A stretch of DNA of 45,776 bases from a virus (IMGVR_UViG_3300027743_000041:1-45776), one strand, 5' to 3'. Counted from the first letter of the stretch, positions 1-45,776 are shown. The notes: generated from the sequence alone by a model not told the origin. Program-made: numbers and translations.

Positions 1-139
1 GTTATAGAATCTGTTATCTCATCTTCGGAAAGATCTGTAAACTGAACTGAATATTTTGCCATTAATCGCTTTGCTTGATCCATTGCAAGCTTGGCTTCAT
101 GTTCATTTGGAGAAGTTGTTAGTTCAAGAAGTTTCTTAA
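1..139. repeat. Terminal direct repeat, left copy (contig circularity)
   Basis: These bases recur at 45638-45776. The match is exact for 126 bases (14-139) and for bases 1-12, with one mismatch at base 13 (G here, T at 45650). The same gene reads through both copies, so the repeat most likely marks a circular or circularly permuted genome written as a line, not two genes. The mismatch changes Thr to Lys in the DUF2786 protein and is either a population variant or an assembly error. Confidence 0.9.
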
Positions 140-182
140 TCTTATCGACTATTGCTTCTGGGACACTCTTTGAGTTATTCAT
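1..182 (-). CDS. DUF2786-domain protein, N-terminal part (continues at 45637 across the junction)
   Basis: The start ATG is at 182-180, four bases after a GGAGG ribosome site that lies in a small hairpin (AGGCC-GGA-GGCCT). The visible 60 residues carry the DUF2786 signature: KIKKLLEL, then SPNEHEAKLA and a run ending in RLMAKY. The frame is open at base 1 and continues at 45637, giving a full product of about 243 residues. DUF2786 proteins are common in phages and have no settled function. The gene lies downstream of the 65-residue membrane/coiled-coil gene's neighbour in the same leftward operon and upstream of a small membrane protein gene. Confidence 0.8.
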   Translation of the reverse strand, partial: MNNSKSVPEAIVDKIKKLLELTTSPNEHEAKLAMDQAKRLMAKYSVQFTDLSEDEITDSI

Positions 183-196
183 TAGGCCTCCGGCCT
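183..196 (-). promoter_or_regulatory. SD-bearing mini-hairpin before the DUF2786 gene
   Basis: On the minus strand the bases read AGGCC-GGA-GGCCT-A-ATG. The five-base arms pair and the SD GGAGG spans loop and right arm. The core GGCCGGAGGCCT is identical to the one before the fibre gene starting at 27555, although the two genes are unrelated. Confidence 0.55.
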
Positions 197-215
197 CATT
201 TTATCACTAAACTGA

Positions 216-380
216 TTATATAAAGAAAATCCCTAACAGGATTGAGACATTCCTGTCTGTCCATAAATCAATGATTATATCGAAAGCTTTTTCAAATGTT
301 CTTCCAAATACAATCTCAAAGATAAATCCTAGGATATATCCAACAACTATTAAACTTATAAGCTGTGCAAGAAAATACAT
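216..380 (-). CDS. Small membrane protein, 54 aa
   Basis: The ORF reads ATG at 380 to TAA at 216, below the usual length cutoff. It has an AAAGGA ribosome site about ten bases upstream. The protein starts with a hydrophobic stretch (about residues 3-24), has a polar middle containing FGRTFEKAF and WTDRN, and ends in a short hydrophobic segment ILLGIFFI. One or two membrane passes are likely. It lies between the 63-residue gene and the DUF2786 gene in the same direction with short gaps. No family was recognised. Confidence 0.55.
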   Translation of the reverse strand: MYFLAQLISLIVVGYILGFIFEIVFGRTFEKAFDIIIDLWTDRNVSILLGIFFI

Positions 381-408
381 TTTTATTATTTCCTTTAGCC
401 CATGTGGG

Positions 409-600
409 CTATCTGTCTTTTCTAACTCTTCTTGTCAGAAGTACTGGATCTTCCGACGCATTAATCTTAGCTTTCTCTAATCTGTTTAGAATTCCTTTCA
501 GAATAATATCTTCAGAGAATTTAGCTTCTGATTCTGAGAGAACTTTTTTAATCGCGAGGCTGAGCTTAATATACTCAGCCTCATTTAGTTTTATAATCAT
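409..600 (-). CDS. Hypothetical protein, 63 aa
   Basis: The ORF starts at ATG 600 after an AAAGAG-type ribosome site and follows the helicase gene by only 23 bases, so it should share its transcript. The product is helical and charged, with a basic C-terminus ending in RRVRKDR. A GGCC-ACA-GGCC mini-hairpin lies just upstream of the ribosome site. No family was recognised; the basic tail would allow nucleic-acid contact but nothing proves it. Confidence 0.5.
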   Translation of the reverse strand: MIIKLNEAEYIKLSLAIKKVLSESEAKFSEDIILKGILNRLEKAKINASEDPVLLTRRVRKDR

Positions 601-623
601 GTTACTCTTTCAGGCCTGTGGCC

Positions 624-2663
624 CTACGACCCAGCATATTTCAATCTCTTAGCAACCACGCGCTTTGCTAATTCCATAATGAAATCTGGATCATAGTCGA
701 ACTCTTGATCAAGTGTTGACCCAACTATTTGTTTCTTCATTTCGATCATATCTTCAAACATTTCATCCAGAGTATCTTTCGCGTTGAGATAGTCAATGGT
801 TACTGAGTCTATTCCATCTACGAAATCTGTTTTAATACTTCCATCTGCATTCTTAACTATGCGATGGAATCGACCGCAAAATTGATCTTCTTTTGCCGGA
901 TTCCATTCTCTCTCCATTACAATTGCATTCTTACAGAATTGAATATTTAGACCTTGACCAGCACCTAGAATTGAAGCAATTAATACCCTACGACCCGGAG
1001 TCTTGAATTCTTCTAGCTTTTTCATCTTGACTAGGCCATCTTCATCTGAGATACAAATCGGATTATATTCAGCTAAACCTTTAGCTAACTTCTCCATTAC
1101 TAATTGATGATGAACTCCGATACAGATCTTATCTTCTGATTCCGTTGACTCTAGGAATTCATTTACTAATTGAATTGTCGGCTTAATCTTTTGGACACCG
1201 ATCATATGCCGTAACTTTGCAAGTAGACCAAGAAGTGACTGACTCAATCCGGCTTCTTCATTCTTCTTGTTTAGAACTTCTTGAATCTCATCAAGAATAT
1301 TATTGTAGCCTGTAACTAATATTCTCTCTTGATCGACCGCCACTTGATGCTTATTCAAGCGAAGCTCTGGTAATTTTAATCCCGCGTCCTTTTTAGTTCT
1401 CCGAATAACATAATCTTCAATCATTCGGAAGAATTTCGGGCGATACCAATCACTGAGTCCTAAAATCTTTCCGTTTGGTGCTTTGTCGCATCGCGACGCT
1501 AGGAAATCTTTGGATGGAATGTGAGAAGGTCTTAGAATATTTAGCGGTACAAAATATTCCATAACTCTATTCATAATCGGTGTTCCACTCAGGAATAGAA
1601 CATGAGGAATCTCTTTGCAGATTTGTTGTAGAGCATATGTCCGTTCTGCATCTTCATTCTTAAAGCTATGGCTTTCATCAACAATTACGAATTTAAAACC
1701 ATATTTCAGAATTGATTCAAGAACTTTAGGTTTCTGGAGAAGCGACATTGATATAATATGGTTATTGAATGCAGGACATAGCCCATATTTACCGCCGCCA
1801 TGAATAATTGGTTCATCATTTATTTCAGTGAACTTATCTGCTACCCACTCGTTAAATTCTGATTTCCAGTCATAAACTTTAGCCGCCTCACAAATCATTA
1901 GGCAAGGTGTTAATTCAGCATAATTATATCGAAGGGTCATTAATGCTTGAATTGTTTTTCCTAAACCCATTTCATCGCCAATCTGCGCGCGGTAGTTAGC
2001 ATTTTCTACAAATTCAACACCTTTTTGCTGGAATTCATACATCTTATTCCACTTTTCATCTCGTCCGCTTGGAACTGCGAGTTTATCAAGAAGTTGAGTA
2101 TGACCGCAAGAATAAGTTCTCATGATCTTAGTCAGAGATGGTAATACTCGTTCTGATTTGATTTCTGCAACTTTACCACAATATGGACATGTCTCTTCGA
2201 GACGTCTTTTTCTCTTGAGTTTAGATTCTTCTTTTTTTCTCTCTTCAACCGGAACTAAGTCTAAGATTAGCTTCTTATGTCCGTTCTTGCAATAGAAGAT
2301 TCCAGAAGATACTTGCTCCATTACTAAATTATCTTTATCGCAGATGAGAGTAGTTCTCTGTTGAGGTAGTTCTTGATTCTTCAGAGATTCATTCTCTCTA
2401 ATTGCGTTTGCATATGAACCGTCTAGGTTCCCATTCGCCTGAAGCTTTCCACAATCAGGACATACTTGATTTTTAATGTAGATTGGATTAGTTATGACTC
2501 TCCTATATTTATAACAGTTCATAATAAATGAACCTTGTCTGACTACAATATCATGATCTTTAAAATGACCTTGCACTTTGATTTCTCTCTTTAATCCTTT
2601 TAGTATTAAATTAGCTAGTAAATCTTTATTAGCTAATAATTTTTTGATCAGACGTTTTTTCAT
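624..2663 (-). CDS. SNF2-like superfamily 2 helicase/ATPase with N-terminal zinc-binding segments
   Basis: This 679-residue protein carries the SF2/SNF2 motifs in order: motif I GDEMGLGKT (about 229-237), motif II DESH (329-332), motif III LFLSGTP, motif V GAGQGLN and motif VI QFCGRFHRI near residue 605. Before the ATPase core are CxxC-type pairs (CPDC near 68, CPYC near 159 and a CGH near 186) that look like zinc ribbons. Proteins of this type translocate on duplex DNA and are common in phage replication modules. The start ATG overlaps the foot of a perfect CTTACC-GCAA-GGTAAG hairpin. The gene is third in the leftward early operon. The helicase class is sure; the exact role in replication or recombination is not. 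Confidence 0.9.
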   Translation of the reverse strand: MKKRLIKKLLANKDLLANLILKGLKREIKVQGHFKDHDIVVRQGSFIMNCYKYRRVITNPIYIKNQVCPDCGKLQANGNLDGSYANAIRENESLKNQELPQQRTTLICDKDNLVMEQVSSGIFYCKNGHKKLILDLVPVEERKKEESKLKRKRRLEETCPYCGKVAEIKSERVLPSLTKIMRTYSCGHTQLLDKLAVPSGRDEKWNKMYEFQQKGVEFVENANYRAQIGDEMGLGKTIQALMTLRYNYAELTPCLMICEAAKVYDWKSEFNEWVADKFTEINDEPIIHGGGKYGLCPAFNNHIISMSLLQKPKVLESILKYGFKFVIVDESHSFKNEDAERTYALQQICKEIPHVLFLSGTPIMNRVMEYFVPLNILRPSHIPSKDFLASRCDKAPNGKILGLSDWYRPKFFRMIEDYVIRRTKKDAGLKLPELRLNKHQVAVDQERILVTGYNNILDEIQEVLNKKNEEAGLSQSLLGLLAKLRHMIGVQKIKPTIQLVNEFLESTESEDKICIGVHHQLVMEKLAKGLAEYNPICISDEDGLVKMKKLEEFKTPGRRVLIASILGAGQGLNIQFCKNAIVMEREWNPAKEDQFCGRFHRIVKNADGSIKTDFVDGIDSVTIDYLNAKDTLDEMFEDMIEMKKQIVGSTLDQEFDYDPDFIMELAKRVVAKRLKYAGS

Positions 2664-2681
2664 ACCTTACCTTGCGGTAAG
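2664..2681 (-). promoter_or_regulatory. GNRA-loop hairpin at the helicase gene start
   Basis: The minus strand reads CTTACC-GCAA-GGTAAG followed by GT and the ATG. The six-base stem is perfect, the loop is a GCAA tetraloop, and the only purine-rich SD candidates (AAGG, TAAGG) lie in or beside the right arm. Folding would mask ribosome access. Confidence 0.5.
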
Positions 2682-2717
2682 ATTCACACAAGGATTTAAT
2701 CTTTGTCGTCATACGAC

Positions 2718-3515
2718 TTATCTACATTCTCTCTTATATTCTTCCACTTTTGCTTGATTAGTGTTAGGATCAATACCTAAATTGTTCCGAAGAAACTTAA
2801 TCTCATTCGGAGTTAAATCTCTATTCCATTCATTTGGAATGAATTGCCAATTATCAGCGGGCTTTTTAGATTTAGAAGTTTTAGCTTCTTTTGCGGATTT
2901 ATCCGCTTTGCGGATCTTAATTTTCTTTTTCTCTTGCTTCTCATCGAATTGAGTAGTAATGTCAGAGAATTTTGCTTTAAATCCGGCGATATTTCTAGTA
3001 TGCGCTATTCGTCGACATTCGTCAGCATATTTCATTTGCCAGTCAACAAATTGAACGAATTCAATATCAGTTAGTTCTGATAGATCTTTTTTCGCCGCTT
3101 GCATAGCATCATTACAGTTAGCTATACGTTGAGCTAGTGATAATCTAATTGTCGGATCAATCTTTGATAGCAGTTTTGGGTCAGGGCCGTTAGCTATTGT
3201 ATTAACAGAATTAATTTTACCGTTCGTTCCTTTATCAATTCGCGGGAGATGATTTGAAGAGGTTAGCTCAATTAGCTTAGCATTGAGTTCTGGACCATTT
3301 AGAGCGATTCCATCTAAGTCAGTTACTGAAAAGCGATCGTCATCATAAAAGGTCAGGATGAGTATTCCATTTCCCGAATACTGATTATAAACCGCCGCTA
3401 ACCACTTGGTCTGATCTGACTCTTCGAACGGAAAGTGACCAGAAGGTGAGAAATCTTTAATCAATTTCTCTAATTGATATATTTGAGTTTTAGTTAATTT
3501 AAAGAGTTCACTCAT
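2718..3515 (-). CDS. Hypothetical protein, 265 aa, early operon
   Basis: The ORF starts at ATG 3515 after an AAAGAG ribosome site. The N-terminal half is mixed helix and strand. The middle is helical (about 120-190), followed by a lysine-rich linker (about 195-220) and a short C-terminal domain beginning NWQFIPNEWNRDLTPNEIKFL, which looks like a compact helical unit. The basic linker suggests nucleic-acid contact. It sits directly upstream of the SNF2-like helicase gene and may work with it, but that is only context. Confidence 0.7.
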   Translation of the reverse strand: MSELFKLTKTQIYQLEKLIKDFSPSGHFPFEESDQTKWLAAVYNQYSGNGILILTFYDDDRFSVTDLDGIALNGPELNAKLIELTSSNHLPRIDKGTNGKINSVNTIANGPDPKLLSKIDPTIRLSLAQRIANCNDAMQAAKKDLSELTDIEFVQFVDWQMKYADECRRIAHTRNIAGFKAKFSDITTQFDEKQEKKKIKIRKADKSAKEAKTSKSKKPADNWQFIPNEWNRDLTPNEIKFLRNNLGIDPNTNQAKVEEYKRECR

Positions 3516-3536
3516 ATTTTCTCTTTCAATTTTAAG

Positions 3537-3623
3537 TTAGTACTGGGCATAAATAAACATTAGTGCAAGTATGATCAGACTGAAGCTTAGGATTAGAGCG
3601 TAATATAAAATTTGTCTGATCAT
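3537..3623 (-). CDS. Possible 28-aa membrane peptide
   Basis: A short ORF (ATG 3623 to TAA 3537) fills the gap between two larger genes. Residues 5-24 form one continuous hydrophobic helix, and an AAAGG ribosome site lies about ten bases upstream. The 10-base arms ATGATCAGAC and GTCTGATCAT flank most of the ORF as a perfect inverted repeat, so the DNA could also be read as a structured spacer. Single-pass micropeptides are common in phage early regions. Confidence 0.4.
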   Translation of the reverse strand: MIRQILYYALILSFSLIILALMFIYAQY

Positions 3624-3641
3624 CTTTTTGGGCCTTTAATC

Positions 3642-4166
3642 CTATAAATTTCTAAGCTTGTCAATTTCTTTTAGCTTAAAATAAACCTTCTGTTTTGAAT
3701 ATCTCTTTTTTGCTTCTAGCAATCCAAGAAATTCTAAATCTTGTAGCATTTTGATCATATAGGTTAATTGAATTTGCATTGGTTCAATTTCTCTAAATGG
3801 ATCAATATTCTTTCCACGGAATTCAGAATATGCCTGAATATTCCGGCGAATAAATCGAGTCATTTCAAAGATCTCTTTATATTCTTCTGTCAAGAGATGC
3901 GGTATTTCATATTGGCCTAAAGTCACATCTTTTAGAGTTTTTTCTAATCTCTGACCAATTGAAAGTTCTTTATCTCTCCATGATGTTACGTAGCGAAGAA
4001 ATATATCTTCCCTTAGATCTTCTTTAGAGGTATTAAGTTTTTGCTTCGCTCTGAGTTTAAGTGCATTAGAAGCTTCTTGAATCAATTTCTCTTTTTCAAG
4101 TCTCTTTGCTTCAGCGCGTTGCGCTTGTTTTTCGAGGAAAGCTTGTGAATGTTTGATTAAGGGCAT
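3642..4166 (-). CDS. Hypothetical protein, 174 aa, possible winged-helix DNA-binding protein; first gene of the leftward arm
   Basis: This is the first large ORF after the leftward promoter at 4309-4337. Residues 8-50 form a strongly charged coiled coil (KQAQRAEAKRLEKEKL). The last 45 residues (LTYMIKMLQDLEFLGLLEAKKRYSKQKVYFKL) have the helix-then-wing pattern of a winged helix-turn-helix. A first-gene position and a DNA-binding tail would suit an early regulator, but no family is firmly recognised. The ribosome site is weak, and the leader from the promoter is about 135 bases. Confidence 0.65.
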   Translation of the reverse strand: MPLIKHSQAFLEKQAQRAEAKRLEKEKLIQEASNALKLRAKQKLNTSKEDLREDIFLRYVTSWRDKELSIGQRLEKTLKDVTLGQYEIPHLLTEEYKEIFEMTRFIRRNIQAYSEFRGKNIDPFREIEPMQIQLTYMIKMLQDLEFLGLLEAKKRYSKQKVYFKLKEIDKLRNL

Positions 4167-4308
4167 ATGATTCTATTCTGTTTTTATCTCCTGTTTCTGT
4201 CTTATGTTTTAATCCGAAGAATTGAATTAATTTGACAGTACCCCCAAACGCGGGAGGGGTGTCTAACCCTAGGTCACGGTTTGAGGTATGGTTTGGCACG
4301 CTAGATGT

Positions 4309-4337
4309 ATGATATAGGGTCGACTACGCATTGTCAA
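4309..4337 (-). promoter_or_regulatory. Leftward early promoter (sigma70 type)
   Basis: The minus strand reads TTGACA at 4337-4332, a 17-base spacer, and TATCAT at 4314-4309: a perfect -35 and a five-of-six -10. Transcription would begin near 4302 and serve the leftward replication arm starting at 4166. Confidence 0.8.
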
Positions 4338-5161
4338 GGGCTATTCCAGAGATCTTTTTGCTTTAGAAGCAATGACTTGATCAATTTTGGACTCGCAAGA
4401 GTCCCTCTGGTATTTGGACACCCGGTATGGACCCCTGAAAGGGAGTATATTGGTGTCTAGCTTACACTTTGATTCTGTGAGCAAGCATACGAAATGGACC
4501 CCTAAGTCGTTGATTCTAAAGGACTTAAGTCAAAAAGGGCAAAGTTAGTCAAATTTTATTAAAAATTATTAATTAATAATAGAATCAATGACTTACACCT
4601 GTCGATAGTCGACAGTAAGGAGGCTTCCAAGTGATCACTAACTTAGACCCTAATCTACCGGGTCGAAGGAATCCCTAGAGGGAGTTTCTAATTTTCTTAA
4701 GATTGAGCCTTTAGAATGTAGAAGAAAGACGAAAAAGTGATTGCAGGATCTACCGTTTCTTCCCCATTCAACCCTTCCGCCAGCGAGGAAAAGGGTTCTC
4801 CTAGTCTGTCTAGGATACCCTCAAAGAGGGGTACTATCGAAATGATTGTTAATTTTGCTTATGATTCAATTCTTCTAAATGATTCAAAAGAGAGAATTGA
4901 TTCAATTGTGAGGGGAGGCTTTGCCTCAGACGTGTCTCGGAACGAGACGATAGAGAGATAGCGGCTAAGGCCTGTCGATCGAATGGAGAGGCTTTTAGAG
5001 GGCTTCTAGGCCTATCCTAGAGAGCTATCCTATATAGGTCGCTAGGCAAGTCTGACAGCATGTGGACCGTGCCTAATGATTCATAAAAGTCTATTGAATC
5101 AATCACTTCTAATGATTGGTAAAGATCTTCAAAAAAATCTTTCGAGAGTCGAAGAAAAGTA
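4338..5161. other. Gene-free divergent control region rich in short hairpins
   Basis: No convincing gene was found here. The stretch holds many short perfect hairpins: GGACTC-GCAA-GAGTCC (4389-4404), CTGTCGA-TAG-TCGACAG (4599-4615), GAGGC-TTT-GCCTC (about 4915-4927), GTCTCG-GAA-CGAGAC (about 4938-4952) and TCTAGG-CCTAT-CCTAGA (about 5017-5033). The ten-mer ATGGACCCCT occurs twice (near 4427 and 4493). An AT-rich run lies near 4550-4580. The region separates the two early promoters and may carry structured leaders, small RNAs or replication signals. Confidence 0.6.
4599..4678 (+). promoter_or_regulatory. Hairpin, strong SD and possible 15-aa leader peptide
   Basis: A perfect seven-base stem (CTGTCGA-TAG-TCGACAG, 4599-4615) is followed at once by TAAGGAGG (4616-4623). 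Eight bases later comes GTG at 4631, which opens a 15-codon frame ending in TAG at 4676-4678. The spacing is ideal for translation, but no clear promoter is seen upstream and no gene follows for 590 bases. It could be a leader peptide, a decoy SD or chance. Confidence 0.35.
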
Positions 5162-5190
5162 TTGACAAGTCCGAAAGACTAAGTTAATGT
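5162..5190 (+). promoter_or_regulatory. Rightward early promoter (perfect -35)
   Basis: TTGACA at 5162-5167 is followed after 17 bases by TAATGT at 5185-5190. The -35 is perfect and the -10 is weak (three of six). It lies 80 bases before the gene at 5270, and transcription would start near 5197, at the base of a stem-loop. Confidence 0.6.
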
Positions 5191-5197
5191 AGAGATG

Positions 5198-5265
5198 CAG
5201 TCAGTCGTTGAAACGAGACTGTAGATCGAAAGATCAATCAAATAGAAAGCAGGTCTCGCAGAGAC
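5198..5265 (+). promoter_or_regulatory. Leader with three consecutive hairpins
   Basis: The short 5' leader holds three stems. The first pairs CAGTC with GACTG (5198-5221), with an inner TCGTT-GA-AACGA. The second is GATC-GAAA-GATC with a GNRA-type loop. The third is GTCTC-GCA-GAGAC (5253-5265), which lies between AGG (5251-5253) and the ATG at 5270. A 5' terminal stem-loop can stabilise an mRNA; the third stem brings a distant SD closer to the start. Confidence 0.5.
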
Positions 5266-5269
5266 AACA

Positions 5270-5989
5270 ATGGCTAGCACACTAATGACGCCGAAATCAA
5301 ACGGCAAGAAAGAGAAAAAAGTTATGGGAACAGTTACAGTTAATCCGACGCCTAAACTCGCGGAAGTTAAAACAGATGAAGCAAAAGCCGCTCAACTTGA
5401 TCCGAATAAGTTTGTAGGACGAGTCAGCAAGAAAGAGGACAATCCCTTCACAGGAACGAAGATTGTATATGAAGGCGAATATGCACTTGATCTCGCCTCA
5501 AAGTTTGAGGATCCAGAAAAAGGTTATGATGCTGCACTTGCAATGTGTGGTGGTAATCTGAAAGATCTACTCTTCTGGTTTGATCATGGTCGTAAAACGC
5601 AGGCTAGAACGCAAGCGACTTTAGATCTGGGACTCGAATTCACTTCGGATAAAGAAGATGAAGAGGAGAACAAAAAAGAAGTAGATGAACTTGATAACCT
5701 TTATCGGGCATTCTCGAATGCTTTGGATAACATGGTAACCAAAGATACTCCGAAAGAAAAGCGGAAGCGAGTCATTGATTTTATCTTAGGTGAGGACAAG
5801 TTCGAGCCAATCCGGAATAAGTTGAATAACATTCAAGATCCTGAACCGAAGTTCACATCTTTTGGCGCTAATGAATCAAAAGGCGAAGTTAAACTCAAGA
5901 AGCCGTCTGGAATCAAAGGCCGTCAGAAAACAGTAAAGACTGATGAATCTGGAACGGTGGTTGCAGAGACGGAGACAGAAGAGAGCTAA
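5270..5989 (+). CDS. Hypothetical acidic/basic protein, 239 aa; first rightward early gene
   Basis: The gene follows a strong -35 and a structured leader and ends just before a hairpin. The N-terminal 45 residues are lysine-rich and look disordered. A central part (about 65-125) is probably folded and includes the segment KDLLFWFDHGRKTQARTQ. An acidic stretch DKEDEEENKKEVDELD follows, then a helical segment and a lysine-rich tail ending in TETEES. Position, promoter and charge pattern suggest an abundant early protein, perhaps DNA- or host-protein-binding. No family was recognised. Confidence 0.75.
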   Translation: MASTLMTPKSNGKKEKKVMGTVTVNPTPKLAEVKTDEAKAAQLDPNKFVGRVSKKEDNPFTGTKIVYEGEYALDLASKFEDPEKGYDAALAMCGGNLKDLLFWFDHGRKTQARTQATLDLGLEFTSDKEDEEENKKEVDELDNLYRAFSNALDNMVTKDTPKEKRKRVIDFILGEDKFEPIRNKLNNIQDPEPKFTSFGANESKGEVKLKKPSGIKGRQKTVKTDESGTVVAETETEES

Positions 5990-6006
5990 ACTTTGAGATA
6001 AAGTCA

Positions 6007-6030
6007 AGGGGGTGTCGAAAGATACTCCCT
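6007..6030 (+). terminator. Hairpin after the first rightward gene
   Basis: AGGGGGTGTC pairs with GATACTCCCT across a GAAA tetraloop (ten pairs, two of them G-U). A moderately T-rich stretch follows. It lies 18 bases after the stop at 5989, so it is a weak terminator or an mRNA-stabilising stem. Confidence 0.5.
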
Positions 6031-6056
6031 ATTGCTTTGTTCAGGAGAAATGAAAA

Positions 6057-6185
6057 ATGAGAGTCATTAAGTTTGTAAAGTTCTTTCTTGACGACCCCCT
6101 GTTAATGTCGAGAGCAGATGAACTATCGGACGCTGAGATGGCAAAGCTAATCTGTAAGTTTCTGAGAGATACGTTTATAAAGTAA
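6057..6185 (+). CDS. Small protein, 42 aa
   Basis: ATG at 6057 lies nine bases after AGGAG (6043-6047), and the stop TAA is at 6183-6185. The product begins with a basic/hydrophobic helix (MRVIKFVKFFLDDPLLM) and has an amphipathic C-terminal helix with a DELSDAEMAKL segment. A terminator-like hairpin follows within 25 bases, supporting a real small transcription unit. Function unknown. Confidence 0.55.
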   Translation: MRVIKFVKFFLDDPLLMSRADELSDAEMAKLICKFLRDTFIK

Positions 6186-6209
6186 TCTCGAAAACAATCA
6201 TTCCGAAAG

Positions 6210-6239
6210 AAGCTACTCAAAAGGGTAGCTTTTTGTTTT
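6210..6239 (+). terminator. Rho-independent terminator
   Basis: AAGCTAC pairs with GTAGCTT across an eight-base loop and runs into TTTTTGTTTT. It ends the unit containing the 42-residue gene at 6057. Confidence 0.8.
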
Positions 6240-6261
6240 GGAGTCTGGTACAGTAGAAAAG

Positions 6262-6390
6262 ATGAACACACCTAACTTAAGTCTGACTCAAGAACTTGAT
6301 AATTGGATCTACGATCATCTGAACTACAATCCTTGGATTGTCGATCCAATGTATCCATATTGCCTAAGAGAGAACGAGGTCGCGGAGTAA
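6262..6390 (+). CDS. Small protein, 42 aa, translationally coupled to the next gene
   Basis: ATG at 6262 opens a frame ending in TAA at 6388-6390. That stop shares its last A with the ATG of the next gene (TAATG). The product is tryptophan/tyrosine-rich in the middle (NWIYDHLNYNPWIVDPMYPY). The coupling to a following coiled-coil gene is the main support. No family was recognised and the ribosome site is weak. Confidence 0.45.
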   Translation: MNTPNLSLTQELDNWIYDHLNYNPWIVDPMYPYCLRENEVAE

Positions 6391-6581
6391 TGAAATATCA
6401 TCTAGATGAATTGTATGGACTGACTGGCTCTATCAATCGCCTGTTAGATCGAAGAGAACGGAAGATCGCAGAGATTATTGAATTGGAAGCAAGGCTTAAT
6501 GATAAATGGAATGTCATCCGGTACATTGACGAGAAGATTGAATATGAGAAGAGTGAATATGATCGGGAGGATGGAAAGTAA
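6390..6581 (+). CDS. Small coiled-coil protein, 63 aa
   Basis: I chose the ATG at 6390 because it overlaps the previous stop as TAATG and has GGAG just upstream. A longer frame from 6303 would overlap the previous ORF fully. Residues about 10-55 form a heptad-rich charged coil (RLLDRRERKIAEIIELEARL). Two terminator-type hairpins follow. Function unknown. Confidence 0.55.
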   Translation: MKYHLDELYGLTGSINRLLDRRERKIAEIIELEARLNDKWNVIRYIDEKIEYEKSEYDREDGK

Positions 6582-6613
6582 AGGGTAGTACTTTTAATTT
6601 TTAGTTTTAATTA

Positions 6614-6640
6614 GGCGCAGTGAAAACTGCGCTTATTTTA
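6614..6640 (+). terminator. Rho-independent terminator
   Basis: GCGCAG (6615-6620) pairs with CTGCGC (6627-6632) across TGAAAA and is followed by TTATTTTA. It closes the first rightward unit. Confidence 0.8.
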
Positions 6641-6643
6641 TAA

Positions 6644-6672
6644 AAAATTACTTTGCCCTATAAAGTAATTTT
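6644..6672. terminator. AT-rich bidirectional hairpin
   Basis: AAAATTACTTT (6644-6654) and AAAGTAATTTT (6662-6672) form a perfect 11-base inverted repeat with a seven-base loop. A-runs and T-runs on each side would let it act in both directions. Confidence 0.6.
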
Positions 6673-7159
6673 CGATCATTCTCATTCCTGCCGACTGCCG
6701 ATCTAGCTGGTGTATAAATACTACAATTGTAGTAATTCAATTTTGACTCTCAACCGGCGGTCGCTAGATCATTTCCGAAATCACTCACAATTGACTCCAG
6801 TGCAATTGAATCATTCATTGCGTACTCTCCTACAGTCAAAATCTCCGATTGATCCTAGGGCTTTCTAGACACTAGTTAATATTTAGAGTTAACTATGATT
6901 AATACCCGTTTGCTGAAGCATAAACCGGGCTAGAATCAATCGGGAAAATGCTCCATGCGGTCATATCGACATAGGCCGGAGAATCGATTCTGAGCTATTT
7001 CGATAAATGTCGAAATAGTAAGTTCAGCTTAACTTATGCCACACCTATTTTAAGTTTTGCTAAACACTAAGACCTAGTGTACACTTCATCCCACTGTATT
7101 GATAGACTAATGATTTAACCTCGGCTGACCAGAGACCAAGAGATAGCTTATGATCTAGA

Positions 7160-7223
7160 GTTAACCCCGGTTAATACTTGTAATGTTAATGTAGGTTAAG
7201 CTCTTGAGTTAACTGCGGTTAAG
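7160..7223 (+). repeat. Three GTTAAY-N3-GGTTAAK palindromic repeats
   Basis: Three copies stand at about 24-base spacing: GTTAACCCCGGTTAAT (7160-7175), GTTAATGTAGGTTAAG (7185-7200) and GTTAACTGCGGTTAAG (7208-7223). A fourth, weaker copy, GTTAACTATGATTAAT, lies at 6888-6903. The arms TTAACC/GGTTAA are inverted, as expected for a dimeric protein site, and the regular spacing resembles iterons. Confidence 0.6.
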
Positions 7224-7230
7224 ATATAAT
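7204..7230 (+). promoter_or_regulatory. Possible promoter overlapping a palindromic repeat
   Basis: A perfect TATAAT (7225-7230) lies 15 bases after TTGAGT (7204-7209). The repeat GTTAACTGCGGTTAAG occupies the spacer. The spacer is short for sigma70, so the promoter is uncertain, but the overlap with the repeat is what an operator would look like. Confidence 0.4.
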
Positions 7231-7813
7231 CATATAACACTACATTGACGTGATAATTAATAGTACTTAATGTGATTTAGTTCTAGTACTTTACTATAGT
7301 TAAGGACTAACAAAGGTACGGGTATAACTCCAAACCGGGTCTTTATATATCTATTTACTGTCTACCAAAATTCTCTATCTTTTAACTAACTTTTGTAAAA
7401 ATTTAGGAGAAAAATTTCCGGATTCTCTAAAAAATATAAAAAATTTTTTTCAGAATTTAAATTTAATAAATCATTTAGAAAAAATAAAAAATTTAGGAAG
7501 AGATACCTAGCTAGCTATGCCGAAGGCAAGGAAGAATTGATTTGTTGATTCTAAAGACCTAACTTGGTTAGCTAAGCGTTTAGTTGGGGTAGACATTCGA
7601 CCCAAAGAGAGGATTTTGAGAAAATCTTAACAGGCGTCGAGGCATGGACAAACTTTAAAACATTAAGAAGAATTAAATAATTTCTCTTAATCGAGAATTA
7701 ATCCTTGGTGATACATCTAAACTCGCGTACTTTATGGCTTTCGCCTTTTCTTCGCCCATGATTTTCAATTGAAAGAATTAAATTAATTCCCAAGGTGGAC
7801 CAAAAAATAAGTG

Positions 7814-7842
7814 TTGACGTAGATTAAGATTGGGTGTATAAT
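7814..7842 (+). promoter_or_regulatory. Strong promoter for the virion module
   Basis: TTGACG (7814-7819), a 17-base spacer and TATAAT (7837-7842) match the sigma70 consensus at 11 of 12 positions. It is the best promoter in the window and points at the terminase-to-tail operon starting at 8136. Confidence 0.85.
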
Positions 7843-7848
7843 GAGTCA

Positions 7849-8135
7849 ACCAAACGTAAGTGACTGAGAAGGATAGACTTATGCTTAGTCTACTAGTTTG
7901 ATAGACTTATCGAATTGATTTAATTAATATAATTGAATTAAAAAATATCAATAAGTTCCAAAATCTGATATCCGCAAATAAGTAGAACTTCTTCATAGTT
8001 CTGCAAAAAGCTCATTCTTTTACTCTTGAGCGATGCGGAAGAGTACTAAATCTTTTTTAGTACCAACAACACCGCTAGATCCCTCCGCGTTTTCAAAATC
8101 AATTCTTTTCTCCGAAAACCCAAAGGAGGATTCCT
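7849..8135 (+). promoter_or_regulatory. Long structured 5' leader of the virion operon
   Basis: About 290 bases separate the promoter from the first ORF. The eleven-mer GATAGACTTAT occurs twice (7872, 7900). Stems include AGAACT/AGTTCT (about 7963-7982) and GTACTAAA/TTTAGTAC (about 8043-8063). The latter is enclosed by GCGGA (8035-8039) and TCCGC (8084-8088). The leader ends in a strong AAAGGAGG ribosome site before ATG 8136. It may control timing or stability of the late mRNA. Confidence 0.5.
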
Positions 8136-8333
8136 ATGCCTTCAATTAAACTTCCAGTCGATTTAGATGTAATTTCGCCTCATCCACTTCTCCGGAGTAA
8201 AGATAGAGAAGAGTCTGACTTTACAGATTCACAGAATGAACTCCTTTTAGTTTTAAGAGTACAACACTCGCCGCTGCATCATGTACTTTGTAAATATATT
8301 TTCGAGAATAAATCTAATGCCTCTAATAAATAA
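8136..8333 (+). CDS. Small protein, 65 aa; first ORF of the virion operon
   Basis: This frame has the best ribosome site in the region (AAAGGAGG, then six bases, then ATG). The product has no recognised domain. Its 3' end overlaps the start of the next gene, which itself lacks a good ribosome site, so ribosomes ending here may restart at 8317. It could be a real small protein or a coupling leader. Confidence 0.5.
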   Translation: MPSIKLPVDLDVISPHPLLRSKDREESDFTDSQNELLLVLRVQHSPLHHVLCKYIFENKSNASNK

Positions 8334-8898
8334 CAATAATCCTATTGAAGTAGGTCAGCCAATTGAACTAGGCCAGAATCTAGAAAAGGCTTTCGAGGAT
8401 AATCTTAACCCGGCGCTCGTCGATCCGGATAAAAATGATACAATAGCCTCAATTCTTGCAGAAGCAGGTATTGGAACATCTAACGTTAAAGAACCAGATT
8501 CCGAGCATAAAAAGCTAAGGAAAATCCTCGATCAAAGCGGGGCTAGTGTAATCAATGCATCTAAAACTATTGCACATGTAATGCAAAAAGGTAAGTTTGA
8601 TGCATCTAGATTAAAGGCTGCAGAACTAGTTTTTGATCTTCATGGACTTAGAGATAAAGATGGTGGAATGGTAAAACAGCCGGTGTTTCAATTTCTAATA
8701 AAGGACTCAACTGTGAATATTAATCAAATATTTTCCCCAATAAGAACCACCAGAGAAGAAATAATTAAGGCTGCTGATTCAAGTGATTCCTCAGATGAAA
8801 ATACTATTGATCTAGATCCAGCCGATGTAGAAGAAATAGAAGAAGATGAAGATTCAGAAGATTCAGAAGAGTCAGAAGATGAAGATTCAGAAGACTGA
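8317..8898 (+). CDS. Putative terminase small subunit, acidic C-terminus
   Basis: The start is uncertain: ATG 8317 gives 193 residues and ATG 8281 gives 205, neither with a strong ribosome site. A helical core (about 60-125 of the shorter form) contains KLRKILDQSGASVINASKTI and RLKAAELVFDLHGLRD, a pattern often seen in phage small-terminase-like proteins. The last 35 residues are nearly all Asp, Glu and Ser. Its place two to four genes before terL fits packaging. The call rests mainly on position and general look. Confidence 0.45.
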   Translation: MPLINNNNPIEVGQPIELGQNLEKAFEDNLNPALVDPDKNDTIASILAEAGIGTSNVKEPDSEHKKLRKILDQSGASVINASKTIAHVMQKGKFDASRLKAAELVFDLHGLRDKDGGMVKQPVFQFLIKDSTVNINQIFSPIRTTREEIIKAADSSDSSDENTIDLDPADVEEIEEDEDSEDSEESEDEDSED

Positions 8899-9046
8899 AA
8901 TACATCTTTGTATGAATTGTATGAAAGAACTAGCCGGTGAGGGAGTAGTCACTAATAAATATGGAGAGCTTTTCTGTTCAGAAGCCTGCGTTTCAGAATT
9001 TGAAAAAGAGAATAATTCATCTATACTTGATGAAGATGAAGAGTGA
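8879..9046 (+). CDS. Small zinc-binding protein, about 55 aa
   Basis: The distinctive part is CMNCMK followed 20 residues later by FCSEAC, giving a Cys2-Cys2 set like small treble-clef or MYM-type zinc fingers, then an acidic tail ending in DEDEE. The ATG at 8879 is a guess. The frame overlaps the repetitive acidic tail of the previous gene in another frame (an ATG at 8846 is also possible). Expression is probably coupled to the upstream gene. Confidence 0.5.
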   Translation: MKIQKTEIHLCMNCMKELAGEGVVTNKYGELFCSEACVSEFEKENNSSILDEDEE

Positions 9047-9072
9047 ATTATTTTGAAAAGTGAGAGACTTTA

Positions 9073-9327
9073 ATGTCCGAGAAGATTCTAAATAACACAG
9101 CTACACCAGAAGATCAGAAACCTACAATATATACTACAACATATAAAAAAGGTTATATGATCGGATCTTATCACTGGGTTTATCCTGGTGCTTTACCAGA
9201 AGCAGTTCAAGTCGCTAAATCTCACCTAGATAAGCGACATCTAAAACATTTACACACAACTCCGTTTCTGATAGATTTAAATGATGATAGTAATGGACCA
9301 ACTCCGTACGGATCAGAATATTCTTGA
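9073..9327 (+). CDS. Hypothetical protein, 84 aa
   Basis: The ORF starts 26 bases after the zinc-protein gene with a weak GAGAG ribosome site. The product has an aromatic middle (TTTYKKGYMIGSYHWVYPG) and a His/Leu-rich helix. No family was recognised. Its place between putative small terminase and terL suggests a late gene. Confidence 0.55.
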   Translation: MSEKILNNTATPEDQKPTIYTTTYKKGYMIGSYHWVYPGALPEAVQVAKSHLDKRHLKHLHTTPFLIDLNDDSNGPTPYGSEYS

Positions 9328-9395
9328 ATCTTTAAATATCAGTCGGCGGTCGGCTGAGCGAAAATTCAAATGGTCAGAGATCGAAGGAGATAAGT

Positions 9396-9575
9396 GTGCC
9401 TTTTCTAATTGAAATTCTGATAATAGTTGTAATTCTGGCAATTATTCTACACGTGATCTATAACTATTTGCCGATAGATACAACAATAAAACATTTGATA
9501 ATGCTAGTTGTGGTATTATTGGTAGTTTTATACTTTTATCGCGGCGGCTATGTGAGTTTACCTCCAGCTAGATAA
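9396..9575 (+). CDS. Small two-helix membrane protein (Thivi_2564-like)
   Basis: GTG at 9396 lies six bases after AGGAG (9385-9389), and the stop is at 9573-9575, giving 59 residues. The protein has two hydrophobic segments: residues 3-21 (LIEILIIVVILAIIL) and about 34-49 (LIMLVVVLLVVLYFY). They are joined by a short loop containing YNYLPIDTTIKH. This matches the look of the small membrane family annotated as Thivi_2564 in many phages, which has no proven role. A holin-like role is possible because no other holin candidate stands out. Confidence 0.6.
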   Translation: MPFLIEILIIVVILAIILHVIYNYLPIDTTIKHLIMLVVVLLVVLYFYRGGYVSLPPAR

Positions 9576-9595
9576 TTGAGTTTGATTGACAGAAA

Positions 9596-11197
9596 ATGCC
9601 AGTTAACGTTCATAGCCAGAAGGAAGATCAAAGTAATTATGATGCTAGTACTGTAATTAAATTAGAAGTAGAACCAGCAAGTTCAGCTCAAATTTATTTT
9701 CTCAATTCCACTAAAAGAAACATTCTCTTTAACTCAGGTTGGGGCGCGGGCAAAACATTTATTGCATGTTTTAAATTGATATTACTTTTAGCCAAATTCC
9801 CAAAATCAAGAGCGGTTATTGGAAGACAAAAGTACGTTGATCTAAATAAAACAACTAAAGAGACATTCTTTCAAGTATGTCCACCTCAGTTATATTCAGA
9901 AAAGTATGGTGGTGCAAGAGCAGATGGAAGAGGGTATCTCAGACTTATAAATGGATCTGAAGTCTTTTTCATGCATTTTGATAATCTAGACCTAAGATCC
10001 ATCAAATCTCTAGAAATAAACTTCCTCCTTCTAGATCAAGCAGAAGAAATAGCAGAATCAGTCTATTTAGCTTTAGATGCACGTCTAGGAAGAAAGTCAG
10101 ATGCGATTGTTCCAGAAGATTTAATAAAAGAATATGAAGCCGCCGGTCGAACTTGGCCGATAAATGAATTAACCAAAAGACCTCTCGTTCCAGTTTATTC
10201 TTTCCTGTTGATTAATCCTCCAGATGAAGGCGAATTACACTATTTAATCCAGAGATTCCATCCAAAGTCAGAAGAATGGCAAGAGAAATGGAAAGATACT
10301 AATGATTATATCTGGTCAAGTTCTAGAGATAATAAAGCCCTTCCAAAAGAAAATCTAGAGAATATGTTAACACGCGATCCGAAATGGGTCGCTAGATATG
10401 TAGATGGGGAAATTGGACAAGGTGAAGGGGCTATACATTATATCTATGATGATTCAATTGTTGAAGTTAGTCCAATTTGGCTAAAGAATTTAATAAAGAA
10501 AGCAAGTTTATGCCGCGTGTTAGATTATGGATCATCTGAACCAACATGTTGTCTCTGGTTTGCATCTTTTAAGGGCTTTCACTACTGCTATAGAGAATAT
10601 TATGTGGCGGATACAATCATTTCTCAGCACCGTGAAGCTATAAATGACTTATCATATGAAGAATATTATACATTTAACTTAGCAGATCCGGCGATTTTTA
10701 GTAAAACTAAAGAGAAATATGGTGGATTTTGGACTGTAGCAGATGAATTTATGGATGCAAGTCTAGATTCACCATCTTTAGTCTGGATGCCTGCAGATAA
10801 TAATGAATTTGCTACAAGAAATAGAATTAATGAACTCCTGAAGTGGGATGAGCATGGAATTAATCCAATAACAGGCAAAAAAGGAACACCGCATTTATTT
10901 TTTATTAGAAGAAATAAAGATAATCCGCAAGGTTGTTATCATGTTCTTCGAGAAACTAAATCTCAGAAGAAAAAGCTCCTGGATACAGTTAATGGTAGAC
11001 CTATCTATTGTGATGATCGAGATGATGGCGTATCTGATCATAGTTATGATTGTCTACGTTACTATTGTGCATCACATCTTCAAGGTAGAAAGGATCTCAT
11101 AAAGCGTCCAAAAGGGAATAGCTTTTATGGAATGCGAGATAGATTAAAAGCGCTTAGACAAAGTGGCTATCTTGATAGATATGGAATTATTCAATAA
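9596..11197 (+). CDS. terL: Terminase large subunit (ATPase and nuclease)
   Basis: The 533-residue length is usual for phage large terminases, which cut and pump DNA into the prohead through the portal. The Walker A motif GWGAGKT is at residues 48-54 and the Walker B motif is FLLLDQAEE (143-151, Asp147 with Glu150 catalytic). The C-terminal RNase H-like nuclease begins at RVLDYGSSEP near residue 305 and ends with the DDGVSDHSYDCLRYY set near 480. A homing endonuclease gene follows immediately, a common location for such elements. Confidence 0.93.
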   Translation: MPVNVHSQKEDQSNYDASTVIKLEVEPASSAQIYFLNSTKRNILFNSGWGAGKTFIACFKLILLLAKFPKSRAVIGRQKYVDLNKTTKETFFQVCPPQLYSEKYGGARADGRGYLRLINGSEVFFMHFDNLDLRSIKSLEINFLLLDQAEEIAESVYLALDARLGRKSDAIVPEDLIKEYEAAGRTWPINELTKRPLVPVYSFLLINPPDEGELHYLIQRFHPKSEEWQEKWKDTNDYIWSSSRDNKALPKENLENMLTRDPKWVARYVDGEIGQGEGAIHYIYDDSIVEVSPIWLKNLIKKASLCRVLDYGSSEPTCCLWFASFKGFHYCYREYYVADTIISQHREAINDLSYEEYYTFNLADPAIFSKTKEKYGGFWTVADEFMDASLDSPSLVWMPADNNEFATRNRINELLKWDEHGINPITGKKGTPHLFFIRRNKDNPQGCYHVLRETKSQKKKLLDTVNGRPIYCDDRDDGVSDHSYDCLRYYCASHLQGRKDLIKRPKGNSFYGMRDRLKALRQSGYLDRYGIIQ

Positions 11198-11212
11198 CTA
11201 TTTCCCAGATCC

Positions 11213-11241
11213 TTGACACCTTGGTCATTGTGTGGTATCCT
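11213..11241 (+). promoter_or_regulatory. Promoter for the first HNH-AP2 gene, -10 inside a hairpin
   Basis: TTGACA (11213-11218), a 17-base spacer and TATCCT (11236-11241) form a sigma70-like promoter with a perfect -35 and a TGG extended -10 element (11233-11235). The -10 lies in the left arm of the hairpin at 11233-11256, so a transcript starting near 11248 would lack that arm. Confidence 0.65.
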
Positions 11242-11256
11242 GAGAGGGGGATACCA
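11233..11256 (+). promoter_or_regulatory. Hairpin around the ribosome site of the first HNH-AP2 gene
   Basis: TGGTATCC (11233-11240) pairs perfectly with GGATACCA (11249-11256). The loop TGAGAGGG and first bases of the right arm hold the only purine-rich SD candidate (AGGGGG, 11245-11250) before the ATG at 11263. Only read-through mRNA from terL would contain both arms. Confidence 0.6.
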
Positions 11257-11262
11257 TTCAAT

Positions 11263-11754
11263 ATGACCAAATTTTGGTTAACGATTCCGCGAACTTTTGG
11301 TGTTGCGGCAGAAATACTAGTAGATGATGAAGATTATCCAAGAATTCAACCACTTAATTGGTGGATAGTAAGTACAGCAACTGGTAAAAGAATTTTAGGT
11401 TATTATGGAGAATCTAAAATTCAATTAGCAAATTTTATATTAAAGTTACCTTGGGAGGCCATAATTGATCATAAAGATCGAGATTATAAAAATAATCAAA
11501 AGAGTAATTTAAGAATATCAACTAAAGAACAAAATAGTTATAATAGAAGTATTGCTTCTAATAATACTTCTGGCTATAAAGGTGTTAGTCTAGATAAAAG
11601 ATATAATAGATGGGCTGCTAGCATTAAAATGGATGGTAAAAGAAAAGGTTTAGGCTATTATGATACAGCAAAAGAAGCAGCCAAAGCGTATGACAAAGCA
11701 GCAGAAAAGTATTTCGGTGAATTTGCCTGTTTAAATTTTCCAAAGGAGAAATAA
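11263..11754 (+). CDS. HNH homing endonuclease with AP2 domain, copy 1
   Basis: I chose ATG 11263 over an upstream TTG because of the SD position, giving 163 residues. The HNH core is IIDHKDRDYKNNQKSNLR, with the usual DH and NN..NLR elements. The C-terminal AP2-type DNA-binding domain runs from SGYKGVSLDKRYNRW to FACLNFP. Free-standing HNH-AP2 genes are mobile elements that cut cognate alleles and copy themselves in. This one sits between terL and the next virion gene. It is related to the genes at 17233 and 32187, all ending in YGEFAxLNFP. Confidence 0.9.
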   Translation: MTKFWLTIPRTFGVAAEILVDDEDYPRIQPLNWWIVSTATGKRILGYYGESKIQLANFILKLPWEAIIDHKDRDYKNNQKSNLRISTKEQNSYNRSIASNNTSGYKGVSLDKRYNRWAASIKMDGKRKGLGYYDTAKEAAKAYDKAAEKYFGEFACLNFPKEK

Positions 11755-11757
11755 AAA

Positions 11758-12246
11758 ATGCCTGTAGGTCATTTCACGAATGAACTAGGAAATGTAACTG
11801 AAAGAGATTACCCCACTTCAGTTCTGACTCAAACTGGTAAAAGAGTATTGGCTAGAGCACAAAAAGGTTCCTATGAATCTTTAGTAATTGCTTTAGTTAT
11901 TTATAAAGTTGTAAAAAATTTACCATTCCCAAAAAATACGCAAGAAAGAGATGAACAAATAGATCTTCAGCGGACAATTGCACAGGCAATTAGAAATAGG
12001 CTAGATGACCCTAGAGCTAGATTTGAAAAATCAATTTCCGAAATTGCTAAATCTGTTGGATTAGATTGGCCGGAGCCCGATGATCCAAGATGGATTACTG
12101 CACTAGAAAATTCAAATGGAACAGCAGGCAATTCAATAAAAGCAAGAGATGCTAATTCAATTTTAGGTCATGGACTACATCTAGGACCGAAAGATGCAAT
12201 TCTAGGTGAAGTAGAGATTGGTGATTTTAAGTTTCAAATGAGTTAA
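11758..12246 (+). CDS. Hypothetical late protein, 162 aa
   Basis: The start follows an AAAGGAG ribosome site located in the end of the HNH gene. The product has a helical N-terminal half with an IALVIYKVVKNLPFP stretch and a helix-rich centre (RTIAQAIRNRLDD). The C-terminus is Gly-rich. It lies between terL and portal genes, where small head-related proteins are often found. No family was recognised. Confidence 0.65.
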   Translation: MPVGHFTNELGNVTERDYPTSVLTQTGKRVLARAQKGSYESLVIALVIYKVVKNLPFPKNTQERDEQIDLQRTIAQAIRNRLDDPRARFEKSISEIAKSVGLDWPEPDDPRWITALENSNGTAGNSIKARDANSILGHGLHLGPKDAILGEVEIGDFKFQMS

Positions 12247-12247
12247 T

Positions 12248-12511
12248 ATGGATAACGAAGAATATTATAGAACTGCTAATGCATTAGATTTTAATGCTAA
12301 AGAAAAAGCTGCGGCAAATATGGCAAAATTAGCTTATGATGCTCAAGCTGGCACACTTAATCCAAGTTCTAAAGAAGAAATAGGAGAGAGAATAGAACGA
12401 ATATTAAGAAATGCAAAAAGAGAAGTTCAACAATGTGAAGAGCTTCTTGAACTTTTGAAGAGAAATCCAGACACTCAACGGATTTTAGATTTGTTGAAAC
12501 TATATCTTTAA
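12248..12511 (+). CDS. Hypothetical late protein, 87 aa, helical
   Basis: The ORF begins two bases after the previous stop, implying coupling. The sequence is almost wholly helical and charged, with an amphipathic coil over the last 45 residues (EIGERIERILRNAKREVQQCEELLELLKR). Position among head genes suggests a virion or assembly role. No family was recognised. Confidence 0.6.
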   Translation: MDNEEYYRTANALDFNAKEKAAANMAKLAYDAQAGTLNPSSKEEIGERIERILRNAKREVQQCEELLELLKRNPDTQRILDLLKLYL

Positions 12512-12560
12512 TGATTTAGAAAATGCCGGTTAAACTCTAACCCAGAAAAGAAAGAAATAA

Positions 12561-12854
12561 ATGCCAAACGATTATCAAAACATGTTCAATTTGCTAAGAA
12601 GTCAATATTCTCAACCGGCGGGCGGGCAAGTTAATTCGGGTCCGTATGGTTATATCGATCAAGGTTTTGATCAAGAAGAAGAACTAAGACGGAGAAGAAG
12701 ACAAGCTTTAATGCAAAATATGTTAGGACAACAAGATAATGGAATGGTAAGTGATATATTTAGTGCAATTGGAGGTGGAGTGGGTCCAGGTGGAGGAATA
12801 TTAGGTGGTATAGTTCCAAATGTACTTGCTGCAATCTTTAAGAAGAGACAATAA
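12561..12854 (+). CDS. Small late protein, 97 aa, Gly-rich C-terminus
   Basis: The product starts with a polar segment (NMFNLLRSQYSQPAGGQ), then an arginine cluster (EEELRRRRRQALM). It ends with a glycine-rich hydrophobic segment containing GGGVGPGGGILGG and a basic end KKRQ. The stop overlaps the portal start as TAATG. The tail could insert in a membrane or pack in the virion. Function unknown. Confidence 0.6.
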   Translation: MPNDYQNMFNLLRSQYSQPAGGQVNSGPYGYIDQGFDQEEELRRRRRQALMQNMLGQQDNGMVSDIFSAIGGGVGPGGGILGGIVPNVLAAIFKKRQ

Positions 12855-14707
12855 TGAATAAAAAGCAAAAAGAAGAGAGTTATGCCAAACATTGGCTAGA
12901 ACGTATAAGAAAAGCATGCGAGTACTATGATCAGTGGGAATCAAAGTATAAATGTAGGATTTTAGAGAAATATTTAGATGGAAGTGTAAGTACAGCGGCG
13001 GGCGGAACTGAATTAAGTTATTATTTAAATCTTTTTTTTAGTTCAACAAAAGTTAAATCTCCGAGCCTTTGCTTTAACAGACCAAGTTACTCATTAACAC
13101 CCAAGCCGTGGAAGTTAGATTTTAATCCTGAAGTAGCGATGACTACTGCAAGACTGAAAGAAGATACATTAAACAGTTTTATTCAAGAAAGTTCTCTGAA
13201 TTTTGCCGAAGAAATAAAGATGTGCCTTTTGGATTCCTGGAGCTATTTTGGTGTAATGGAAGTTGGTTATGCAGCTAATTGGATACAAAATCCAAACGCG
13301 GGCAAACCAATTCTAAAGGCAGATTATTTCGATGAAGAAAGTGGAGATGATCCAGGTGATACACTGAAGGAACCAGATGAGATTCCTGAAAAAGAATATG
13401 TTTACTTTAAACGAATACCTGCTCATAGGTTTAGGGTTGGTGGTTCTGATTCGCATAATACAGAAAGAAATAACTGGGTTGGATACTACGAGTTTGTTAG
13501 AACTGATGATCTCCTTGCAAATAAAAAGTATTTAGATAATTTAGATGAGAAAGACTGGCCGTCAGGAAGATCAGATGATTATTATGCAGACTTTGCGGGG
13601 CCGGAAGATGAGAAAAACTTTACATCAAACGGTGATTATACTAAAATCTGGAAGATATGGGACATTCGGGCTAAGGTAAAGTGCATAATATTAGCCACGC
13701 CGGAGAAATGTATTTACAAAGAACCTTTCAAAAGATTGCCTATATTTGGACTCCGATTTGATTATAAACGCACGGGTTGGTATCCAGTTCCTGTTACATT
13801 TAATTGGAAAAGTCCACAAGATGAAATAAATGAATCAAGAAATCAAATGCGAAACCACAGGCGTAGAGTTAGACAAATGTGGCAAGCAATGGAACAAACC
13901 GTCGATCCAGATGAAATAGATAAATTCGTACATGGCCCAGATGCAACAGTTATCTTCGTTAAAAGAGATCAAGCAATTCAACCAATTAATAACGCACCTT
14001 TGGATTCGAGTATTGTTCAAAGTTTACAAGTTAGCACAGATGATTTCGACAAAATTGCGGGAACATCTAATCCACAAAGAGGAGTTTCTGATAGAACAAC
14101 AGCAACAGAAGCAACAACAATTGAGAATCGTGCGAGGGTCAGAGAAGATCTGGAAAGAGAAGTAGTTGCAGAGTGGCTGTGTAATATTGGAAGAGAAGTT
14201 CTATTAACTATAATTGAGAAATTTACTGAACCTTTCTGGATTAAACTTAATAGAGATATGGGTGAGCCAGGTGAAGAAGTTCAGGATTTACAACAGAGAT
14301 ATCAATTAGTTCATTCAGCAATGCTCGAAGATTCGACGGATTTTGAATTAGAAGCGTCCGTTACATCATTATCGCCAGTTACGAATGAAGTGGAAAAGAA
14401 AAAGTTCCTGGAATTCATGAGTATTCTCCAGAATTTCCCAATTATGAGTTTACATCCAACGATAATTAGAGAAGCAGCATATCGCTGTGATTATCGGAAT
14501 GAACAAGTAATTCGGGCAATGCAACAAATGGCTCAGCTATCTATGATGGCAAAAGCTAATGAAGGTCAGCAGAATCTTGCAAATCAAGAAGGTCAACCAA
14601 AAGAAAGTCAAGGAGAGCAAAGTAATTATGCACAAGCGAAAGTAGCTCAAATGACTCCGCCGCAACAAGAAGAGATTAGGCAACAGATGGCGAATCAAGT
14701 TCAATAA
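12854..14707 (+). CDS. Portal protein
   Basis: At 617 residues in the slot between terL and scaffold/capsid, this is the expected portal, the dodecameric ring through which DNA enters and leaves the head. The sequence has a typical mixed core with YFKRIPAHRFRVGG, a segment PVTFNWKSPQDEINESRNQMRNHRRR, and a downstream helix with RTTATEATTIENRARVREDL. The C-terminal 80 residues are Gln-rich and probably form the barrel/crown region. The start overlaps the previous stop by one base. Confidence 0.85.
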   Translation: MNKKQKEESYAKHWLERIRKACEYYDQWESKYKCRILEKYLDGSVSTAAGGTELSYYLNLFFSSTKVKSPSLCFNRPSYSLTPKPWKLDFNPEVAMTTARLKEDTLNSFIQESSLNFAEEIKMCLLDSWSYFGVMEVGYAANWIQNPNAGKPILKADYFDEESGDDPGDTLKEPDEIPEKEYVYFKRIPAHRFRVGGSDSHNTERNNWVGYYEFVRTDDLLANKKYLDNLDEKDWPSGRSDDYYADFAGPEDEKNFTSNGDYTKIWKIWDIRAKVKCIILATPEKCIYKEPFKRLPIFGLRFDYKRTGWYPVPVTFNWKSPQDEINESRNQMRNHRRRVRQMWQAMEQTVDPDEIDKFVHGPDATVIFVKRDQAIQPINNAPLDSSIVQSLQVSTDDFDKIAGTSNPQRGVSDRTTATEATTIENRARVREDLEREVVAEWLCNIGREVLLTIIEKFTEPFWIKLNRDMGEPGEEVQDLQQRYQLVHSAMLEDSTDFELEASVTSLSPVTNEVEKKKFLEFMSILQNFPIMSLHPTIIREAAYRCDYRNEQVIRAMQQMAQLSMMAKANEGQQNLANQEGQPKESQGEQSNYAQAKVAQMTPPQQEEIRQQMANQVQ

Positions 14708-14720
14708 AGGAGAAAGATTT

Positions 14721-15041
14721 ATGGCAGAATATGATAGGAATAAAGATATTCAAAGCAGAGATACTGGAGTGAAAGATCGAGAAAAGAAGAAAGAGAAAAA
14801 AGAAGAAAAAGAAGCACCGGCTTCAGAAAGATTACCACAACAAGATGATGATCTGAAGAAGATTGCAGAAAAACTTCTCAAAGCAATAGAGAAATTGGAA
14901 GAAGCTCAAAAGGAAGAAGAGGAAGAAATTGATGAAATAGAGAAGATTCCTCTGAGAGAAAAGAGAATTGCAAGACTAATTGATCTTCAGACAAACTTTA
15001 ATGAAATTAACAGGCGATTGAACTTGTTGATTGCGAAATAA
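14721..15041 (+). CDS. Charged coiled-coil protein, 106 aa
   Basis: The gene has an AAAGGAG ribosome site before ATG. About half of the residues are Lys, Glu, Asp or Arg, and residues 40-105 form a long coiled coil. It sits between portal and scaffold, so an assembly or internal head role is plausible. No family was recognised. Confidence 0.6.
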   Translation: MAEYDRNKDIQSRDTGVKDREKKKEKKEEKEAPASERLPQQDDDLKKIAEKLLKAIEKLEEAQKEEEEEIDEIEKIPLREKRIARLIDLQTNFNEINRRLNLLIAK

Positions 15042-15050
15042 TCGAGCGAA

Positions 15051-15242
15051 ATGGCTAATATTAATATGGGGAAGAATCAGTCCGGGGCTAAGATTTCAGC
15101 TAAGTCAATACTTCGGAGTAAACTATTAGATTTACTGAAGTCCAAATCTCTCTCTGTTTCATCTACTAACCAACAGAAAAAGACTGAGACTTCCCCACCA
15201 ACTAATACTGGAAATAAAAAGGAAAAGGATATTAAGAAATGA
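15051..15242 (+). CDS. Small basic protein, 63 aa
   Basis: The ORF begins nine bases after the previous stop and its own end overlaps the scaffold start. It is rich in Lys, Ser and Asn and looks disordered in its second half. No family was recognised; compact head-gene packing is the main support. Confidence 0.5.
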   Translation: MANINMGKNQSGAKISAKSILRSKLLDLLKSKSLSVSSTNQQKKTETSPPTNTGNKKEKDIKK

Positions 15243-16066
15243 GTGATACTAATACATCACTGCGAAATGCCGTAGAATCGGCGGCTAAAGACCAAAATAT
15301 TACTGAAGAGCAAGATCATAAAGTTGAGTCTAACGGAAATGAAACAGCTAAAAAAGATGAAAAGACTGAAACTGAAGAACAGCCAAATTCTGAAGTTGAA
15401 GAATCTATTGATCCAGAAATTGAAGAAGCTGTAAACTTTTATCGGGCGCTGAAAGATCCGAATCAACAACTAAATATCATTAGTGAATTAGCACGGCGGG
15501 CTGGAGTATTAAAGGCAAATGAATCAATTACTCAGAAAGAGGGCGCCTCGGCTAAGAATTTTAATGATCTATTAGGCGAGATTCTTGGTGATGAATATCC
15601 AGATCTCAAAGATAAGCTAGGGAAAGTATTTCAGGCTTATGATAAAGAACATGATCAGAAATTGAATAGCGTGCGTGCTGAAATAGAATATGAAAGAGCG
15701 CAAAAGGCCGCTAGTGATTTCGAGGTTGAGTTCTCAAGTTTTATCAAAACGAATAATATTACTGAAGCAGACGCGGCCAAAATGATTAAAGAAATTGAAG
15801 CATTACCGCCTGCTGTTGGTAAAAACGGAAAACGTATCTCACTGACTGATTATCTTGGAAAGATCCATAGACTAGTAAATATGGATAAACAGAACACGAA
15901 TAAAGAAGTAGAACGCGCAAAAAAGATTCAACAGAATCTTAAAGAAAGATCCACGAATCTTTCCTCAGATATCAGTGAAGACAGGATAAAAACTGGATCT
16001 AAACTGCCGTCAATTAGAGAATCAATCCGGGCTGCATCTGAAGGCGTTAAATTTGCAGATGATTAG
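15239..16066 (+). CDS. Scaffold protein (putative)
   Basis: The 275-residue product lies directly before the major capsid gene. It has an acidic, disordered N-terminus (about 1-60), a helical acidic centre and a long coiled coil (about 130-245), with a basic C-terminal region. That composition and position are typical of internal scaffolds that guide prohead assembly and then leave. Identification is by position and composition, not by a signature motif. Confidence 0.75.
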   Translation: MSDTNTSLRNAVESAAKDQNITEEQDHKVESNGNETAKKDEKTETEEQPNSEVEESIDPEIEEAVNFYRALKDPNQQLNIISELARRAGVLKANESITQKEGASAKNFNDLLGEILGDEYPDLKDKLGKVFQAYDKEHDQKLNSVRAEIEYERAQKAASDFEVEFSSFIKTNNITEADAAKMIKEIEALPPAVGKNGKRISLTDYLGKIHRLVNMDKQNTNKEVERAKKIQQNLKERSTNLSSDISEDRIKTGSKLPSIRESIRAASEGVKFADD

Positions 16067-16079
16067 GAGAAATTAAAAG

Positions 16080-17168
16080 ATGGCAACATATGGCGGTGGA
16101 GGTGGTACAACTCCAGCTACAAGTACTTTTAACTATGATGCATTAGTAAGTACTTCGCTTGCAAATTATCGAAAGACTTTAGTCGATAATATATCAAAGA
16201 CCAATCCGCTTTTTCATGAACTCAAAAAGAAAGATCTTTGGGAATCAGTTGATGGCGGATTGTACATTGCAGAAGATTTGATGTATGCTGTCGGCGGACT
16301 AGAACCATATGATGGTTATGATGAATTGCCTTTAGTCCCAACTGATGGCGTTACTCAAATGCAGGTGGAATGGAGACAATTAGCGACTCCGATTGTTATT
16401 TCTGAAAAGGAAAGAAAGCAGAATAAACAACGAATCGTTAGTCTTCTTGAATCGCGGATTAAAATTGCAGAAATTGGTATGCAAGAGAATTTCACCAAAC
16501 ATTTGCTGCAAGGTAGTCTAGTAGGTTCTGGTGATGATATTCGCGAACCATACAATAATCCTGCAAATGGTGCAAATTCGATAGATCCATTGGGCCGCTG
16601 GGTTATGTATGATCCGACTCAATCTTATACAATTGGAAATATTAACCAGGCGACCAATAGTTGGTGGAGAAATAGAACAAAAACTTCGGCTGCAACAACA
16701 GGACAAGGTTTACTAGCCGAGTTTATGAATCTATATAATGGCTGTAGCAAAGGTCCAGGTGGACCACCAGATTTGATTTGGACAGATCAGATTACTTGGG
16801 AATTAGTCCATACTGCATATATGGACAAATACCGAGCTACTTCCACTGATAATAATTATCCTTTTCCAAATTTCCGATTCTGGAATGCACTAATTGTTTG
16901 GGATGAAGATATTCCAGATGTTGCTGCAAATGGTGGAAAAGGTGCAATGACTGCGGAGACTACGAAAGGTACAGCTTATTTTCTAAATACTCAATTCTTC
17001 AAAATTAAGTATGAATCAGAGACTAACTTTGTAGCAACAGAATTCCAAAAGCCAATAAATCAAGATGTAAAAGGTAAACACATTCTCTGGATGGGGAACA
17101 CCTTGGCGAATAATAGGCGAAAGCAAGGTGTCTTAGGCAACATCGCCAGAACTCTAACATTCTCCTAG
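16080..17168 (+). CDS. Major capsid protein (HK97-fold type, putative)
   Basis: The 362-residue product follows scaffold with an AGGAG ribosome site. An N-terminal Gly-rich stretch is followed by a helix (YRKTLVDNISKTNPLFHEL) and a loop rich in Gly, Tyr and Asp (VGGLEPYDGYDELPLVPTDG). A long spine-type helix follows (KERKQNKQRIVSLLESRIKI). These features match the family of phage capsid proteins with an E-loop and spine helix. It would form the icosahedral shell. A homing endonuclease gene has inserted right after it. Confidence 0.85.
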   Translation: MATYGGGGGTTPATSTFNYDALVSTSLANYRKTLVDNISKTNPLFHELKKKDLWESVDGGLYIAEDLMYAVGGLEPYDGYDELPLVPTDGVTQMQVEWRQLATPIVISEKERKQNKQRIVSLLESRIKIAEIGMQENFTKHLLQGSLVGSGDDIREPYNNPANGANSIDPLGRWVMYDPTQSYTIGNINQATNSWWRNRTKTSAATTGQGLLAEFMNLYNGCSKGPGGPPDLIWTDQITWELVHTAYMDKYRATSTDNNYPFPNFRFWNALIVWDEDIPDVAANGGKGAMTAETTKGTAYFLNTQFFKIKYESETNFVATEFQKPINQDVKGKHILWMGNTLANNRRKQGVLGNIARTLTFS

Positions 17169-17175
17169 GCTTAGA

Positions 17176-17189
17176 GTTCCACGTGGAAC
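17176..17189 (+). repeat. Perfect 14-base palindrome after the capsid gene
   Basis: GTTCCACGTGGAAC is fully self-complementary and abuts the hairpin that precedes the second HNH-AP2 gene. It may help end or stabilise the capsid transcript, or bind a dimeric protein. Confidence 0.6.
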
Positions 17190-17226
17190 GGCCTTTTGTG
17201 CTATACTCTTTGAGGCACAGGAGGCC
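17190..17226 (+). promoter_or_regulatory. SD-sequestering hairpin with internal extended -10, second HNH-AP2 gene
   Basis: GGCCTTTTGTGC (17190-17201) pairs over 12 positions (two G-U) with GCACAGGAGGCC (17215-17226). The right arm contains the full SD AGGAGG (17219-17224), eight bases before ATG 17233, so the folded RNA would hide it. The stem end and loop hold TGCTATACT (17199-17207), an extended -10 element. A transcript beginning near 17214 would lack the left arm and leave the SD free. No good -35 is visible. Confidence 0.65.
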
Positions 17227-17232
17227 CCATCC

Positions 17233-17793
17233 ATGTTACAATTTAAAATATGGAATAAAGAGAAAGAGCAATACGAAATGGTTCTAATTGATGATCAAGA
17301 TTGGCCGAAAATGCAACATATTGTTTGGCATCTTGATAAGTCTGGAGCAGTTAGAACAGCTATTTATATTTCTCCAGGAAAAAGAAAGAATGTGTTTTTG
17401 CACAGATTTATTCTAGGTCTGGAGAAAGATGATAAAGTTGATGTTGATCATATTGATGGAAATAGATTAAATAATCAAAGATCTAATCTGAGAATATGTG
17501 AGCACCATCAGAATAGAGCTAACTCAAAGAAACCTATAAGCAATAAATCTGGTTATAAAGGAGTTACTAAAGTTATTGTTCGAGGTAATATTGAAAAAAT
17601 AGTTTATATGGCGAGTGTAACTTTTAAGAATGAGAGAGTATATCAAGAATATTTTGATAATGTTAAACATGCAGCCAGAGCATATGATATTGCCGCACTA
17701 CAATATTATGGAGAATTTGCCAATTTAAATTTTCCAGCAAGCGATTATATAAACATAGATCCATCTGATGTGGATCTAGAGCAGTTTAACTGA
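17233..17793 (+). CDS. HNH homing endonuclease with AP2 domain, copy 2
   Basis: The 186-residue protein has the classic HNH block VDHIDGNRLNNQRSNLR near residues 75-91. The AP2-type domain runs from SGYKGVTKVIVRGN to FANLNFP. The N-terminal part (about 1-70) is the usual strand-rich lead-in. It sits between the capsid gene and the next head gene. It would cut an allele lacking the insertion, most likely near the capsid gene, and be copied by repair. Its ribosome site is hidden in a stem. Confidence 0.92.
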   Translation: MLQFKIWNKEKEQYEMVLIDDQDWPKMQHIVWHLDKSGAVRTAIYISPGKRKNVFLHRFILGLEKDDKVDVDHIDGNRLNNQRSNLRICEHHQNRANSKKPISNKSGYKGVTKVIVRGNIEKIVYMASVTFKNERVYQEYFDNVKHAARAYDIAALQYYGEFANLNFPASDYINIDPSDVDLEQFN

Positions 17794-17864
17794 AAATTCT
17801 GCGCGAGGTTTCCCAGAGGGATATAACCAAATCCTAGTGCATAACAGAGAGGAATTGAAAAGCT

Positions 17865-18392
17865 ATGAATATGAAATTCTGGAACGCAGGTTCTGGTAAA
17901 GCGGAAGATATAATCCATGCAGTAAAGAATGGAGATACTGTAGTCATAAAGGCTGGTATGACTGTAGTATATGCGATGAACGGAACAGACGATGGATTAA
18001 GTGTAATTCTTCCTCAAAACTCAACCGCGGCTAAAGTTAATGCATTTACTGCTGGAATAGCAGTTCATGATATTCAAGTCGGGCAATTAGAGAATATCCA
18101 AGTTTATGGATTTAATCGGAAAACTCTAGTTGTCAGAGGAACTAGAGCAGCAAGTACTGATGCATGGCCGACAATGGCATCAATAGGCGTTGCAGAAGCA
18201 TTAACTTTGAATAGTTTAGTAAATGCAATGCAACCAGGTGGAACAATTGCAGCAGGAAATATTCAACCATTTGCAGTTGCGGCTGAACAAATTGCAGCAG
18301 GTCCAACATTAGCGGCGACTAATAATGGAGGAAATCCTGGATCAGCCACCGTTTATTATCAAGCAATCAAGAGCTTTTTGAGATTCTTATAG
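17865..18392 (+). CDS. Putative head decoration or capsid-stabilising protein
   Basis: The 175-residue product is rich in Ala, Gly, Val and Thr and probably mostly beta strand (VVIKAGMTVVYAMNGTDDG). It follows the capsid gene once the inserted HNH gene is ignored. This is the usual slot for decoration proteins, but no motif proves it. The ribosome site (AGAGAGG) is 13 bases from ATG. The gene ends inside a hairpin (CTTATAG-CAAAG-CTATAAG) that includes the stop codon. Confidence 0.5.
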   Translation: MNMKFWNAGSGKAEDIIHAVKNGDTVVIKAGMTVVYAMNGTDDGLSVILPQNSTAAKVNAFTAGIAVHDIQVGQLENIQVYGFNRKTLVVRGTRAASTDAWPTMASIGVAEALTLNSLVNAMQPGGTIAAGNIQPFAVAAEQIAAGPTLAATNNGGNPGSATVYYQAIKSFLRFL

Positions 18393-18468
18393 CAAAGCTA
18401 TAAGATGAGAACTAGCCTGCGGTCCTCCTTAATCTTTCCCCGAAAGATATTGAATCGTGGGCTAGTTC
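18386..18468 (+). other. Structured RNA region between head gene and glycosyltransferase gene
   Basis: A first hairpin CTTATAG-CAAAG-CTATAAG (18386-18404) overlaps the stop codon. A nine-base stem GAACTAGCC (18409-18417) with GGCTAGTTC (18460-18468) follows, enclosing an inner hairpin TCTTTC-CCC-GAAAGA (18433-18447). The enclosed loop also holds CCTCCTTA (18424-18431), the complement of a full SD and identical to the usual 3' end of 16S rRNA. It may be a terminator or processing structure. Confidence 0.5.
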
Positions 18469-18493
18469 AAAATTTTAAGTTTAAAATGAGAAA

Positions 18494-19228
18494 ATGAGCA
18501 AAACACTAGTTGCTGTCAACATATTGGATACAGTAAAGGCAGAAATCTATGGCTCACACTGTCAAGAATGGTTTAGACTGGGTAGATCTAGTCCTGATGA
18601 TTTTATTCTTTTTTATCCAAATCGCTTTAGTATTGATAATGCACGAAACCAAGCCGCAAATTTTGCATTACGGAATGAATGTAACTACTTGTATTTCATA
18701 GATGATGATATAATACTAACACCTAAAACTTATCAATCACTTCAGGAAGCGTTAACAACTGCCGATGCTCATATAGCTCAAGCCTTAACATTTATTCGGG
18801 GTTATCCATTCAATCCGATGATGTTTCAAAAAAGCAAAACAGTTAATGCCAGCGGACATTATCAATTGGACTTTTATACGGATTATGAGACAAATATAAG
18901 CCAGAATGGACTTGTTGCGGCGGATGCTGTTGGATTCTCTTGTGTACTTATTGATATCGAAAATACAATAAAAAAGATAAATCCTCCGTATTTTGTGACT
19001 AGTGCATTAACAACAGAAGATATATATTTCTGCCTAAAATTAAAAGACAAGTTAGGTGATTTAGTTAAATTTGTAGTAGATACTAAAGTTCCAACAGGAC
19101 ATCTTTTAAGTCCAGAAGCTGTTTCAGTACATAATATTACTGAGATTCAAGAACACTATAAAGTTAAATCTAATCCGAAAGACCGAGGAGAGGAGTATAA
19201 AGAGCGATGTCTGAAACAATTCCAGTAG
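18494..19228 (+). CDS. Glycosyltransferase, GT-A type (family 2-like)
   Basis: The 244-residue protein has the GT-A pattern: an N-terminal strand (TLVAVNILDTV), an ARNQAA helix at 50-55 and the metal-binding stretch YLYFIDDDI with DDD at 70-72. The later segment LTTEDIYFCLKLKDKLG resembles the ED acceptor-side motif. It would transfer a sugar from a nucleotide donor. It overlaps the methyltransferase gene by 22 bases, so the pair is co-translated. The location inside the virion module suggests modification of a virion protein or of host surface sugars, but the substrate is unknown. Confidence 0.75.
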   Translation: MSKTLVAVNILDTVKAEIYGSHCQEWFRLGRSSPDDFILFYPNRFSIDNARNQAANFALRNECNYLYFIDDDIILTPKTYQSLQEALTTADAHIAQALTFIRGYPFNPMMFQKSKTVNASGHYQLDFYTDYETNISQNGLVAADAVGFSCVLIDIENTIKKINPPYFVTSALTTEDIYFCLKLKDKLGDLVKFVVDTKVPTGHLLSPEAVSVHNITEIQEHYKVKSNPKDRGEEYKERCLKQFQ

Positions 19229-19803
19229 TTGAAATAGATGAAATAATCAAGAAAATTGCAGATAGCAACGCACCAATTAAACTAAATGTGGGTTGCGGGG
19301 ACAATAAATTAGAAGGATATGTAAATATTGATGTGAATCCAAACAATAAACCAGACATCGCCTTGGATATAACCAAAAGATTACCATTGCCAGATGGATG
19401 CGTTGATGAAATAGTGATGTTTCACACGATAGAGCATATCGAAGAGAAATTTCACTCAGGCATTCTTTCTGAATTTCACAGGGTTTTGAAGCCATTAACC
19501 GGGGTTTTGTACATCTCTTATCCGGAGTTTTCAATTTGCGCAAATAACTACATTACGAATAAGAGTGGAATGAAAGATTTCTGGAAGCATACAATTTACG
19601 GATTACAAAGGGCGGCTGGAGATTATCATGTAGCTCTAATGGATACGATAATCTTTGTTGATTTACTTCAAGAATGTGGCTTTCAAAATATTCAATACCA
19701 GGAAGAATGCGGCGAGCATTATAATACAATAGTTAGAGCAATGCCAGGTGCGATTCCTCAGACTTATGAAGATAATCTCAGTGAATACGTTTTTGCAAGA
19801 TAA
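19207..19803 (+). CDS. SAM-dependent methyltransferase, class I
   Basis: The 198-residue protein shows motif I KLNVGCGDN (25-33), an acidic residue after the second strand (YVNIDV), and FHTIEHI (72-78) followed by FHRVLKP, the pattern of the type 11 family. It overlaps the glycosyltransferase gene. Such pairs often decorate and then cap a sugar. No DNA-methylase catalytic motif (NPPY or DPPY) is seen, so DNA is an unlikely substrate. Start ATG 19207 has purine-rich GGAGAGGAG upstream. Confidence 0.8.
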   Translation: MSETIPVVEIDEIIKKIADSNAPIKLNVGCGDNKLEGYVNIDVNPNNKPDIALDITKRLPLPDGCVDEIVMFHTIEHIEEKFHSGILSEFHRVLKPLTGVLYISYPEFSICANNYITNKSGMKDFWKHTIYGLQRAAGDYHVALMDTIIFVDLLQECGFQNIQYQEECGEHYNTIVRAMPGAIPQTYEDNLSEYVFAR

Positions 19804-19815
19804 GGAGAAAAGAAT

Positions 19816-20010
19816 ATGCCAGATAATGAAACACTAGCCTTTAGACTTAAAACTGCGATTGAACAGATCAGATATCTTGACTCTGAGGATCACCAGAGAT
19901 TAATGGAAATAGTTTTTGATTTAGATCCGAAAAGAGACAGGTCAATCGAAGAAAAACTGAGAGATGCTGAAGATCTAAGAAGAAAAGGTTATATTTCTCC
20001 AAGAAAATGA
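19816..20010 (+). CDS. Small helical protein, 64 aa
   Basis: The gene begins after an AAGGAGA ribosome site and its stop overlaps the following ATG. The product is helical and charged, ending in EEKLRDAEDLRRKGYISPRK. No family was recognised. Coupling to the adaptor gene suggests a structural or assembly role. Confidence 0.5.
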   Translation: MPDNETLAFRLKTAIEQIRYLDSEDHQRLMEIVFDLDPKRDRSIEEKLRDAEDLRRKGYISPRK

Positions 20011-20630
20011 CCCGTAAGCAGATAGCAGATAAGGTTAGAGATAATCTTAACGATTTAGGTATAACCTATTATTTGATTGATGATATCAATGATTCAATTC
20101 AAGATGGTTATAATGAAGTAGCTGTCTATGCAGAATGTATAGAGAAGAATACTTCAATAACACTCGCGCCTGATACAGTATACTATGACTTATCAATTCT
20201 GATCCCAGATTATTATCGGATAATGTTCGTTTATCACAATAAATTTAATTTCTTTTTGACTCCAACCCCGGATCGGGAAATGATTTCGGGGGATAGTTAT
20301 TGGGAATTAGCTAATACACAAGAGAGAAGTTATACAATTATCGGACCTAAATATCTAGGGATCTCTGGAACATCATCGAATCCAGTTGGTTCTCTCCGAA
20401 TAGATTATAAAGCGCAGGCTGATATCTTAACAGATAATATTGCTCCAAAAATACTTCCGGCATTTCAGCAATTACTTGAAGATTATGCAACAGGTGATAT
20501 GTTAGATCAGAATCAAGAATATACTAAAGCGGGTAAATATTGGGGAAATTATAATTTAAAGTTGGAAGAATATAGAAGAAAGATTCAGCTATTGAGTAAA
20601 GCTGATAGAGTATTCACGAGATCAAGTTAG
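20007..20630 (+). CDS. Head-tail adaptor-like protein, 207 aa (copy 1)
   Basis: The N-terminal helices (IADKVRDNLNDLGITYYLIDD) lead into a strand region and a C-terminal helix bundle (ILPAFQQLLEDYATGDML ... NLKLEEYRRKI). This is the usual pattern of adaptor or neck proteins under the portal. A longer protein with the same plan is encoded at 22924. The gene follows head genes and precedes fibre genes, as expected. Specific family membership is inferred from layout. Confidence 0.55.
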   Translation: MTRKQIADKVRDNLNDLGITYYLIDDINDSIQDGYNEVAVYAECIEKNTSITLAPDTVYYDLSILIPDYYRIMFVYHNKFNFFLTPTPDREMISGDSYWELANTQERSYTIIGPKYLGISGTSSNPVGSLRIDYKAQADILTDNIAPKILPAFQQLLEDYATGDMLDQNQEYTKAGKYWGNYNLKLEEYRRKIQLLSKADRVFTRSS

Positions 20631-20643
20631 AGGAAAATAGAAA

Positions 20644-21777
20644 ATGTCAATTCTGCATGCATTCAAAAGTGCTAGACCAAATTCGGCTGACTCGAATATA
20701 GTTTCTTCCAATGCCTGGAATAATGATCATGTAGTTACAGATATTGAAACAACGGGCGGAAATTTTAAGTGGGATAATACTATAAAGAGAATCGCAATTG
20801 GATTTTCTGGAATTTATACTTCAGTTCGCGCAACAGTGATGGAATCTGCAATTGTTACTAGTTGGGCAGGTTTGACAAAATTATGGTATGCAATGAGGAT
20901 AAATGTTAATAATTTTCCAAGTAATGCAGAATTTGGCTCTGATCTAGCACCGATTCCTCAGGGAATAACTGGATCAATGGATATTCCAGCTAGTGTAACA
21001 TTTGCTAATCATGGTGCCGGTGTTGCAGGTTATGCAAGAAGTGCTTCTACAGCATTAGGTGGAGTTGGTACATTTGGCGCAGGATTAGTAGCTGCTAATT
21101 CAGTTATTGGAGCTTGGGGTGCAAATCTATTAGTTTCAAATACAGCAACAATTCATAATCCAGTAAGCCATGCTAATCCTCCAGGTCCAGGTTATAATTT
21201 AACCAATCTTTATGGAATAGAAATAGATAATGGAGTACATCCGTTAGCTGGTGGTGGAACTCCGAATATATCTGGACGTGGAATCTATATGGTTATTGGT
21301 GGCAGTATTCAACCATTAGCAGCGGTTTATAATTGCATTGATATGGATAATGTCAATTTTGCTGCTTGTAGATGGAATAATGCAATCAATATTTCTGATG
21401 GTGTAGCAGCAACCGGCTTAAATCTAGGAACTGCAACTCAAGGAACTGAATCAGGTTCACAACCGATTAAGTTTAAATCAAGAGATAGTGTTGGAACAGT
21501 AAATTACTCTCAGATATTTAGTAATGCAGGTGGAGATTTCATAATGCTACCTGCTAATGGTCATCTAATAGTTTCTACTGATTCAGATGGTAGTCCAATA
21601 ACGATGGTTGGGCTTGGACAATTTCGAGTAGCTAAAAAGTTAATTTTTGATAAATTAACTCCTCCCGCTACAGCAGCAGGACCAGGTGATATAGGGCATA
21701 TATTATATGACGATAACTTCTTGTATATTAGGGTAAATGCTACAACTTGGAAGAGAACTCCATTAAGCACTTGGTAG
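20644..21777 (+). CDS. Fibre-like or collar protein, 377 aa (tandem paralogue 1)
   Basis: The N-terminus, with HAFKSARPNSADSNIVSSNAWNNDHVV split over residues 5-31, resembles the short module seen at the head of many phage fibre proteins. The centre is Gly/Ala/Asn-rich and probably beta structured. The last 45 residues contain a short end segment, FLYIRVNATTWKRTPL. Its neighbour at 21787 aligns with it from end to end. It is probably a receptor-binding or tail-decoration protein. Ten bases separate the two paralogues. Confidence 0.65.
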   Translation: MSILHAFKSARPNSADSNIVSSNAWNNDHVVTDIETTGGNFKWDNTIKRIAIGFSGIYTSVRATVMESAIVTSWAGLTKLWYAMRINVNNFPSNAEFGSDLAPIPQGITGSMDIPASVTFANHGAGVAGYARSASTALGGVGTFGAGLVAANSVIGAWGANLLVSNTATIHNPVSHANPPGPGYNLTNLYGIEIDNGVHPLAGGGTPNISGRGIYMVIGGSIQPLAAVYNCIDMDNVNFAACRWNNAINISDGVAATGLNLGTATQGTESGSQPIKFKSRDSVGTVNYSQIFSNAGGDFIMLPANGHLIVSTDSDGSPITMVGLGQFRVAKKLIFDKLTPPATAAGPGDIGHILYDDNFLYIRVNATTWKRTPLSTW

Positions 21778-21786
21778 GATATTAAA

Positions 21787-22908
21787 ATGGCTATCAAACA
21801 TTCATTCGTAAGCCTCAGACCAGATTCAACTGATCCAACAAAGATCAAAGCATCTAATTGGAATCAAGATCATGTAGTTGAAGATATAGTAGCCACCGGC
21901 GGTAATTTTTATTGGGATAATACTCTTAATGTTTTGAAAATTGGTTATGCAGGAATATATTCAGGAATCAGGGCTGCGGCAATCGCGGTTAAAAATTTAG
22001 GTCCAGATTGGGCAACAATTAATAGAGTTTGGGATTGTGTCAGAATTGCTATAAATGGATTTCCTGAAAATGCACAATTAGGTTCAGACCTAGTCTCTTG
22101 TTCTAGTGCAATAACTGGTGCTATAGATGTTCCAAGTAATTCTGCATTTAGTGGAGGAATTGGAGTTTCAGGTTATTCAAGAATTTCAGCAACTACAGGT
22201 GGAGGAGCAGTTGGATTATTTGGTGCTGGATTATGTGGAGTAGATGGTGCTGCTGGAACATGGGGAATTAATGTAGTAGCGACTAATTCATCAACTTGCC
22301 ATAATACAATTTCACATTCAGCACCTCCAGAACATAGTTATACAAATACTAATATCTTTGGAATGGAAGTTGACTGCAAAATAAACGCGGCTGATTCAGG
22401 AAATACTAACGTAACTTGCAGAGGATTATTCCTAGCTTATGATGCAACTGTAGCTAATCCACATCCAGATGTATATGCAATTGATGTATACAGTCATACT
22501 CAGCCGCAGAAATGGAAAGTTGGATATCGAACTGATGATGCATCATGTATTAAAGGAATGAGTATTGGAACTGCAGCTTTAGGAAATAATACCGGATCTC
22601 AACCAATTGAATTTAGATCTCGTGATGCAAGTGGTGTTGAGAAAGATAGTGAAATAATTCAAGATCCTAATGGTGTATTAACGTTTAGAACTGGAATGGG
22701 ATCATTCCAAGATGCTGCTGGTGTTGCACATTTGCAATATTTCGGTGGTCAAATACAGTTTTTAGCTAAACCAATATTTCCAACATTAGCACCGCCTGCG
22801 AGTGCGACTGCTTCTGGAATAAAAGGCGAAATTAGATATGCAAACGGATTTATATATGTTTGTGTAAATACGGATTCATGGCAGAGAGTAGCAATCGCCG
22901 CTTGGTAA
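21787..22908 (+). CDS. Fibre-like or collar protein, 373 aa (tandem paralogue 2)
   Basis: Like its upstream neighbour it begins with a WNQDHVV block, shares GGNFYWDNT and GYAGIYSGIRA with it, and ends in FIYVCVNTDSWQRVAI. The middle parts differ most. The tandem arrangement points to duplication followed by divergence, as seen in receptor-binding genes. The protein would be part of the tail or collar. Confidence 0.65.
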   Translation: MAIKHSFVSLRPDSTDPTKIKASNWNQDHVVEDIVATGGNFYWDNTLNVLKIGYAGIYSGIRAAAIAVKNLGPDWATINRVWDCVRIAINGFPENAQLGSDLVSCSSAITGAIDVPSNSAFSGGIGVSGYSRISATTGGGAVGLFGAGLCGVDGAAGTWGINVVATNSSTCHNTISHSAPPEHSYTNTNIFGMEVDCKINAADSGNTNVTCRGLFLAYDATVANPHPDVYAIDVYSHTQPQKWKVGYRTDDASCIKGMSIGTAALGNNTGSQPIEFRSRDASGVEKDSEIIQDPNGVLTFRTGMGSFQDAAGVAHLQYFGGQIQFLAKPIFPTLAPPASATASGIKGEIRYANGFIYVCVNTDSWQRVAIAAW

Positions 22909-22923
22909 TTTAAGGTTAAATAT

Positions 22924-23775
22924 ATGTTATGGACAACTGAATATTTAGCCCGAATTACATTAGAAGCGGAAATTGAAATTTCGCGCGAGCTAAATTGTAT
23001 CATTGACAGATATTCAATCGGTATTGAACAATTTCAGGCTGAATACGTACTACCAGATTACATAACTAATATCCGTCGAATATTGTGGAAAGGTTATAGA
23101 TTAGACCCGGTTTCTGGATCTAGAAGAGATGAATGGCCTGCAACTGTAACTGGAATACCTTCATCTACTGTTAACCAAAGCGTGTTTGATCCATTAGTTT
23201 TTGGTGATGCAATTGTATTTGATAATGAATTAATAGTTAATTATGCCGGCGGCGCTTATGAGAATACCGCTTATGGTATTGAATTCGATATTGATGCACT
23301 TTCAGTTTTATATGGACCAACCGCAGCTAGACCAATGGAGTATTATTATTCTGGTTTTGGGGAAAATACTGTTAGATTTAATCCAGTACCAAATGAGTAT
23401 GTTGGTTATTATGGGTCTGGACTTTACGGAATAAATATTCCAAACGCCGTGGTTGTTGAATTCTATAGAGTAGCAGACGGCGTTAATTTTCTAATTCCGG
23501 AATATATTCGGAGAAGAACTATAAAATGTTATGTCTTAATGAAAGCATTCCAGAAAGAAGGAGACGGCCAGAATTTAAAAGCTGCCGGTTACTGGACACA
23601 AAGATATACTGCTGCATTAACGCGGGCTAAATTTATTGTCGATAATATCTACCGCGCGAATAAGAATGCTCGTGGAGAGAATTTCAATAAGGAATTAGAA
23701 AAAGCATACTTGAGAAAACGAGGCCCGTTGCCTTCAAATTACGGAATACCTCTAGGATATGGAGATTATGATTAA
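22924..23775 (+). CDS. Adaptor/neck-like protein, 283 aa (copy 2)
   Basis: The protein has N-terminal helices (TLEAEIEISRELNCIIDRYS) and a strand-rich centre with many Tyr and Gly. Its C-terminal helices (YIRRRTIKCYVLMKAFQKEG ... YWTQRYTAALTRAKFIV) match the plan of the 207-residue protein at 20007. It is likely part of the neck below the portal. Its position after the two fibre-like genes gives an adaptor-fibre-fibre-adaptor order. Confidence 0.5.
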   Translation: MLWTTEYLARITLEAEIEISRELNCIIDRYSIGIEQFQAEYVLPDYITNIRRILWKGYRLDPVSGSRRDEWPATVTGIPSSTVNQSVFDPLVFGDAIVFDNELIVNYAGGAYENTAYGIEFDIDALSVLYGPTAARPMEYYYSGFGENTVRFNPVPNEYVGYYGSGLYGINIPNAVVVEFYRVADGVNFLIPEYIRRRTIKCYVLMKAFQKEGDGQNLKAAGYWTQRYTAALTRAKFIVDNIYRANKNARGENFNKELEKAYLRKRGPLPSNYGIPLGYGDYD

Positions 23776-23923
23776 TTTAGAGACATATTTGAGATCTTAT
23801 CTGGCAGATCCTCTAACTGTTCCAGTATATTCTCCAGTGATATTAACAGGCGCGGTCGGAAATTCAAATCCTTTACTTGACTATCTGCGAAAATATTTAG
23901 CAGATCCTTTGAATATTAGCTGA
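23768..23923 (+). CDS. Small protein, 51 aa, with internal duplication
   Basis: ATG 23768 overlaps the end of the adaptor gene by eight bases and has GGAG three bases upstream. The stop is at 23921. The product repeats a motif at both ends: YLRSYLADPLTV near 7-18 and YLRKYLADPLNI near 39-50, with a Gly/Pro/Val linker. The two copies suggest a duplicated binding peptide. No family was recognised. Confidence 0.5.
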   Translation: MINLETYLRSYLADPLTVPVYSPVILTGAVGNSNPLLDYLRKYLADPLNIS

Positions 23924-23930
23924 AATTAAA

Positions 23931-26900
23931 ATGGGAACTTTATACAAAGAGAATTGGCCTAAAGGTTGGACACCAAATGCTGATAACATTAATGGTGATC
24001 CTGCTGGACTTCTCAGAGCAGATAATCTAACTCCAGATGAGTATGGTGTTTTATCTCTAATTCGTGGAACTCAAAAGGTAAGCAATCAACTTTTTGATGC
24101 GCCGACTCAACTTTATGGGAAAATGCTAGACCTAAACAGTGTGATAGATTCACCTGGAGGTTATCCAAACGGCAATTTGCATGTTAGATATGCAGTGATT
24201 GGTAATCAAGTTCTCCGAAACTATTCGCCGGCTAATAAACGAGAGGATATGTATGATTTAGGTGTTATAGCTGGAGGAGGAGATCAAGGTGCAGCATTTG
24301 GATTTGGATCAGGACATGTATTTATAACATATGGAGCAGAGAAATGGAAAGATTCAGGTGTTATAAGAACTAGATTAGGAATGAATTCACCTAATCCTCC
24401 AGGTGTTGGATATAATTCTCCTCCAACAGTTGCAATGAGATATTCAACTCCAAATTATGGTGAATTTGGTGCCCATGAAACAGGTTTGACTTTCGTTAAC
24501 ACGGGCGATTATGTGGAAATGGATTCAAATATTGACTCGAATAGAGCAATAGCATGGGCTGGAAGTAGTAATGGAATTATATTTACAATTGACGGAAATA
24601 CATTAACTGGGCCGAATGGAAGTGGAAAAGGATTAGATGAAGATATCTTTACCATATATGTTAGGATAGGTGATACAAGTAAACTAGTAAAAGTAAGAGT
24701 AGAATACTTAATGCAGCCGCCTCCTGATGCAACAGACTATTTCTATTTTGAATGGGTGGCTGGAAGTGATAATATTGAGACATCTGAGAATACTACCTTC
24801 TTCAATCCAGGAATAAATAGCTGGACAACTCTGCAATGTTTACGGAAAAACTTTCAGAGATACGGTACTTTAAGTTCTGCTAGTTGGTCTAATATTCAAG
24901 GTATTAGGATTAGTTTTGTAACTATTGAACAACAGACGTTTGCATTTACTGATCCGAAATTCATCGGTGGTACGAAAGGTCCACTAAATGGGCAATATAC
25001 ATATATTCAAGTTGATGTACAAGATAACGGATATTATCTAGAAAAATCAATCCCAAGCGCCGGCAGTGAAATAGTAAACTCAATAAGTACATCAAATTAT
25101 GTTATGCCAAATCCGGTTAATCCTGAAGCAAACCAGTGCTGGATTTATAGATCACTGGCAGATACTCCTATCTATTATCGAGTCAAAGTATTGGCAGGTG
25201 CGAAAGGCTTTAGTCCGCCTCAATTTAATGATGAGGTATCTGATGAGCAGGCGTTATTACTGAATGAACCACTAGATGTATTCCAATCTAATTTACCAGA
25301 TGGTGTAATTGGAATGGAAACTAATTTCAAAGGTAGAAATTGGTATATCACCTATGAGAGAATCTATCCATCTTATCGTGATAATGTTAGCTCTTATGAT
25401 ACTCGTTATGTTCTTGATACAGCCGGGAATACCGAATACAATCTTTTTATAACAAAACTCAGTAATGATGCATTAATTCTAGCTACGAATAGAGATTTTT
25501 ATGAAATAACCGGCACGGCTGGAATCATTTTCCAAGACAATATTGAAATCTTTGATATGCAAATTCGAAGTTTGGGTATAATGACTCCAAGTATATCTAA
25601 ACAGTTTGCTGTCAGAGAAGGGAAATTATTCTATTTAGCCTCAGATGGTCTAAGAGTATTAGCCGGGTCGTCGTGTGAGCTATTTTCTACACAATTAGAT
25701 TTATTGTTTAATCACTACAATAGACATGGTATAGCGCCGGTTAAAGTAATTCCGATGGACTTATATTTCATGGGAATTGGAAATAATCGGTTTTACTTTT
25801 CGTGCCCCCAAGAAGATAATAAACGGGCGTTATTCATCTATAACTTTACGTTTAATAGCTGGCGTTTTGAAGAACATGGAAATTCAGATTCAATTTCGGC
25901 TCTCTTCGTAGAAGAAGATAATACTGTAATTTATTCTACTGCAACATTTGGAGATAAATACGTTAGGATTTTAGATGTTGGCGAGAGATTTGATCAAGCG
26001 AATAATATTAATTTCACACTATTGACAGTATTTGATCATAACGGCGCGCCAAGAAATAGAAAAGATGCATATACAGCAAAAGCTACACTAGATACTGGAA
26101 ATGTACCAGTTAACATTATTATTCGAGCTTATGTTGATAGCAGCACTATCTTGACTTCTTCAACAACCTTAGCTTTTAACGGCAGAACAGAAATTCAATG
26201 GCCTGTTTATGATGCACTAACTAAGGTTAAATACTTTCAGTTTGAAATAAATGGAACGGTTCCTAAACTTAAAATCTACAACTTATCAATAGACTATGAT
26301 CAACGACCAACACAATTAACAACACTAAGAATAATGAATTCTGATTTCGGTGTTGCTGGAAGAAAAAGAATTCCAGAAATTCCGATGATGATTGATACTC
26401 TTGGCTTTAATGTTAACTTTGTTCCGATAGTTGATAATATTGCAAGAGAACCAGCTACCTTTTCAACACCCGAAAAATCGATCTATAACTACCCATTTCC
26501 ATATAACATTGCTGGATATAATGTTGGTGGTTTATTAACCGCGGCGACTCCAGGAGGAATATTTGAATTTTATGATCTGATTAAACCAAGAGAGGTTGAA
26601 TTACTACCAGATCCAGTATTATATAAATGGGTTCCATATACTAATCTTGGAACTGCGAGTCGGAAGAGATTTATCCAATACGCGTTAGTCATTGATACTC
26701 GCGGTCAAAATGTAATAATGCAGCCACTTATTGATTCTATCGCTGTAGCCGGCGCGGCTAAAATCATTAACACTAATGATAAGAGAACAGTAATAACAAC
26801 TATGCCAAGTAGTGCTATAGGTGTAGATATTGCATGTACTCTGACTGCTACAACTGGACAGACTTTTGAATTTTATCAAGTTAATCTCGATGAATCCGTT

Positions 26901-27539
26901 TATGAAAAGCTACCACCTCTCGCTAGATATCTGACTCTTCAAACAACTAACTACGGAACTGCTGCAAAAAAGAGAATTAGAACTATTCCAATGGTGATTG
27001 ATACCAGAGGATTTGATGTTAAATTTACTCCAATAGTTGATGGTGTAACGTATCCTTCTTCAACATTTAACACCAATGACAAGAGAACAGTTCTGCATTA
27101 TTTTGAAAATACAGGGCAGGGAACTCCTTTCGGAATTGATTATGGTGGTACGCTAGAGGGAAATGCAGAGTTTGAATTCTATACACTTCTCCAGCCAGAA
27201 AATGTCGAAACTCTACCCGTCGGCAAGAAATTCGATCAATTCGGGCCGGTTGAATTTACTAAAGTTGGTAAAATAAGAGAGATATCTATTCGGATGGTAG
27301 CTACTGGATCTAATTTGAATTTCAAGATATTTGCATCTGACAATCCAATACTTTCTGGCTCCATACCAACCGTGGTTAATCGAGAAAAGACTTATGTTAT
27401 ATCATGTCCTAAAGGTGTAAATCCAAACATCTTCAGAATGGAAATTGACTCTCCAGCAATTTTTCACCGATTTGATTCCGAAGTTAAAATCAATATTGAT
27501 GGGGCACAAACCGAAAATAAGAGAGTCAGGATTAAATGA
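23931..27539 (+). CDS. Large tail protein, 1202 aa, with three C-terminal repeats
   Basis: This is the longest gene. The N-terminal half has the look of phage tail proteins that start with a short segment KENWPKGWTPNADN and a beta-rich body. From about residue 798 to 1097 three tandem units of about 100 residues follow. Each opens with a strand pair such as KRIPEIPMMIDTLGFNV and ends with FEFYDLI or FEFYTLL. A last domain covers about 1100-1202. The repeats resemble stacked beta modules of a tail nozzle or spike. It is the only gene long enough to be the main tail hub. Confidence 0.7.
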   Translation: MGTLYKENWPKGWTPNADNINGDPAGLLRADNLTPDEYGVLSLIRGTQKVSNQLFDAPTQLYGKMLDLNSVIDSPGGYPNGNLHVRYAVIGNQVLRNYSPANKREDMYDLGVIAGGGDQGAAFGFGSGHVFITYGAEKWKDSGVIRTRLGMNSPNPPGVGYNSPPTVAMRYSTPNYGEFGAHETGLTFVNTGDYVEMDSNIDSNRAIAWAGSSNGIIFTIDGNTLTGPNGSGKGLDEDIFTIYVRIGDTSKLVKVRVEYLMQPPPDATDYFYFEWVAGSDNIETSENTTFFNPGINSWTTLQCLRKNFQRYGTLSSASWSNIQGIRISFVTIEQQTFAFTDPKFIGGTKGPLNGQYTYIQVDVQDNGYYLEKSIPSAGSEIVNSISTSNYVMPNPVNPEANQCWIYRSLADTPIYYRVKVLAGAKGFSPPQFNDEVSDEQALLLNEPLDVFQSNLPDGVIGMETNFKGRNWYITYERIYPSYRDNVSSYDTRYVLDTAGNTEYNLFITKLSNDALILATNRDFYEITGTAGIIFQDNIEIFDMQIRSLGIMTPSISKQFAVREGKLFYLASDGLRVLAGSSCELFSTQLDLLFNHYNRHGIAPVKVIPMDLYFMGIGNNRFYFSCPQEDNKRALFIYNFTFNSWRFEEHGNSDSISALFVEEDNTVIYSTATFGDKYVRILDVGERFDQANNINFTLLTVFDHNGAPRNRKDAYTAKATLDTGNVPVNIIIRAYVDSSTILTSSTTLAFNGRTEIQWPVYDALTKVKYFQFEINGTVPKLKIYNLSIDYDQRPTQLTTLRIMNSDFGVAGRKRIPEIPMMIDTLGFNVNFVPIVDNIAREPATFSTPEKSIYNYPFPYNIAGYNVGGLLTAATPGGIFEFYDLIKPREVELLPDPVLYKWVPYTNLGTASRKRFIQYALVIDTRGQNVIMQPLIDSIAVAGAAKIINTNDKRTVITTMPSSAIGVDIACTLTATTGQTFEFYQVNLDESVYEKLPPLARYLTLQTTNYGTAAKKRIRTIPMVIDTRGFDVKFTPIVDGVTYPSSTFNTNDKRTVLHYFENTGQGTPFGIDYGGTLEGNAEFEFYTLLQPENVETLPVGKKFDQFGPVEFTKVGKIREISIRMVATGSNLNFKIFASDNPILSGSIPTVVNREKTYVISCPKGVNPNIFRMEIDSPAIFHRFDSEVKINIDGAQTENKRVRIK

Positions 27540-27554
27540 TTGGCCGGAGGCCTG

Positions 27555-28322
27555 ATGATCCAAACAGTGCGCGATGCAGAACAGCATATAAATGATTTAG
27601 AACGGAAATTTGATACATTAAAACTTCAAATACAGCAGATGAAGAATGAAGTAATCGCACTGAAAAAGTTAGGAGAAGAAAGAAATTCAACGCCGGTATC
27701 AACTAATAACGAAATTGATTCAATTCGTAGTGGTGATGGTGGATCAGTATTACATAATCTTCTGCATATTTTCAAGCGGATTAAGACTGAAAAGCTAGAG
27801 GCAGATACATTTACTACTGCTACTGTTACAGCAACCGATGTTAATGCAACAAACGTTAATGCTACAAATGGCAATTTCACAACAGTAACTGCAACTGGAA
27901 ATATAACCGTGGTTAATGTGACGGCATCTGATACTGTTAAAGCAAATAAAGTTGGAATTGGCGGAATAACTCCTAGCCAAGCATTAGATGTTAATGGATT
28001 CGTCAGAATTAGACATACACCTGGTGCTGGATCATTAACAATTTTAGATGGATTATCCGGAAATAATCGAGCTGCCGTTGGTATGAAAGAAAATTCTGAA
28101 ACTATGTATCGGATTTACTCATATCAAAAGGCGGCTGATGTATTAGCCGTAGAATTATCAACAGGCAATTTAGTAATAACAGCGAATAATACACCACCTT
28201 CTGGTGCTATACAACCAGCTTCTAGTGTTTGCTGGTTTTTGGATCAAGCTCAAAATCGGTTAAATGCTCAGATCAAATTTTCTGATGGATCTGTGCATTA
28301 TGCAGTTATAACTCTGCTCTGA
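27555..28322 (+). CDS. Tail fibre-like protein with coiled coil and GIG repeat, 255 aa
   Basis: I prefer ATG 27555 (after GGAGG in a GGCC-GGA-GGCC hairpin) to the TTG at 27540. Residues 5-48 form a trimer-type coiled coil (DAEQHINDLERKFDTLKLQI). Then comes a Thr/Asn/Val repeat region (about 88-125, TATDVNATNVNATNGNFTTV) and VGIGGITPSQALDVNG, a motif common in phage fibres. The end contains a Gly/Ala stretch. The protein is probably a thin fibre or a fibre tip. Confidence 0.65.
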   Translation: MIQTVRDAEQHINDLERKFDTLKLQIQQMKNEVIALKKLGEERNSTPVSTNNEIDSIRSGDGGSVLHNLLHIFKRIKTEKLEADTFTTATVTATDVNATNVNATNGNFTTVTATGNITVVNVTASDTVKANKVGIGGITPSQALDVNGFVRIRHTPGAGSLTILDGLSGNNRAAVGMKENSETMYRIYSYQKAADVLAVELSTGNLVITANNTPPSGAIQPASSVCWFLDQAQNRLNAQIKFSDGSVHYAVITLL

Positions 28323-28341
28323 TGAATTAGAAAGGAAGAGA

Positions 28342-29001
28342 ATGGCAGCAATTGGTATTCCGTTAGCAATGTCTGGAATTTCTGCTTTAGCTGGGCTTTT
28401 TGGAAATCGCCAGAAAAAGCAAACAATGGAGCAGACTCAAACAGAAGATCTGAATAGATTAACTGCGCCGGAATATGATCCTAAAACTGGCTTAATGAGA
28501 GATACGCTCATGAATTACTATCTTGATAGATTAGGTAGTGATGAAGATTTTTTCGGCGGTTATAGAAAGCAAGGAATAGGTCAGATCAATCAGGGATCAA
28601 ATATGGCTAACGAACAGATTCAATCAATGTTAGCCAGTAAAGGATTACTTGGAACAACAGCGGGCGCCAGTGCATTTACTTCTAATCTTTTAAATCGGTA
28701 TAATCAAGGTAATTCCTTTCTGAATTCAATTCCGATGTTGCAAGATCAAAGGCGGGCTGCGAATTTAAAAGATGCTACCGGATTTTTTGCTGGATTACCT
28801 GTTGGTCAAAGAGTTACTGGACAAAGTACAACTAGAAGTACAAGTACTGGAACCGGCGGTGGAAATATGTTAGGTGGAAGCTTAGCATCACTAGGAACTA
28901 CATTAGGTGGTTTGTATGGGCAGGGTGCTTTTAGTCCAACTAGAAAACCAATAGTTCCAGGTCCGAGTTATGGTTATGATCCTTATGGTGATGAAGGATA
29001 G
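28342..29001 (+). CDS. Probable internal virion protein, 219 aa
   Basis: The N-terminus is a hydrophobic Ala/Gly/Ile segment (AIGIPLAMSGISALAGLFG), then an amphipathic helical part with MANEQIQSMLASKGLL. The C-terminal third is rich in Gly, Ser and Thr. This composition, and its place with two other such genes at the end of the tail cluster, matches proteins ejected with the DNA in short-tailed phages. The exact family is not recognised. Confidence 0.55.
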   Translation: MAAIGIPLAMSGISALAGLFGNRQKKQTMEQTQTEDLNRLTAPEYDPKTGLMRDTLMNYYLDRLGSDEDFFGGYRKQGIGQINQGSNMANEQIQSMLASKGLLGTTAGASAFTSNLLNRYNQGNSFLNSIPMLQDQRRAANLKDATGFFAGLPVGQRVTGQSTTRSTSTGTGGGNMLGGSLASLGTTLGGLYGQGAFSPTRKPIVPGPSYGYDPYGDEG

Positions 29002-29008
29002 GTGAACC

Positions 29009-30214
29009 GTGGCTGATCTATATAATCCAGGTAAAGATATAATCGATGCTTATCTGAAAGGCGTTGCTATTCGGCAGGAAAAAGAGAGATTTACCACTCA
29101 AAGAGAATTAGAACAACAAAGACTGGAATTAGCTCGTAAAACTGCTGAACAAAATTGGAAAAGATTTGAGAGTAATCTAGAAGAAACTAAACGACTACAT
29201 GATTCAACTATTGATGCGAATAGGTCTACAATTAATTCTCATCTTCTAGATACAAAATTAAAAATTGCAAAAGGAATTCAAGACGGTGATATAGTTATTG
29301 ATGAAAGTGGACAACCTCAGTTTACTAAACCTGGAACTAGAACTCAAGTTAAAGCTAATGAAGCTGGAGCAATTGAAACAGCAAAAACTCCTACTCTAAT
29401 TGAAAGAGCTGGTGGAGTAGAGGCGGCTAAACAACCATATTCTTTAGAAAGAATAGATGCTCAAAATAAAGGTCGGGCAACTATTCAATTAGCAGATCAA
29501 CTTTGGAAAAGTGTTGAAAATGAGAAGAATAGAATAAATGCAAGAGATGTAGCTGCAATTCGAGCACAAGCTACATTAGCCAATAAAAATTCAACTAAAG
29601 AAGAAAAAGCTCAAACCATTAATGATGCAATAGATGCATACAAAGATGATATCTTCACTGGAAGATTACCGGTAGATAATCAAGCCTTTCCTAAAGGTGA
29701 TGCAGGACTTAAAATACAAACAGCAATGCGGGCCAATAATGTCCGTATGATAAATCAAAAAGAAGCTGATAAACTAACAGGTTTGAGAACGTTAGACGGG
29801 TTTATTAATAAGCTAGGTGAATTGAATTCATTACTGCAAGAAGGTGGAATTGTCGGTCAAGCAACTAATCCTAAAATAAAACAATTGCAGCAAGAGCTTG
29901 AAGCAGATTTAGTACTTTTTGGCCGCGAGGCTAAAGGTGAAAAAGGTGTGGTTACTGATAAAGATATTGATCGGTTGAAAGGTGCTATACCACAAATACT
30001 TCCTGGTGGATTTACTTCAATTAGAGATTCAGAGGGAAGAAAAGCAGCGAATAGTAGGAGAGTTAAACAAGCAATAGATGTATATCATGAGAAGTTTGAT
30101 TCAATCTTAGGCGAAAAGATAAGCCCAGTTCAGAAAGAAGCAATTAGAAAAGAGTACGGAATCAGAGAACGACCTAAAGCTAAACTTCCAGATTACTTGG
30201 AACCAGTTCCTTAA
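29009..30214 (+). CDS. Probable internal virion or ejection protein, 401 aa
   Basis: The GTG start at 29009 follows AAGGATAGG. Almost the whole protein is helical and charged, with a coiled coil at residues 20-75 (IRQEKERFTTQRELEQQRL) and another in the centre. No enzyme motif is seen. Long helical proteins of this kind form the DNA-ejection channel in short-tailed phages. The gene is sandwiched between two others of the same kind. Confidence 0.5.
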   Translation: MADLYNPGKDIIDAYLKGVAIRQEKERFTTQRELEQQRLELARKTAEQNWKRFESNLEETKRLHDSTIDANRSTINSHLLDTKLKIAKGIQDGDIVIDESGQPQFTKPGTRTQVKANEAGAIETAKTPTLIERAGGVEAAKQPYSLERIDAQNKGRATIQLADQLWKSVENEKNRINARDVAAIRAQATLANKNSTKEEKAQTINDAIDAYKDDIFTGRLPVDNQAFPKGDAGLKIQTAMRANNVRMINQKEADKLTGLRTLDGFINKLGELNSLLQEGGIVGQATNPKIKQLQQELEADLVLFGREAKGEKGVVTDKDIDRLKGAIPQILPGGFTSIRDSEGRKAANSRRVKQAIDVYHEKFDSILGEKISPVQKEAIRKEYGIRERPKAKLPDYLEPVP

Positions 30215-30223
30215 GGAGTTAAA

Positions 30224-32209
30224 ATGCCAAAATTTAGAGATAAAAGAACAGGAAAGATTTATGAAGGAACTGAAGATGAAATTCTTAAACAAATAGAAGC
30301 TGAAAAATCTGATCCAGTATTTAGAACTAAACCAGGAACTGAACCAACTATAAAAGCTCCTAGCTCTGCTGATACATTTTTCAATACTGTTGGTAGATTT
30401 ATTCCTTCTGCTTTAACTGCTAGTGGAGGTGTTGCAGGTGGAGTAGTTGGTGGACCAATTGGAAGTGCTGCTGGTGCTGGTGCTGGATCAGTTATTGGTA
30501 AATTATTTCAGCAATTAGCTCCATCATATTTAGGTGAATATAAACCAAGTGGTGTTGGTGAAGTAGCTGGAGATATTGGAATAGATGTAGCTACTGATCT
30601 AATGGGAACTGGATTAGCAAAAGGTGCTAGTTCATTAGTTTTTCCATCAGCACGGCGCGAGATGAGTCAATTATTAACTAAAAAGCTATTTCCAGGTAAA
30701 CTAACAACAGATCAACTTGATGCAGTTCGATCTGATCCAAATTTTCCAATTACATTAGGTCAAGTAAATAAAATAGTCGGAACTGGTGAAAATGTATTCT
30801 CACCTGAATTAAAACGAGAATTTGTAAAATCTCAAGATGATTATATAGCAAAACAGTTAAATAGACATATATTTGCCCCTGAGGATATTGTCCAAACTGC
30901 ACAAGCAAATGCAGCAACTAATGTAGCTGGGCAAAAAGGTCAATCGAAAGTATTATATCAGAATTTTGATCCTCATATAGCAGCAAATACTCAAAATGCT
31001 CAATTCAAAGTTGGAGAAACTGTCTCACCAATTTTAGGACCACAAGGTCAGCAGGTTAAAGTTCCAAAATACGAAACAGTAAAAATTGAAGGAGCTATAC
31101 CAGTTAATAATTCAATGGCGTTTGCAAATAAAGTTGGTGATCAAGTTGATGAAATATTAGGACCAAGTTTAGCAAATACGGCTAATATTGGAGCAGGTTC
31201 TGGTTATCCATTAGTTCAATTGAAAACAGAATTAGATAAAATTAGAAAAATACAAACTGGAATTAATCCTCAAACAGGTCAGGCTTTTTCTAATCCAATC
31301 GCCGGAATTAATCAATTGAAAGCTGTTACAAAAGGCATTGAAGAATTTCTTGGAAGTGATATTGATAAGACAGTTAAAAATAGATTACAAGGAACTTTAA
31401 AAGCATTAAGAGATACTATCAAAACCGATATTGATCAAGGTGTAAAAGGTTGGGGACCACAGGCATATAAAGATTATAATGCAGCTCAAGATTACTACTC
31501 GAAAATGAGTCAGAGACTTAATTCTAAACTGGCTGATGAGTTAAGAATTGCGGGAAAAGATCCAGAACAAACATATACAGCAATTGCGAAAGATGCATTA
31601 TCAGATCCTCAAAAAACAAGACAATTCAGAGATGTAACAGATGATCGAGCAACATTAAAACAATTATTTCTAAATGATATTGTTGATAAATCTTGGGATG
31701 CAGAAGGTAAAAGATTTGATCCAGGAAAGATGAAACAGTTATTGTGGGATCAAAAATATATTGCTAAGGAAGCTGTTCCATCTCAGACTTTAACTAACCT
31801 GAATAGATTACTTGAGAGAGCTTCAATAATTGGACCACATTCTGAAAATGCTAATGTTGCATTGAAAATGTGGCTAGCAAGAGGTGGATTAAATTTAGCT
31901 ATTGGAGCAGGATCTTTAGCTTTAGGAAAACAATATGGTTCAACACCTCTAATTGCAGGTGGATCTTTATTGCTTGGCGCGGGCGGTGTTAATCAATTCA
32001 TTAAGAGAATGGCATATGATCCAAAAATGGCAAGAATAGCTACTGGCTTATTAACCGCCGATCCAAAAACACCTCTGGCTAAACAAGGTTCTGCTGCATT
32101 ACTTGGATTAATGAAAGGCTTACAAGTCAGTTATCTCTCACCAGATGGCAGAGAAATTCCATCAACAGTAAATGATCAAGGGAAAGTTATTCCGAATTCG
32201 GAAAATTAA
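30224..32209 (+). CDS. Probable ejection protein, 661 aa, with glycine-zipper segment
   Basis: Near residues 65-95 lies a Gly/Ala-rich stretch (SGGVAGGVVGGPIGSAAGAG) of the glycine-zipper type that can insert in a membrane. The rest is helical, with a coiled-coil centre and a second hydrophobic Gly/Ala segment near 560-600 (LAIGAGSLALGKQYG). This fits a protein that enters the cell envelope with the DNA. It is the last virion gene and its end overlaps the third HNH gene on the other strand by 23 bases. Confidence 0.55.
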   Translation: MPKFRDKRTGKIYEGTEDEILKQIEAEKSDPVFRTKPGTEPTIKAPSSADTFFNTVGRFIPSALTASGGVAGGVVGGPIGSAAGAGAGSVIGKLFQQLAPSYLGEYKPSGVGEVAGDIGIDVATDLMGTGLAKGASSLVFPSARREMSQLLTKKLFPGKLTTDQLDAVRSDPNFPITLGQVNKIVGTGENVFSPELKREFVKSQDDYIAKQLNRHIFAPEDIVQTAQANAATNVAGQKGQSKVLYQNFDPHIAANTQNAQFKVGETVSPILGPQGQQVKVPKYETVKIEGAIPVNNSMAFANKVGDQVDEILGPSLANTANIGAGSGYPLVQLKTELDKIRKIQTGINPQTGQAFSNPIAGINQLKAVTKGIEEFLGSDIDKTVKNRLQGTLKALRDTIKTDIDQGVKGWGPQAYKDYNAAQDYYSKMSQRLNSKLADELRIAGKDPEQTYTAIAKDALSDPQKTRQFRDVTDDRATLKQLFLNDIVDKSWDAEGKRFDPGKMKQLLWDQKYIAKEAVPSQTLTNLNRLLERASIIGPHSENANVALKMWLARGGLNLAIGAGSLALGKQYGSTPLIAGGSLLLGAGGVNQFIKRMAYDPKMARIATGLLTADPKTPLAKQGSAALLGLMKGLQVSYLSPDGREIPSTVNDQGKVIPNSEN

Positions 32210-32660
32210 GAAAAGCAAATTCACCATAATGTATTTTAGCAATTCTATCATATTCTTTAGCCGCGGCTTCGGCAGAGTTAAAGTAGCCTAGATGCATTTT
32301 CTTTCCGAATAAGTTTATTTTAGCTGTGTATTTATTGGCAGGTTTATGGAAACTGACACCTTTATAGACAGAAGTATTATCTGATCTTAAACCTTGATTC
32401 ATCATATTCTGTCTTGATGTACATAATCTTAGATTAGATTTCTGATTATTAAATCTATTTCCATCGATATGATCCACTTGTAAATCTAAGTGATCACAAT
32501 CTAGTATAAATCGACTAAGTACTACAGTCTTATCTTTTATTTTGGCTACAATATTACCAGCAATAGTAACCGACCAATTGTATTGTTTAACTCTATTCCA
32601 ATCTTCATCGTCAACAGTAATTGGAGACATAGGTCTATTTCGTGCATAAAATATTTTCAT
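32187..32660 (-). CDS. HNH homing endonuclease with AP2 domain, copy 3
   Basis: I chose ATG 32660 over an upstream TTG, giving 157 residues. The HNH block VDHIDGNRFNNQKSNLR lies near residues 63-79, and the AP2-type region runs from SVYKGVSFHKPANKY to FAFLNFP. It is related to the genes at 11263 and 17233 but lies on the opposite strand. Its 3' end overlaps the last virion gene, and it stands downstream of a strong terminator. No clear SD or promoter was found, so its expression is uncertain. Confidence 0.9.
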   Translation of the reverse strand: MKIFYARNRPMSPITVDDEDWNRVKQYNWSVTIAGNIVAKIKDKTVVLSRFILDCDHLDLQVDHIDGNRFNNQKSNLRLCTSRQNMMNQGLRSDNTSVYKGVSFHKPANKYTAKINLFGKKMHLGYFNSAEAAAKEYDRIAKIHYGEFAFLNFPNSE

Positions 32661-32713
32661 AGTAGTAAAATTCAATCGAAAGGAGAATTCCTTGGTTTAA
32701 TTTTGGCACTTGC

Positions 32714-32767
32714 AAAAACGGGAGCTAATGTTCTACAGTGGGGTATTAGATCTTAACTCCCGTTTTA
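32714..32767. terminator. Bidirectional terminator where the two arms converge
   Basis: AAAACGGGAG (32715-32724) pairs perfectly with CTCCCGTTTT (32757-32766). An inner CTAAT/ATTAG pairing lies near the base. A T-run follows on both strands, so it can stop the rightward virion transcript and the leftward replication transcript. Confidence 0.85.
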
Positions 32768-32776
32768 TAATTCATT

Positions 32777-33028
32777 TCAGTCTGTGATCTTGATTGCTTC
32801 TTTTTTCTCAAACATCTCTAAGTGTTTCACAAAGTCTTCTGTTAATTCATATCCTGGTAAACCATTTATTGTTTTAACTCTCAAAAACCCCTTGGATTCT
32901 AGGTCAGCTATATGTTTATTGAGAATTTCTAGAGTTAGATCTCCATGCAAAGCGATAAGTAATTTAACCTGAGTCAGGTAATTATCCTTTGCATCAAGAA
33001 GCGCAGTCATTATCTTTTGCTTAATCAT
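32777..33028 (-). CDS. Stand-alone winged-helix protein, 83 aa, paralogue of the upstream protein's C-terminus
   Basis: Residues 2-72 align with the last 80 residues of the DUF3987-type protein just upstream. Both share AKDxYLTQ, LHGDLTLEILNK, DLExKGFLxVKT and NGLPGYxLTE. The pattern of helices followed by a short wing fits a winged helix-turn-helix. The gene starts two bases after the larger gene's stop (TAA A ATG arrangement), so it is probably coupled. It could be a regulator, a subunit or a decoy that competes for the large protein's partner. Confidence 0.75.
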   Translation of the reverse strand: MIKQKIMTALLDAKDNYLTQVKLLIALHGDLTLEILNKHIADLESKGFLRVKTINGLPGYELTEDFVKHLEMFEKKEAIKITD

Positions 33029-33029
33029 T

Positions 33030-34256
33030 TTAGTCTGCTGAATGTCCTTTTCCTTTATCTCTCTGACTATACTTATTCTTGAACATTTCGATAAATCTCT
33101 CTGTTAATTGATATCCTGGAAGTCCATTCTGAGTCTTAACTTGAAGAAATCCTTTCGCTTCTAGATCTAACACTTGCTTATTCAGAATCTCTAAAGTTAG
33201 ATCTCCGTGCAGATCACACAATAGTTTAGCTTGCGTTAGATAGAAGTCTTTGGCATGGAGTAGTTGAGAAGTTATCTTAACACCGAATTCTTGATCAGGA
33301 GCTATCCCGGTCCCATAAGTCATCTTCTTGTACTGGCTTAATAGATTCATACAAGTATTGATCGCAATATCCATTTCCGGCAATTGGATTTCACGAGATT
33401 CAAAAGCTAAAGTGGCGGCTGATAATGCAGTGGATAACTTTAATACATGAGTCCCCATACGACCTTCATAACCTGTTTTTGTTTTGAATTCTTCAATCTC
33501 TGTATCGTGATACCAACTGTGATATCTATCTCTAGCATCTTTACTCAATTTCAACGGACCTTTGATTTGACCTAATTTCTTCAAGTATTTAACTAAATTC
33601 TGATATTCTTCTTCCTCGGGATACTTAACGTCTAGTTCAAAACCGGAGTCTTTCTTTCTTCTTTTTGATTCTTTAATTACTACACATCTTCCCAGAAGTC
33701 CACCTTCTCTAGCCGTTCGGTCTAACATTTTCTCGAACATTACTTCATTTGTGCCTGCAAACATTGAGAGGCATAAGTTCTTGATTGGTGGAATATCATA
33801 TGAGATTACATGCTTATCATAAAGTTGGTGAAATTCATAAATGTCAGTTAATATCGGGATAGTCTGCGGGTCGTTAATGAAAAATCCTCCTGCTTCACTG
33901 GCAATCATTATTCCTGATCCACCCATTGGTTGACCATTTTCTGTTAATGCAAGGTTTCTCAGAACTGCTTGCATTGTTGCCGAACCAGTCATAACTTTTG
34001 TGTTATTAACACCGTTTTCTCCTCTCAGAATCCGTTTATTCACTAAAAACGGAGTTCCTTTTCTGACAGCACTTTCACCTAAAACCAGGATATACATATT
34101 AGGGTAGATCTTCTCGTATCTGCCCATCATACTGAAGTAGACATTATCCCGCAAAGTAGCTGATAAGCACGATATAGCTCCCCACATTAAATAGGAAGTT
34201 GGTGATTCCGCTGTTTCGGTTAAACGCAGATATTCTGCAATAAAATTTATGTCCAT
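33030..34256 (-). CDS. DUF3987-type helicase/primase-like ATPase with C-terminal winged helix
   Basis: The 408-residue protein resembles the DUF3987 group of phage replication proteins. The phosphate-binding loop is the variant VLGESAVRKGTP (58-69), where R-K-G-T replaces the classic G-K-T/S. Later segments include MIASEAGGFF and NLCLSMFAGTNEVMFE, and then a basic RRKK patch. The C-terminal 80 residues form a winged helix (from about 325). Its neighbours are the polymerase and small accessory genes. It is the best candidate for a replicative helicase or primase-helicase. Confidence 0.7.
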   Translation of the reverse strand: MDINFIAEYLRLTETAESPTSYLMWGAISCLSATLRDNVYFSMMGRYEKIYPNMYILVLGESAVRKGTPFLVNKRILRGENGVNNTKVMTGSATMQAVLRNLALTENGQPMGGSGIMIASEAGGFFINDPQTIPILTDIYEFHQLYDKHVISYDIPPIKNLCLSMFAGTNEVMFEKMLDRTAREGGLLGRCVVIKESKRRKKDSGFELDVKYPEEEEYQNLVKYLKKLGQIKGPLKLSKDARDRYHSWYHDTEIEEFKTKTGYEGRMGTHVLKLSTALSAATLAFESREIQLPEMDIAINTCMNLLSQYKKMTYGTGIAPDQEFGVKITSQLLHAKDFYLTQAKLLCDLHGDLTLEILNKQVLDLEAKGFLQVKTQNGLPGYQLTERFIEMFKNKYSQRDKGKGHSAD

Positions 34257-34310
34257 CTTTTAGCAATACTGGACTAGTCATAATAGTAAATTTAAAGCTA
34301 TTTCTAAAAC

Positions 34311-34547
34311 CTAAAGTGATTTTACCAATAGGTTGATTTGCTCTAATATAGGAGCAAAATCTTTCATTTCGACCTTAATATCATCCTGCGTAGTGAATTC
34401 ATAGGCAGGGTTTTCTCGGAGAATATTTGTTAAAGCTGTTAGCCAGTATCTATGAGCGATTGATTCTATGGCGACATACCACTTTCCTTCCTCTTCTATT
34501 AGATATACTTCTTTGTCTTTATATTTTGCAACAATAGCATAATCCAT
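34311..34547 (-). CDS. Hypothetical protein, 78 aa
   Basis: The start overlaps the previous stop as TAATG. The product is mixed, with an N-terminal strand pair (MDYAIVAKYKDKEVYLIEEE) and a helical second half. It belongs to a string of three coupled small genes between the polymerase and the DUF3987-type gene. No family was recognised. Confidence 0.6.
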   Translation of the reverse strand: MDYAIVAKYKDKEVYLIEEEGKWYVAIESIAHRYWLTALTNILRENPAYEFTTQDDIKVEMKDFAPILEQINLLVKSL

Positions 34548-34786
34548 TACTTTATCATATCTCCAAAACTCTTAGAATTATGCTCTTTTAACCAGATTTC
34601 ACTTCTCTCTCTAATATTTTCAGGAATATTTGGAAGCGCGGTTATTGCTTTATGCACACCTCCCCAGAATATTTCTGGATCTTCTGGTACTTCAGCACCA
34701 TATTTTTTTGCATAAGCTCGAATCTTAGTTTCATCTAGGCTAACTAGAGCTTCATTTCTTTCTTTTATGAATTGATCTAAATTCAC
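34547..34786 (-). CDS. Hypothetical protein, 79 aa
   Basis: The gene starts at GTG 34786, overlapping the upstream stop as TAGTG, and its own stop overlaps the next start as TAATG. The product is helical, acidic and rich in Glu, with SLDETKIRAYAKKYG and a WGGVHKAI segment that may bind a partner. No family was recognised. Confidence 0.6.
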   Translation of the reverse strand: MNLDQFIKERNEALVSLDETKIRAYAKKYGAEVPEDPEIFWGGVHKAITALPNIPENIRERSEIWLKEHNSKSFGDMIK

Positions 34787-35070
34787 TAATCATCTCCTTC
34801 AGACAGATTTATCTCATTGTTGAGAGATGGATTCATTTTAGCTTTGTAATCCTTGTACGATCTAATTCCTTTCTTTGCAAAATACAATAATCTTCTAACT
34901 TGCTGAGACTGTAATTCAACAACCGCGATTGGGTCAAAATCACGGATGTAATTTTCAATATCCCGGACTTCATCGGTTTGTTGGTCAATATTCAATCTTA
35001 TCATTGGATAGTTATTGTTACTGTATCTAATTTCTGGTTCAAACTTCCTCTTCAAATTGTTTCTGAGCAT
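34786..35070 (-). CDS. Hypothetical protein, 94 aa
   Basis: The ORF is followed by a GTG-coupled gene and preceded by the small membrane/coiled-coil gene by nine bases. The product has a basic N-terminus, a mixed centre with IENYIRDFDPIAVVELQSQQ and an acidic end. No ribosome site is obvious. No family was recognised. Confidence 0.55.
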   Translation of the reverse strand: MLRNNLKRKFEPEIRYSNNNYPMIRLNIDQQTDEVRDIENYIRDFDPIAVVELQSQQVRRLLYFAKKGIRSYKDYKAKMNPSLNNEINLSEGDD

Positions 35071-35079
35071 GCGTTTATC

Positions 35080-35289
35080 TTATCTTTCTTTTACAGTTTT
35101 CTGATCTTCTAATTTTGTTAGCCGGTCCTCTAGAGATTTAAACTTTACATCTAGATAGCGATATAGATCTTCAAATCTTTTATCTATAGCATTTTTTAGA
35201 TCAGTTATTCTCTGGTTATTGTATATATTTCCTATAGTTATAGCTAAAACTACAATTAGAGCTGGACCCCAATTGTTTATCTGATTCAT
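35080..35289 (-). CDS. Small membrane-anchored coiled-coil protein, 69 aa (family of four)
   Basis: Residues 7-26 form one membrane helix (WGPALIVVLAITIGNIY), followed by NNQRITDLKN and a coiled coil to the end. It is a paralogue of the protein at 37904, which shares INNWGPA and YNNQRITDL, and similar in plan to those at 41823 and 44894. The start overlaps the polymerase stop as TAATG. The coil probably faces the cytoplasm and could anchor a replication complex to the membrane. Confidence 0.7.
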   Translation of the reverse strand: MNQINNWGPALIVVLAITIGNIYNNQRITDLKNAIDKRFEDLYRYLDVKFKSLEDRLTKLEDQKTVKER

Positions 35290-37751
35290 TATGCAACTTT
35301 CTCCTCTTTATATTTTAATTCTATCATATCATTCCAATTATTCTCAGAATATTCCATTTCAACTGGAATCTTAAGTTTTCTTTCTCTCTGAATCGAACAA
35401 GTTTCAAAACTAATTTCTCTAGCAGCGGCGCGCTGAACTAATTCTGCAAATTCATACCTTCGGGAGATTGGAATTTCATACATTAATCCATCATGAGCCT
35501 CAAATAGATGTAATGCCCAAGGTGCAAGTTGATCGAGATCTAATGCAATTGTTTTAAAGTGATCTGAAACCGTTCCTTGTGGAAGATAGGAGTAAGCCTC
35601 TTTATAGACATCATGTTTGTTATGTTTACTAAGTGAGAAGAAATCTCTCCTTCTACCGAATGGATTTATCAACGGCTGTTTATTGTGGATTAACTTTTGG
35701 ATTGTCAAATGAAATACGTTCTGGACATTCGGCACGTTTGAATGAAATTTCTTCATAACATCATTGCAAAATGCGACAGATTTATAAACTTGTACACTTA
35801 ATCCTGCTCCACTTTGACCTAAATTACCTGCATGTCTCGCCATCTTTCCAATATCGTATTCTCTTGATCCTTTCTGAATCCGATCTACTGGTTTTTGATA
35901 AATCCAACTGGCGGTTAATTTATGAATATTGTTTCCTGCTTCGATATAATCTAAAGTTGTATTATCATCTGAGAGAATACAAACTACTCTACCTTCAGCA
36001 TTGGCGCCGTCGAAAGCAAAAAATTCATAACCATCACTCGGAATGAATATCTCTCGAATATCTGTTCCAAATCTTTCGCCTTCAAATTCAAACCCATGCT
36101 TTGGAATTTTCTGAAATGCAGTACCAAAACAGATTTGTTTTACCTTTCCATTATCCAGAGCAAAATACCAACCCGTAGATTGTGCTGTACTAGTTCTACC
36201 TGTTGTTGTTCCAGCTATGTTATATGATGTTCTCATTCGAGCATCATTATGATATGGCGTTTCAAGAATATTTAAAGTTGATTCTATCTTTCGGCATAAT
36301 ATTATTTGCTTCAGAACTCGTTGAACTATCTCATCATTGATTTCGTTGAGATACATATTAACGATTGTATCTTCATCTGTCGAGTAGATCTCATTCCCGT
36401 TTGGTGTGAAGTGAGTGTGAATTGGACAATTCAGAAAATCATATATGAAAACGCCTACTTGTTTAGGCGATCTAACGTTAAGTTCTTTCCCATATACATG
36501 TTTTATCTCAATTGCATTCTTTTCCAGTAATGATTCATATTTATCAATTAACTGCGCGCGCCGTAGTTCATCTATTCTAATTCCGCGTTCCTCAACTTTC
36601 TTGTAATGGAAGAATAACGGCTGGACGAAATTGAAATAGAACTTCTTTAGATTCAATTCCTCTAATTCTTGTTGTTGCGCTTGCCATACTTTCCAACATA
36701 CTACTGAGTCTTTCGCATTATAGATTAACATGCGGTCGAAATCGTGTAACTTTGGATCGTAATCTTTCCCTTCATCTTTGTAATATGCATACTCCGTATA
36801 AACGCTGGCTAGAAAGTCAAGTCCTTTTGGTAATTCAGGATAAATTACATTAGCGGCCAGCATTGTATCGCCCACGATATTATTTATTTGAAAGCCTAAT
36901 CTCGCGAGCACTGTCCAATCATACTTTATATTCTGATTTACTTTTGGTATTCCGCTTCTCAGTATTTCTGCATACTTTCTGATTATACAGGCATTTTCCA
37001 TTGCTGATAATTCTTTTGAAAAAAGAGGAAAACTAACAGCTTCATGTCCATCTGTACAAAGTGATGCACAAGTGGGAAAATTATATTGAGTTTCTATGTC
37101 AGTAACTAAATAGGCTCCGTGCCTTGCTCTTTTCCAATATTCAATGAGTGCTTCTGTGGTACGTGCTATCCATAGGACTCCTGGTTCTGTAATCTCTCCT
37201 GTATTACCAATATGCTTGATTGCGCGTCCAATGTCAAGGGTTGTGTATGATCGAGTGATCGGCTGTACGAATATATCTCTAGGATGCAGAATTGGGATAA
37301 CTCTGATATGTTTGTTTAGTCCGATATGACTCCGAATATTTGGAGCTAACGGCAAAATCGAACCTCTAAATTTATTTATATTCTTCTCTCCTGTTAAGTA
37401 ATTCAGAGCTAATTCACCAACGGCGATTATAACATTTGGCCCTATTAGTCGGATTTCTTCATTAAGAACTTGATCCCAATTAGCTTCGGCGCGCGCCTGT
37501 TCGAGAGTTTCTCTTGACTTTTTCTTATTTTTTGAATTGTAGCCAACGAGAGGGCATTTGATATATGTAGTCTTATAACATCTTGAACTCGAATACTTAT
37601 TTGACTTGAAAAATGAATCAATTAACTCACCACTTGGGCCGGCACATGTTCTTTTAGCTTTACATTCATCTCCAGTAGGATAATCAGTTATAATCATTAT
37701 TGGAGATACTTCTGGCCCATGCCCTCTGACTATTTCATCTTTATCGATCAT
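35289..37751 (-). CDS. DNA polymerase, family A, with N-terminal uracil-DNA glycosylase-like domain
   Basis: The 820-residue protein has an N-terminal UDG-like domain (about 1-185; GPSGELID at 38-45, ILHPRDIF near 154-161). A 3'-5' exonuclease follows: TDIET with Asp218/Glu220, NQNIKYD with Asp278, and YNAKD with Asp348. The polymerase domain shows motif A AFDGANAEGR (Asp581), motif B GKMARHAGNLG (Lys636, His640) and motif C AHDG (Asp754). The residue corresponding to E. coli F762 is Leu644, and the usual Glu of motif C is Gly755. The same UDG-plus-PolA fusion occurs in SPO1. It is the phage replicase. Confidence 0.92.
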   Translation of the reverse strand: MIDKDEIVRGHGPEVSPIMIITDYPTGDECKAKRTCAGPSGELIDSFFKSNKYSSSRCYKTTYIKCPLVGYNSKNKKKSRETLEQARAEANWDQVLNEEIRLIGPNVIIAVGELALNYLTGEKNINKFRGSILPLAPNIRSHIGLNKHIRVIPILHPRDIFVQPITRSYTTLDIGRAIKHIGNTGEITEPGVLWIARTTEALIEYWKRARHGAYLVTDIETQYNFPTCASLCTDGHEAVSFPLFSKELSAMENACIIRKYAEILRSGIPKVNQNIKYDWTVLARLGFQINNIVGDTMLAANVIYPELPKGLDFLASVYTEYAYYKDEGKDYDPKLHDFDRMLIYNAKDSVVCWKVWQAQQQELEELNLKKFYFNFVQPLFFHYKKVEERGIRIDELRRAQLIDKYESLLEKNAIEIKHVYGKELNVRSPKQVGVFIYDFLNCPIHTHFTPNGNEIYSTDEDTIVNMYLNEINDEIVQRVLKQIILCRKIESTLNILETPYHNDARMRTSYNIAGTTTGRTSTAQSTGWYFALDNGKVKQICFGTAFQKIPKHGFEFEGERFGTDIREIFIPSDGYEFFAFDGANAEGRVVCILSDDNTTLDYIEAGNNIHKLTASWIYQKPVDRIQKGSREYDIGKMARHAGNLGQSGAGLSVQVYKSVAFCNDVMKKFHSNVPNVQNVFHLTIQKLIHNKQPLINPFGRRRDFFSLSKHNKHDVYKEAYSYLPQGTVSDHFKTIALDLDQLAPWALHLFEAHDGLMYEIPISRRYEFAELVQRAAAREISFETCSIQRERKLKIPVEMEYSENNWNDMIELKYKEEKVA

Positions 37752-37760
37752 TGATTTCCT

Positions 37761-37907
37761 CTACGGTAATTTTGTAAGCTTCTGCAAAAGAAGAATTGTT
37801 TCATCTGCTTTTTCTGGTTTATTTTCCAGAATATGCTCGACGCCGTGTGTTAATAATACTAGCAATAAGACTGATTCATCTAGAGTTAATTCAACATCAA
37901 GTCTCAT
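37761..37907 (-). CDS. Small helical protein, 48 aa
   Basis: ATG 37907 overlaps the previous stop as ATGA and has AGGGAG upstream. The product is mostly hydrophobic/acidic helix (LDESVLLLVLLTHGVEHIL), then a charged helix. It links the membrane/coil gene to the polymerase gene with no intergenic space. Function unknown. Confidence 0.5.
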   Translation of the reverse strand: MRLDVELTLDESVLLLVLLTHGVEHILENKPEKADETILLLQKLTKLP

Positions 37908-38125
37908 TTCTCCCTCAAAATTCTGTAGAATTCAGTTATATCATTTTCTATCTTATCTAATCTGGATTCAAGTTTATCAAACTTCTTGTATATCTGATCT
38001 AAATGAATTTTCAAATCGTTTCTAAGATCAGTTATCCGTTGATTATTGTAGAATAATCCAATTAGAATAGTTATACATACAATAACTGCTGGTCCCCAAT
38101 TGTTTATCAGTTGATGATCGATCAT
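37904..38125 (-). CDS. Small membrane-anchored coiled-coil protein, 73 aa (family of four)
   Basis: Residues 7-28 form a membrane helix (INNWGPAVIVCITILIGLFY), then NNQRITDLRND and a coiled coil (YKKFDKLESRLDKIEND). It closely resembles the protein at 35080. A 12-base palindrome, ATGATCGATCAT, begins at its start codon. It probably anchors a complex at the membrane. Function unknown. Confidence 0.7.
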   Translation of the reverse strand: MIDHQLINNWGPAVIVCITILIGLFYNNQRITDLRNDLKIHLDQIYKKFDKLESRLDKIENDITEFYRILREK

Positions 38126-38131
38126 TTTTCT

Positions 38132-38305
38132 TTAATGATTCTGCCTCACATAATAGTTAATAACGAAATGAACATCTTCTTTTATCGTTTGATGCCAATG
38201 TTCAAGCTTTTCTGCTTCTATTTTCCCAACGAAAGTCGGCTGGTAATTCTTAAGATTCTCCAGCAACAGTGTCAATGAATTCAATTTTCTCTCTACGATC
38301 ATCAT
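38132..38305 (-). CDS. Small helical protein, about 57 aa
   Basis: The start is uncertain: ATGs at 38305 and 38302 and a TTG at 38332 are possible, and all overlap the upstream gene. The product is helical (IVERKLNSLTLLLENLKNY) with a His/Trp-rich C-terminal half. No family was recognised. Overlap with the HTH gene suggests coupling. Confidence 0.45.
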   Translation of the reverse strand: MMIVERKLNSLTLLLENLKNYQPTFVGKIEAEKLEHWHQTIKEDVHFVINYYVRQNH

Positions 38306-38702
38306 CTCGTTCGATGGTATCATCTGGATCAATTCCTTCTGTGATTAATTCTCGTCTTAAGCGATTATAATGTTCATTGCTTTTATATTTAATGCTAATA
38401 ACTTTAATTATTTTTCTTAATTCACTAACAGGGCGGCCGGAATGGGCCTGAATTAAATCAACAACGTCCCACTTATTTGGAATTTTGGCTAGAGTTGGAA
38501 ACTTTCTAATCATAGCTGCAAGTCTTAAACCTTGCCAGACTGATGGTTGAGATATGTTTAGTGCATATGCAGTTTTATCTTCAGACCAAGATAAATTCTC
38601 TGATTTTTGCGTGTTATGATATCTCTCTAGTAATCTAACTTTAGTGGACCAATGAAAAGTCTTTCCAGTCCAAATCTTTTTCAATTCTGTAGTGTTGAAC
38701 AT
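38250..38702 (-). CDS. ParB/KorB-like HTH protein, 150 aa
   Basis: Residues 20-75 look like the HTH part of ParB-type proteins, with EDKTAYALNISQPSVWQGLR as the helix-turn-helix and AAMIRKFP after it. The C-terminal third is charged and helical. No N-terminal ParB catalytic domain is present, so it is a DNA-binding module only. It lies upstream of the polymerase group and may be a replication initiator or a transcription regulator. A SD-hairpin-ATG arrangement precedes it. Confidence 0.6.
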   Translation of the reverse strand: MFNTTELKKIWTGKTFHWSTKVRLLERYHNTQKSENLSWSEDKTAYALNISQPSVWQGLRLAAMIRKFPTLAKIPNKWDVVDLIQAHSGRPVSELRKIIKVISIKYKSNEHYNRLRRELITEGIDPDDTIERDDDRREKIEFIDTVAGES

Positions 38703-38721
38703 GAGCGAAACGCTCTCCTTT
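38703..38721 (-). promoter_or_regulatory. Hairpin between SD and start of the HTH gene
   Basis: On the minus strand AAAGGA is followed by GAGCG-TTT-CGCTC and then ATG. The perfect five-base stem fills the SD-to-start gap, which would otherwise be too long (about 12 bases). Confidence 0.5.
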
Positions 38722-38905
38722 ATTTTCTGTGGAGTAAATTTTCAGAAGGAGAAATTCAATTGGAACTTCCCCTCTGAATTACGGACGGTTTTGAATTTAT
38801 GCTTCTATCTGAGATTCCTCCTACTTTAAACCTACACGAAATTTGGTCTTAGGATTTGCCTTTCATTTTATGAAGTGCCTGATGTTTTAGGCCGGAGTCT
38901 TCGAC
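38722..38905 (-). other. Short gene-free stretch with an orphan SD
   Basis: The segment between the signal-peptide gene and the HTH gene has no ORF. On the minus strand a near-perfect SD (GTAGGAGGAATC, about 38813-38824) is followed by no start codon within reach. Weak inverted repeats (AATTCA with TGAATT) flank its lower part. It may be a degraded gene. Confidence 0.35.
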
Positions 38906-39856
38906 TCAATGAAGATAATAGTCTTTCTTATGAAATAACTTCCTGTAGAACTTACAATACCATTTCTGACTGCTCCTAGTCATTCCATATATCGGAGTAG
39001 TTTCTTGTGTCCAACTGAATTCTTCTGAATCTAGATAGAAATTAAAGCGATCAAATGACTTTCTCTCTTCTAATTGCAAAATAAAACTAGTAATTCCCCA
39101 ATATGCAAATGCCGCGCCTGAAACATCATGGGCTAATGTTACATGCTGGAGATGATTCGCATTAACGGCGGTTGATAACTTCTGGGGAATATTCGGAGTA
39201 TCTCCTTTCTCTGGAATTCTAGATGCAAATGTATGCCACCAGACTGCAATCTTTCCTGAATAAAATTTCTGACTTCCTGCAATTCCACAAGTAACTATAT
39301 AACTTGGAGCCGTTAGTGTATTCTGATCTTTCCCTACAAGTATTTCACTTATATGACATATCATCTCTGCAATTTTAACAGGCGGCGGGTATGTATCAGC
39401 TTTGGGATAATCATAAGTTCCTGATAATACATCTCGCGCTGCTTGAGTATTTTCCCAAATTGCTTTAGCCCCGTCTGCTATAAATTCAACGTGATCTATA
39501 TCTTTATAGTTATATATTCCCATCGCGGCACTTCCCCAAGGAGTGATTACTCCATTATTGATTACTTGTTCCACTATAACTTGTTTTTCAGTTGTGGTTT
39601 TATCTGTGAATACTATCTTGAGTAAGCCAGAATAATAGTTAAGATTACCACTAAGTCCACAACTTAGAGTTCTTGTATCTTTTCCAAGAAAGTCATTAAC
39701 CTCGCAAATCATTTCACTAACGCTTAATTCTGAATTCTTGCTTGCTAATATCAAGATCTGAGATTTATTTAGTTTATCTGTTTGAGCCGTTTTGAATGGA
39801 TCAATTTGGTTTTGTCCTAAAACTAAAGTACAAAAAATAAGAAGTAACCAGAACAT
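38906..39856 (-). CDS. Exported protein with signal peptide and internal duplication, 316 aa
   Basis: The N-terminus FWLLLIFCTLVLGQ is a short signal peptide with probable cleavage near residues 14-15. Two similar blocks follow: MICEVNDFLGKDTRTLSCGL then SGNLNYYSGLLKI (about 49-81), and MICHISEILVGKDQNTL then VTCGIAGSQKFYSGKIAV (about 164-203). Each has one Cys after MI and one before GxxG, suggesting two disulphide-linked domains. The gene has AGGAG six bases upstream and follows a terminator. Its job is unknown. An envelope role such as superinfection exclusion or lysis is possible. Confidence 0.65.
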   Translation of the reverse strand: MFWLLLIFCTLVLGQNQIDPFKTAQTDKLNKSQILILASKNSELSVSEMICEVNDFLGKDTRTLSCGLSGNLNYYSGLLKIVFTDKTTTEKQVIVEQVINNGVITPWGSAAMGIYNYKDIDHVEFIADGAKAIWENTQAARDVLSGTYDYPKADTYPPPVKIAEMICHISEILVGKDQNTLTAPSYIVTCGIAGSQKFYSGKIAVWWHTFASRIPEKGDTPNIPQKLSTAVNANHLQHVTLAHDVSGAAFAYWGITSFILQLEERKSFDRFNFYLDSEEFSWTQETTPIYGMTRSSQKWYCKFYRKLFHKKDYYLH

Positions 39857-39944
39857 AAAGACTCCTAGATTAACTGGGGCCAGCTAATTAGTGTAACTGG
39901 TTACTTCTTAAAGAAGAATTGATTCTTATCCTTTTTATGAATAA

Positions 39945-39970
39945 GAAAGGGGCATATTTCAGCCCCCGTT
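39945..39970 (-). terminator. Terminator after the SSB-like gene
   Basis: GGGGC (minus strand, 39966-39962) pairs with GCCCC (39953-39949) across an eight-base loop and runs into TTTCTT. A second inverted repeat, TTCTTAT with ATAAGAA, lies just beyond. Confidence 0.65.
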
Positions 39971-39988
39971 TGTTAATTTAGCCGAAGG

Positions 39989-40438
39989 CTAGAATGGAAC
40001 ATCATCATTCGTACTTGAAAAATCAGTAACAACACTGATTAGCTTTCCAGTGCCATCAACTGATGCTTCAATCTTAATGAAACATTCCTTCCCAACTAGT
40101 TTATCAAGATCATACTGATCAGGCGAAAGTTCAGATTTACGGATTCCTTGCAAAGAGGCGACCATGTTAATCAATTTATCTTTAACATCTGGAACGCCCT
40201 TAGATCCGGGAACTAAACCTAAAGCTTTGTTATTGAAAAATGTGGTTTTAAATCTACCACGATTAGTCTCTTCTTTTCCGGGACCATTCAGAAGCTTAAA
40301 TTCAAAGAAGAAATTAACTGAATTTCCTCCACTTGCAGCTGGAGCTTCATTTATAGCATTCAGAATTGCAAGTGACCATCCTGCTTCTGGTTCCTTGGAA
40401 TGGTCCATCATTTCTTGCGTAATATTAATTACGGGCAT
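39989..40438 (-). CDS. Single-stranded DNA-binding protein (putative)
   Basis: I start at ATG 40438 (MPVINITQEMM), giving 149 residues. Strand-rich segments (NFFFEFKLLNG, GRFKTTFF) and the acidic end SSTNDDVPF match phage SSB proteins, whose DDxPF tail recruits partners. The next genes upstream are a small coil protein and the Sak4-like ATPase, a pairing common in phage annealing modules. It would coat ssDNA during replication and recombination. Confidence 0.7.
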   Translation of the reverse strand: MPVINITQEMMDHSKEPEAGWSLAILNAINEAPAASGGNSVNFFFEFKLLNGPGKEETNRGRFKTTFFNNKALGLVPGSKGVPDVKDKLINMVASLQGIRKSELSPDQYDLDKLVGKECFIKIEASVDGTGKLISVVTDFSSTNDDVPF

Positions 40439-40516
40439 TCTATTCTTTTTCCTTTTCTTTTCTAATTCAGTTTTTAAATTAAGGCAGTTTAACGTCATAC
40501 CAAGGACGGTTAAAAT

Positions 40517-40735
40517 TTACTTACCATTTGAATGCTGTGATGTTATTAGCTTTATCAGAGCATCCATATTCTGTTCTAGAATCTTCATTCTTATTTCAGC
40601 AGAGATAGCAAACTTCTCAACTGTCTCTGCTAAATTTGTAATTGCATCTTGTGTCATTCGATTTGATACTGAGCTAGACTTTACATACTCAGTAATTGCT
40701 TCATTTAATTTTGTGATTGATTCTTCTAGGTTCAT
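40517..40735 (-). CDS. Small coiled-coil protein, 72 aa
   Basis: The start overlaps the Sak4-like gene's stop (ATGA). The protein is almost wholly coiled coil (LEESITKLNEAITEYVKSSS; AISAEIRMKILEQNMDALIK). It lies between the ATPase and SSB genes and may bridge them. No family was recognised. Confidence 0.55.
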   Translation of the reverse strand: MNLEESITKLNEAITEYVKSSSVSNRMTQDAITNLAETVEKFAISAEIRMKILEQNMDALIKLITSQHSNGK

Positions 40736-41571
40736 GAAACTTTCTCTTTCACAGAAGATTCTAATTTCAAAAGTCTATCGAGTTCAACTTTGAATGATTT
40801 TTCTGTAATATCGATCCTTCTTGCTTTGTTAAGTTCTGGAAATGTAGTTTTGGCAATTACGGATTTAAAAGTGACAGAAAATTTAGTTGGACTATTCGTC
40901 ATTGCTGTCTCTTCTTTATCGAATTGCCATACTTCATCGAAATATCCTGGAATTTCTACTGCTGTTTTACCAGTTGATAATAGTTTTTGACCCGGTAATA
41001 GAATATCAGGAGCATATGCATTTTCCGCGGCTGGATCTTTTCCATATCTATCAGTTGTCCAACCTGTCATAAAGAAATTGACTTTAGGAAATTCAGGAAA
41101 GAAATCATAGAAGAACATTCTTAATGCACGAGATCCATACATATAATCATCTGGATTTAAGAATTCAAGAATACCTCTTTTTCTAATTCCTTTCTCATTA
41201 GCCGCCTTTTTCAATTCTAATGAGTCTTGATAGAACATATAGAGGAGAGAACTAACTCCGTCAATTACTATATTTTTGTATTTGAGTTCTTTCTTTTTAT
41301 TCTTAGCCTCGAATTCTTGAAATTTAGCAAAAATTACTTTGAATCCGTCTGCTGCATCATATTGGTCATAATCTATATACGGCAGACTAGTTTGAGTTAA
41401 CCAATTAGATCCACGAATTCCATTTATTCTGTGATCTATATCAAAGATATACATTGGATGTTGTGCATCTGCGAATGATGCTATAGCTGTAGATTTACCA
41501 GAACCATCCTTGCCTAGACATAATACTCTTAATCCTTCATCTGACTTTCTTGAATCACCTAAGTTTGGCAT
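40732..41571 (-). CDS. Sak4-like AAA/RecA-fold ATPase (single-strand annealing)
   Basis: The 279-residue protein has Walker A GKDGSGKST (20-28), Walker B NIVIDGVSSLL (Asp104) and a following strand with FFMTGWTT. Small RecA-like P-loop proteins of this type (Sak4) assist annealing or recombination next to SSB genes, which is exactly the layout here. A hairpin lies between its SD (AAGGAG) and start. Role assigned by fold and context. Confidence 0.75.
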   Translation of the reverse strand: MPNLGDSRKSDEGLRVLCLGKDGSGKSTAIASFADAQHPMYIFDIDHRINGIRGSNWLTQTSLPYIDYDQYDAADGFKVIFAKFQEFEAKNKKKELKYKNIVIDGVSSLLYMFYQDSLELKKAANEKGIRKRGILEFLNPDDYMYGSRALRMFFYDFFPEFPKVNFFMTGWTTDRYGKDPAAENAYAPDILLPGQKLLSTGKTAVEIPGYFDEVWQFDKEETAMTNSPTKFSVTFKSVIAKTTFPELNKARRIDITEKSFKVELDRLLKLESSVKEKVS

Positions 41572-41590
41572 GGACTCTTCGAGTCTCCTT
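41572..41590 (-). promoter_or_regulatory. Hairpin between SD and start of the Sak4-like gene
   Basis: The minus strand reads AAAGGAG, then GACTC-GAA-GAGTC sharing its first G, then C and ATG. The stem of five pairs lies exactly between ribosome site and start codon, as in the HTH gene at 38702. Confidence 0.5.
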
Positions 41591-41604
41591 TGATGCGAAG
41601 CATT

Positions 41605-41820
41605 CTATTCTTCACAACTTCCAAGAATGAAATTCTCAGTTTGTCTGATTAGAGTTTTCATATCGTTTATGAGTGAACCAGATTGATATACCCATTTGTA
41701 TATATCTTCATCATTCAGTTCAATATCATTCTGAATAATAGATCCTAGAGCCTTAAATCCATAGGCTAGGTCATTGAATGCATTTAGTAGAGATTCGTTT
41801 GCTTTTACTTTATATTTCAT
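41605..41820 (-). CDS. Hypothetical protein, 71 aa, helical
   Basis: The start follows GTGAG and overlaps no other gene. The product is helical (ANESLLNAFNDLAYGFKALG; DDMKTLIRQ-type C-terminal helix). It lies just upstream of the Sak4-like gene. No family was recognised. Confidence 0.55.
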   Translation of the reverse strand: MKYKVKANESLLNAFNDLAYGFKALGSIIQNDIELNDEDIYKWVYQSGSLINDMKTLIRQTENFILGSCEE

Positions 41821-41822
41821 AG

Positions 41823-41990
41823 TTAACTCACCCTTGCCTTTTCTTCAAGAGCAGCTACTTTTCTATCAATTCCTTGAACATATTCGATTAACTTATCAAT
41901 TCGGCTTCCTAGATAGATGAAGAGAGCCGCATTCATTAGGATTCCAACAAGTGGAATTGCAATTATTGTGTAATACTGATGTTCATTCAT
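41823..41990 (-). CDS. Small membrane-anchored coiled-coil protein, 55 aa (family of four)
   Basis: I prefer ATG 41990 (MNEHQYYT) to the TTG at 42014. Residues 8-28 form a membrane helix (IIAIPLVGILMNAALFIYLG), then RIDKLIEYVQGIDRKVAALE forms a coil. The plan matches the proteins at 35080, 37904 and 44894 though the sequence is distant. No ribosome site is seen. Confidence 0.6.
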   Translation of the reverse strand: MNEHQYYTIIAIPLVGILMNAALFIYLGSRIDKLIEYVQGIDRKVAALEEKARVS

Positions 41991-41994
41991 AAAG

Positions 41995-42093
41995 CTAATT
42001 GAATAATATCTCAATAGCTAATTTCAAAATTTGAAATATCCAAAACGCGTCCCATAGGACAAATCCAACGAATATTACTCTGAAGGCGGTCAT
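41995..42093 (-). CDS. Possible 32-aa membrane peptide
   Basis: ATG 42093 opens a frame ending in TAG at 41995. The peptide is nearly all hydrophobic with several Phe and Trp (VIFVGFVLWDAFWIFQILKL). It fits tightly between two other genes of the operon. A competing frame from 42106 encodes a polar 31-residue peptide, so the call is uncertain. Confidence 0.3.
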   Translation of the reverse strand: MTAFRVIFVGFVLWDAFWIFQILKLAIEILFN

Positions 42094-42112
42094 TTAATTT
42101 CATCATATTCCT

Positions 42113-42277
42113 TTATTTTAATGTGTCTTTATAGCATTCTAAACAAATCATTTTACCAGAAAGTGCTGCTTCTGAACACTCTAATTCATGTCCACAATTT
42201 AAAGTTATTGCATACAATTGAGTAATCTTGTACCATTTAGCTAAAATGACTTGTCTAATTACTAAATTATGGCTCAT
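42113..42277 (-). CDS. Small zinc-ribbon-like protein, 54 aa
   Basis: ATG 42277 overlaps the upstream stop (ATGA), and the stop is at 42113. The product has CGHELEC and, 13 residues on, CLEC, giving C-x5-C and C-x2-C with a His, the look of a single zinc site. The N-terminal half is an amphipathic helix. No family was recognised. Confidence 0.5.
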   Translation of the reverse strand: MSHNLVIRQVILAKWYKITQLYAITLNCGHELECSEAALSGKMICLECYKDTLK

Positions 42278-42543
42278 TTTAAGGTAAATATTCTTTCCAG
42301 TTCATCTTCTTGATTAATCTTCTCTTGTTCAGCTACAATTTTTAATGCCGTGATAAATCCTATAGTAAACGGCGCCCAACTATTATTTTCTTCTACAATC
42401 TTCAACATTAACTCTGGCAAACGCCTGTTAAAATCACCTGCATTATGAATCATCTCTTGGATATAACTTATCTTTTGAGAAGTACTATCACAATGTTCAA
42501 GTATATTTAGTTCAATTCCTATAACTTGATCTGAGAGTTTCAT
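42274..42543 (-). CDS. Hypothetical protein, 89 aa
   Basis: The SD GGAG sits in the loop of TGAGT-CGGAG-ACTCA, right before ATG 42543. The product is helical and acidic, with ELMLKIVEENNSWAPFTIGF in the centre and an acidic end. It starts a coupled group with the zinc-ribbon gene. No family was recognised. Confidence 0.6.
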   Translation of the reverse strand: MKLSDQVIGIELNILEHCDSTSQKISYIQEMIHNAGDFNRRLPELMLKIVEENNSWAPFTIGFITALKIVAEQEKINQEDELERIFTLK

Positions 42544-42558
42544 TGAGTCTCCGACTCA
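42544..42558 (-). promoter_or_regulatory. SD in a hairpin loop
   Basis: The minus strand reads TGAGT-CGGAG-ACTCA-ATG. Five bases pair, and the loop displays GGAG five bases from the start codon. It is the cleanest case of a loop-displayed SD in the window. Confidence 0.6.
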
Positions 42559-42561
42559 GAA

Positions 42562-42738
42562 TTATTCACCTTCTCCATTAGGATTACCTAGATTTTTCTT
42601 CTCGAACGTTCTTAATCTTAGTTCTTGAGAAGCTACTACTCTCATTAATGTATTTATATTTTCAGATAGTTTAGCTATATCTATTCCATGTCCATCAACT
42701 ATCTCTTTTAACCATTTCAATTCTTCTTTATATGTCAT
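42562..42738 (-). CDS. Small helical protein, 58 aa
   Basis: ATG 42738 has AAGGA six bases upstream; the stop is at 42562. The protein is helical (YKEELKWLKEIVDGHGIDIA; LRLRTFEKKN) with a Gly/Asn-rich tail ending in GEGE. No family was recognised. Confidence 0.5.
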   Translation of the reverse strand: MTYKEELKWLKEIVDGHGIDIAKLSENINTLMRVVASQELRLRTFEKKNLGNPNGEGE

Positions 42739-42750
42739 ATTAGTCCTTAA

Positions 42751-43122
42751 CTAATTCGTTTTCTTTGGATTAACTTTTCCAATATTATCAATTGTAGGCT
42801 CTGAAACTGTTTTTTCTATAAATTCATTATCAAGTTCATGTCGAAATTCTCTAAATCCATTCATTAACGCGGCTAGGACATTTTGAGGAAATTCTTCTTT
42901 TTCAAAAAATTTAAATATCATAGCATCTGCTTCTGTTCTTGCACACATAGTCAGTATATCATTAACAAAATTTCTAGCTGCCGCTACTGATAATTGAGTT
43001 ATTCTTTCTTCCTTACCTTTTATGGTTTTACTCAATACAATATAAGGTAGGCCATTTCTAACTGCGACTATACCTTGGACATGTAATATTTCTTTATCAA
43101 TTAACTTTTCGTCTATTTCCAT
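42751..43122 (-). CDS. Hypothetical protein, 123 aa
   Basis: The ATG at 43122 lies seven bases after AGGAG, which is inside the end of the zinc-protein gene. The product has a strand-rich N-terminus (ILHVQGIVAVRNGLPYIVLS) and a helical centre with ILTMCARTEADAM. A basic, polar tail follows. Its start is coupled to the zinc-protein gene. No family was recognised. Confidence 0.6.
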   Translation of the reverse strand: MEIDEKLIDKEILHVQGIVAVRNGLPYIVLSKTIKGKEERITQLSVAAARNFVNDILTMCARTEADAMIFKFFEKEEFPQNVLAALMNGFREFRHELDNEFIEKTVSEPTIDNIGKVNPKKTN

Positions 43123-43123
43123 T

Positions 43124-43564
43124 TTAATTCTCCTGAGTCTCCGACTCCTCTCCCAATGTATCTATTAGTGAGAGGAATTCAGCTTTAGATATTTTCTCTT
43201 CAGTAATCTCATCTATATCATTAACAGGGGCGAGCTGAGCTGCCGTTAATGGTTTAATTCTTTCGTGTTTACCATTAAAGTTGGATAGATCATTTACTGG
43301 AATTGCATTATTTAGAATTTCTTCGATCCGCGCAGGGTTATAATCTATAGATCCAGATCTCAATACACAATTTTCACAATGCGGATTCTTGAGCTTTAAT
43401 GATTTAGAAGTCAGAAAATATTCTTTTCCGCAAACACATACAGCTCTTTTTCCCTTTAGTAAAGACTTATCTCTATAATGGCTACAGTCTGGATGTATAC
43501 ATCTATAGAGATTTGGTTTTTTACTAACCCTTTCATAACAATGTACGTGTTTTACGCCGGGCAT
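43124..43564 (-). CDS. Zinc-ribbon protein, 146 aa
   Basis: I choose ATG 43564 (MPGVKHVHCYER) because AGGAG lies about eight bases before it. Cys sets are YRCIHPDC (CxxxxC), AVCVCG (CxC) and HCENC (CxxC), a pattern seen in small phage zinc-binding proteins. The second half is charged and probably partly disordered. It sits next to the nuclease gene and may help bind DNA or protein. The exact role is unknown. Confidence 0.65.
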   Translation of the reverse strand: MPGVKHVHCYERVSKKPNLYRCIHPDCSHYRDKSLLKGKRAVCVCGKEYFLTSKSLKLKNPHCENCVLRSGSIDYNPARIEEILNNAIPVNDLSNFNGKHERIKPLTAAQLAPVNDIDEITEEKISKAEFLSLIDTLGEESETQEN

Positions 43565-43598
43565 GGTTCTTCTCCTCTCTATTTGTCTCAAAGAGACA

Positions 43599-44477
43599 TT
43601 ACCAACTTCTATAAGGCTTATCAAGTTTTATGAAATCTCTATCCAGCTTCATCTTTTCTTCTGCCACTGTACCAGAAGTACAAATATTATAGTACATACA
43701 CTTACCGTATTTATTCTCACAATTCCACGATCGGAGAAACTTTTTACCAGTGATTGATCGAGTAATACGGTAATACCAATCTATTGTATCTGATTTCCAT
43801 TTATCTATCTGATTAGGTGTAAAAGTATATGCTTCTCTTCGGAGAACTTCGTTATCTTTCGCGTCTTTTTGTAATCCGATATAGTTTGTAATTCCAGTTG
43901 TTGCACCTAATGACCATGAATATCCAACAAACTGGTTATTGAAATCTGCGATATCATTTTTTCGAGATTCTGACTTATGATCCATCGCCCCTATACCAAA
44001 ATTTCCTCCGAAATTACAAACTAGATCCGGTCTACCGGAATAGACGAATAGATGGAATTTATCTTCATATATGACCTTAGAGAAACCTTTTTCCACTGCT
44101 ATGATATCCATATTCTTCTCACAACGATATTTATTGAAATAGCCCATAAGTCTAGAAGCAATATGAAGCCGATCATCTTCGTTATAACGGGTGTTAATGA
44201 AATGACTAGATCTCATCATCTTCTTGAATAGGAATTCTTCGAGTTTCTCTAGGCGTTTGAGAGAATAATTCTTTTGTTTCGCAAGATACCATATTCCTAG
44301 AACATGAGAGATTCCGGCTCCTCTTTTAAACGGATAATATTCTCGTCGATCCGCCATTAACTTTAGATTTGTTAGATCGAATTCCCTTTCGCATCTTTGA
44401 AACGCGCTTAAAGAATGAGAGTTTAATTCAAGACAGAATCTTCCGTTAGATTTAATTAATTGGAAATTTGTGCTCAT
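43599..44477 (-). CDS. PD-(D/E)XK nuclease, Cas4/RecB-like, with Fe-S cysteines
   Basis: The 292-residue protein has the N-terminal segment SHSLSAFQRCEREF (Cys29). The nuclease motif follows: GRPDLV with its Asp, then AMDHKSESR with D-x-K near 171-175. Three C-terminal Cys (253, 260, 266; CENKYGKC and MYYNIC) with Cys29 would bind a 4Fe-4S cluster, as in Cas4 and AddB nucleases. It would degrade DNA ends in recombination or host DNA turnover. It is not part of a CRISPR locus; no cas genes or arrays are nearby. Confidence 0.85.
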   Translation of the reverse strand: MSTNFQLIKSNGRFCLELNSHSLSAFQRCEREFDLTNLKLMADRREYYPFKRGAGISHVLGIWYLAKQKNYSLKRLEKLEEFLFKKMMRSSHFINTRYNEDDRLHIASRLMGYFNKYRCEKNMDIIAVEKGFSKVIYEDKFHLFVYSGRPDLVCNFGGNFGIGAMDHKSESRKNDIADFNNQFVGYSWSLGATTGITNYIGLQKDAKDNEVLRREAYTFTPNQIDKWKSDTIDWYYRITRSITGKKFLRSWNCENKYGKCMYYNICTSGTVAEEKMKLDRDFIKLDKPYRSW

Positions 44478-44483
44478 ATTTTA

Positions 44484-44684
44484 TTAATCTTTTGGATCTG
44501 AAGTATCATTTAGATATTCTTTTGTTCGGCGTTTATTAATCGCCCGAATAATAGTTAATGTGTCTGATCTTAGTGATCTGTCTTTAGTTATTATCGCTAT
44601 TTTAGAAAGCCTAATCAATAACTCGAATAAGAGTTTATGTTCTTCCAAAGTTAATTTAATATTAACGAATGGCTTTAATTTCAT
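44484..44684 (-). CDS. Hypothetical protein, 66 aa
   Basis: The start lies beside a GGCC-TGC-GGCC hairpin with no good SD. The protein has a short strand, then two helices (LTLEEHKLLFELLIRLSKIA and TIIRAINKRRTKEY) with a basic end. Six bases separate its stop from the nuclease gene. No family was recognised. Confidence 0.55.
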   Translation of the reverse strand: MKLKPFVNIKLTLEEHKLLFELLIRLSKIAIITKDRSLRSDTLTIIRAINKRRTKEYLNDTSDPKD

Positions 44685-44746
44685 TGGCCGCAGGCCTATT
44701 CAATTTTAGATTTCTCTTGATCTGAAAGATCTGTAGAAGATAAGAT

Positions 44747-44881
44747 CTAATAAATCTCATCTATATCATTAATAGTCATTCTGATCTGACTCATTAATGC
44801 TAGACATGTACTATTTAGAGTTATGAGATCTTCTCTCAAATGAGATTTCTTGACACTTAACATTTTCTCTGTATTATTCAT
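44747..44881 (-). CDS. Small helical protein, 44 aa
   Basis: ATG 44881 follows GAGAG at five bases, and the stop TAG is at 44747. The product is helical (EKMLSVKKSHLREDLITLNS) with a Cys and two Met near the middle. It lies between two other genes on the same strand. No family was recognised. Confidence 0.45.
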   Translation of the reverse strand: MNNTEKMLSVKKSHLREDLITLNSTCLALMSQIRMTINDIDEIY

Positions 44882-44893
44882 AAGGTCTCTCAA

Positions 44894-45091
44894 TCAGTCT
44901 AGTCCAATTTTCTGTTTTATTTGAATAATATCTTTATAGAATTGTTTAAGGTTTGCTTCTATGATATCTAACTTATGTTCTATTCTGTCAATTCTTTTAG
45001 ATATTTGATTTCCAGTTACTAATAATCCTGCAATTCCTACAATAACTGATCCACTTGTCGATATTACTGCGACCCATAATTCATTAGTCAT
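44894..45091 (-). CDS. Small membrane-anchored coiled-coil protein, 65 aa (family of four)
   Basis: Residues 5-28 form a membrane helix (LWVAVISTSGSVIVGIAGLL), followed by a coiled coil (KRIDRIEHKLDIIEANLKQF). The plan matches the proteins at 35080, 37904 and 41823. The start overlaps the DUF2786 gene's stop as ATGA, so it is co-translated. Function unknown. Confidence 0.65.
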   Translation of the reverse strand: MTNELWVAVISTSGSVIVGIAGLLVTGNQISKRIDRIEHKLDIIEANLKQFYKDIIQIKQKIGLD

Positions 45092-45776
45092 AAAATCTTA
45101 TTCTCATTTGAGAGAAGCTTTCCATTTGATCCTGAAGATTCTAATCCTTTTCTTAATTCAGCTTCCAGTCCTGCATTATATCCGCTTGTATATGCAACAC
45201 CGTCAAATGAAGTATTTTCGTTTAATGTTCCAGTAGATAATGATTTTACGAACGCCCTGACTTTATCATAAACGGCTAGTCCAGTCTCTTCTGTATGGTT
45301 AGACTGAGTACCAAATTTCTCGTAGAGTCCTATTTTAAATCCTGACCAGAAACTCATTCCAAAAGTTACAGTACGGTATTGTTTATATTTAGCACGGGCT
45401 TCTAGAATACCTTGGGCAAGGATAGAGTCTAGGGCAAACTTTGCAACTGTAATATTAGCAGGGAATCCAATTAACTCAAACTGACGATCTTTAGAGATAT
45501 GATATCCTTTACGTTGAGCGCGGGTATAGATAAGACATTGCACACCAAATATTGGAGCGATTGTATTTATAATTTCCGGTATTTGTTCAAAAACCCCTTG
45601 TTTTGAAAACGCGTTGTCGTTCCAATAATATTCTCTAGTTATAGAATCTTTTATCTCATCTTCGGAAAGATCTGTAAACTGAACTGAATATTTTGCCATT
45701 AATCGCTTTGCTTGATCCATTGCAAGCTTGGCTTCATGTTCATTTGGAGAAGTTGTTAGTTCAAGAAGTTTCTTAA
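45088..45776 (-). CDS. DUF2786-domain protein, main part (N-terminus at 182-1)
   Basis: The frame is open to the window end; the start codon lies at 182 in the left copy of the terminal repeat. The complete product is about 243 residues. The N-terminal DUF2786 domain covers about 10-50. The C-terminal part (about 85-190) carries FELIGFPANITVAKFALDSI and a TFGMSFWSGFKIGLYEKFG segment like the domain that often follows DUF2786 in phage proteins. Its end overlaps the membrane/coil gene. Function unknown; a nucleic-acid-related role has been suggested for such proteins only by context. Confidence 0.8.
   Translation of the reverse strand, partial: KKLLELTTSPNEHEAKLAMDQAKRLMAKYSVQFTDLSEDEIKDSITREYYWNDNAFSKQGVFEQIPEIINTIAPIFGVQCLIYTRAQRKGYHISKDRQFELIGFPANITVAKFALDSILAQGILEARAKYKQYRTVTFGMSFWSGFKIGLYEKFGTQSNHTEETGLAVYDKVRAFVKSLSTGTLNENTSFDGVAYTSGYNAGLEAELRKGLESSGSNGKLLSNENKIL
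45638..45776. repeat. Terminal direct repeat, right copy
   Basis: This is the second copy of bases 1-139, with T at 45650 in place of G at 13. It marks the circular junction; the unique genome is 45,637 bp. Confidence 0.9.

Follow-up and report, generated by a model that had tools for sequence, protein, structure and literature searches.

Nucleases that keep their own start sites hidden in RNA are known from T4-type phages, as I-TevI, I-TevII, I-TevIII, SegB and Aeh1 MobE, in which a hairpin conceals the RBS, and transcripts from middle or late promoters, made without the left arm, escape this concealment (PMC2988022, PMC3014915); I-TevI in addition autorepresses at its own operator (PMC2988022). 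The non-mobile T4 lysozyme gene e behaves in a similar manner, its start site being hidden on long mRNA while late promoters located by the RBS give well-translated transcripts lacking the 5' structure (PMC3014915), and the soc leader belongs with it. Further afield, the Staphylococcus Kayvirus nuclease I-KsaI, encoded within the lysK intron, is reported in an RNA-seq study to possess an early promoter of its own (p72), the holin-lysin unit around it otherwise depending on a late promoter (PMC7698491). In this article, I will discuss two phage leaders that invite comparison with these systems.

The window analysed here, by which I mean the whole 45,776-base virus record, belongs to a tailed phage whose profile searches returned terL (phrog_2), a major head protein (phrog_9953), a family A DNA polymerase, a helicase and a primase. 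The polymerase gene (35289-37751, minus strand) begins with a uracil-DNA-glycosylase domain, followed by 3'-5' exonuclease and PolA domains. Near-identity searches of an annotated phage collection gave no match to the window, and protein searches with the capsid and terL reached distant phages only. Since no RNA polymerase or sigma gene appeared among the window proteins scanned, many of them small and without assignment, transcription is likely carried out by the host RNA polymerase. Two genes, HNH1 behind terL and HNH2 behind the capsid gene (Table 1), are of the homing-endonuclease type (PF13392 and phrog_99 in both, PF00847 in HNH1) and are probably free-standing homing endonucleases. A preliminary description of this DNA had called both HNH-AP2; this is correct for HNH1, which has HNH_3 and AP2 domains, whereas Pfam at E 1e-3 reports HNH_3 alone for HNH2, the C-terminus of which can nevertheless be aligned with the AP2 part of HNH1. 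The end of HNH1 also supplies AAAGGAG (11740-11760), a likely SD for the next gene (ATG 11758), so that the insert would leave its downstream neighbour translated.

Table 1. Positions of the genes and leader elements in the window
Feature	Position	Strand	Basis and remarks
Terminase large subunit gene (terL)	9596..11197	+	upstream of HNH1; phrog_2, E 3e-18
HNH1 -35 element TTGACA	11213..11218	+	sequence match
HNH1 outer helix, 5' strand	11221..11230	+	fold; partner 11259-11270, start codon included
HNH1 inner hairpin, left arm	11232..11241	+	fold
HNH1 extended -10 TGGTATCCT	11233..11241	+	TG 11233-11234, TATCCT 11236-11241
HNH1 SD candidate GAGAGGGGG	11242..11250	+	sequence; loop and right arm
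HNH1 inner hairpin, right arm	11248..11257	+	fold
HNH1, HNH-AP2 nuclease gene	11263..11754	+	PF13392, PF00847; phrog_99, E 3e-41; no counterpart at site in L007
Major capsid gene	16080..17168	+	upstream of HNH2; phrog_9953, E 6e-36
HNH2 hairpin, left arm	17190..17202	+	fold, layout scan
HNH2 extended -10 TGCTATACT	17199..17207	+	sequence match; no good -35
HNH2 hairpin, right arm	17214..17226	+	fold, layout scan; predicted transcript start about 17214
HNH2 SD AGGAGG	17219..17224	+	in right arm, buried (fold)
HNH2, HNH nuclease gene	17233..17793	+	PF13392; phrog_99, E 8e-32; 41% identical L007 gene in same place

The HNH1 leader folds into two stacked helices (-27.1 kcal/mol, z -4.05). The inner one holds the eight perfect pairs that had been drawn around the SD candidate at 11233-11256, TGGTATCC (11233-11240) with GGATACCA (11249-11256), and comprises 10 bp as folded; the outer one, missed at that time, links the -35/-10 spacer with the start codon, so that the ATG is paired too. 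Embedded in this structure is the promoter that had also been recognized, TTGACA, a 17-nt spacer and a TG-extended TATCCT, which ranks third among the sigma70-like sites of the whole window by my score, with its -10 in the inner left arm, while the inner right arm contains part of the G-run that forms the SD candidate. From this sequence, transcription would be predicted to start at 11246-11250, at or inside the G-run, and the short mRNA would carry a leader of 13-17 nt with a minimal SD, only GGG(GG)A. The HNH2 hairpin has 12 pairs plus a terminal U-G (z -5.86), and the fold bears out both the extent first proposed (17190-17226) with AGGAGG in its right arm and the position of the extended -10 across the end of the left arm and the loop; its -35 is poor, TCCACG being the best candidate. 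In a short fold the HNH2 start codon takes part in outer pairing, and in a longer fold this competes with an upstream palindrome; an outer helix over this codon is thus uncertain. That palindrome, GTTCCACGTGGAAC, is perfect, occupies 17176-17189 within the -35 region, and is the only match in the window to GTTYCACGTGRAAC, even allowing up to two mismatches; it resembles the parS core GTTTCACGTGAAAC.

The preliminary description had proposed comparing SD access with and without the left arm, and in both genes the computed cost of opening SD and start falls when that arm is removed, from 18.6 to 4.6 kcal/mol in HNH1 and from 17.5 to 9.9 kcal/mol in HNH2, the start codon of which, in the predicted short RNA, remains able to pair with sequence downstream. 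I would suggest, with a probability of roughly 0.72, that these are self-insulating leaders, silent on the mRNA of their neighbours and translated from their own short mRNA. Read-through mRNA from terL or the capsid gene would carry both arms, fold, and hide SD and start codon, and little nuclease would come from these abundant structural transcripts; a host-type RNA polymerase would start at the promoter, with its -10 located in the left arm or the loop, and the resulting transcript, beginning 6-7 nt after the -10 and lacking the left arm, would leave the start site open. The nuclease would then be made only upon firing of its own promoter, probably early or else constantly and in small amounts, and would be kept off late read-through mRNA. 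The original proposal that read-through mRNA is silent and short mRNA translated is supported insofar as computed opening energies can speak to it.

Compared with the T4-type endonucleases, the logic is the same: in silico, hairpins hide the RBS on read-through mRNA, and the promoter matches, strong for HNH1 and moderate for HNH2, would yield transcripts without the left arm. The start sites of e and soc are likewise hidden on long mRNA, although those genes are not mobile and use a T4 late promoter. What differs is the promoter, the phage and perhaps the timing. The window leaders carry sigma70-like -35/-10 elements and not the T4 late promoter (TATAAATA, gp55 sigma), they precede HNH-AP2 genes in an unrelated phage, and the structural-gene mRNA would be the silent one, whereas the T4 genes use middle or late promoters and are switched on late. 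The preliminary description had carried over this late-on timing, which is doubtful because a host-sigma promoter need not be late; ksaI, the only case with RNA-seq, is reported to have an early promoter in a late-driven unit (PMC7698491). Expression that is early or constant, with no translation from late mRNA, is no less likely than the T4 schedule. A literature search, with subscription papers mostly outside its reach, found no description of hairpin gates with host-sigma promoters.

How easily could such an arrangement arise by chance? Every gene start was rated by a layout script for a stem in contact with the SD or start codon, combined with a promoter from which transcription would begin beyond the left arm, and HNH1 (22.4) and HNH2 (20.2) stood well apart from the next best gene of the window (9.4). 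Because the window and two relatives served to tune the script, its family counts are descriptive. Scores of at least 18 were reached by five of 225 HNH-AP2 leaders from viral and bacterial contigs, namely HNH1, HNH2, L007, L036 and L062, of which L036 leaves its SD exposed and L062 has no SD; generality of the layout among HNH-AP2 genes must accordingly be rejected, about 220 of the 225 leaders being without it. Of 1363 other genes only two scored as high, a glycosyltransferase-like gene with a low promoter score and, at 30.8, L026:6823-7251, a hit not used in tuning, which proved to be an unrelated small HNH nuclease of the PacI/endonuclease VII-like kind, whose TTGACA promoter is enclosed by a 21-bp stem. 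Accessibility was assessed separately after removal of everything before the predicted start, with cut-offs set at 6 for the promoter score and 6 kcal/mol for the change in opening cost; these were reached by 43% of PacI-like leaders, against 3.7% of scorable HNH-AP2 leaders (n=135) and 1.3% of controls (n=832), and control genes equalling HNH1 or HNH2 in both promoter score and opening change numbered 0/832 and 1/832, respectively.

These numbers bear on the possibility that the hairpins merely block translation or stabilise read-through mRNA, the promoter-like sites being fortuitous and the nucleases nearly silent. Promoter-like matches in the region are not commoner than in shuffled sequence (37 versus 46.2), HNH2 lacks a good -35, and the SD of the HNH1 short mRNA is weak, all of which suit this explanation; yet the joint hairpin-plus-promoter score of HNH1 or HNH2 was never reached when either leader was shuffled by dinucleotides (0 of 3000), TTGACA and TGCTAAACT are kept in the nearest relative, TATAAT is invariant in another HNH family (42/42, in a set chosen by TATAATGG), and the ksaI promoter is reported active (PMC7698491). 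I consider fortuitous promoters unlikely.

The nearest relative found, L007, has a capsid 90% identical to that of the window and offers a natural comparison. Behind its terL there is neither an HNH gene nor such a hairpin, and behind its capsid gene lies a diverged HNH gene 41% identical to HNH2, a pattern of presence and absence between phages with such similar capsids that fits mobile genes. The L007 leader reads TTGACA ... CTACCTTC TGTGCTAAACT GGAGGTAG GAGGTAG TACCTTG, with CTACCTTC and GGAGGTAG as the arms of a hairpin (z -3.25) and TGCTAAACT in the loop; the layout is that of HNH2 with different arm sequences, an outer helix (CAAGG / CCTTG) covers the TTG start, and removal of the left arm lowers the opening cost from 8.6 to 3.5 kcal/mol. 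This leader also contains the stretch CCTTYTGTGCTAWACT, which the HNH2 leader of the window fits too. In a distant relative (L089:9610-10104), an unrelated HNH-like gene follows a capsid-adjacent gene, and the region 3' of the capsid may attract HNH-like genes.

The L007 terL also bears on the idea that terL and the capsid gene use the hairpins to terminate transcription or to have their mRNA processed by RNase. In favour of this idea, each hairpin comes after the stop codon of a gene whose late expression is probably high; against it, no such hairpin follows the terL of L007. No U-tract follows either hairpin, the terminator scan includes neither of them and reports only the separate palindrome at 17176-17189, and the Rfam search gave no match; both the terminator and the Rfam readings were rejected, and I regard this explanation as very improbable.

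An argument for selected pairing comes from the PacI-like family to which the L026 gene belongs, in other words from a cousin HNH family and not from the HNH1 and HNH2 leaders themselves. These genes often follow ssb, and one relative of the L026 gene, in L242, matches the phrog_2340 endonuclease. I collected 74 distinct leaders, most of which have TATAAT or a near form, and aligned the 42 that hold TATAATGG. Two nested helices of 9 and 7 pairs are formed with 97.0% of cells paired, dropping to 33-43% in slid registers, and RNAalifold recovers the same helices with no structure supplied; double changes occur in 9 of the 16 pairs (66 double-change cells against 16.4 in shuffles, 0/500 as high), and when the arms of 41 leaders were re-matched helix length fell from 7.05 to 5.28, with 0/1000 as long as the true pairing. 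TATAAT sits between the helices in every leader so chosen, and the predicted start, 6-7 nt past it, lies inside the left arm; a clear -35 is absent from these 42 leaders. On the protein tree, where few branches are well supported, pair states change 6-18 times per pair, and the number of independent changes is uncertain. Codons 1-4 form part of the outer helix, which is therefore shaped by coding constraint as well as by pairing. Compensatory changes of the kind that the preliminary description proposed to look for are found in this family, and L007 keeps the layout with other arms.

The strand on which pairing is selected matters, since inverted repeats over a -10 are also what one would expect of a DNA operator at which the nuclease or a phage repressor binds and, as in I-TevI (PMC2988022), represses its own gene. 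The overlap of the repeats with the -10, the perfect palindrome in the HNH2 -35 region and a repeat in L036 that surrounds a -10 without covering the SD all speak for such an operator. Relatives, however, preserve the pairing with arms of different sequence, and the 42 leaders contain 105 G-U but only 4 A-C cells, so that pairing is selected in the sense RNA, and the right arms are positioned on SD and start codon. An operator in place of the RNA gate is therefore quite unlikely, although one could coexist with it. Folding, shuffles, controls, the nearest relative and the covariation in an unrelated HNH family together give good support to a hairpin gate that encloses a sigma70-type promoter. 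Some ssb-linked HNH leaders (L285, L309 and L250 among them) show a second palindrome, CCRTTTTAATTAAAAYGGG, over the ssb end and the -35 region upstream of TATAAT, and in Escherichia phage Alux-21 (L254:1400-1935) a PacI-like HNH gene lies antisense between tail genes, its leader having its own TTGTAA-17-TACACT and a hairpin, ACTATCCCCC / GGGGGTAGT, over the SD.

The ksaI gene of Staphylococcus phage 515A1 provides a third type of nuclease. It is intron-encoded and of another HNH architecture, unlike the window genes, but shares with HNH1 a TTGACA-17 promoter (TTGACA-17-TATACT) inside two stacked helices whose arms pair with SD and ATG, and removal of the left arm lowers its opening cost from 15.9 to 2.3 kcal/mol. 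A promoter annotation in phage ISP coincides exactly with these 29 bases; the hairpin was seen here from sequence, and no description of it was found in the literature searched. I would give even odds that a host-sigma promoter in a two-helix RNA gate is a general element of phage HNH mobile genes, occurring in at least three HNH types (HNH-AP2, ssb-linked PacI/endonuclease VII-like and I-KsaI), with the nuclease, contrary to what is seen in T4, made early and silenced on late read-through mRNA. If this is true, an RNA gate with an internal promoter would be a recurrent solution for mobile nucleases and not a T4 peculiarity, portable into any operon because it requires no more than the host polymerase, and its signature of an invariant -10 with covarying arms could be used to find such genes along with their start sites.

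A few further leaders deserve mention. L062 and L136, high among the HNH-AP2 scores, were set aside, the former for its missing SD and the latter for a weak promoter, and in the leaders of Sf6 gene 26, Skarpretter, KsaII and I-MsaI the layout is not clearly present. L036:3920-3973 has TTGACA-17-TATGAT inside an inverted repeat, TTGTTATA/TATAACAA, which stops immediately short of the SD, an arrangement reminiscent either of an operator or of seg43 in Aeromonas phage 25. In the HNH-AP2 leader at L080:3870-3940, an inner hairpin, followed by a T-run, is flanked by CTCCAA and the SD TTGGAG, which pair with each other.
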